From NCBI GenBank assembly GCA_027483995.1, contig JAIXTK010000409.1:1-35988 (forward strand): 35,988 nt of DNA, given 5' to 3'. The notes beneath the pieces are model-generated. The model did not search any database. It saw nothing but the letters and a program-made list of their open reading frames with translations, and had not been told where the DNA came from. This document shows, piece after piece, positions 1 through 35,988 of this stretch (positions within the stretch are counted from its first letter, which is position 1; each line of letters opens with the position of its first letter). The position numbers and the translations under genes were made by a program. The DNA is from Acetobacteraceae bacterium. GTDB lineage: Bacteria > Pseudomonadota > Alphaproteobacteria > Acetobacterales > Acetobacteraceae.

Positions 1-1
1 C

Positions 2-442
2 TCCGAGCACGCATTCTACTTCTACAATCGCTGCCTGCACGTCTATCCCGGCTTCGCCGACGCCCCGGGCTACCGCACCATCAAGACGATCCAGTCGGGC
101 AACCTGAACCAGTACATGCGCCCCAACTATCCTACCCTGACATGGAAGGATCTGGTCGACGGCGGCTACATCATCGCCGGTTCGCCCGAAACCGTGCGCC
201 AGCGCTTCGAGGAACTGATCAAGGGCCTGCACGTCGGCAACATCTTCCTGCTGCTTCACGTCGGCAACATGCCCAAGGACAAGTGCATGTATTCCACGAA
301 GCTGTTCGCCGAGAAGGTCATGCCTCACCTGCGCAACGTCTTCCCCGAGCACGCCTCCGACAACCGCTTCTGGTGCAAGCCCATCGCCCGCCGCGCCACG
401 CCGGCCCCCGTCGGCCACGCCGAGATGGTGCCAGCCCAATGA
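2..442 (+). CDS. LLM-class flavin-dependent oxidoreductase, C-terminal part
   Basis: This is the last 146 codons of a gene that enters the window from the left; the frame is open from base 2. The visible part carries GSPETVRQRFEEL and, after the strand NIFLLLHVGNMP, the helix AEKVMPHLR. That arrangement is typical of the C-terminal end of bacterial-luciferase-like (LLM) flavin monooxygenases, which use reduced FMN or F420 on small organic substrates. The N-terminal barrel is outside the window, so cofactor and substrate cannot be judged. The stop overlaps the next start (ATGA at 439-442), so the two genes are probably translationally coupled and belong to the same catabolic operon as the hydrolase and acyl-CoA dehydrogenases downstream. 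Confidence 0.8.
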   Translation, partial: SEHAFYFYNRCLHVYPGFADAPGYRTIKTIQSGNLNQYMRPNYPTLTWKDLVDGGYIIAGSPETVRQRFEELIKGLHVGNIFLLLHVGNMPKDKCMYSTKLFAEKVMPHLRNVFPEHASDNRFWCKPIARRATPAPVGHAEMVPAQ

Positions 443-1218
443 TCACCGCACGCAAAATCGAAACCCGCGCCGCCGAAGTGAACGTGCTCACCGGCGGTAC
501 CGGTCCCGACCTCCTCTTCCTCCACAACGCCGGTGGCGTCACCGCCGAGAACCCCTTCCTCCTGGCATTGGCCAAGAAGTATCGCGTCTTCGCCCCCCAA
601 CTCCCCGGCTACGGCGACAGCGGTGACAGCGACAACGTGCGAGACATGCTCGACGTCACGCTGCACAGCTTCGACGTGATGGAGGCATTGGGCCTCGACA
701 AGCCCATCGTCGTCGGCCACTCCCTCGGCGGCATGATCGCCGCCGAGATGGCCGCGCTCCGCCCGCGAGAAGTCGACAAGCTTTGCCTCATCGCCTCCGC
801 CGGCCTCTGGCTGGATGCCTATCCGGTCCCCGACATCTTCACCCTGCTGCCGCGCGAATTTCCCGCCTACATGTTCCACGATGCGGAAGCCGGTGCGAAG
901 ATGATGGCAACCGGCGGCAACATGAACGACCCAGCCTTCCTCATCCCCTTCCTGGTCACAAACGCCCGCCAGCTTGGCATGGCCGGCAAGTTCCTCTTCC
1001 CCATCCCCGATCGCGGCCTGAGGGAACGCATCCACCGGATCCGCGCCCGTACCATCCTCGTCTGGGGCGATTCCGACCGCATCTTCCCAGCCCCCTACGC
1101 GCAGGCCTTCAAGGCGCTCATCCCCGGCGCCGAACTCGTCAGCATCCCCGATGCCGGCCACCAGGTCGTGTTGGAACAGACGAACGCCGTGATGGCCGCC
1201 ATCGGCCGCCTCGGCTGA
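439..1218 (+). CDS. alpha/beta-fold hydrolase
   Basis: A 259-residue alpha/beta hydrolase, a normal length for the family. The catalytic triad is visible: the nucleophile elbow GHSLGG puts Ser at about residue 95, VWGDSDRIFP gives Asp at about 213, and DAGHQVV gives His at about 241. An HN-A-GG oxyanion-type loop lies near residues 29-33 (FLHNAGG). There is no signal peptide, so it is cytoplasmic. The start at 439 forms an ATGA overlap with the upstream oxidoreductase; longer open frame upstream is just the shadow of that gene. The family covers esterases, lactonases and C-C bond (meta-cleavage) hydrolases. The neighbours suggest it releases an acid that enters CoA-dependent degradation, but the substrate is unknown. 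Confidence 0.88.
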   Translation: MITARKIETRAAEVNVLTGGTGPDLLFLHNAGGVTAENPFLLALAKKYRVFAPQLPGYGDSGDSDNVRDMLDVTLHSFDVMEALGLDKPIVVGHSLGGMIAAEMAALRPREVDKLCLIASAGLWLDAYPVPDIFTLLPREFPAYMFHDAEAGAKMMATGGNMNDPAFLIPFLVTNARQLGMAGKFLFPIPDRGLRERIHRIRARTILVWGDSDRIFPAPYAQAFKALIPGAELVSIPDAGHQVVLEQTNAVMAAIGRLG

Positions 1219-1304
1219 CCGTACCGGCGTTTCGTTTTCGCCGCTCACAGCGTATCCTCCGGCCGGGTATCCACCCGGCCGGACTCATTCTCAAGGCATC
1301 GCCC

Positions 1305-2360
1305 ATGACGGAAAGCCTGATCGAAGCCACCGCCGAACGCCTGTTCGGCGACCACATCTCCACACGCATGCTCGCGGCAGCCGAACAAGGCACGTTCCCC
1401 GCGGACGCCTGGCAAGCGGTTGAGGATGCCGGCCTGCCGCGCGGGCTGGTGCCGGAGGAAGCAGGCGGTTTCGGCATGCCCGCTGCGGAGGCGCTCGCCA
1501 TCCTGCGCGTTGCCGGCCGCCACGTCGTCCCGCTGCCGCTCGCGGAGACCATGGCGGCCAGTTGGCTCCTCGCCGGCGCCGGCCTCGATATCCCGGACGG
1601 CCCGCTCACCATCGCCCCCGTGGTGAAGGGCGAGACCCTGACGCTCAGCCGCCGCGGCCAGGAATGGCACCTCGCCGGCACCGCCACCCGCATCCCCTGG
1701 GGCCGCGACGCTGTCGCCGTTGCCGTCCTCGCCGAGCACCAGGGCACCCCTATGGTCGCCCGCCTCGACCGCGGCGGCTTCGCCGTCACCCCCGGCAGCA
1801 ACCTCGCCCGCGAACCACGCGACACGCTGCGCATCGATGCCGTCCTCGCCGCAACCGACGTCGCACCAGCTGCCAGCGGCGTCGACGCCCAGGCACTGCG
1901 CGCCCTCGGTGCCACGATGCGCAGCCTGCAAATGGCCGGGGCCATGGCCTCTCTGCTCAGTATGTCGACGCAGTACGCGCTCGACCGCACCCAGTTCGGC
2001 AAGCCGATCGGGAAGTTCCAAGCAATCCAGCACAACCTTGCCATCCTCGGGTCGCACCAGGCCGCCGCCGGCGCCGCCGCCATTGGCGCCGCAGAAGCTG
2101 TCGGCGAGGGCCTCCGCATCTTCCCCATCGCCGTCGCCAAGATCCGCACCGGCGAAGCCGCCGGCCTCTGCGCCTCACTCGCCCACCAGGTCCACGGCGC
2201 CATCGGCTTCACCTACGAGCACAGCCTCCACTACCGCACCCGGCGCCTGCTCTCCTGGCGCAACGAGTTCGGCAGCGAGTCCGAATGGAGCCTCCTGCTT
2301 GGTCGCCATCTCGCTGCCGCCGGGCCTGATCGGCTCTGGCCCGAAATCACCTCCGCCTAA
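1305..2360 (+). CDS. acyl-CoA dehydrogenase family protein (short, possible partner subunit)
   Basis: 351 residues, somewhat shorter than the usual 380-400. The C-terminal helical domain is clear: YALDRTQFGKPIGKFQAIQHNLA near residues 225-245 is the hallmark FAD-side segment, followed by HQVHGAIGFTYEHSLH. The middle beta domain is degenerate, and the usual signature of the fold's centre (SEPxxGSD) is not seen. Such a short member directly beside a full-length one (2378-3523) resembles the two-gene FadE/ChsE arrangement, in which two unlike subunits form one alpha2beta2 dehydrogenase. That pairing is inference. The start MTESLIEA at 1305 is chosen because upstream codons in this frame overlap the hydrolase gene. 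Likely an FAD-dependent alpha,beta-desaturation of an acyl-CoA. Confidence 0.85.
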   Translation: MTESLIEATAERLFGDHISTRMLAAAEQGTFPADAWQAVEDAGLPRGLVPEEAGGFGMPAAEALAILRVAGRHVVPLPLAETMAASWLLAGAGLDIPDGPLTIAPVVKGETLTLSRRGQEWHLAGTATRIPWGRDAVAVAVLAEHQGTPMVARLDRGGFAVTPGSNLAREPRDTLRIDAVLAATDVAPAASGVDAQALRALGATMRSLQMAGAMASLLSMSTQYALDRTQFGKPIGKFQAIQHNLAILGSHQAAAGAAAIGAAEAVGEGLRIFPIAVAKIRTGEAAGLCASLAHQVHGAIGFTYEHSLHYRTRRLLSWRNEFGSESEWSLLLGRHLAAAGPDRLWPEITSA

Positions 2361-2377
2361 GCCGCCAGGAAATCCCC

Positions 2378-3523
2378 ATGGTCGACCTTCCCTTCGCCCC
2401 GCCCCCGCCCTGCCCCGAGGCCGAGACTCTTCGCCAGGAGGTCCGCAGCTTCCTTGCCGATGCCCTCGCCGACCGCACCCCGGCCCAGCGCGCCGAAAGC
2501 TGGCAAGGCCACGACCCCGAGTTCAGCCGTAAGGTCGGCGCCAAGGGCTGGATTGGCATGACCTGGCCCAAACAATACGGCGGTCAGGAACGCAGCGCCC
2601 TTGAGCGCTATGTGGTGCTGGAGGAAATGCTCGCTGCCGGCGCCCCCGTCTCACACCACTGGATCGCAGACCGCCAGTCCGGTCCTCTTCTCCTGCGTGT
2701 GGGCACGGACGAGCAGAAGGATACCATCCTGCCGCGCATCGCCCGCGGCGAAGCCATGTTCTGCATCGGCATGTCCGAACCCGACAGCGGCTCCGACCTC
2801 GCCGCAACCCGCACCCGCGCCACCCGCGTCCAGGGCGGCTACGTGGTGAACGGCACCAAGGTCTGGACCTCCGGTGCCCACCAGGCCGACTACATGATCC
2901 TGTTCTGCCGGACCGGCCAGGGCGAGCGCCACGAAGGCACCAGCCAGTTCCTGGTCGACCTTCACGCAACGTCCGGCCTCAGCATTCGTCCCATCTACGC
3001 CATGACGGGCGAGCATCACTTCAACGAGGTCGTCTTCACCGACGCGTTCCTTCCCGAAACCGCCCTTCTCGGCAAGGAGGGTGACGGCTGGAACCAGGTC
3101 ACCAGCGAACTCGCCTACGAGCGCAGTGGGCCGGAGCGCTTCCTTTCCTCCTTCCTCGTCATGTCCGAGATGCTGCGTGTCCTGGGCCCCGAGCCCTCCG
3201 AGCGCGCCGCCATCGCCATCGGCCGCCTCGCCGCACACATCCACGCGCTGCGCCGCATGTCCCGCTCCGTCGCCGGCATGCTGCAGGCCGGTGAGAACCC
3301 CGCCCTCCAGGCGGCCCTGGTCAAGGAACTCGGCAACTCGCTGGAGCAGGAAATCCCCGAGATCGCTCGCCTGCTTGTCGATTGCGAACCTAGCCTCGAA
3401 TCCGAAGACCGCTTCCTCGCTACCCTTTCCCTCATCACCCTGCACGCCCCCTCCTTCTCGCTCCGAGGCGGCACGCGCGAGATCATGCGCGGCATGATCG
3501 CCCGCGGCCTCGGCCTCCGATAA
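2378..3523 (+). CDS. acyl-CoA dehydrogenase
   Basis: A 381-residue, full-length acyl-CoA dehydrogenase. Visible marks are the N-terminal helical domain, the flavin-binding segment FCIGMSEPDSGSDLAATRTRA near residues 127-147, the following KVWTSGAHQADYMI strand, and the C-terminal GGTREIMRGMIARGLGL that corresponds to the family's GGTSEI-type ending. It oxidises an acyl-CoA to the 2-enoyl-CoA and passes electrons to electron-transfer flavoprotein. It starts 17 bases after the stop of the shorter family member and has CCAGGA upstream of the ATG as ribosome-binding site. Together the two genes may encode one heteromeric enzyme; alternatively they act on different intermediates. Confidence 0.92.
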   Translation: MVDLPFAPPPPCPEAETLRQEVRSFLADALADRTPAQRAESWQGHDPEFSRKVGAKGWIGMTWPKQYGGQERSALERYVVLEEMLAAGAPVSHHWIADRQSGPLLLRVGTDEQKDTILPRIARGEAMFCIGMSEPDSGSDLAATRTRATRVQGGYVVNGTKVWTSGAHQADYMILFCRTGQGERHEGTSQFLVDLHATSGLSIRPIYAMTGEHHFNEVVFTDAFLPETALLGKEGDGWNQVTSELAYERSGPERFLSSFLVMSEMLRVLGPEPSERAAIAIGRLAAHIHALRRMSRSVAGMLQAGENPALQAALVKELGNSLEQEIPEIARLLVDCEPSLESEDRFLATLSLITLHAPSFSLRGGTREIMRGMIARGLGLR

Positions 3524-3540
3524 CTCCGAAAGTCCACGCC

Positions 3541-4344
3541 ATGACCGACAAGATCCTCTACGAGCTGGACGAGTCCGGCATCGCCACCCTCACGCTGAAC
3601 CAGCCCGAGGCGCGCAACCCGCTGACGGACCAGGACTTCATCGACCGCTTCTGTGAACTCTGTGAGCAGATGCAGAACGACCAGACCGTCCGCGTCGCCA
3701 TCCTGACCGGTGCCGGCAGTGCCTTCTCCTCCGGCGGCAATGTGAAGCGCATGGCAGAAGCCGGTGAAGAGCGCCGCACGAATCCAATCGGCACCCGCGG
3801 CTACTACCGCAAGGGCATCCAGCGCCTGCCGCTCGCCCTCGAGAAGCTTGATGTTCCCATCATTGCCGCCGTCAATGGCCCCGCAATGGGGGCCGGCTGC
3901 GACCTCACCACCATGTGCGACATCCGCATCGCCGCCGAAAGCGCCCGCTTCGCCGAAAGCTTCGTCAAGCTTGGCCTCGTCGCTGGCGACGGCGGCTCCT
4001 GGCTCCTGCCCCGTGTTGTCGGCCTCTCCAAGGCTTATGAGCTGGCCCTCACCGGCGACACCATAGATGCCCAGCAGGCGCTGGCCTGCGGCCTCGTCTC
4101 CCAGGTGGTGCCGGATGCCGAGCTCATGAACGCTGCCCGCGCACTGGCCAAGCGCATCGGCGCCAACCCTCCCCAGGCCGTGCGCATGACAAAGCGCCTC
4201 ATCCGTGAAGGCCAGCAAATCCGGCTGGACACACTGCTGGAAATGGCCGCCTCCTTCCAGGCGCTTGTCCACACCACCGCAGACCACCGCGAAGCCGCAA
4301 CCGCCTTCGTCGAAAAGCGCAAGCCGGTCTTCCGCGGGAGCTGA
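3541..4344 (+). CDS. enoyl-CoA hydratase/isomerase family protein (crotonase fold)
   Basis: 267 residues, typical crotonase length. The oxyanion-hole segments are present: FSSGGNVKRM near residue 62 and NGPAMGAGCDL near 112. The two glutamates that catalyse hydration in the classical enzyme are not conserved: the first position is Asp121 (GAGCDL) and the second is Phe141 in AESFVKLGL. A plain hydratase role is therefore doubtful, and an isomerase, hydrolase or other crotonase reaction is possible. It lies 17 bases after the acyl-CoA dehydrogenase and 4 bases before the next oxidoreductase, which places it in the same operon acting on the enoyl-CoA product. Confidence 0.9.
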   Translation: MTDKILYELDESGIATLTLNQPEARNPLTDQDFIDRFCELCEQMQNDQTVRVAILTGAGSAFSSGGNVKRMAEAGEERRTNPIGTRGYYRKGIQRLPLALEKLDVPIIAAVNGPAMGAGCDLTTMCDIRIAAESARFAESFVKLGLVAGDGGSWLLPRVVGLSKAYELALTGDTIDAQQALACGLVSQVVPDAELMNAARALAKRIGANPPQAVRMTKRLIREGQQIRLDTLLEMAASFQALVHTTADHREAATAFVEKRKPVFRGS

Positions 4345-4348
4345 GGGC

Positions 4349-5230
4349 ATGGCAAGCCCCATCGGCTTCATCGGCCTGGGCGTGATGGGCGAGCCGATGT
4401 GCCGCAACATCGCAACCCGGAGCGGCCGGCCGGTTGTCGCGTATGACATGTCGTCGGCACCGCTCGCGCGGCTGGAAGCCCATGGCGTCGCCGCAGCAGG
4501 AAGTGCCGCGGCGGTCATGCGCGCGGCCGACATCGTGCTGCTCTGCCTTCCCGGTGGCCCACAGCTGGAGGCGGTATGCCGCAGCCCCTCCGGCTTGCTT
4601 GCCACCGCCCGGCCTGGACAAGTGGTCGTAGACCACGGCACATCCCCGGTAGCCCTCACCCGCACCCTTGCTGCCGAATTTGCCGCTCTTGGGGTGGCTT
4701 ATGCCGATGCGCCGATCGCCCGAACCCGCGCGGCGGCGGAAGCCGGGACGCTCAGCATCACCGTCGGTGCCGACGCCGCCACGCTGGAGGCCATCCGCCC
4801 GATCCTCGCCTGCTGTGCGGAGGAGATCACCCACTGTGGACCGATCGGCGCGGGCCAGGTGGTCAAGCAAATGAACAACATGGTGCTGTTCCAAACCGTC
4901 TCTGCAATCAGCGAGGCACTCGCCGTCGCTCGCGCCGCTGGGGTGGACGGGGCCGTGCTGTTCGATGCCCTGTCGAAGGGCTCAGCCGACAGCTTCGCAC
5001 TCCGCAACCACGGGATGAAGGCGGTCCTGCCTGAAAGCTTCCCTGAGCGCGCCTTCTCCACGGAGTATGCCCTGAAGGACCTCGCCTACGCGCTTGATCT
5101 GGCCAGCGAGTCCGGGATCGCCCTGCCTGGAGCCAAGGTGGCGCGCGACTATCTCACACGCGCAGCGGAACAGGGCTTCGGCAAGCTCTACTGGCCCGTC
5201 ATCGCCAAGACCGTGGGCTCCACCGAATAA
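4349..5230 (+). CDS. NAD(P)-dependent oxidoreductase, beta-hydroxyacid dehydrogenase family
   Basis: 293 residues, the standard size for 3-hydroxyisobutyrate-dehydrogenase-like enzymes. The N-terminal Rossmann motif is GFIGLGVMGEPMCRNI (residues 6-21), and the catalytic lysine is Lys173 in GAGQVVKQMNNMV. The C-terminal helical domain carries KGSADSFALRNHG. The substrate-binding motif usually reads DAPVSGG..GA..GTL; here it is DAPIARTRAAAEAGTL (120-134), so the Ser-Gly-Gly is replaced by Ala-Arg-Thr. This points to a substrate different from 3-hydroxyisobutyrate or tartronate semialdehyde. It starts 4 bases after the crotonase stop and is the last gene of the first operon. Confidence 0.9.
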   Translation: MASPIGFIGLGVMGEPMCRNIATRSGRPVVAYDMSSAPLARLEAHGVAAAGSAAAVMRAADIVLLCLPGGPQLEAVCRSPSGLLATARPGQVVVDHGTSPVALTRTLAAEFAALGVAYADAPIARTRAAAEAGTLSITVGADAATLEAIRPILACCAEEITHCGPIGAGQVVKQMNNMVLFQTVSAISEALAVARAAGVDGAVLFDALSKGSADSFALRNHGMKAVLPESFPERAFSTEYALKDLAYALDLASESGIALPGAKVARDYLTRAAEQGFGKLYWPVIAKTVGSTE

Positions 5231-5236
5231 TACAGT

Positions 5237-5270
5237 TTGCAATTTTTCCGACGCGCGTCATATACGCGCG
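5237..5270 (+). promoter_or_regulatory. promoter with overlapping inverted repeat (likely operator) for the ABC importer
   Basis: TTGCAA at 5237-5242 and ATATAC at 5260-5265 sit 17 bases apart, a good sigma70-type layout. A perfect 7-bp inverted repeat, CGCGCGT (5252-5258), spacer CATAT, ACGCGCG (5264-5270), covers the -10 element. A factor bound there would block initiation, so a repressor site is the simplest reading. No regulator gene is present next to it. The predicted start of transcription near 5272 lies before the ATG at 5334 and just before the one at 5277, which favours 5334 as the true start of the permease. This is read by eye; no scoring was done. Confidence 0.5.
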
Positions 5271-5333
5271 GCGATCATGGGGCAGATTTTTTGCCCAACG
5301 CGATCGGGGAGCTGGCGTCAAAGCGTGTCATCC

Positions 5334-7070
5334 ATGTCTCACGGCGCAAGACTGCGACCAGCCAAGCTCATTGCGGGCCTTTGGTCGGCTGCACTTCTCA
5401 TCATTCTGACATTCCTGGTGCTGTATCCCACCGCCATGTTGCTGGTCGGTGCGCTGACCAATATGAACCCCGTGGTGGACGGCTACCACCCCGAAGCGAT
5501 CTCGATCTCCAGCTTCATCGATGTGCTTTCCAACGAGAATGTTCATTTCGCACTGGGCAACACGTTGGTCGCATGCGCTGGTGGCACTGCAGTTGCAGTG
5601 ATCATAGGCTTGTTCTTCGCCTGGATCGTCGTGCGCACCAACACGCCGTGGAAGGGCCTGATCGCCACGGCCGGCATGCTGCCGCTTTTCGTGCCACCAC
5701 TCGTTGCGGGTGTGGGCTGGGCGTTGCTTGGGTCGCCCAAGACCGGTCTGATCAACACCTTCCTTGCCCGCGCGGGCATCGAATGGCGCATCGACCTCTA
5801 TTCGATGTCAGGCATCATCTTCGTCTTCGGCATGTACTATGCTCCCTATGTCTACATGTTCACCGCCTCGGCGCTGCGCAACATGGACCCCTCGTTGGAG
5901 GAAGCCGCCGAGATCTCCGGTGCGACACCCTTTCGCACCATTTTCACCATCACCTTTCCCCTGATCGCACCCGCAATCATCTCCGGCATGCTGCTCTCCT
6001 TCGTGGTAATGCTCGGAATCTACGGCATTCCTGCCGTCCTCGGCGCCCCTGCCAACATCCCAGTGCTGACCACCTATATCTTCCAGCTCACCGCCTGGAC
6101 CCCGCCGGAATACAGCAAGGCCGCCGCCGTCGCCCTTATCCTGATGGTTGCAACAGGGGCGCTGGTTGCCCTGCAGCAGAAAGTACTCTCCGGCCGCAGC
6201 TACACCACGGTCGCCGGCAAGGCGTTCCGCCCGCGTTCGCTGAACCTCGGCCCGTGGCGCTTCCTCACCCTCGCGCTGGCGATCATCTACCTCCTCGTCG
6301 TCGTCGTGCTGCCCACGCTTGCCCTCATCGTCGCCGCCTTCCGGCGCTTCCTGTTCATCCGCGACATCGCCAGCCTGTTCGACATGAAGCAGTACGGGCT
6401 CCTGCACTTCCAGCGCCTGTTCGATAACCCCGCAACAATGACCTCGATCTACAACACGATGCAGGTCGGCATCATCACTGCGGTGATCGGCGGCGTCCTC
6501 GCCTTCGCCATCGGCTACACCGTTACCCGCACCCAGGCACCGGCGCGCCGCTGGATCGACATCATCGCCACCATCCCCGTGGCCATCCCCGGCCTTGTCA
6601 TCGGCGTGGCCTATCTCTGGGCATGGATCGGCATGCCCTTCGGCTTCTATGGCTCCATCTGGATCCTGGCCCTGGCTTTCGTCGCGCGCTTCATGCCAGA
6701 CACAGTTAAGGCGCTCTCCGCCTCCCTCATGCAGATCCATAAGGAACTGGAAGAGGCCGCCTGGATCTGCGGCCGCGGAACGCTCGCGACCATCCGGACG
6801 ATCGTGCTTCCACTCGCACGTCCCGGCGTGGTTGCAGCGATGACACTCCTGTTCATCCTCGCCATCCGCGAGCTCGGCTCGTCGCTGTTCCTCTATTCCA
6901 GCAGCACGGTCGTGATGGCGGTGAAGCTCCTCGACTATTACGAGGGCGGCAACGTCGGCCTCACCGCTGCCTTCAGCCTGGTGCAGATGGTCATCCTCGG
7001 CGTCCTCATCGGCATCACCAACCTGCTCACCCGCGGCGCCGCCAATTCAAGCGTCGGCCGCGCGGGCTGA
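5334..7070 (+). CDS. ABC transporter permease, fused two-domain type
   Basis: 578 residues with about twelve membrane segments, made of two BPD_transp_1 permease domains in one chain. The cytoplasmic EAA loops that dock on the ATPase are visible in both halves: EEAAEISGATPFRTIFTITFPLI near residues 185-207 and EEAAWICGRGTLATIRTIVLPLA near 472-494. This architecture is that of the iron(III)/2-aminoethylphosphonate/thiamine class of importers. An in-frame ATG at 5277 is possible, but it lies only a few bases from the predicted transcription start. The gene order permease, binding protein, ATPase is complete and co-directional. Because it is embedded in catabolic genes, an organic substrate is as likely as iron. 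Confidence 0.92.
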   Translation: MSHGARLRPAKLIAGLWSAALLIILTFLVLYPTAMLLVGALTNMNPVVDGYHPEAISISSFIDVLSNENVHFALGNTLVACAGGTAVAVIIGLFFAWIVVRTNTPWKGLIATAGMLPLFVPPLVAGVGWALLGSPKTGLINTFLARAGIEWRIDLYSMSGIIFVFGMYYAPYVYMFTASALRNMDPSLEEAAEISGATPFRTIFTITFPLIAPAIISGMLLSFVVMLGIYGIPAVLGAPANIPVLTTYIFQLTAWTPPEYSKAAAVALILMVATGALVALQQKVLSGRSYTTVAGKAFRPRSLNLGPWRFLTLALAIIYLLVVVVLPTLALIVAAFRRFLFIRDIASLFDMKQYGLLHFQRLFDNPATMTSIYNTMQVGIITAVIGGVLAFAIGYTVTRTQAPARRWIDIIATIPVAIPGLVIGVAYLWAWIGMPFGFYGSIWILALAFVARFMPDTVKALSASLMQIHKELEEAAWICGRGTLATIRTIVLPLARPGVVAAMTLLFILAIRELGSSLFLYSSSTVVMAVKLLDYYEGGNVGLTAAFSLVQMVILGVLIGITNLLTRGAANSSVGRAG

Positions 7071-7102
7071 GCCACCACGCAATACGGGAAAGGAAACGAC
7101 TG

Positions 7103-8158
7103 ATGTCCGACACCAGGATCAGCCGCCGCACCCTGCTCGGGGCCGCCGGCCTCGGCGCGCTCGGCACGACGCTCTCCTATGGCCCTGCCCGCGCCCAGAA
7201 GGCCTATAACCCGCCGGCGTCGCTGATCGACGCCGCTCGCAAGGAAGGCCGCATCACCTACTACACTGCTGCTTTTGCCGAGGTGGAGCAGGAGACGATC
7301 AACCTCTTCAACAAGCGCTTCCCCTTCGTGCGCGTGGAGATGGTGCGCGCGCCCGGTGGCCAGCTGATCACGCGTGTCAAGACCGAGGCCGCTGCCGGGA
7401 AGCTCACCGCGGATGTGATCGACCATTCCGACCGCGGCCTGATGAAGGGCATCGAAGACCTTTTCGCCGATTACGCCCCACCCAACGCCGATGACTACAT
7501 CCCCGATGTACTGATCTCGCCGAAGCTCTGGCCGCGCATTACCCCTGGCTGGTGCGTCGCCTATAATTCCGAGCTGGTGAAGAATCCGCCCAAAACCTGG
7601 ATGGACCTGACCAACGCTGCCGCCTACAAGCCCGGCACCATCGCCCAGGTCATCGCCCCCTCAGGTGGCACCACCTGGACCCGCATAATGTTCGAGCGCC
7701 AGGTCCTCGGCGAGAACTACTGGACCGCCCAGGCCGCCACCAAGCCCGCCCTCTACCCGTCCGGCGCACCGCTCTCGGATGCCCTGGTCCGCGGCGAGGT
7801 CCAGATCGCGCCACTGGTCTACAACGTGATCTACACCAAACAGCGCGACGGTGCGCCGGTGCAAACCTTCTTCCCGCCAGAGGGCATCCCCATCGTCCCC
7901 TACGCCACCGGTATCCCCAAGACCGCCAAAAGCCCGAACGCGGCCAAGCTCTTCCTCGACTGGAACATGTCCGACGAAGGCCAGATCCACTCGATCAAGG
8001 ATCACGGCAACCTCACTTCGCTGAAAACCACGCCCTTCAATCCTCCGGGCTTCGACCCCAAAACCGCCAAGCTCTGGGTGCCGAAATTCGACGAGTTCGA
8101 GAAGCTCCGGGACGTCTGGATCCCAGAGTGGAACAAGATCTACGGCTACCGCCAGTAA
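7103..8158 (+). CDS. extracellular solute-binding protein of an ABC importer (Tat-exported)
   Basis: 351 residues. The N-terminus RISRRTLLGAAGLGALGTT is a twin-arginine signal, ending near ARA-Q (about residue 31), so the protein is exported folded to the periplasm. The mature part begins with the strand pattern typical of family-1 / AfuA-like binding proteins (KEGRITYYTAAFAEVEQETINLFNKRF) and contains GWCVAYNSELV near residue 149. The paired tyrosines that hold iron in FutA/FbpA-type proteins are not evident at the expected place (APLVYNVIYTKQ is the nearest stretch), so iron as ligand is not supported. It sits between permease and ATPase, with AAAGGAAA upstream as ribosome-binding site. Confidence 0.9.
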   Translation: MSDTRISRRTLLGAAGLGALGTTLSYGPARAQKAYNPPASLIDAARKEGRITYYTAAFAEVEQETINLFNKRFPFVRVEMVRAPGGQLITRVKTEAAAGKLTADVIDHSDRGLMKGIEDLFADYAPPNADDYIPDVLISPKLWPRITPGWCVAYNSELVKNPPKTWMDLTNAAAYKPGTIAQVIAPSGGTTWTRIMFERQVLGENYWTAQAATKPALYPSGAPLSDALVRGEVQIAPLVYNVIYTKQRDGAPVQTFFPPEGIPIVPYATGIPKTAKSPNAAKLFLDWNMSDEGQIHSIKDHGNLTSLKTTPFNPPGFDPKTAKLWVPKFDEFEKLRDVWIPEWNKIYGYRQ

Positions 8159-8184
8159 TCGCCGCCAAGGAAAGCTGCCCCCGC

Positions 8185-9303
8185 ATGTCTGCCGAACTGC
8201 GCATCGCGCATCTGCGCAAGGTCTTCGCAACCGGCAAGCCGGCGGTGGACGACGTCAGTTTCACCATCGCCGCGGGCGAGATCGTGGTCCTGCTCGGCCC
8301 CTCAGGCTGCGGCAAGACCACGACGCTCCGTTGCGTCGCCGGGCTCGAACACCCGACGGATGGCGAGATCAGCCTGGCCGGCGAGCCCATCTCCGCCCCC
8401 GCCCGCGGCATCCTCATGCCGCCACGCCTGCGCAACATCGGCATGGTCTTCCAGTCCTACGCCGTCTGGCCGCACATGACGGTGCGCGAGAACGTCGCCT
8501 ATCCGCTGAAGTCCCGCGGCCTTTCCCGCGCCGACCAGGACCGCCGCATCGCCGACGCCTTGGCGCTGGTCGACCTCGGCGGCTACGCAGACCGGCCCGT
8601 CACGCAGCTCTCCGGCGGCCAGATGCAGCGCGTGGCGCTCGCCCGCTCCATGGTCTACGAGCCGCGCCTGCTGTTGCTCGACGAACCGCTCTCTAACCTC
8701 GACGCCCAGCTGCGCCTGCGCCTGCGCGACGATCTGCGCCGCATCGTGAAGAAGGCCGGTCTCACCGCGCTCTACGTCACCCACGACCAAACCGAAGCGG
8801 TCGTTCTCGGCGACCGCATCGGCGTCATGCGCGACGGCAGGCTTCTGCAGATGGCCTCGCCGGAGGAGGTGTACAACCGCCCCGCCGACCTCTTCGTCGC
8901 CGCCTTCACCGGCGCCTCGAACTTCATCCCTGGCCAGGTCATCGCGCGTGACGGCGAATTCGGCGCCGTCCGCACCGCCGACGGCGCCACCCTGCGCGCC
9001 TGGATGCCGCAAGGCGTCGTCCCGGGCGCGAACGTCCAGGTCGCCGTCCGCCCGGAGAACATCCGCTTCACCGAGGCCGCCGGCAGCGAGAACCGCGTCA
9101 CCGCGAAAGTCACTGCCCAGCGCTACCTGGGCATGCAGACCAGCTACGACCTCTCCGTCTTCGGCGCCACCATCGAGGGCATCGAGGTCGGCACCGCCGC
9201 CCGCTACCCCGTCGGCAGCGAGGTCACCGTCGCCCTCCCACCGGAATCCTGCTGGGCCTACGCCGCCTCCGCCGACGACGCTCGGGCGATGACGCCGCAC
9301 TGA
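8185..9303 (+). CDS. ABC transporter ATP-binding protein
   Basis: 372 residues. Nucleotide-binding domain motifs are in order: Walker A GPSGCGKTT (38-46), Q-loop at Gln90 (VFQSYAVWPHMTV), signature LSGGQMQRVALARS (142-155), Walker B LLLLDEP (162-168), D-loop and the switch histidine His200 in YVTHDQTEA. The C-terminal part (about 245-360) is a TOBE-type regulatory domain with VAVRPENIRF. This is the ugpC/potA/fbpC-like subfamily that powers importers. The start MSAELRI at 8185 follows GGAAAG; a longer in-frame version would overlap the binding protein gene. It completes the three-gene importer. Confidence 0.94.
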   Translation: MSAELRIAHLRKVFATGKPAVDDVSFTIAAGEIVVLLGPSGCGKTTTLRCVAGLEHPTDGEISLAGEPISAPARGILMPPRLRNIGMVFQSYAVWPHMTVRENVAYPLKSRGLSRADQDRRIADALALVDLGGYADRPVTQLSGGQMQRVALARSMVYEPRLLLLDEPLSNLDAQLRLRLRDDLRRIVKKAGLTALYVTHDQTEAVVLGDRIGVMRDGRLLQMASPEEVYNRPADLFVAAFTGASNFIPGQVIARDGEFGAVRTADGATLRAWMPQGVVPGANVQVAVRPENIRFTEAAGSENRVTAKVTAQRYLGMQTSYDLSVFGATIEGIEVGTAARYPVGSEVTVALPPESCWAYAASADDARAMTPH

Positions 9304-9690
9304 GCGTTTGCAGCGCCACGTACGCAGTGGCTGCTCTGGTCGGCGGTGGCACCCGAACGACTCGGACAATCGGCAGTCCACCTTATCGAGGACAGGGCCG
9401 ACGAGCTGGTCTTCAGCGTCGTAAGCATCTGGGAAGCGGCGATCAAGGCCGCCCTGGGCCGCGCCGAATTCACTGTCAGCCCACGGCGCCTACGCCAAGG
9501 CGTGCTGAACAGCGGCTACCAGGAACTGACCATCAACGGCGTACATGTGCTCGCCACTGGTGACCTGCCACTGATCCACCGTGATCCTTTTGTTCGCATG
9601 TTGCTTGCCCAGGCGCATCATGAAGGGCTGGTCCTTGCGACCTCCGATCGCACTCTCGCACGCTATCCGGTCGCCGTCCGGGTGGTCTGA
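9304..9690 (+). pseudogene. truncated vapC-like PIN-domain toxin remnant
   Basis: The frame directly after the ATPase stop reads TQWLLWSAVAPERLG, then VFSVVSIWEAAIKAALGRAEF, IHRDPFVRMLLAQAHHEGLVLATSDRTLARYPV. This aligns with VapC-family PIN proteins from the middle of their first motif (LLDTHxxLWW) onward. The opening residues with the first catalytic Asp are missing because the sequence joins exactly there to the ATPase stop codon. The later acidic position in HRDPFDR is Val here. An ATG exists at 9346, but the encoded 114-residue piece would lack the active site. No antitoxin gene lies upstream. It is best read as a decayed toxin left by an old rearrangement. Confidence 0.65.
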
Positions 9691-9742
9691 CGTCTTGCTA
9701 CGCGGGTCCTATGGCGCCAAAGCGCGCCCGCATCAGATGGGA

Positions 9743-10309
9743 TCACTCTCGGTCGAAATACTCGGCCGCCTTGGGATCCACTCGCAGATCAGGGCGCAGG
9801 ATCAGCCAGCACCGATCGGCAGCAATCCATCCCGCCAAAACCGCGCAACTGACGAACCAACCCGCCACCACGAGCCCTGCGACGACCATGCCTTCCGTAT
9901 CCTCAGGCCGATGGCGCAACGGTGCCCGCCAAACCCAAGTCAACGCCAACCCTGCCGCAACACCAACCACCACCCCGCTTAAGGACCCGGCAAGACGGTA
10001 GATGCGCCGATCTGTTCGACTATTGGCAAAGAGCATCGCGTGAATTGGAAGGCCCACCACACATAGCGCAGCGAAGATGACGAAAAACGCCGGTAACGCC
10101 GTCGCAAGCGCGAAGCCGCAGCCTTTCAGAAGTCTCTGCACCCAATTCCAATCGGTTGGTCGGGAGTGAAAAAACTCCCCCATAAAGAGCAGGCCGGACC
10201 AGACCGCACATGCGATGGATCCTTGAGCGGCACCGCACAGCATGGCGCGCCCGACTGGCCCCCAATCCGGCACACCCAATGAGCGTCGTTCGCGATCGAC
10301 CATGGACAT
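9743..10309 (-). CDS. hypothetical integral membrane protein
   Basis: 188 residues with about four hydrophobic segments: around 23-45 (MLCGAAQGSIACAVWSGLLF), 66-92 (GFALATALPAFFVIFAALCVV), 108-127 (LAGSLSGVVVGVAAGLALTW) and 145-168 (VVAGLVVAGWFVSCAVLAGWI). Spacing and sidedness look like a real inner-membrane protein. No family is recognised. Two close ATGs (10309 and 10303) are possible and neither has a strong ribosome-binding site. It lies alone on the minus strand between the VapC remnant and the beta-oxidation gene, facing away from the latter. It could be an incidental open frame, but the regular membrane segments argue for a gene. Confidence 0.55.
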   Translation of the reverse strand: MSMVDRERRSLGVPDWGPVGRAMLCGAAQGSIACAVWSGLLFMGEFFHSRPTDWNWVQRLLKGCGFALATALPAFFVIFAALCVVGLPIHAMLFANSRTDRRIYRLAGSLSGVVVGVAAGLALTWVWRAPLRHRPEDTEGMVVAGLVVAGWFVSCAVLAGWIAADRCWLILRPDLRVDPKAAEYFDRE

Positions 10310-10420
10310 ACACTACCGTTTTGACCGCGTGCCGGTAAACGACGCCTCTCCCCGCCTGGACGCCCCCCACCCCTTCCCCTAACCTGCCGCTCAACACAGC
10401 AGAAACGGCAGGAAACGACC

Positions 10421-12538
10421 ATGTCTGACGCACCGCTCGTCCACCTCGAACGCCACAACGACGTCGGCGTCATCATCGTCAACAATCCTCCGGTCAACGC
10501 CCTCTCCCCCGGAGTCCCCGAGGGGATCGTCGCCTGCTTCCAAGAGGCAGAGGCCGACCCCGCCATCAGGGCCATGGTCCTCATCGGTGACGGCCGCAGC
10601 TTCATCGCGGGCGCCGACATCCGCAACTTCGGCAAGGGTCGCGCCCCCATCCCGCCCGGCAGCCGCAGCCACGACGTGCTCGACACGTCAACCAAGCCGG
10701 TCGTCGCGGCCATCCACGGCTATGCCCTGGGCGGCGGGCTCGAGAATGCTATGGCCTGCAGTTACCGCATCGCCAAGCGCAGCGCGAAGGTCGGCCTGCC
10801 GGAGGTCCTCATCGGCATCCTCCCCGGTGGCGGCGGCACCCAGCGCCTGCCTCGCCTGATCGGCCCGAAGGCCGCGCTCGATCTCATCGTCTCCGGCCGC
10901 CACGTCCCTGCTGCCGAGGCCCTTACCCTCGGCATCATCGACGCCGTCGTTGAAGACGACCAGGACCTGAAGCAGGCTAGCATCGCCTTCGCCCGCGCAA
11001 AGGCTGAGGCACGGCCCCTGCCCCGCATCAGCACCCGTACCGACAAGCTGGAGGAAGCGAAATCCGACCCCGGCATCTTCGACGCCAAGCGCAAGGAGAT
11101 CGCCCGCCGCGCCCGCAACCAGAAGGCGCCCTACAACTGCATCCTCGCCGTCCAGGCCGCCACTGAACTTCCCTTCGCCGAAGGGCTTCAGCGCGAGCGC
11201 GACCTCTTTAACGAACTCGAGAACTCGGACGAAGCCCGCGCCCTGCGCTACGTCTTCTTCAGCGAGCGCGAAGCTGCCCGCGTTCCTGGCCTGGATCCCG
11301 CGACCAAGGTGCGCGAAATCAACACCGCCGCCGTTATCGGTGCCGGCACCATGGGCGGGGGCATCGCCATGGCCTTCGCAGATTTTGGCGTCCCGGTCCG
11401 TATCCTGGAAGCCACCCAGGAAGCGATGGACCGCGGCATGGCCCGCATCCGCGCCAACTATGAAACCTCCGTCAAGCGGGGCAGCCTCGCGGCCGACGAG
11501 ATGGAGCGCCGCTTCGCCCGCATCACCCCCGTCCTCTCCTACGACCTGATTGGCGATGCCGATGCCGTGGTGGAAGCCATCTTCGAACAGATGGCCCCGA
11601 AGAAGGAGGTCTTTGCCAAGCTCGACGCCGTCATGAAGCCCGGCGCCCTCCTTCTCTCCAATACCTCGGCGTTGAACATTGATGAGATCGCGAGCGCCAC
11701 GACGCGCCCGCAAGATGTCGCCGGCGCCCACTTCTTCTCGCCTGCCAACGTGATGAAGCTGCTCGAAGTCGTGAAGGGTGCCAAAACCTCACCCGATACG
11801 ATGGCCAGCACCATGGCCATGGGCCGCAAGATCGGCAAGCTCAGCGTCGGCTGTGGCAACTGCGACGGCTTCCTCGCCAACCGGTCCCGCGCCCCGTTCA
11901 ACGCCGAAATGGTCATCATGCTCGAGGAAGGCGCCCTCCCCGAACAGATCGACAAGGTCATGGTTGATTTCGGCTACCCCATGGGCCCCTTTGCCGTGGG
12001 CGACCTCGCCGGCCTCGATATTGGTGCCGAAAGCCGCAAGCGCCGTGCCGCCGCCGATCCCAACTATCGCAAGCTCCCGATCGCCGACCGCTTGGTTGAA
12101 ATGGGTCGCTTCGGCCAAAAGACCGGCGCCGGCTGGTACCGCTACGAAAAGGGCGACCGCACCCCTCACCCAGACCCCATCGTCAAGCAGATCATCGCCG
12201 ACGTGGGCAAGGAACTCGGCATCGAGCAGCATGCCTTCACGGAGGAGGAAATCCTCCGCCGCCTGCTCTTCTCCTCGGTCAACGAAGCGTGCAAGATTCT
12301 TGACGAAGGGATCGCCTACCGCAGCAGCGACATTGACGTGATGTGGCTGCACGGCTTCGGCTTCCCGCGCTATCGCGGCGGCCTGATGTTCTGGGCCGAC
12401 CAGATCGGCCCCAAGGCCATCTACGACCAGATCAGCGTTTGGCACCAACGCTACGGCAACCGCTGGGCCCCTTCGCCCTACCTCCGCGCGCTTGCAGAAT
12501 CCGGCACAAGCTTCCGCAACGCAAAGCCCGGAAAGTAG
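10421..12538 (+). CDS. bifunctional enoyl-CoA hydratase / 3-hydroxyacyl-CoA dehydrogenase (FadB/FadJ type)
   Basis: 705 residues, normal for this fused beta-oxidation enzyme. Residues 1-200 are an enoyl-CoA hydratase with both catalytic glutamates, Glu108 in GGGLENAM and Glu128 in GLPEVLIG, and the oxyanion segment FIAGADI. The NAD-binding motif AAVIGAGTMGGGIA (303-316) begins the 3-hydroxyacyl-CoA dehydrogenase part, whose catalytic His437 lies in GAHFFSPANVMKLLEVV. The C-terminal dehydrogenase domains carry GFLANR and YPMGPFAVGDLAGLDIG. It hydrates the 2-enoyl-CoA and oxidises the product to 3-oxoacyl-CoA. GCAGGAAA precedes the ATG. It is followed 29 bases later by a CoA-transferase subunit, consistent with one operon. 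Confidence 0.95.
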   Translation: MSDAPLVHLERHNDVGVIIVNNPPVNALSPGVPEGIVACFQEAEADPAIRAMVLIGDGRSFIAGADIRNFGKGRAPIPPGSRSHDVLDTSTKPVVAAIHGYALGGGLENAMACSYRIAKRSAKVGLPEVLIGILPGGGGTQRLPRLIGPKAALDLIVSGRHVPAAEALTLGIIDAVVEDDQDLKQASIAFARAKAEARPLPRISTRTDKLEEAKSDPGIFDAKRKEIARRARNQKAPYNCILAVQAATELPFAEGLQRERDLFNELENSDEARALRYVFFSEREAARVPGLDPATKVREINTAAVIGAGTMGGGIAMAFADFGVPVRILEATQEAMDRGMARIRANYETSVKRGSLAADEMERRFARITPVLSYDLIGDADAVVEAIFEQMAPKKEVFAKLDAVMKPGALLLSNTSALNIDEIASATTRPQDVAGAHFFSPANVMKLLEVVKGAKTSPDTMASTMAMGRKIGKLSVGCGNCDGFLANRSRAPFNAEMVIMLEEGALPEQIDKVMVDFGYPMGPFAVGDLAGLDIGAESRKRRAAADPNYRKLPIADRLVEMGRFGQKTGAGWYRYEKGDRTPHPDPIVKQIIADVGKELGIEQHAFTEEEILRRLLFSSVNEACKILDEGIAYRSSDIDVMWLHGFGFPRYRGGLMFWADQIGPKAIYDQISVWHQRYGNRWAPSPYLRALAESGTSFRNAKPGK

Positions 12539-12567
12539 AAGCACGCGCCTCTTGTGAAGGAAGTCCC

Positions 12568-13251
12568 ATGATCGACAAGACCGTCCGCACTGTCGCGGAA
12601 GCCCTCAACGGCATCCCAGATGGCGCGACGGTCCTCATGGGCGGCTTCGCAGGCACCGGCGAGCCTCGCCACCTTCTCGCCGGTCTCCTCGAACAGGGCG
12701 CCAAGGATCTCACCATCGTCGGCATCCACGCAGGCATGGCTGACGATGCCCTCGGCGCTCTCGTTGCCGCAGGTCGCGTCCGCAAAGCCATCGTCTCCTG
12801 GGCGAGGAGCCCCACCGGCCCGATCCCCCTCGAACCCCTTCTGCGTGAAGGTCGCGCCGAACTCGAACTCGTCCCTCAAGGCACCCTGGCCGAACGCATC
12901 CATGCGGCCGGCTCCGGCGTTCCCGCCTTCTTCACCGCCACCTCCGTCGGCACTCCCTTGGCCAAGGGCAAGGAGCACCGAGAGATAGATGGTCGAATCT
13001 ACGTTCTGGAAAAGGCCATCTTCGCAGACGTCGCCCTGATTGAGGCTTGGCAGGCCGACCGCTGGGGCAACCTGACCTACCGGCGCGCAGGCCGAAATCT
13101 CAACGCCGTCATGGCTCCCGCCGCCAAACTCACCATCGCCCAGGCCCAACACCTGGTCGAACTTGGAACGCTGGACCCGGATCACATCGTCACACCCAGC
13201 ATCTACGTGCAGCGGGTGGTGCACATCCCGTATGGAAACCCGCCGCTTTAG
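12568..13251 (+). CDS. 3-oxoacid CoA-transferase subunit A (PcaI-like), without subunit B
   Basis: 227 residues, matching subunit A of 3-oxoadipate/3-oxoacid CoA-transferases. Visible are the glycine-rich CoA loop LMGGFAGTGEPRHLLAGL (about 22-39), LELVPQGTLAERIHAAGSGVPAFFT and YVLEKAIFADVALIEAWQADRWGNL, then DPDHIVTPSIYVQRVV at the end. The catalytic glutamate of this enzyme class is on subunit B (PcaJ). No B gene follows; the next stretch is a hairpin and the convergent amidase gene. The A chain should therefore be inactive alone unless a B subunit is encoded elsewhere. AAGGAAG lies upstream of the ATG at 12568. Confidence 0.9.
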   Translation: MIDKTVRTVAEALNGIPDGATVLMGGFAGTGEPRHLLAGLLEQGAKDLTIVGIHAGMADDALGALVAAGRVRKAIVSWARSPTGPIPLEPLLREGRAELELVPQGTLAERIHAAGSGVPAFFTATSVGTPLAKGKEHREIDGRIYVLEKAIFADVALIEAWQADRWGNLTYRRAGRNLNAVMAPAAKLTIAQAQHLVELGTLDPDHIVTPSIYVQRVVHIPYGNPPL

Positions 13252-13292
13252 GAAGCGGGCTCCTTCTCTCAGACGATTGCGGAAGGAAAGAT

Positions 13293-13348
13293 GGCTTGAT
13301 CCATTTGTGCCAGCGGCCCGTGGCCGCGAAGCACAAACGGATCAAGCC
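13293..13348. repeat. long two-tier hairpin between convergent genes
   Basis: The left arm GGCTTGATCCATTTGTGC (13293-13310) pairs with GCACAAACGGATCAAGCC (13331-13348), 18 bp with one mismatch. Inside it a second stem, GCGGCC (13313-13318) / GGCCGC (13322-13327), closes on the loop CGT. It sits between the CoA-transferase stop (13251) and the end of the oppositely oriented amidase gene (13357). A role as bidirectional terminator fits the position, although no T-tract follows on either strand. The length and near-perfect symmetry also fit a dispersed palindromic (REP-like) element. Confidence 0.6.
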
Positions 13349-13356
13349 GCAGGGCC

Positions 13357-15714
13357 TTACGGCTCCAGCACTGTCGTGCTCTCCAGGTCCTTCTCGATAT
13401 CGGACCGGTCGAGGCTCACCACGTGGTATTCCCCCTTGATGAAGGGCTCAAACTGGTCCCGGTAATGCGAGCTGCCAGGCATGCCGGAATTCCCGATATT
13501 CTGCACCGCCAGAAACTTCCGAGGCTCGGCAAAGTCGGCAACGATCCGATACTACGCACCAGAACTCGCCGCATGCGGCGGCAGCTCGCCACCCGTGTTG
13601 CGCACGGTGTGCGACCCGCCATCGAGCGGCGCCGGCCCGATGTCGAAATCCGCCGCAACATCCAGCCCGCCAACCGGGTGCTTCCAGTGCGCAACGTGCA
13701 CGGTGCCCCAATTCCAGCCCTTGGGGTCCACACCCAGCCGCCCACGCAGCGTCGCCATGCCAGCCTTCGCCGCCGCAACAGCCGCCGCTTTCGTGCCACC
13801 AGGGAAATACGCCATGTCCGGGTTTGCCAGCAGATGCACGCACAAATTCGTCTGTTGCATGGCCAGGTCCAGCAGCCGCGGCGGAATGTGCACCGACAGC
13901 GTCGCGCGCTGGAAATGGAACATAAATGTTTCGAACACCGTGGCAGCTATACTGTCCACGGTGTACATGCAGTCCCATCCGTCCAGGATCGCCGCCAGCG
14001 CTTCGGCATCCGCATCCCCACTGCCCTTCAGCAACGAAACAACACCCGGCGCCGACCGCTCTGCCCGAACGCTCTTCACGTCGTTCTGAAGACGGATCGT
14101 ATGCGCCCGGTCCGCCTTCGCGCCCGAGAACGCCTGGTCAATTCGGATGCCCCGATGCCCCTGTGAATACGCGCCATAGATCGGATACTTGTAGCCTGGC
14201 TCGACAATCCGCTGGTTCGCGCTCGCCACGAACCCCGTCGAGGGGTTGTAGCGGTTCGGCAATCCATCGAAGGGAATATAGCCCGTCCAGCGATCGGCCG
14301 AGTTGTTCGCATCCCGAACCCCTGCCGTCATCCGGCCACGGATCGGCAGCCGCCCAGCCATCTGGTAGCCGGCATTCCCGCTGCTGTCGGCATACACCCA
14401 GTTGAACACCGCCACCGCCCAATCGCGCAGCGCATCGCGGAACTGCTCCCAGTTCTTCGCTCGGCCCACATTGATCGAAGCGCGGATGTCGTTCAGGTGC
14501 TCCGCCCCCACCCATCGCAGTGATGTCACCGGGTCACCGCCCGCCGCCATCTGCGGAATGATTGCGTTCACCACCGGTCCACGCACTGTGGACTTCACCA
14601 CCAGCGCCCGGGTCGCCTCCCCCTTTACCGGGATCGAAACCACCCGCTCATCGAACCGCCGCCAGGCATCCCCATCGCGGTAGCGCGAAGGATCGGCCGC
14701 ATCCACCTCCTCGCGATAGAGGTCGCGCGTCATCGCCATGTTGTTGGTGATCGCGAACGCAACGGTCCCGTTGCTGCCCCACCACAACCCCGGCATCCCC
14801 ACGGGCCCGGCGCCGGCTGCATCATCCTCCGGCCCATGCAGCCCATACTCGTACCAACTCGACGGAATCCAGAACGGCTGGTGCGGATCCCCCGCCAGCA
14901 GTGCCTTGCCCCCAGTTGCCCGGCTGCCAGCCACGGCCCAGTTGTTGGACCCCGTCGCATCATCCGTCCCATGCCCGAAGGGCTTCTGCGCCACCACCTC
15001 AGGCCACCCAGCCGGCGGAACCACAAGGTGCTCCGAGGCCTCCGGAGTCAGGTAGATTTCGCGCAACACCTCCGCCGGCAGGAACTTCGCCGCCTCCGCC
15101 GCCATGATCCGGTCCAGCCGGCCGTTCAGGCTCCACCAGAACCCGCGCGCGATCGCCACCACGTCGCTCACCGTGAACGGCGCCGGCGTATAGCCCAGCA
15201 TCCGGAACTCAACCGGCAGGTCGGCGCCAAAACGCTCGATTGCCCGGTTGATCCCGCGCACGAACGCCGCGGTCTCCTCATAGGTCTTGCCATCCATCAG
15301 CGCCGGCTCACGATCGGCCATCTGATCCAGGCCCACGATCAGATGCGCGGTGTCAGAAGCCACGAACGAGGCACCAAGAACCTCCGCCTGACGCCCCAGC
15401 GCGCGCCGCCGCAGCCTGTCCATCTGCCACAGCCGGTCCTGCGCCATCGCGAACCCGACACCGAGGTAAAGATCCGCCGTGCTTTTGGCGAACACATGCG
15501 GCACGCCAGACCGGTCGCGAAGGATATCCACCTTCGCCCCAACGCCCGCCTTCAACGTCTGGTCCGGCAGCGTCGCATGCCGCTTCAGCCATGCCGAGCG
15601 GGCCGCGGCAAACTCCGCCTCCGTCGTCCCTGCCGCCTTGCACACATCCGCCACCGACCGCGCGCCTGTCAGCGCCGCCAGCACCGCCGCATCGTCCAAC
15701 GCCATTCCCGTCAT
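13357..15714 (-). pseudogene. penicillin acylase family protein, interrupted by an in-frame TAG
   Basis: Ntn-hydrolase of the penicillin acylase family, which cleaves amide bonds (beta-lactam side chains, N-acyl homoserine lactones and other N-acyl compounds). The autoproteolytic nucleophile is Ser256 in TGSNNWAVAG, followed by LLAGDPHQPFWIPSSWYE. FAMAQDRLWQMDRLRRRALG near residues 88-107 is the usual alpha-chain signature. There is no evident signal peptide, unlike typical periplasmic members. The frame stops at TAG (13552-13554, codon 721) after SSGA. The same frame continues for 65 codons as YRIVADFAEPRKFLAVQ, then GNSGMPGSSHYRDQF and GEYHVVSL, which is the family's normal C-terminal end, to TAA at 13357. 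The family motif GASYR suggests TCG (Ser) became TAG. Causes could be a real nonsense mutation or a base error. The start overlaps the SDR stop (ATGA). Confidence 0.85.
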
Positions 15715-16511
15715 CCTTCCGATTCACGCGACGGCCCCACCAGGGTCGCGCCGCCATCCACCACCAGAACCTGCCCTGTCACGAACCGTGCCTGCGCCGA
15801 TAGCAGGAAACGCACTGCCATCCCCACATCCCAACCCGTGCCCTCAACCGCCATCACCGAGGCCTTGCGCCGCCCCTCCCGTGCCGCATCGCTCATCCCG
15901 CGCGCATACACCATCGGGGTGTACACTGGGCCAGGAGCCACGCAATTGACCCGGATGCCATCCTTGCCATGATCCACCGCCATCGCCTGGCTCAGCCCGA
16001 TCACCGCCGCCTTGCTCGTGGTGTAAGGCGTCAGCCCCCGCGGCCGCAGCGCCGAAATGGAAGACACATTCACGATCGCACCGCCGCCGGCCCGCTTCAT
16101 CGCTGGCACTGCGTACTTGCTCACCAGAAACATGGAATCCACATTCACCCGCATCACCCGGGTCCACTCAGCCTCCGAAACATCCACCACGGAGCCCTTG
16201 CCGCCAATCCCCACATTGTTATCCAGCAGGTCCAGTCGCCCGAAGACCCGCTCCGCATGCGCCACCATTGCAGCGCACGCCGCCCCGTCGGTCACGTCGT
16301 AGGAAGCGGCCTCCGCCACGCCCCCCTCGCCACGGATCATCGCCACCGTACGCTCGGCAAGGGAGATCTCCCGGTCCACCACCAGAACCCCGGCCCCAGC
16401 GCGCGCCAGCAGCATTGCCGCCGCCCTGCCATTGCCGATTCCGTCGCCGGCAGCACCGCCACCAGTGACGATCGCGCCCTTGCCCCGCATCCCCCAAATA
16501 TCGTCTTCCAT
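15711..16511 (-). CDS. short-chain dehydrogenase/reductase (SDR)
   Basis: 266 residues, classical SDR. The cofactor motif is GAIVTGGGAAGDGIGNG (12-28), slightly longer than the usual TGxxxGIG. NNVG (98-101) replaces the common NNAG, the catalytic serine lies in NVSSIS (150-151), and Tyr163 and Lys167 form YTTSK. The end RFVTGQVLVVDGGATL is the usual SDR C-terminus. Asp46 at the end of the second strand (VLVVDRE) predicts NAD rather than NADP. The likely reaction is oxidation of an alcohol or hydroxyacyl-CoA. Its stop overlaps the start of the amidase gene by four bases (ATGA), so the two are translationally coupled. Confidence 0.92.
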   Translation of the reverse strand: MEDDIWGMRGKGAIVTGGGAAGDGIGNGRAAAMLLARAGAGVLVVDREISLAERTVAMIRGEGGVAEAASYDVTDGAACAAMVAHAERVFGRLDLLDNNVGIGGKGSVVDVSEAEWTRVMRVNVDSMFLVSKYAVPAMKRAGGGAIVNVSSISALRPRGLTPYTTSKAAVIGLSQAMAVDHGKDGIRVNCVAPGPVYTPMVYARGMSDAAREGRRKASVMAVEGTGWDVGMAVRFLLSAQARFVTGQVLVVDGGATLVGPSRESEG

Positions 16512-16536
16512 TACGGCCTCCAGAAAGGAAGATTCA

Positions 16537-16556
16537 TCTTTTTCTGAAGAAAAAGA
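16537..16556. repeat. A/T-rich perfect hairpin in an intergenic gap
   Basis: TCTTTTTC (16537-16544), loop TGAA, GAAAAAGA (16549-16556) is a perfect 8-bp inverted repeat. It lies in the 137-base gap between the SMP-30 gene and the SDR gene, a gap clearly richer in A and T than its surroundings. It may be a weak terminator or a dispersed intergenic repeat. Nothing else gene-like was seen in the gap. Confidence 0.4.
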
Positions 16557-16648
16557 AGCAAAAAGACTTCGTTCGCTTGCATCGTATTGAACGCATCAAG
16601 CCTTCGGGAAACGCACGGAGATTTTTTCCGGAACCTGAAGACACTCCC

Positions 16649-17503
16649 TCACGGCAACCCCGCTCCCGGCACATCCACTCGCACCATCTCGATCGCACCG
16701 TCCCGCTTTTCGGCCATCGCCGGCCCGCTTGCCGTACTCGTGCACACGTACAGCGTCTTGCGGTCCGCCCCACCCAGCATGCAGGCGAAGGCATGCCGCC
16801 CCTCAGCCATGCGGATCGTCTCTACTACGCCCACGCCTTCCCGTGCGCGCACCACCCGATGCCCGCGCGGATCGGCCACCCAGATCCCTCCCTCGGCATC
16901 CAGGCAGATCCCATCGGGCCAGACATCCTCGAACTGCGCGAACACCTTGCGGTTCGAAAGCCCGCCATCGGCCCCGATATCGAAGCTCGTCAGCCGGTGC
17001 GCCAGCGTCTCGCCAATGATCAGCCGCTTCCCATCCGGCGTGATCACCGCCCCGTTGGGAAACATCAGTCCATCCGCCACCGCATGCACACTGCCATCGG
17101 GGTCCACCCGCACCAGCACCGCCGCCTTTTCGCTCTCGCCCTTGTGCCGGTCGAACCCGAAATTCCCCACATAGGCCCGGCCCGCCGCATCCACGACCAT
17201 GTCGTTGCACGGCCCGTCAGCCAACCCGCCCAACTCGGCCAACACCGAAAGCGCGCCCCGGTCACAGCGCATCAACCGCCGGTCCAGCATCGAGACCACC
17301 AGCATCGTGCCATCCGGCCGCCAGCCAAGCCCACTCGGCTGCTGCGGCACATGCGCCATCGTCTCCGCCCATCCCTCTTCAGAAAGGGCGATCACCCGGT
17401 GCGTGTAGAAATCCGAAAACCAGAACCGGCCGTCATGCCAGCGCGGCCCTTCCGGGAACGTCAACCCGCCCAGCACCGTCCGCAGCGCCCTTGTCGTGGC
17501 CAT
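16649..17503 (-). CDS. SMP-30/gluconolactonase/LRE family protein
   Basis: 284 residues, a usual length for this six-bladed beta-propeller family of metal-dependent lactonases. The first metal-site motif is GGLTFPEGPRWHDGRFWFSD (Glu18). Later blades show LGWRPDGTMLV, GLMFPNGAVITPDGKRLI with the metal-binding Asn, and VWPDGICLDAEGGIWVADPRG with the Asp. The predicted reaction is hydrolysis of a sugar or other small lactone, in the cytoplasm since no signal peptide is seen. GGGAGGAAG lies just upstream of the ATG at 17503. It leads the minus-strand set that continues with the SDR and the amidase, divergent from the crotonase gene at 17589. Confidence 0.9.
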   Translation of the reverse strand: MATTRALRTVLGGLTFPEGPRWHDGRFWFSDFYTHRVIALSEEGWAETMAHVPQQPSGLGWRPDGTMLVVSMLDRRLMRCDRGALSVLAELGGLADGPCNDMVVDAAGRAYVGNFGFDRHKGESEKAAVLVRVDPDGSVHAVADGLMFPNGAVITPDGKRLIIGETLAHRLTSFDIGADGGLSNRKVFAQFEDVWPDGICLDAEGGIWVADPRGHRVVRAREGVGVVETIRMAEGRHAFACMLGGADRKTLYVCTSTASGPAMAEKRDGAIEMVRVDVPGAGLP

Positions 17504-17588
17504 GGGCTTCCTCCCGCTTTACGCTTTCCGTGCGAGCCTAACCGCAAACTGCGCCGGAACAAGGCACCCAGGGAAGGAAACCATCAGC

Positions 17589-18449
17589 ATGTCCGCCACC
17601 GCATACGAAACCATCCGCTATGAGCAGCCAACGCCGGCCATCGCCCGGATCGTCATGAACCGGCCAGAAGCCCGCAATGCCCAGAACCTGGTCATGACCT
17701 ATGACCTCAATTCCGCCTTCGATCGTGCCGTGGCAGACGAGAACACCAAGGTCATCATCCTCGCCGGCGCCGATCCCCATTTCTCCTCGGGCCACGACCT
17801 GCGCGCCGGCGGTCGCAACAAGGCGGGCATCGACTTCCCGGCACTCGGCACCTGGGGCGGCTTCGAGGAAGGTGGCGCGCATGGCCGCATGGCCCGCGAA
17901 CAGGAGATCTACCTCCAGATCACCCGCCGCTGGCGCAACCTCGCCAAGCCAACCATCGCCGAGGTCCAGGGCCGCTGCATCGCCGGCGGCCTCATGCTCG
18001 CCTGGGCCTGCGATCTCATCATCGCCAGCGATGATGCCTCCTTCTGCGACCCCGTCGTCACCATGGGCGTCTGCGGCGTCGAATGGTTCGCCCATCCCTG
18101 GGAGCTCGGCGCCCGCAAAGCCAAGGAATTCCTCTTCACCGCCGACACCTGGTCCGCCCAGGAGGCCCACCGCCTTGGCATGGTCAACCATGTCATTCCC
18201 CGCGCCGAGCTCTCCGCCTTCACCCTGGCACTCGCCGAGAAGATCGCCTCCAAGCCCGCCTTCGCGCTCAAAACCACCAAGGAAGCCGTCAACCGCGCCA
18301 CAGACGCCCAGGGACAGCCCGAAGCCATCGAGCATGCCTTCGCGCTGCACCAGCTTTGCCACGCTCATAACCAGATGATGTTCAACATGGCCGTCGACCC
18401 CGCCGGCCTCGCCCCCGCGGTCAAGGGCAAGCCTCCGGCCGGCGGTTAG
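17589..18449 (+). CDS. enoyl-CoA hydratase/isomerase family protein (crotonase fold)
   Basis: 286 residues. Crotonase landmarks are FSSGHDLRAGG (65-75) and GRCIAGGLMLAWACDLIIAS (128-147). Neither classical catalytic glutamate is present: the equivalents are Met136 (GGLMLA) and Val156 (DPVVTMG). An insert rich in glycine and charged residues (about 75-108) separates the first oxyanion strand from the next helix. The end is longer than in a simple hydratase. It is therefore probably not an ordinary enoyl-CoA hydratase, although it binds an acyl-CoA. AGGGAAGGAAA precedes the start MSATAYET at 17589. The hairpin at 18515-18546 likely ends its transcript. Confidence 0.9.
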   Translation: MSATAYETIRYEQPTPAIARIVMNRPEARNAQNLVMTYDLNSAFDRAVADENTKVIILAGADPHFSSGHDLRAGGRNKAGIDFPALGTWGGFEEGGAHGRMAREQEIYLQITRRWRNLAKPTIAEVQGRCIAGGLMLAWACDLIIASDDASFCDPVVTMGVCGVEWFAHPWELGARKAKEFLFTADTWSAQEAHRLGMVNHVIPRAELSAFTLALAEKIASKPAFALKTTKEAVNRATDAQGQPEAIEHAFALHQLCHAHNQMMFNMAVDPAGLAPAVKGKPPAGG

Positions 18450-18514
18450 CCCAAGCCTGATCGGGCAGATCCGTATGATGGGAAGGCATTGCGCCTAAAG
18501 ACAGCAACTGGGAT

Positions 18515-18546
18515 CGGATGCCGGCAACCCAGCGGGCCGGCATCCG
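18515..18546 (+). terminator. strong hairpin after the crotonase gene
   Basis: CGGATGCCGGC (18515-18525), a 10-base loop, then GCCGGCATCCG (18536-18546): an 11-bp perfect stem, GC-rich, 66 bases after the stop at 18449. Only TCTT follows, so the T-tract is poor and termination may be partial or factor-assisted. Confidence 0.55.
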
Positions 18547-18629
18547 TCTTCGCCGGCGGGTGAAGAACTTTTTCTGAGTTATGGAAAAATTACCTCGTCA
18601 TCCAGCGTTGGGTGTCATATATAACTGGC

Positions 18630-19277
18630 ATGATTCAATCATCCGCTTCACCCCCTGCTGCGCCGGCGTGCATCCGCACGCCCGAGCTGGCACGAGCGGT
18701 GCTCCGGATCATCCTCGCCCCCCTCATTGCTCTCATCGAAGCCCGCATCGCCGCCGCGCTGAACCAGTTGCTCGGCCTGATGCAGCAATGGCGCGACGGA
18801 ACCCTCCCGGCCCCGCCGCCCGAGCGTCCGTACGTCCCCCGCCAGACCACCCCGCGCCCGTACTCCGCCCCGCCGGCCCAAGCGGCGTCATGGCTGGACG
18901 CCCTCTTTGCCCTGGCCATGTCGGACGAACCGGCCTCCGAATCCCGTCCGCACGCCAGCACGGCGTCAGCGTCCCGTCCGTCACCCAATCCCCGGGTCAG
19001 CCCGGTGCAGCCCGAACCGTCGGTTACCGTGTTCGCGCCGCCACTTGCTCCCACGATGCGGAAACGGCGCCAACTGCCTGGCTCTACAGGCCAGAGGCCT
19101 TATGCGCGGCGCCCCGTCCTGATCCCCGCAGCTGGACGACGCCCGGAATTCGCACAGTCGGCTTCTGGCCGGCATGTGGCGTCCGATCCTCCGCTGCGCC
19201 CTCCGGATATCCAAAAGAGCGCAACTCGAGCTTTCGCCTTAGCCTGCCTATTTCATTTCGAAATCAAAATTAATTGA
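18630..19277 (+). CDS. hypothetical Pro/Ala/Ser/Arg-rich low-complexity protein
   Basis: 215 residues from the ATG at 18630; a GTG at 18612 would add six. The first third has a regular hydrophobic/amphipathic helix: ARAVLRIILAPLIALIEARI and AAALNQLLGLMQQW (about 20-60). The rest is low-complexity, rich in Pro, Ser, Ala and Arg, without predicted fold, ending in a short aromatic tail (FALACLFHFEIKIN). No family is recognised with confidence. The region upstream is AT-rich (CATATATAAC at 18616-18625), which would suit a promoter. It overlaps the end of the convergent acyl-CoA dehydrogenase by 8 bases. It may be a spurious open frame favoured by GC content, but the helix-plus-tail pattern is unlike a shadow frame because no gene lies opposite it. 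Confidence 0.45.
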   Translation: MIQSSASPPAAPACIRTPELARAVLRIILAPLIALIEARIAAALNQLLGLMQQWRDGTLPAPPPERPYVPRQTTPRPYSAPPAQAASWLDALFALAMSDEPASESRPHASTASASRPSPNPRVSPVQPEPSVTVFAPPLAPTMRKRRQLPGSTGQRPYARRPVLIPAAGRRPEFAQSASGRHVASDPPLRPPDIQKSATRAFALACLFHFEIKIN

Positions 19278-20442
19278 TACCACTCCACTTGCCGTCCAGC
19301 ACCCGCTTACCGATCGTCATCCGGTGGACCTCACTCGGTCCTTCATACACCCGCATCGCCCGCACCTTGTTCGCCATGAGCTGCAGCGGCATCTCCTTCG
19401 TCACCCCCATCGCCCCATGCGCCTGCATCGACTGGTCGATGATCTCCTGCGCCATCTCGGTCGCATAAACCTTGATCATGGACGCCTCGGTGCGGACATC
19501 CTTCCCTGCGTCGTTCTTCGCCGCCGCGTCCATCACCATCAGCCGGCAGGCATGAATCTTCGTCGCAGCTTCCGCCACCCACCACTGGATCGCCTGCCGC
19601 TCCGAAAGCTTCGCTCCGAACGTTACCCGCTCGCGCGCATGCTCGCACAGCATCTGCAGCGCCCGCATCGCCATCCCGGTGCACCACGCCCCCATCTGCA
19701 GCCGCCGTACCGTCAACCGAAGCTGCATCGGCGCGAACCCCTTGCCAATCGCCCCCAGCACTCGGTCGCCAGGGATCCGGCAATCCTCGAACACCAACTC
19801 GTAGGTCCGCTGCCCGCCGATCATGGCGATCTCGCGCTCAATGATGAAGCCCGGCTCCCCCTTCTCCACGATGAACGCCGTCACCCCCTCATGCCGCTTC
19901 CCGTCCCCGGTGCGCGCCATCACGATGATGAAGTCGGCCTGCGGTACCCGGCTCACCCAGATCTTCCGCCCGTTGATCACCCAGTCGCTGCCATCCTGCA
20001 CCGCCCGCGTGATCATCCCCGCCGGATCACCGCCAGCCCCGGGTTCAGAGATCGCAATCGCCGACTTGGCCGTCCCCGCCGCATAGGGCTCCAGGTATTT
20101 CGTGCGCTGCTCAGGGCTCGCCACCGCCATCAGCATATGCAAATTCGGGCTGTCCGGCGGAAAGGTGAACGGAAACGCGCACCGCCCCAGCTCCTCGTTC
20201 ATCGCCATCAGCGCTACCGTGGGCAGGTTGGCACCCCCAAGCTCCTCCGGGACATCGAGGGACCACAGCCCCAACTCCTTGCACCGGGCAAGGATTCGCT
20301 CCTCCTCCGCATCCGAAAGCCCCGCCTTGCCCCCCGCAGCCTCGCGCGCCAGCACCTGACGTTCGAGCGGAATAAGCTCCTGGTCGACGAATTTCGCCAC
20401 CAGTTCCTTCAGCATGCGGTGCTCTTCGGACAATTCAAACAT
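19270..20442 (-). CDS. acyl-CoA dehydrogenase (ACAD10/11-like)
   Basis: 390 residues. The order is an N-terminal helical domain (FELSEEHRMLKELVAKFVDQEL), the flavin segment AISEPGAGGDPAGMITRAV near residue 147, INGRKIWVSRVPQADFIIVMART, and the C-terminal domain with HARERVTFGAKLSERQAIQW and QAHGAMGVTKEMPL. The end RVYEGPSEVHRMTIGKRVL carries the Glu of the YEG catalytic motif. The GPSEVHR form is typical of ACAD10/11-like enzymes. The start MFELSEE at 20442 is preferred over a longer frame because it is preceded by GGAGGG at a normal distance and matches the family N-terminus. Nothing lies close upstream on its strand, so it is probably transcribed alone from the 20443-20757 gap. Confidence 0.93.
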   Translation of the reverse strand: MFELSEEHRMLKELVAKFVDQELIPLERQVLAREAAGGKAGLSDAEEERILARCKELGLWSLDVPEELGGANLPTVALMAMNEELGRCAFPFTFPPDSPNLHMLMAVASPEQRTKYLEPYAAGTAKSAIAISEPGAGGDPAGMITRAVQDGSDWVINGRKIWVSRVPQADFIIVMARTGDGKRHEGVTAFIVEKGEPGFIIEREIAMIGGQRTYELVFEDCRIPGDRVLGAIGKGFAPMQLRLTVRRLQMGAWCTGMAMRALQMLCEHARERVTFGAKLSERQAIQWWVAEAATKIHACRLMVMDAAAKNDAGKDVRTEASMIKVYATEMAQEIIDQSMQAHGAMGVTKEMPLQLMANKVRAMRVYEGPSEVHRMTIGKRVLDGKWSGIN

Positions 20443-20757
20443 CGGCAGGACCCTCCAAGCGGCATTGTCGCGCCCGGACCGCCCCACGACAAGAGCGTGC
20501 GCCCGCCTCGCGTCCCCGGCAACGAAGCGGTAAGGCAGATTGACGATCTTGCTCCTGATCAGACGGCCGCCCGCCCACGCAATGGCATCGCTTCGGAAGA
20601 GCGATGCACATCAAGGAGCCTCGCATGTCCCTGGGCTAGGGTGCCTCGGTCACCCTTCAGCTGATGCGGTGGCAATCACTCGCGAGATGTGCTGTCTAGC
20701 AACGGATTAATGGACGGGCGTCATCGGCCGGACGCACCGCGACCTGGAGGTAGTGGC
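20443..20757. other. divergent intergenic region with a hairpin
   Basis: 315 bases without a supported gene, between the divergent acyl-CoA dehydrogenase and UDP-glucose dehydrogenase genes, so it should hold promoters for both. An 8-bp perfect hairpin, GCATCGCT (20585-20592), loop TCGGAAG, AGCGATGC (20600-20607), is the only clear structure. No convincing -35/-10 pair was picked out by eye. Codon and base style change across this gap. Confidence 0.4.
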
Positions 20758-22071
20758 TTGAAGATTGCGATGATTGGTGGAGGCTATGTTGGTCTCGTGT
20801 CAGGCGCCTGCTTCGCGGCGTTAGGCACCGAGGTGGCCATCGTTGAAAGCGACCCCGCCCGCCTCCAAGCCCTTCGTCAAGGGCGCATCCCAATCTACGA
20901 GCCAGGACTGACCGAACTCGTCGCGGAGGGTGTCTCACAGGGACACCTGTCATTTGGCGATAACCTGCGCGCGGCGGTGAGCGGTGCCGATGCGGTGTTC
21001 ATCGCAGTCGGCACCCCAACCCGCCGCGGCGACGGGCATGCCGACCTCAGCTTCGTCTACGCCGCCGCAGAGCAGGTGGCGAAGTGCCTCGACGGTTACA
21101 CCGTGATCGTCACCAAATCGACCGTTCCTGTCGGCACAGGCCGACGGATCGCATCCATCATCCAGCACGTCGCGCCCGGTGCCGACGTGGATGTGGCATC
21201 CAACCCAGAGTTCCTGCGCGAGGGCAGCGCGATACGCGACTTCATGCAGCCCGATCGGGTCGTGATCGGCTGCACATCACCGCGGGCCCAATCGGTACTC
21301 GGGCAGCTTTACAACCCCCTCGCCGCGCAACCAGACCAGATTCTCTACACAGGCGTGGAGACCGCTGAACTCATCAAATACGCAGCAAACTCGTTCCTCG
21401 CGATGAAGGTCACCTTCATCAACGAGATGGCGGACCTTTGCGAAAGGCTTGGCGCCAATGTCAAGGAGGTCGCACATGCCATTGGCATGGATGCGCGGAT
21501 CGGCCCGCGCTTCCTGCAACCCGGACCGGGTTTCGGAGGCAGTTGCTTCCCTAAGGACACCTTGGCCTTGGTTCGCATTGCACAGGAAGCGGGAGCGCCA
21601 TCAAGGCTCATTGAGGCCGTTGTAGCGGTGAATGATGCTCGAAAAGCATCCATGTCGGCGCGGGTGATTGCTGCATGTGGCGGAACCGTCCGGGGCCGAA
21701 CGATCGCGGTGCTGGGGCTCACCTTCAAGCCCGACACCGACGATATGCGCGATTCACCCGCCTTACCGATTGTCGCCAGGCTGGTCGAAGATGGCGCCAT
21801 GGTGAAGGTCTTCGATCCCCAGGGTATGGACCAGGCCCGGCCCATGCTGCCCTCCGGAACAATCTATGCATCGTCCACCGAAGCGGCACTGGACGGCGTT
21901 GATGCGGTTGTGATTGTCACGGAGTGGGATGTGTTCAAGGCACTTGACCCGCGGGCGATGCTTAAGCTCATGTCCGGGCGTGTCGTCGTAGACCTACGCA
22001 ATGTCTTTGATCCCATGGCCATGGCGGCGCAGGGCTTTGCGTATCACGGCATTGGGATCACATCGCGCTAA
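20758..22071 (+). CDS. ugd: UDP-glucose 6-dehydrogenase
   Basis: 437 residues from a TTG start. It converts UDP-glucose to UDP-glucuronate with two NAD, feeding capsule, exopolysaccharide or lipid A sugar synthesis. The N-terminal Rossmann motif is MKIAMIGGGYVGLVSGACFA, and the conserved Lys207 and Asn211 lie in ELIKYAANSFLA. The catalytic Cys263 lies in GPGFGGSCFPKD, and the C-terminal domain has LGLTFKPDTDDMRDSPAL. The TTG at 20758 is chosen because GGAGG lies seven bases before it and the family begins with MKIAxIGxGYVG. A GTG further upstream (20689) would add a 23-residue tail with no family match. No other polysaccharide gene is beside it. Confidence 0.95.
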   Translation: MKIAMIGGGYVGLVSGACFAALGTEVAIVESDPARLQALRQGRIPIYEPGLTELVAEGVSQGHLSFGDNLRAAVSGADAVFIAVGTPTRRGDGHADLSFVYAAAEQVAKCLDGYTVIVTKSTVPVGTGRRIASIIQHVAPGADVDVASNPEFLREGSAIRDFMQPDRVVIGCTSPRAQSVLGQLYNPLAAQPDQILYTGVETAELIKYAANSFLAMKVTFINEMADLCERLGANVKEVAHAIGMDARIGPRFLQPGPGFGGSCFPKDTLALVRIAQEAGAPSRLIEAVVAVNDARKASMSARVIAACGGTVRGRTIAVLGLTFKPDTDDMRDSPALPIVARLVEDGAMVKVFDPQGMDQARPMLPSGTIYASSTEAALDGVDAVVIVTEWDVFKALDPRAMLKLMSGRVVVDLRNVFDPMAMAAQGFAYHGIGITSR

Positions 22072-22117
22072 CTGGCTTTTGGCCTCGAACTCACTGGCGG
22101 AACGACGACTGGCATGC

Positions 22118-22160
22118 TTGCCAACCCTCTCAGCCGGACCTAAGATGCGAATTACTCGCA
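22118..22160 (+). promoter_or_regulatory. promoter with Fur-like 7-1-7 inverted repeat for the iron importer
   Basis: TTGCCA (22118-22123) and TAAGAT (22141-22146) are 17 bases apart. Directly at the -10 lies TGCGAAT-T-ACTCGCA (22146-22160), a 7-1-7 inverted repeat with one mismatched pair. A 7-1-7 repeat covering the -10 is the layout of Fur-family operators; whether Fur or another iron regulator (Irr, RirA) binds cannot be told. Transcription would begin near 22153, about 30 bases before the ATG of the binding protein, which fits its role as an iron carrier. Confidence 0.5.
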
Positions 22161-22183
22161 ATTGCATTGGCCCGAGAGGCTCC

Positions 22184-23227
22184 ATGGTCATTTCTCGTCG
22201 TTCCGTCATCCTGGGAGCAGCGCTTGCCATGGGCCCGGCGCTCATGGCGCCCTCCGCTCCTGCGCATGCTGCTGGGGAGGTTAACCTCTACACGACGCGG
22301 GAGCCGGGCCTCATTCAGCCATTGCTGACCGTCTTTACCGCCCGAACGGGAATCAAGGTGAATTCCGTGTTCATCAACGCGGGACTCGCCGAGCGCGTTG
22401 CCGCAGAAGGAGCACGATCTCCGGCCGACGTCTTGATGACCGTCGATGTCGGAACGCTCTTCGACCTCGACCGAAAGGGACTGACCCAGCGGATCACATC
22501 GTCTGTCGTGGATGCCGCAACACCTACCTCATTGCGAGACGTGGAGGATAATTGGGTACCTCTCTCGCTTCGGGCCAGGGTCATCCTCGTTTCGCGGGAC
22601 CGTGTTCCGGAGGTTGCTATGACTTATGAGCAACTCGCCAACCCAAAGTGGAAGGGGCGAGTCTGCCTCAGGAGTGGCAACCATCCCTACAATACTGCCC
22701 TGTTCGCTGCGATGATTGCCAAGGATGGCCAGGCCGCAACAGAAACCTATTTGACGGCTCTTAAGAAAAATCTGGCACGTAAGCCCGCTGGCGGCGACCG
22801 TGAAGTAGCGCGCGACATCATGGCCGGGCTCTGTGACATCGGCATGTCAAACAGCTACTATGTCGGACTTATGCTGTCTGGAGCTGGTGGCGCCGAGCAA
22901 AAGCGCTGGGGAGAAGCTGTGAGGGTCATTCTACCGACGTTTCAGGATGGCGCCGGTACGCATGTAAACATCTCCGGCGCATCGGTCGCACGGCATTCAC
23001 CGAACGCCGCGAATGCGGTGAAGTTGATTGAGTTCCTGCTTTCGCCGGAGGCCCAGAAGGTCTATGCGGAAGTGAACTTTGAGTTTCCGGTGCTTCCCAA
23101 CGTGCCGCTACATCCGAGCATCGCCAATCTAGGCACATTGAAACTGGACACGCTTCGCCTCTCTGCGATCGCAGCCCATCGTGCGACCGCCAGCATGATG
23201 GTCGACCGGGTCGGTTTCGACCAGTAG
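22184..23227 (+). CDS. iron(III) ABC transporter substrate-binding protein (FutA/FbpA-like)
   Basis: 347 residues. The start MVISRRSVILGAALAMGP gives a twin-arginine signal with a cleavage site near AHA-AGE (about residue 29-31). The mature protein starts with EVNLYTTREPGLIQPLLTVFTARTG, the standard opening of the iron-binding family-1 proteins, and has the paired tyrosines Tyr225-Tyr226 in IGMSNSYYVGLML, which coordinate ferric iron in FutA/FbpA. HVNISGASVARHSPNAANAVKLIEFLLSPEAQ is the conserved C-terminal lobe. The ATG at 22184 follows GAGAGG. A start at 22145 would lie upstream of the predicted transcription start. The permease gene follows after 12 bases. Confidence 0.92.
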   Translation: MVISRRSVILGAALAMGPALMAPSAPAHAAGEVNLYTTREPGLIQPLLTVFTARTGIKVNSVFINAGLAERVAAEGARSPADVLMTVDVGTLFDLDRKGLTQRITSSVVDAATPTSLRDVEDNWVPLSLRARVILVSRDRVPEVAMTYEQLANPKWKGRVCLRSGNHPYNTALFAAMIAKDGQAATETYLTALKKNLARKPAGGDREVARDIMAGLCDIGMSNSYYVGLMLSGAGGAEQKRWGEAVRVILPTFQDGAGTHVNISGASVARHSPNAANAVKLIEFLLSPEAQKVYAEVNFEFPVLPNVPLHPSIANLGTLKLDTLRLSAIAAHRATASMMVDRVGFDQ

Positions 23228-23239
23228 CGCCGGATCGAG

Positions 23240-24916
23240 ATGGAGCATCACGCGCGGCACAGGCTCCTATTTGGCCTGGCATTGTTGTCTTCGATGGTGG
23301 TGCTCCTGCCTGTCGTGGGGCTAGCTGGGCTTGCGGCGTTCGGAACGGGGGATCTGTGGCCCCATCTGGTCGCATATGTCCTTCCCGATGCCCTTCGCCA
23401 AACGACACTGCTCCTGATCGGTACGGGTGCTGTCACAGCGGTTACGGGCGCCGGGCTTGCATGGCTGATGACAGGCTTCCATTTCCCGGGGCGCCGCTGG
23501 TTGGAATGGGCAGTGCTCCTCCCGTTGGCGATTCCCACCTACATCGTAGCGTATGCCTATCTGGATGTTCTGCACCCGATAGGGCCGGTGCAGTCCACGC
23601 TGCGAGCCCTGCTAGGTGTCAGTGACGTGCGCGGCCTGCAGTTGCCTGACGTGCGTTCCATGGCAGGCTGCATCCTGGTGATGTCTGCATCGCTCTACCC
23701 CTATGTCTATGTCAGCACACGCGCTGCCCTGCTCACGCAATCGCTTGAGGCGATCGAAGCCGCAAGGGCGTTGGGGGCGGCGGGTGCCCCCTTGATGTAT
23801 CGGGTCACGCTACCCCTGGCGTTTCCTGCTATCTGCGCAGGGTTGGGCTTGGTCCTGCTCGAGACGCTCGCGGATATCGGCGCAAGCGAGTTTCTTGGCG
23901 TCCGAACCTTGACGGTAGCGGTTTACGTCACCTGGACCACCCGCGGATCGGTGGAAGGTGCCGCACAGATCGCACTCGCAATGCTGGCCCTGACATTCAC
24001 GCTTTTGGCGTGGGAGCGTGCCGCCACGCGCTGGCGCGACCGCGAGGTTTCGGGTGACCGGTCTCCATTCCGGGTTCGCTTGACCGGCCTGCGTGCAGTA
24101 CTGGCTACGGGGATCTGTATGGTTCCCCTGATGCTCGGCTTCGGTGTTCCCACGCTGCACCTGTTGGTCAGCGCCGCCATCCGGGTCAGCGAGTTCGGCC
24201 TGCCCGCGGCTATTGGGACATGGATGTGGAACAGTGCGTACCTCGCGATGCTGGCAACGCTGGTCACACTGGCCTGTGGCATAACCGTGACGTTCTGCCA
24301 CCGGTATCTGGCCAACATCTGGTCCCTGGCAGTATTGCGCATTGCAGCGCTTGGGTACGCTATGCCCGGTACCGTTCTGGCCGTAGGCCTGCTCGGCCCC
24401 ATGGCGCAGGTGGACAACGCCGTTCTGGACCTACTCGATTGGCTCGGCGCCGGATTCCAACACAGCTTGATCTCCGGTTCCATCCTGATGCTGGTTATTG
24501 CCTACGTCGTTCGCTTCCTCGCCATTCCCCTGGGGATGCTGGAGACCGCCTATGGCAGAATGCCCGTCACCATCGATGACGCCGCACGCGGGCTGGGGGC
24601 GGCCAACAACGCACTTGCGTGGCGGATCCACCTACCGATCCTGGCCCCCAGCCTCTCTGGCGCGGCGCTTCTGGTCCTCGTTGAATGCATGAAGGAGCTT
24701 CCAGCCACACTGCTGCTGCGCCCGCTGAACGTGGAAACCTTGGCTACAGCAATCTATGCAGAAGCATCGCGGGGCACTTACGAGGATGGGGCAGTTGCCG
24801 CGCTCTCGATCGTGCTGCTGGGCCTGGTTCCCGTCATCGTTCTGGTTCGGCGGAGCATCTCTCTATCGGCTCCGCCGGTCATACAGACACGCAGTCAACT
24901 GTTATCGCAGGCCTGA
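23240..24916 (+). CDS. iron(III) ABC transporter permease (FbpB/FutB-like)
   Basis: 558 residues with about twelve membrane segments in two permease domains. The EAA loops are visible as EAARALGAAGAPLMYRVTLPLAFPAI (about 173-198) and DDAARGLGAANNALAWRIHLPILAPSL (about 445-471). The segment PLAIPTYIVAYAYLDVL near residue 95 is characteristic of iron permeases of this class. It follows the binding protein by 12 bases, so the two are one transcript. No ATP-binding gene follows; the next gene is convergent. The ATPase must come from another locus, possibly shared, or has been lost. Confidence 0.92.
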   Translation: MEHHARHRLLFGLALLSSMVVLLPVVGLAGLAAFGTGDLWPHLVAYVLPDALRQTTLLLIGTGAVTAVTGAGLAWLMTGFHFPGRRWLEWAVLLPLAIPTYIVAYAYLDVLHPIGPVQSTLRALLGVSDVRGLQLPDVRSMAGCILVMSASLYPYVYVSTRAALLTQSLEAIEAARALGAAGAPLMYRVTLPLAFPAICAGLGLVLLETLADIGASEFLGVRTLTVAVYVTWTTRGSVEGAAQIALAMLALTFTLLAWERAATRWRDREVSGDRSPFRVRLTGLRAVLATGICMVPLMLGFGVPTLHLLVSAAIRVSEFGLPAAIGTWMWNSAYLAMLATLVTLACGITVTFCHRYLANIWSLAVLRIAALGYAMPGTVLAVGLLGPMAQVDNAVLDLLDWLGAGFQHSLISGSILMLVIAYVVRFLAIPLGMLETAYGRMPVTIDDAARGLGAANNALAWRIHLPILAPSLSGAALLVLVECMKELPATLLLRPLNVETLATAIYAEASRGTYEDGAVAALSIVLLGLVPVIVLVRRSISLSAPPVIQTRSQLLSQA

Positions 24917-24935
24917 AGCAGCGCCTAGTGCAGAG

Positions 24936-25226
24936 CTACATCCCGAGAGCGCGACGGTAGACATCCAGGAGTGTTTCCTGCTCCTCGATTTCAGCCGGCT
25001 CCTGCTTGCGCAGGCGGATCAGCTGCCGCATCACTTTCACGTCGAAGCCGGCAGACTTGGCCTCCGCAAAGATGTCCTTGATGTCGCTGGAAAGCGCCTT
25101 CTTCTCCTCCTCCAGGCGCTCAATACGCTCGATCAGGCTGCGGAGGCGTTCAGCAGAGATATTTCCCCACTGGGCGCTCTCCTCTTCTTGCGGCTCGCCG
25201 GAAATAGCTGGCGCGGGTCGGGCCAT
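24936..25226 (-). CDS. gapR: GapR-family DNA-binding protein (DUF2312)
   Basis: 96 residues. The core LRSLIERIERLEEEKKALSSDIKDIF, then AKSAGFDVKVMRQLIRLRKQ and EEQETLLDVYRRAL, is the DUF2312/GapR fold. GapR is an essential or near-essential nucleoid-associated protein of alphaproteobacteria that clamps overtwisted, AT-rich DNA ahead of replication and transcription. The start MARPAPAI at 25226 is chosen because GGAG precedes it and the frame further upstream falls in the hairpin. The N-terminal 25 residues are a charged, Pro/Glu-rich tail, variable in the family. It lies on the same strand as the DUF1244 gene, 93 bases downstream of it. Confidence 0.93.
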   Translation of the reverse strand: MARPAPAISGEPQEEESAQWGNISAERLRSLIERIERLEEEKKALSSDIKDIFAEAKSAGFDVKVMRQLIRLRKQEPAEIEEQETLLDVYRRALGM

Positions 25227-25245
25227 GAGGCAACTCCGTATCACG

Positions 25246-25272
25246 TTGGATATGCCCGCATCGGGCATCCAA
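25246..25272 (-). terminator. hairpin between DUF1244 gene and gapR
   Basis: TTGGAT (25246-25251), bulge AT, GCCCG, loop CAT, CGGGC, ATCCAA (25267-25272): 11 paired bases with one two-base bulge. It lies after the DUF1244 stop and just upstream of gapR on the same strand. It may end or attenuate readthrough into gapR; no T-tract follows. Confidence 0.4.
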
Positions 25273-25319
25273 GGGCGGCGGCTTAGCCGAGCGTCCCTGG
25301 ACGGTCAACGCACCGGGCA

Positions 25320-25631
25320 TCAGTGGCCGGGGTTGACCTTTTTGAAATCGGCAATTTGCTGGGTGCTTGCCTCCTTCTGGTGCATGGCTTGCCACTCCCT
25401 GTAGGGCATGCCGTAGATCGTCTCGCGCGCATCAGGATCTGCGATCACAATGCCTTGGTCGGCAGCACCCTCGCGGTACCAGCGGCTGAGGCAGTTTCGG
25501 CAGAAGCCGGCGAGATTCATGAGATCGATGTTCTGGACATCGCTGCGTTCTCTCAGGTGCTGAACGAGGCGACGGAATGCCGCAGCCTCGAGCTCGATGC
25601 GGGTTTGTTCGTCCAGTTCGGGCATTGCCAT
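25320..25631 (-). CDS. DUF1244 domain-containing protein
   Basis: 103 residues from the ATG at 25631, which is preceded by AAGGAGG at six bases; an ATG two codons later is also possible. The sequence carries the family signature RTDVQN-type stretch, here RSDVQNIDLMNLAGFCRNCL, followed by SRWYREGA and YGMPYREWQAMHQ. The paired cysteines in FCRNCL are invariant-looking and could bind metal. Function is not known. The family is widespread in Alpha- and Gammaproteobacteria as a single small cytoplasmic protein. It is divergent from glycerate kinase (86-base gap) and upstream of gapR on the same strand. Confidence 0.9.
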   Translation of the reverse strand: MAMPELDEQTRIELEAAAFRRLVQHLRERSDVQNIDLMNLAGFCRNCLSRWYREGAADQGIVIADPDARETIYGMPYREWQAMHQKEASTQQIADFKKVNPGH

Positions 25632-25717
25632 GGTGGGCCTCCTTGATAGGGTCAACATGGCGCTTTCGCGCCACCTTCGCCATACTCCACCGCTAGAAAT
25701 GGGGGACAGGTCCTGGC

Positions 25718-26995
25718 ATGGGCGAGTGGACGGAGCAGCAGGCGCGTGAAGCGTTGAACCGGATTTTTCGTGCGTCGATTGCCGCGGCCGATCCGCGGCA
25801 TATGCTGGCTGCTCACTTGCCGCCCCGCCCGGCCGGTCGTTGCGTTGTGGTGGGCGCGGGCAAGTCGGCCGCCTTGATGGCCGCCGCTCTGGAGGATGCC
25901 TGGCCGGACACCGAGTTCTCGGGTGTGGTTGTGACGCGGTACGGGCATTCGGTTCCGACCCGCCGCCTACGTGTCATCGAGGCAAGTCACCCGGTACCGG
26001 ATACCAATAGCGAGATCGGCGCAGAGAGCGTACTGCAGGCGGTGCAGGGCCTGGGCCCTGACGACCTCGTGATTGCTTTGATCTCGGGTGGCGGTTCCGC
26101 GCTAATGGCATTGCCGGTAGAGGGCCTCACGCTAGCGGATAAACAGGCCGTGAATCGCGCCCTACTCGCGAGCGGAGCTACGATTTCGGAGATGAATGCC
26201 GTTCGCAAGCATTTGTCTCGCATCAAGGGCGGCCGGCTCGCGGCAGCGGCAGCCCCAGCGAAGGTGGTGACGCTCGCGATTTCCGACGTTCCGGGCGACG
26301 ATCCAGCCGTGATTGCATCCGGGCCTACGGTCCCGGATCCCACGACGTTCTCCGACGCGCGCTCCATCATTGCCCGTTACGGCGTTGAGCTTCCGCCGGC
26401 AGTCGCAGCGCGGCTCAAGGAGGAAGCGGATGAGACACCCAAGCCGGGACAACTGTCGCATACCGAGTTCCGGATGATCGCCACACCTTCAATGGCGCTT
26501 CGGGCGGCTGCCGAAGAAGCGTCACGGCTCGGGCTGTCACCTTTGATCCTCGGGGACGCACTGGAAGGCGAGAGCCGTGAGGTCGGCACGGTGATGGCTG
26601 GAATTGCCAGATCGGTAGCGACGCATGGGCTGCCGATTGAACGGCCTGCTGTTCTCCTCTCGGGCGGTGAGACGACGGTTTCCATCGGGCCTGAAGGAGC
26701 AGGTCGCGGCGGCCGCAACACCGAGTTCCTTCTGGCGCTGGCCGTTGCGTTGGGCGGCGCAACAGGGATTTGGGCGGTTGCCGGCGATACCGACGGCATT
26801 GATGGGACAGAAGATGCAGCAGGGGCATTCGTGGCGCCAGATACTCTCGCAAGAGCGCGGACCGCGGGCTTGGATCCCCATACCGTTCTCGATTCCCATG
26901 ACAGCTACGCGCTGTTCGATGCGATCGGCGACCTCATTCGAACGGGGCCGACATTGACCAATGTCAATGACATACGTGCGATCTTAATCGCTTGA
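25718..26995 (+). CDS. ttuD: glycerate 2-kinase (MOFRL family, GckA/TtuD type)
   Basis: 425 residues. The N-terminal DUF4147 domain contains VVVGAGKSAALMAAALE (about 43-59) and the phosphate loop ALISGGGSALMALPVEGL (about 119-136), then NAVRKHLSRIKGGRLA. The C-terminal MOFRL domain shows VLLSGGETTVSIG and GRGGRNTEFLLALA, ending with GDTDGIDGTEDAAGAF. It phosphorylates D-glycerate to 2-phosphoglycerate, the last step of glyoxylate/tartronate or hydroxypyruvate degradation. The family is often misnamed hydroxypyruvate reductase. GGGGGA precedes the ATG. Pyruvate kinase follows after 16 bases, so the pair handles both ends of the 2-phosphoglycerate to pyruvate branch, with enolase elsewhere. Confidence 0.93.
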   Translation: MGEWTEQQAREALNRIFRASIAAADPRHMLAAHLPPRPAGRCVVVGAGKSAALMAAALEDAWPDTEFSGVVVTRYGHSVPTRRLRVIEASHPVPDTNSEIGAESVLQAVQGLGPDDLVIALISGGGSALMALPVEGLTLADKQAVNRALLASGATISEMNAVRKHLSRIKGGRLAAAAAPAKVVTLAISDVPGDDPAVIASGPTVPDPTTFSDARSIIARYGVELPPAVAARLKEEADETPKPGQLSHTEFRMIATPSMALRAAAEEASRLGLSPLILGDALEGESREVGTVMAGIARSVATHGLPIERPAVLLSGGETTVSIGPEGAGRGGRNTEFLLALAVALGGATGIWAVAGDTDGIDGTEDAAGAFVAPDTLARARTAGLDPHTVLDSHDSYALFDAIGDLIRTGPTLTNVNDIRAILIA

Positions 26996-27011
26996 CCGCA
27001 AGGGGCACCGA

Positions 27012-28445
27012 ATGCCGAGCCGTGTGAAGATCCGCCGCAGGCGGCGCACCAAGATCATTGCGACGTTGGGGCCGGCCAGTTCGACACCCGAAGTGCTGGC
27101 GCGCCTCTTTCAGGCCGGGGCGGATGTGTTTCGGCTAAACTTCAGCCATGGCACCCAGGACGATCACGCCGCGCGCATTGCCATGATCCGCGACCTGGAA
27201 GCCCGCTTCGACCGGCCAATTGGCATCCTTGCGGATGTTCAGGGGCCGAAGTTGCGCGTCGGGCAATTTGCCGGGGGGCGCGTACAGCTGCAAACAGGGC
27301 AGATGTTCCGACTGGATCTCAATCCGACACCGGGTGACGTAAGGCGCGTTCAGCTCCCGCACCCCGAAATCATCTCCGCTGCCACGATTGGGACGACTCT
27401 GCTCCTGGACGACGGCAAGCTCCGCCTGCGTGTGTTGCGGCAAAGGCCGGATCATCTGGAGACCGAGGTTGCGGTCGGGGGTCTGCTGTCTGACCGCAAG
27501 GGCGTGAACGTTCCAGATATCATGCTACCCATTCCGGCTTTGACCGCGAAGGATCGAAGCGACCTCGCATTCGCGCTTGAGCACGGCGTTGATTACGTCG
27601 GCCTGTCGTTTGTGCAGCGGCCAGAAGACGTGGAGGAAGCACGAGACATCGCAGCGGGACGGGCTTGGATCATGACGAAGATCGAGAAGCCACAAGCTTT
27701 GGAGAACCTGGAAGACATCATCAGGCTGTCGGATGCCGTGATGGTTGCGCGCGGAGACCTTGGGGTAGAACTGCCGCCTGAGGAGGTACCACTGGCCCAA
27801 AAGCGGATCGTCCGAATTGCACGCCAACTGGGACGACCTGTGGTTGTGGCGACACAGATGCTGGAGAGCATGATCAGCTCACCGGCGCCCACCCGCGCCG
27901 AGGCATCCGATGTCGCAACCGCCGTGTTCGATGGGGCAGACGCCGTGATGCTGTCAGCCGAGACAGCCGCGGGGCAGTTTCCCTTCGAAGCCGTCAATAT
28001 CATGGATCGCATCGTCGCCCGCGTAGAGGAAGACTCGGGTTGGCGCGCCATCATTGAGGCGTCGCGACCTGCTCCAGAGCATTCAGCAGCAGATGCAATC
28101 GCCGCTGCGGCCCGCCAGGTTGCCCACACCATAGACGCGGCAGTGATCTGTGCCTTCACAGCTAGCGGCAGCACAGCACTCAGGGCTGCACGTGAACGTC
28201 CTGAAGCGCCAATCCTCGGAATGACAACCTCGATGCAGACTGCTCGGCGCACATCAGTGGTATGGGGCGTGCACGCAGTCATGGCTGCGGAGGTACATTC
28301 AATGACGGAGACCGTTGCCAAAGCGTCCAAGACCGCAGTGGCGGAGGGCTTCGCTGCGAGCGGTGACCAGATTGTTGTCATTGCCGGCGTCCCGTTCGGA
28401 CAATCTGGCACAACCAACGCACTGCGGGTCGCTCAGGTTCGGTAG
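27012..28445 (+). CDS. pyk: pyruvate kinase
   Basis: 477 residues, standard length. The order is RRTKIIATLGPAS (12-24), FRLNFSHGTQDD, the B-domain, then the magnesium and catalytic region IMTKIEKPQALENLEDII, VMVARGDLGVELPPEEVPLAQKRIV and PVVVATQMLESMISSPAPTRAEASDVA, followed by the C-terminal regulatory domain with FTASGSTALRAARERP. It transfers phosphate from PEP to ADP. AAGGGG lies upstream of the ATG. The N-terminus is unusually basic (MPSRVKIRRRRRTK). Co-transcription with glycerate 2-kinase is likely, and a terminator follows at 28517-28563. Confidence 0.96.
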   Translation: MPSRVKIRRRRRTKIIATLGPASSTPEVLARLFQAGADVFRLNFSHGTQDDHAARIAMIRDLEARFDRPIGILADVQGPKLRVGQFAGGRVQLQTGQMFRLDLNPTPGDVRRVQLPHPEIISAATIGTTLLLDDGKLRLRVLRQRPDHLETEVAVGGLLSDRKGVNVPDIMLPIPALTAKDRSDLAFALEHGVDYVGLSFVQRPEDVEEARDIAAGRAWIMTKIEKPQALENLEDIIRLSDAVMVARGDLGVELPPEEVPLAQKRIVRIARQLGRPVVVATQMLESMISSPAPTRAEASDVATAVFDGADAVMLSAETAAGQFPFEAVNIMDRIVARVEEDSGWRAIIEASRPAPEHSAADAIAAAARQVAHTIDAAVICAFTASGSTALRAARERPEAPILGMTTSMQTARRTSVVWGVHAVMAAEVHSMTETVAKASKTAVAEGFAASGDQIVVIAGVPFGQSGTTNALRVAQVR

Positions 28446-28516
28446 CCGCTCCATCCGCTTACCCGTCGCACGCAGAGGCACACCGGCATGAGCGGATTCT
28501 CCCATCCACAACCTGA

Positions 28517-28563
28517 GGAGAATCTGGGTCACGTCGCCATCAATGGTTTAATTCTCCTTTTTT
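28517..28563 (+). terminator. Rho-independent-type terminator after pyk
   Basis: GGAGAAT (28517-28523) pairs with ATTCTCC (28551-28557), which runs straight into six T (28558-28563). The loop is long (27 bases) but contains its own short pairing, CCAT/ATGG. It ends the glycerate kinase-pyruvate kinase transcript. Confidence 0.55.
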
Positions 28564-28572
28564 AGCCACCCC

Positions 28573-28626
28573 ACTCGCCCGCAAGGCGAGTTTCGCGTTG
28601 ACAAATGCACGCACAGGTTGTATTTC
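28573..28626 (+). promoter_or_regulatory. ctrA promoter region
   Basis: A perfect TTGACA (28598-28603) is followed after 17 bases by TATTTC (28621-28626), a good -35 with a weak -10, and the GTG start of ctrA is 30 bases further on. Just upstream is a perfect 7-bp hairpin ACTCGCC/GGCGAGT (28573-28591), which could be an operator. A strong -35 with a poor -10 is common for activated promoters. Confidence 0.45.
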
Positions 28627-28655
28627 GGTTGCTGACGCGATCTTGGAGATTGCCT

Positions 28656-29411
28656 GTGCGTATTCTTTTGGTTGAAGACGACCTCATGGTTGCCCGCGCC
28701 GTAACCATGATGCTCAAATCCATCAACGCCGTCGTCGATGAGACTGATACCGGTGAAGAGGCGATAGAACTCGCCCGCCATTACGACTACGATATCGTCG
28801 TATTAGACCTGATGCTTCCAGATATGGAAGGGTACGAGGTTGTACGCCGGTTGCGCATGGCCCGGATTGAGGTTCCAGTTCTAATCCTTTCCGGCCTCTC
28901 TCGGCCGCAAGCAAAGGTCAAGGGCCTGAGCCTCGGCGCAGACGATTTCATCACCAAGCCCTTCGACAAGGCTGAATTGCTTGCGCGGATACAAGCGATT
29001 GTGCGACGCAGCAAGGGCTTCAGCCACCCTTCTATCGACGTCGGGCCGGTGCGGCTTCTCCTCGACAGCCGGGAGGTCTCCATTGCGGACCAGCAAGTGC
29101 ACTTGACTGGCAAAGAGTATGCAATCCTAGAGCTCCTGATGCTTCGGAAGGGTATTGTTCTCACTAAGGAGATGTTCCTTAACCACCTCTACGGCGGCAT
29201 GGACGAGCCCGAAGCCAAGATCATTGATGTCTTCATATGTAAGCTTCGGAAGAAGCTGACGTCCTTTGGCGCTGGCGATCTGATCGTTACCGTGTGGGGA
29301 CGGGGCTACATGATGCGGGACCCTCTAAGAGTTGGCGTGGACGGGCGAGTGATCCCGCACGTTACGGAGATGGGAATCGGTAGCGACGAGTCAACCGAGG
29401 CACTGGCATAG
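28656..29411 (+). CDS. ctrA: response regulator transcription factor CtrA
   Basis: 251 residues from a GTG start preceded by GGAG at seven bases. The receiver domain has the acidic pair EDD (7-9), the phosphoacceptor Asp51 in [15 protein letters not shown] and Lys in [11 protein letters not shown]. The linker is [15 protein letters not shown]. The winged-helix domain contains [38 protein letters not shown] and [13 protein letters not shown], the last two near-invariant in CtrA. CtrA is the alphaproteobacterial master regulator of cell cycle, motility and envelope genes. About 20 extra residues follow the DNA-binding domain (after [10 protein letters not shown]), longer than in the Caulobacter protein. 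Whether this is the only CtrA in the genome cannot be told. Confidence 0.9.
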
Positions 29412-29463
29412 CCTGACAGTGCAACTTAGGGCGCGGTTCTGCCACCCGTGGCTTCCCATCAGA

Positions 29464-29481
29464 TGACGTGCTCCCCTGAAT
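29464..29481 (+). repeat. left terminal inverted repeat of the IS3 element
   Basis: TGACGTGCTCCCCTGAAT, identical to the reverse complement of 30678-30695. Similarity beyond these 18 bases is weak. Confidence 0.85.
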
Positions 29482-29569
29482 GTTTCTGTTCAGACAGAGA
29501 GTCCTCTGCGTTGCTTGCTGATCGATGAGGTGATGGCAACGGGATTGAGGATATGCCCCCATCCCATTG

Positions 29570-30345
29570 TCTGGTGACTTCGGCGGAGGGGAGTACGCCA
29601 GATTCGAGCGCGACCGTATGGTGTTTTGGTCATGCCACCAAGTGGTCAGTACGGCTCATGTCTGCACCATCGAGGTGACAAGCGTCTTAGTGAGGGACTC
29701 GTCACGGAGCCAGCCACTAAAGCTCCCGACGAACGCGTTCTGGGTTGGCTTATCTGGCGCAGTCCAATGCATTCCACTTGGCGCTCATGCAACCAACGCA
29801 GAATCGAGGTCGATGTGAGCTCCGTGCCGTTGGCGCTGACCAACGCCAGCGGCTTGCCACGGATTGCCGCGGTCGCGTCGATTTCATGCGCGCCCCTGGC
29901 ACCCGACAGCGACGTATCGGGCACGAACGCCAGGCATTCGCGCTTGACGTTGTCCACCACCCACAGGACGCGGAAACGCCGGCCACAGCCAAATGCGTCA
30001 GAGACGAAGTACAACGGCGCTGGTTCAGCCACTACGGCAGGGTCATCGGAGCCCTGGTTCCCAGCGCCAGTTTCCGGCCACCGCAGCGGCCCATCTTCAT
30101 GCCCTCCTTGCGACAGAGCCTGAGAAGATTCTCGTCGTTCGGCTTCAGTCCTTCTCGCGCCGGCAGATAGCCTAGGCGCCGATAGCCAAACCGTCACCGC
30201 TCGGCCGCCGGCTCACGCTGCCGCTGCCGCAGACTGGTATCGTCCGGCCGGTTCGGCTGATACCGCGCCACCTGCCTGGCAATTCCGATCAGATGGCACG
30301 CCCGGCGCTCGCTCCGCCCGTATCAGCCTCGGGAATGAGCGACCG
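29570..30345 (-). pseudogene. IS3-family transposase orfB remnant
   Basis: Integrase-like orfB scattered over frames. Recognisable pieces in order are RYQPNRPDDTSLRQRQRE, GYRRLGYLPAREGLKPN, LYFVSDAFGCGRRFRVLWVVD, ECLAFVPDTSLSGARGAHEID, LALVSANGTELTSTSILRWL, and, after a shift near 29775, APDKPTQNAFVGSFSGWLRDE. Functional relatives read LDFVSDA, SDNGTE and NAFVESFNG at the catalytic sites; here they are Tyr, Ala and Gly, so all three DDE residues are gone. In-frame stops lie in the N-terminal part and after MVQT. It is certainly non-functional. Confidence 0.85.
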
Positions 30346-30347
30346 CA

Positions 30348-30636
30348 TTATGCTTCGAACCGGGCGTCGCCATTTTGTGCCGAGATGTCTTTCAGAACCG
30401 CGATTTCCAGCATCGCCTCCGTCAACAGCTTCTTCAGCTTGGCGTCCTGCTCCTCCAGCGCCCAAAGCCGTTTGGCGTCCGTCACCTTAAGGCCGCCAAG
30501 CGTGGCTTTCCACTAGTAGAACGTCGCCCCACTGATCCCGCGCCGGCGGCAAACGTCCGCCGTCGCCGCTCCTGCCTCCAGCTCAATCAGAATTCCGATG
30601 ATCTGCTCATCGCTGAACCTACTGGGCTTTACTCAT
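30348..30636 (-). pseudogene. IS3-family transposase orfA remnant
   Basis: The HTH protein reads SRFSDEQIIGILIELEAGAA, TADVCRRRGISGATFY, then TAG (30513-30515), then WKATLGGLKVTDAKRLWALE and KKLLTEAMLEIAVLKDI. The stop replaces the conserved Lys of YKWK. The only nearby ATG (30634-30636) is one base out of frame with the start of the conserved sequence. It is broken in two places. Confidence 0.85.
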
Positions 30637-30677
30637 CAGTCCCGTTAAGAAAAGACCTCTACCGAACAATGGCACCA

Positions 30678-30695
30678 ATTCAGGGGAGCACGTCA
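30678..30695 (-). repeat. right terminal inverted repeat of the IS3 element
   Basis: ATTCAGGGGAGCACGTCA on the plus strand, the perfect reverse complement of 29464-29481. It lies upstream of the orfA remnant. Confidence 0.85.
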
Positions 30696-30771
30696 CCGGC
30701 CAAATGCCGATGACCTGGTAGTTCCAGCACCACGCAGCGGCCACTACTGCTTCTCTGAGCTCTGCCTTCGA

Positions 30772-30969
30772 TCAGTGTCGCTGTGGTGCAGCGTCGAACA
30801 ACCGGTCGACGAGTGCGACCAAATGGGCCGCAGTCTGCACATAGCCGGCCTGGTCTGCCTCCTGCGCGACTTGGATCAGGTGGTCACACAGCATGAGAGG
30901 GCTGATCTTCGCAGCCTGCTCTCCACGCAGCAACTCCACAGACTGAATGTTGGCAGTATACTTTGGCAT
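30772..30969 (-). CDS. small hypothetical protein
   Basis: 65 residues from the ATG at 30969 (MPKYTANIQ), with GAACGAGG upstream. The body SPLMLCDHLIQVAQEADQAGYVQTAAHLVALVDRLFD is a clean helix-turn-helix-like pair of amphipathic helices and looks conserved rather than random. I believe similar small proteins occur in related bacteria, but no function is known to me. It is the last gene of the minus-strand queuosine cluster, 83 bases after the RHH gene. A longer frame starting at 31050 is less likely because its N-terminal part is basic and irregular. Confidence 0.5.
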   Translation of the reverse strand: MPKYTANIQSVELLRGEQAAKISPLMLCDHLIQVAQEADQAGYVQTAAHLVALVDRLFDAAPQRH

Positions 30970-31052
30970 CGTGGCCTCGTTCGGGGTTTTCCGAAGGGAC
31001 AGGCCAGCCCTGCCCCTGAGACCAATCAAGCCCGCTAATGTTTGCCTCATCG

Positions 31053-31262
31053 TTAACGTGAGGCGATAAGCGCGTGGACTCTTAAGGATGACGCAAGTGG
31101 CCGATCTGCCGAGCGTTCGGCATCGATCTCACTGACCAGTTGAGCAAGGCTTGAGCTTTGCGCGCTCGCCAATTGTTCCAGCACCAGCCAAAACTCGGCT
31201 TCCAACGCGATGCTTGTCCGGTGCCCCGCGAGAGTGAAGCTGCGCTTGACCAGCCAGCTCAC
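31053..31262 (-). CDS. ribbon-helix-helix domain protein (RHH_4)
   Basis: 69 residues. LVKRSFTLAGHRTSIALEAEFWLVLEQLA is the RHH_4 pattern: a basic beta-strand that would enter the DNA groove, then two helices. The second part SLAQLVSEIDAERS and ASSLRVHALI completes the fold. Proteins of this type are small dimeric DNA-binding proteins of alphaproteobacteria with unknown targets. The GTG at 31262 forms a GTGA overlap with the queG stop and puts the conserved LVKRS four residues from the start; an ATG at 31286 would overlap queG by 28 bases. The coupling to queG suggests co-production with the queuosine enzymes and perhaps feedback control of them. Confidence 0.75.
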   Translation of the reverse strand: MSWLVKRSFTLAGHRTSIALEAEFWLVLEQLASAQSSSLAQLVSEIDAERSADRPLASSLRVHALIASR

Positions 31263-32293
31263 GACGCAAGCCTTTCCGCGCTCCAACGACCGGCTTCGGC
31301 CACCACGGGATCCGAATCACCCGCGAGCGTTTGCGCAACCGACAACAGATCAGGCCGTCCACTGTTGCCGATCGCAACGGCCACGTTGCGGACAAATCGT
31401 CCTCGGCCGATTCGCTTGATCGGAGAGCCTGTGAAGCGTCTCCTGAAAGCGGCGTCGTCCAAGGTTGCCAAATCCGCCAGAAGTGGCCCTTGCAGGTCTT
31501 CGCGCGCGGTCAGCTTCAGATGCCTCGACACCTTGGCAAATCGATTCCATGGGCAGACAGCAAGGCAGTCATCACACCCATAAATCCGATTGCCAATGGC
31601 ACTGCGCAACGGCACCGGAATTGGTCCTTGGTGCTCGATTGTCAGGTAGGAGATGCATCTGGTCGCATCGAGGCGATAGGGCGCCGTGAACGCGTCGGTC
31701 GGACAAGCCTGGAGACACCGCGTGCAACTGCCGCAATGATCGCTCCCAGGAAGGTCAGCAGGGATCTCAAGCGTTGTGTAGATCTCACCGAGAAAAAGCC
31801 ACGATCCAAATGATCGAGAGACAAGATTGGTATGCTTGCCTTGCCATCCGATCCCTGCGGCGGCGGCAAGTGGCTTCTCCATGACTGGAGCCGTGTCTAC
31901 AAAAACCTTAACCCCGCCAGGTGCTTGTGCAACGAGGAACTGGGCAAGGTGCTTCAGCATTCCCTTAACAACGTCATGATAGTCACGGTTACGAGCGTAG
32001 ACCGAAATATTGCCCTTCTGCTTCTGTTCAATATTCGCCAACGGGTTGAGATCGGGCCCATAGTTGACACCGAGGCAGATCACCGTTCTCGCATCGGGCC
32101 AGAGAGCGCGGGGGTGGCTGCGTTGCTCTGCTCGCTCCGCCAGCCACCCCATCGTTCCATGATGCCCGGCCAGTAGAAACTCCTGAAGTCGATCCCGAGC
32201 ATCTTCGCCCAATTCAGCGCGCGCGAAGCCAATCGCGTCGAACCCAAGTTTAAGCGCCCTGCTTCGAATCGCTTCAGCCAGCTTGGCTGTCAC
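31259..32293 (-). CDS. queG: epoxyqueuosine reductase QueG
   Basis: 344 residues from a GTG start. QueG is a cobalamin and iron-sulphur enzyme that reduces epoxyqueuosine to queuosine in tRNA, the last step of the pathway. Two 4Fe-4S sites are visible: Cys187, 190, 193 and 197 in CGSCTRCLQACP, and Cys240, 243 and 247 in CDDCLAVCPWN, with Cys213 in CISYLTIEHQG. The catalytic Asp133 lies in FVDTAPVMEK. The C-terminal 80 residues are HEAT-like helices. The GTG at 32293 follows the queF stop immediately (TAGGTG), so translation is coupled. No transcription signal is seen between the genes. Confidence 0.95.
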   Translation of the reverse strand: MTAKLAEAIRSRALKLGFDAIGFARAELGEDARDRLQEFLLAGHHGTMGWLAERAEQRSHPRALWPDARTVICLGVNYGPDLNPLANIEQKQKGNISVYARNRDYHDVVKGMLKHLAQFLVAQAPGGVKVFVDTAPVMEKPLAAAAGIGWQGKHTNLVSRSFGSWLFLGEIYTTLEIPADLPGSDHCGSCTRCLQACPTDAFTAPYRLDATRCISYLTIEHQGPIPVPLRSAIGNRIYGCDDCLAVCPWNRFAKVSRHLKLTAREDLQGPLLADLATLDDAAFRRRFTGSPIKRIGRGRFVRNVAVAIGNSGRPDLLSVAQTLAGDSDPVVAEAGRWSAERLAS

Positions 32294-32755
32294 CTATCCC
32301 CGTCCTCGATACGTGGGAACGCCCTGGTCCGGTACCCACACCCCACCAGGCGGGGCCCCAGTCTGCCAAAACACGTCGATCGGTATTCCACCCCGCGGAT
32401 ACCAGTATGCACCGATCCGCAACCAAGCTGGTGCGAGCAGATCAACCAAGCGCCGCGCAATCATCATGGTGCAATCCTCATGGAAGGCACCGTGATTACG
32501 GAAACTGGCGAGGAAAATCTTGAGAGACTTGCTCTCTACGATCCAGTCAGCCGGCACATAGTCCAAAACAATATGCGCAAAATCAGGCTGCCCGGTCAGT
32601 GGGCACAGGGACGTGAACTCCGGGCATGTGAAGCGAATCAGATACCCGTTTCCTAGGCTCGGGTTCGGCACCCGTTCCAGAACCGCAGCTTCAGGCGAAG
32701 CGGGAACTCGTGTCGACTGACCCAGTTGTGTCAGCCCCTCAATGCCCTGACTCAT
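32294..32755 (-). CDS. queF: NADPH-dependent preQ0 reductase QueF (type I)
   Basis: 153 residues, the short unimodular type. It reduces the nitrile 7-cyano-7-deazaguanine (preQ0) to preQ1 with four electrons from NADPH. The thioimide-forming Cys51 and Asp58 lie in [14 protein letters not shown], the substrate motif is VESKSLKIF (Glu74), and His92/Glu93 lie in NHGAFHEDC. The start MSQGIEG at 32755 forms an ATGA overlap with the tgt stop. A longer frame to 32878 merely covers the end of tgt. It sits between tgt and queG as a middle gene of the operon. Confidence 0.95.
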
Positions 32756-33873
32756 AACGGAGTATCTCCTTCCAGCCAGAGTTGGCGTGTCTCGGAACTG
32801 AACTGCGACAGTTGGCCAGCGAGGATAGCAGCTCGGGTGCCCTCCATAAGCTTTTGATAATAGGTCAAATTGTGCCACGTCAGCAGTATCGGACCCAGCA
32901 TCTCATTGCACCGAAACAGGTGATGAAGATACGCCCTAGTATGCTTGGTGCACCCTAGACACCGGCACCTTGGATCGAGGGGCCGATCGTCAGTAGCAAA
33001 CCTGGCGTTGCGAAGGTTAGCAACGCCAAAGGACGTAAAGGCGCGCGCCGTGCGGCCAGCACGAGTTGGCATTACGCAATCGAACATATCGATGCCTCGG
33101 GCGATAGCTCCCAGAAGATCATCCGGAGTGCCAACCCCCATCAAATATCGCGGTCGGTCATGCGGCAGACTTGGGACCGTGCAGTCGAGCACCGAGAACA
33201 TCATCTCCTGCCCCTCCCCTACAGCCAAGCCACCAACGGCGTAACCGGGAAAGCCAAGACTCACGAGCGCATCAGCGCTTTGCTTGCGCAAGTTGGGATA
33301 AACGCTGCCCTGCACAATGCCGAACAGCCCGTACCCAGGGCGTTCCACGAACGCCCGCTGCGACCGTGCGGCCCAAGCCAGAGATAGGTTCATGGATTCG
33401 CGCGCTTGTTCCATCGTAGCTGGAAAGGGCGTGCATTCGTCGAGCACCATGGAGATAGTGGCATCAAGCTTGTGCTGGATGTCGATTGAGCGCTCAGGCG
33501 TAAGCCTGTGGCGACTGCCGTCGAGATGTGACTGAAACGTAACACCATCAGGATCCAGCTTACGGAGCTTCGCCAGAGACATGATCTGGAACCCGCCTGA
33601 GTCAGTCAGGATCGGCCCCGGCCAATCCATGACCCGATGCAGGCCGCCCATCGCAGCGATCCGCTCCGCGCCCGGGCGCAGCATAAGGTGATAGGTGTTC
33701 CCCAAAACAATGCGCGCACCCGTGCTTCGCACAGCATCCGCCGTCATCGCCTTCACTGTCCCAGCCGTGCCGACCGGCATGAAGACCGGTGTCGGTATCG
33801 GTCCATGGGCAGTGGACAGCATGCCAGCGCGCGCCTGTCCGTCCACCGCCTCGGTCGTCCATGAGATTGTCAT
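32752..33873 (-). CDS. tgt: tRNA-guanine transglycosylase
   Basis: 373 residues, typical bacterial size. It exchanges G34 in the anticodon of Asp, Asn, His and Tyr tRNAs for preQ1. Asp91 lies in [12 protein letters not shown], and the nucleophile Asp265 in [15 protein letters not shown]. The zinc site Cys303, 305, 308 and His334 lies in CRCLGCTK and [14 protein letters not shown] and GGLAVGE form the base-binding pocket. It overlaps queA by four bases at its start and queF by four at its end (ATGA both times), so it is translationally coupled on both sides. Confidence 0.97.
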
Positions 33874-34907
33874 GCACGCTCCAAAAGGGTGGCATCGCCA
33901 TACGAATAGAATCTATACCCTTCGGCTATGGCATGCGCGTACGCCGCCTTCATCCGATCTGTGCCAGCAAAGGCACAAACGAGCATGAAGAGTGTTGAGC
34001 GCGGCAAATGAAAATTGGTCAGCAACAGATCGGCGCTACGCACCGGAGTACCTGGTCGAATGAAGATCGCGGTTTCTCCCGCGAAGGGAACGATCTTTCC
34101 ATCGGGTTGAACCGCCGTCTCAAGCAGACGGAGCGTCGTGGTGCCGACAGCAAGGATCCGCCCGCCATGAACCCTCGCATGATTGATCGCAGCAGCGGTG
34201 CCGGGGCTGATTTCACCCCGCTCGGCGTGCATCCGATGCGCCGAGACGTCGTCCACCCTTATGGGCAGGAACGTCCCAGCGCCCACATGCAGCGTCACGG
34301 TAACCAGTCCAACACCCCGCTCGCCAATGCGCCTAAGCAAGTCTGGCGTGAAGTGAAGGCCGGCTGTCGGCGCCGCGACGGCACCCTCATGCGCGGCAAA
34401 GACTGTCTGGTAGTCGCTACGATCCTGCTCGCGGTTGCCTTCGGGCCGATCGATGTAGGGGGGCAATGCGAGCGCGCCGGCGATCCGCAGCGCATCCCGG
34501 AAGGCACTTCCCTCAAGGTTAAAGCGGAGCAACACCATACCGTTTTCGTTGCCCCTGATAACCTTTGCCTGGAGCACCGGACTGCCATCAAACGTCAGAT
34601 CATCCCCATCCCGTAGCCGCCGGGCGTTGCGTGCAAGTGCGAACCAGTTTCCGCACGCATCAGGCCTGTCCAACGTGATGCTGATTCTTGCGGCCTGTCG
34701 TCGTGCCACCAACTGCGCAGGGATAACCTTCGTGTCATTCACCACCATCAGATCGCCAGGCCGCAGATGATCCGGGAGATGAGCCACAACCCTATCCTGC
34801 AGCCCATCAGTCCGGACATGAAGCATCCGGGCACTATCCCTCGGACTGGCGGGCGCCTGGGCAACCCGCTCCTCAGGCAGATCGAAGTCGAAGTCACTCG
34901 TCTTCAT
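33870..34907 (-). CDS. queA: S-adenosylmethionine:tRNA ribosyltransferase-isomerase QueA
   Basis: 345 residues, standard. It builds epoxyqueuosine by moving the ribose of S-adenosylmethionine to preQ1 in tRNA. The N-terminus is MKTSDFDFDLPEERVAQAP, and PGDLMVVNDTKVIPAQL follows. The core has EGAVAAPTAGLHFTPDLL and VTLHVGAGTFLPIRV, and the end has LLTNFHLPRSTLFMLV and GYRFYSYGDATLL. All are conserved in the family. The start at 34907 shares one base with the transporter stop (TGATG). Open frame upstream of it is the shadow of the transporter gene. It precedes tgt with a four-base overlap. Confidence 0.97.
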   Translation of the reverse strand: MKTSDFDFDLPEERVAQAPASPRDSARMLHVRTDGLQDRVVAHLPDHLRPGDLMVVNDTKVIPAQLVARRQAARISITLDRPDACGNWFALARNARRLRDGDDLTFDGSPVLQAKVIRGNENGMVLLRFNLEGSAFRDALRIAGALALPPYIDRPEGNREQDRSDYQTVFAAHEGAVAAPTAGLHFTPDLLRRIGERGVGLVTVTLHVGAGTFLPIRVDDVSAHRMHAERGEISPGTAAAINHARVHGGRILAVGTTTLRLLETAVQPDGKIVPFAGETAIFIRPGTPVRSADLLLTNFHLPRSTLFMLVCAFAGTDRMKAAYAHAIAEGYRFYSYGDATLLERA

Positions 34908-35449
34908 CAACGCGGAACAGCCGTGACCCGTCGAACCAGCTGCACCAAGGGATATGCGAACAGAAGCGCCCAGGCCTTGCCGATGATCTGCCCTGCCAAA
35001 TAGTCGAGGCTGCCAAATGCAAGGAGAAGAAATACGATCGAATCGACTACCAATCCAACCAGAGACGAGGCAATCACGGCAAGCAAAAGGCGCCGCTGTT
35101 GGAGTGGGGTGTAAACAGCAAAATCCGCCAACTCGCTCAACAGGAACGCAGTGCTCGAGGCGATGACCAGGGAAGGGGGCGCCAACCAGAACGACAAGAC
35201 TGCACCAGCCAGGATCGCAGCAAGCGACCACGCCCCGCCCATCAGTCGCTGCACAATGTCCCGCATGACCAGCGCCAGACCAACCATCAGCACCCCGGAG
35301 GGAGCCATCACACCGGGTGCGACCGGCACCAGGCAAGGGCCATTCGGAACGCATACAGTACCGACATGCCCGATCATCCAGTTTGCAAACGGTATGCAAA
35401 AAAGGAATAGGGCGAGCGAAATCACGCCCAGAGCGGATCGCTGATACAT
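34907..35449 (-). CDS. yhhQ: queuosine precursor transporter (VUT family, YhhQ-like)
   Basis: 180 residues with about five to six hydrophobic segments. The family motif region lies near residues 96-116 (SELADFAVYTPLQQRRLLLA), with the preceding APPSLVIASSTAFLLSE and APSGVLMVGLALVMRDIVQR near 49-68. VUT proteins carry queuosine precursors (preQ0, preQ1, queuine) through the inner membrane. The start MYQRSALG at 35449 is preferred to the farther ATG at 35503, which lies inside the VOC gene. Its stop shares a base with the queA start. It is the first gene of the queuosine set proper and supplies or recycles the base the other enzymes process. Confidence 0.88.
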   Translation of the reverse strand: MYQRSALGVISLALFLFCIPFANWMIGHVGTVCVPNGPCLVPVAPGVMAPSGVLMVGLALVMRDIVQRLMGGAWSLAAILAGAVLSFWLAPPSLVIASSTAFLLSELADFAVYTPLQQRRLLLAVIASSLVGLVVDSIVFLLLAFGSLDYLAGQIIGKAWALLFAYPLVQLVRRVTAVPR

Positions 35450-35453
35450 CTGG

Positions 35454-35852
35454 CTAATCCCGAAGATACGTCCCGATCTCGATAAGATTGCCATCGGGGT
35501 CACGGCAATAGACCGAGGTCAAGGGACCAAGTGCGCCCACCTTCGCAGCGGGCCCCTCAACGATCGCAACGCCGCACAGCCCAAGATGTTCAACCACATC
35601 TGCCGGTCTGATGGCGGTGATAAAGCAGAGGTTTTGGGACCCGGGAACAGGAGCGGCAGCCGTGTTCGGCCTTGCTTCCTGCGTTACCGGATCCAGATTA
35701 ATCTTCTGCCCGCCGAACCTTAGCGCAGTCCGGTTGCGTGGACCGAACTCTTCGCGCTCCATCCCCAGAACGCGCTGATACCAGGAAGCCGTGACCTCCA
35801 TGTCGCGGCAGGAGAGTACCATGTGATCCAGCCGGTCGACGGTGAACCGCAT
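35454..35852 (-). CDS. VOC (glyoxalase/bleomycin resistance) family protein
   Basis: 132 residues, one vicinal-oxygen-chelate domain pair. The N-terminal half is RLDHMVLSCRDMEVTASWYQRVLGME with His10 as first metal ligand. The second half is FITAIRPADVVEHLGL and ends in VYCRDPDGNLIEIGTYL with the last Glu ligand. The family includes glyoxalase I, dioxygenases and resistance proteins, so the reaction is unknown. The ATG at 35852 follows the fumarate hydratase stop immediately (TAGATG), and the transporter gene starts four bases after its own stop. Confidence 0.9.
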   Translation of the reverse strand: MRFTVDRLDHMVLSCRDMEVTASWYQRVLGMEREEFGPRNRTALRFGGQKINLDPVTQEARPNTAAAPVPGSQNLCFITAIRPADVVEHLGLCGVAIVEGPAAKVGALGPLTSVYCRDPDGNLIEIGTYLRD

Positions 35853-35988
35853 CTACTCGGTGCTCTCATAAAAATCGTTGCCCTTATCGTCGATTACGAT
35901 AAAGGCCGGAAAGTTCTCCACTTCGATCCGCCACACAGCTTCCATGCCGAGTTCGGGGAACTCCAATACTTCCACTTTCCGAATGCAG
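35853..35988 (-). CDS. class I fumarate hydratase, C-terminal end
   Basis: The last 44 codons of a gene entering from the right. The peptide reads [20 protein letters not shown] then [19 protein letters not shown], which matches the end of the C-terminal beta domain of iron-sulphur (class I) fumarate hydratases; related domains occur in tartrate dehydratases. The iron-sulphur part is outside the window, so the assignment rests on this short stretch. Its TAG touches the VOC start, hinting at co-transcription with the queuosine operon. Confidence 0.75.

Follow-up and report, generated by a model that had tools for sequence, protein, structure and literature searches.

A penicillin-acylase-type gene interrupted by a single, assembly-private amber codon in an Acetobacteraceae draft genome

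What is the status of a gene that is open from its start codon to its natural end, except for one in-frame TAG? The question is raised by a penicillin-acylase-type gene (Pfam: PF01804, S45 Ntn amidohydrolase) at positions 13357-15714, minus strand, of the stretch of DNA analysed here (the window, 35,988 nucleotides), which makes up the entire contig C166 in the draft genome of an Acetobacteraceae bacterium (5.0 Mb, 501 contigs, 89.17% complete, 5.36% contamination). Among the best 80 of 588 relatives, the closest named ones are metagenome-assembled genomes of environmental origin, whose labels read Alphaproteobacteria, Rhodospirillales or Acetobacteraceae. An earlier, sequence-only reading had described the gene as split by a lone amber codon with the rest intact, and had offered a recent nonsense mutation, natural readthrough and a base error as explanations.

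The frame opens with an ATG at 15714 and runs through 720 sense codons to the TAG (codon 721, 13552-13554), behind which it continues for 64 sense codons to a TAA at 13357-13359. The gene thereby comprises 785 codons, one of them the TAG, plus the TAA; the tail (13357-13551) is in frame to its end, as described before, and the 65 codons then counted for it include the TAA. When the TAG is read as X, the translation matches PF01804 over residues 61-775 and the profile over its full length (1-675 of 675), with 596 bits at a cut-off of 21.3. This profile search had been proposed in the sequence-only reading and bears out its description of a split family member. Taken alone, the two pieces score 539 bits (profile 1-611) and 38.7 bits (profile 622-675), over adjoining ranges. 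A single 785-codon family match with one stop in it is certainly a real gene carrying a stop. Enzymes of this type consist of an A chain and a B chain, the latter starting with a serine followed by an NXWXXG motif (PMC11241749), and this arrangement is found at residues 256-263 (SNNWAVAG); the codon of Ser256 (14947-14949), the expected N-terminal nucleophile of the beta chain, is intact, as had been claimed, and the residue is invariant in an alignment of 29 homologues.

Judged by sequence and by structure modelling, the nearest solved relatives of the enzyme are D-succinylase and the cephalosporin acylases, and its assignment as an acylase is by family. The best sequence match to a solved structure is D-succinylase from Cupriavidus sp. 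P4-10-C (PDB: 7eby, 7ea4), which is aligned through its C-terminus (E 1.7e-78) but is only 28-30% identical and has Ser, not the Glu of the closer relatives, at the position of the stop.

The stop codon of a short-chain dehydrogenase gene (15711-16511, minus strand; PF13561, 6.8e-56) overlaps the acylase ATG by 4 bases, and the two genes likely form one operon; an SMP-30/gluconolactonase-like gene (16649-17503, minus strand; PF08450, 9.8e-52) lies further upstream and is read in the same direction. Just behind the acylase TAA, folding predicts a strong, terminator-like hairpin on the same strand (13293-13348; -63.5 kcal/mol for the folded stretch 13262-13370, z -7.9). If this is a terminator, the unit would be transcribed through the whole 785-codon gene. 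By eye, sequence resembling the hairpin is found, with base changes, 3' of the gene in the same-genus genomes G001 and G006, and none in G002, G003, G007 and G008. A repeat-family origin was rejected for the hairpin, as a 19-base pattern from its 3' arm has one site in its own genome at up to 2 mismatches. Further along lie a CoA transferase gene (12568-13251) and a FadB-like gene (10421-12538), both recognised by Pfam matches and both ending in TAG.

Elsewhere in the window, about 1.05 kb at 9307-10353 are missing from the corresponding junction in G001, G006 and G003, G002 being uninformative here since a longer stretch is missing there. This segment holds a PIN-domain open reading frame (9346-9690, plus strand; PF01850, 1.2e-6) and another without Pfam match (9743-10309, minus strand), and is possibly a toxin-antitoxin remnant or another recent insertion. 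A fragment at 29646-30197 with a weak integrase-core (rve) match, under the Pfam cut-off, lies near the end of the G006 alignment (29423), and a queuosine-related cluster with QueG-like, QueF-like, TGT and QueA-like (Queuosine_synth) genes occupies 31259-35399 on the minus strand.

Whether the stop belongs to the family or to this assembly is best seen at codon 721 of related genes. A close acylase match is present in all eight same-genus genomes returned, six of which cover the codon (G001, G002, G003, G006, G007, G008); the matches in G004 and G005 lie at contig ends, are confined to the 5' portion of the frame (residues 1-161 in G004, 1-339 in G005) and are uninformative at this position, as are L011 and L012, which also stop short of it. 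Together with three genomes of the same taxonomic family (G012, G022, G028) and five other named contigs (L007, L008, L009, L010, L018), this makes 14 close homologues covering the codon, of which 14 have Glu and none has a stop. Three more distant homologues have Thr, Thr and Asn, and Ser is found in D-succinylase and in some remote homologues. The amber codon is one base away from the codon of the relatives, and the earlier statement that relatives have Ser here (in GASYR), one base from TCG, did not hold for the close ones. The closest comparison is JAPLOI010000033.1 (LacPavin_0818_WC50_MAG_69_13; L006, the same contig as G006:C8), whose gene likewise has 785 codons, adjoins a short-chain dehydrogenase gene, is followed by similar sequence at its 3' end and is 99% identical in protein and 95.0% in DNA, but has a Glu codon where the window has TAG.

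This comparison of sister strains, suggested in the sequence-only reading, shows the stop to be private and the gene intact elsewhere, and intact orthologues together with a private in-frame stop are the signature of a nonsense pseudogene. Of the three explanations then offered, it favours a recent nonsense change or a base error and disfavours readthrough as a conserved mechanism. The same reading had named relatives whose proteins stop naturally at this point as evidence against its claim. None turned up among the best 80 of the 588 relatives, where the match runs to residue 764 or further in 74 of 79 loci and breaks off at the end of the locus in the remaining five; a natural C-terminus at 720 was therefore rejected.

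Behind the TAG, R723, G741 and G744 are invariant in two alignments of 29 and 30 homologues, hand-picked among those spanning the tail and leaving out loci cut at contig ends, and S743 is invariant in the former and nearly so in the latter. In PMC11241749, the final conserved regions of the enzyme family are strand B1-5 and an H4/B1-6/H5 unit with a conserved DQ pair. The D753-Q754 of the tail fits this pair, and we infer that either 722-727 or 733-738 corresponds to strand B1-5. The 720-residue product, which covers only profile positions 1-611, lacks these C-terminal conserved regions and the DQ pair, all of which are encoded 3' of the TAG.

The structure modelled for the intact L006 protein has a mean pLDDT of 91.3, with ten-residue blocks from 721 on at 93-98. 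In this model, residue 721 lies between strand segments 718-720 and 722-727, and the part lost behind the stop comprises strands 722-727, 733-738, 764-767 and 777-784 and helices 755-759 and 770-775. Compared with known structures, the model finds D-succinylase at Foldseek rank 1 (TM 0.80); a second structure search aligned it with cephalosporin acylase 3s8r (Z 45.6, rmsd 3.1, 629 residues aligned) and with D-succinylase 7eby (Z 43.5, rmsd 2.8, 691 residues aligned), in both cases extending to residue 785. In this second search the last aligned model residue is at least 773 in all 50 entries listed, the aligned ranges being given as first and last residue only. With the TAG, the protein loses invariant residues as well as the final strands of its fold, so the 720-residue product is probably inactive, as far as conservation and the model can tell.

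How long has the stop been there? The nearest two full-length copies, those of G001 and G006, show 94.8% and 95.0% DNA identity to the window's gene, and codon differences amount to 113 synonymous and 9 replacement changes against G001 and 103 and 11 against G006; by this pattern the acylase gene is under strong constraint. Against neither copy does the gene have an indel, which rules out a frameshift in place of a nonsense change. Taking a codon as window-private if G001, G006 and G002 have it in common against the window, we found 28 synonymous changes and 1 replacement 5' of the stop, and 7 synonymous changes and 1 replacement 3' of it. Seven or more synonymous changes of eight would be expected without constraint with a probability of 0.0002 if all changes are equal, or of 0.007 if they are weighted by the observed lineage spectrum. 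The tail's one private replacement affects codon 749, with Ser in the window and Pro in all six same-genus homologues covering the codon; Ser is also found at this position in D-succinylase. Thus, the eight private tail changes give no clear sign of relaxed selection behind the TAG, and their 7:1 ratio suggests that the tail was constrained coding sequence until very recently, so that most of its lineage changes probably arose while it was being translated. Such a pattern is compatible with a nonsense change of very recent date, with an error or with readthrough, and not with an old pseudogene. Private synonymous changes are more frequent per codon in the tail (7/64) than in the rest of the gene (28/720); a local burst near the stop, as a hint of recombination or a chimera, was rejected, the densest 60 codons holding 14 private changes where permutations averaged 11.9 (P 0.11, not significant).

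An error in the consensus or assembly, by which the cell keeps the sense codon of its relatives and the TAG stems from a sequencing error, from damage or from a minority variant, is possible, if rather unlikely. It would sit easily with the fragmented and contaminated state of the draft genome, with a stop that is private and a single base off, and with a tail that appears as constrained as the rest of the gene and has no decay to prove the stop real. On the other side stands the rest of the window, where the frames of G006, G001 and G002 reveal no convincing private stop outside the acylase, an outcome with which a single error is still compatible. Among the third-position-biased G006 frames mapped to the window, 6 of 26 meet an in-frame stop and, read by hand, are two over-extended starts, three antisense shadow frames and the acylase. 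The same reading of G001 frames gave 3 flagged of 17, namely the acylase and two opposite-strand frames, and that of G002 frames 6 of 19, comprising the acylase, one frame extended too far, three antisense frames and a permease frame near 23240-24916, in a region where the G002 alignment is rich in gaps and the window itself has an open frame of 558 residues. Two further intervals, 17538-18368 (minus) and 18581-19273 (plus), have a substitution pattern unlike that of genes.

Functional readthrough, in which an amino acid is inserted at the TAG in enough cases to produce the 785-residue enzyme, would account for the intact and constrained frame behind the stop, and in-frame stops in bacteria have been argued to be widespread, often with dN/dS below 1 (PMC7918605). 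However, that work relied on stops common to at least two species, while the present one occurs in no relative examined; release factor 1 is encoded in the genome (491 bits, above its cut-off); and the TAG that ends both the FadB-like and the CoA transferase gene is a normal stop here. Examination of all 42 tRNA candidates, 41 of them called by ARAGORN and the last a partial match at a contig end, revealed no CUA anticodon in the 41 called genes, an absence that is not final in a genome of about 89% completeness. We therefore consider functional readthrough improbable. In its programmed form it would call for a conserved stop and for a suppressor tRNA or the loss of release factor 1; none of these was found, the first in 0 of 14 close homologues, and with the stop not conserved, release factor 1 present and no amber anticodon in 41 tRNA genes, programmed readthrough is unlikely. 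The release factor, the same 41 tRNA genes and the two neighbours ending in TAG also rule out a genome-wide reassignment of TAG. Near-cognate decoding needs neither a suppressor tRNA nor the loss of release factor 1, and a real amber codon whose private, non-programmed readthrough by this route keeps the enzyme under selection in the population is quite improbable in our view. That the 720-residue form is active, either by itself or together with a tail translated from its own start, is very improbable: the nucleophile and all residues to 720 are intact and the family enzymes have an A and a B chain (PMC11241749), but no relative among those compared ends near residue 720, invariant residues and fold strands lie in the tail, and, with Met codons considered as starts, the tail's sole Met codon is 745, well inside it.

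We favour a very recent nonsense change in an ordinary PF01804 acylase that is intact in related species, and give this reading a probability of roughly 60%. For it speak a TAG that is in frame, a gene that is otherwise intact and a stop that is absent from every covering relative examined. The change would have arisen on the lineage, or in the population, represented by the assembly, and may be fixed or segregating. Translation would end at residue 720, where release factor 1 would free the chain at the TAG, and the product, cut inside a beta region, would be without its last 65 residues; going by the model, the precursor would probably misfold, or at least not mature into active enzyme. The gene would then be a pseudogene of recent origin or a null allele segregating in the population. 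According to PMC7918605, in-frame stops under purifying selection are short-lived, lasting about as long as population polymorphisms, and this fits the present stop as a segregating or recent change. The stops considered there resemble ours in being single and in having few replacement changes on both sides, but differ in that those kept were common to at least two species, whereas the stop in the window is private to one assembly.

How unusual is such a gene? As a background, PF01804 was searched in 120 genomes from the same taxonomic family, 99 of which had a match at 1e-30. Of the 150 matches listed, by a count by hand, two carry an internal stop, each a lone TAG. One is the gene in the window. 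The other (L109:3167-3169; G032:C44) is likewise a family member whose frame is open except for one internal TAG, and this stop is also private, with a Trp codon in its place in the same-genus G143, but it lies in a different paralog (31% identical to our query), in another genus and at another position of the protein. Lone private stops thus occur in about 1 in 100 copies among the matches listed, a background level at which the present stop is unremarkable. Our literature search found no paper on a penicillin acylase with a nonsense mutation or a C-terminal truncation.

The stop is thus a confirmed but ordinary feature, and gives no evidence for a new decoding mechanism. In annotation, a gene caller would report the open frame at 13552-15714 (stop included) as a protein of 720 residues, missing a conserved C-terminus that is encoded in frame behind it. 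If the stop is real, it would mean that the acylase is being lost, or is variable between strains, in an environmental bacterial lineage.
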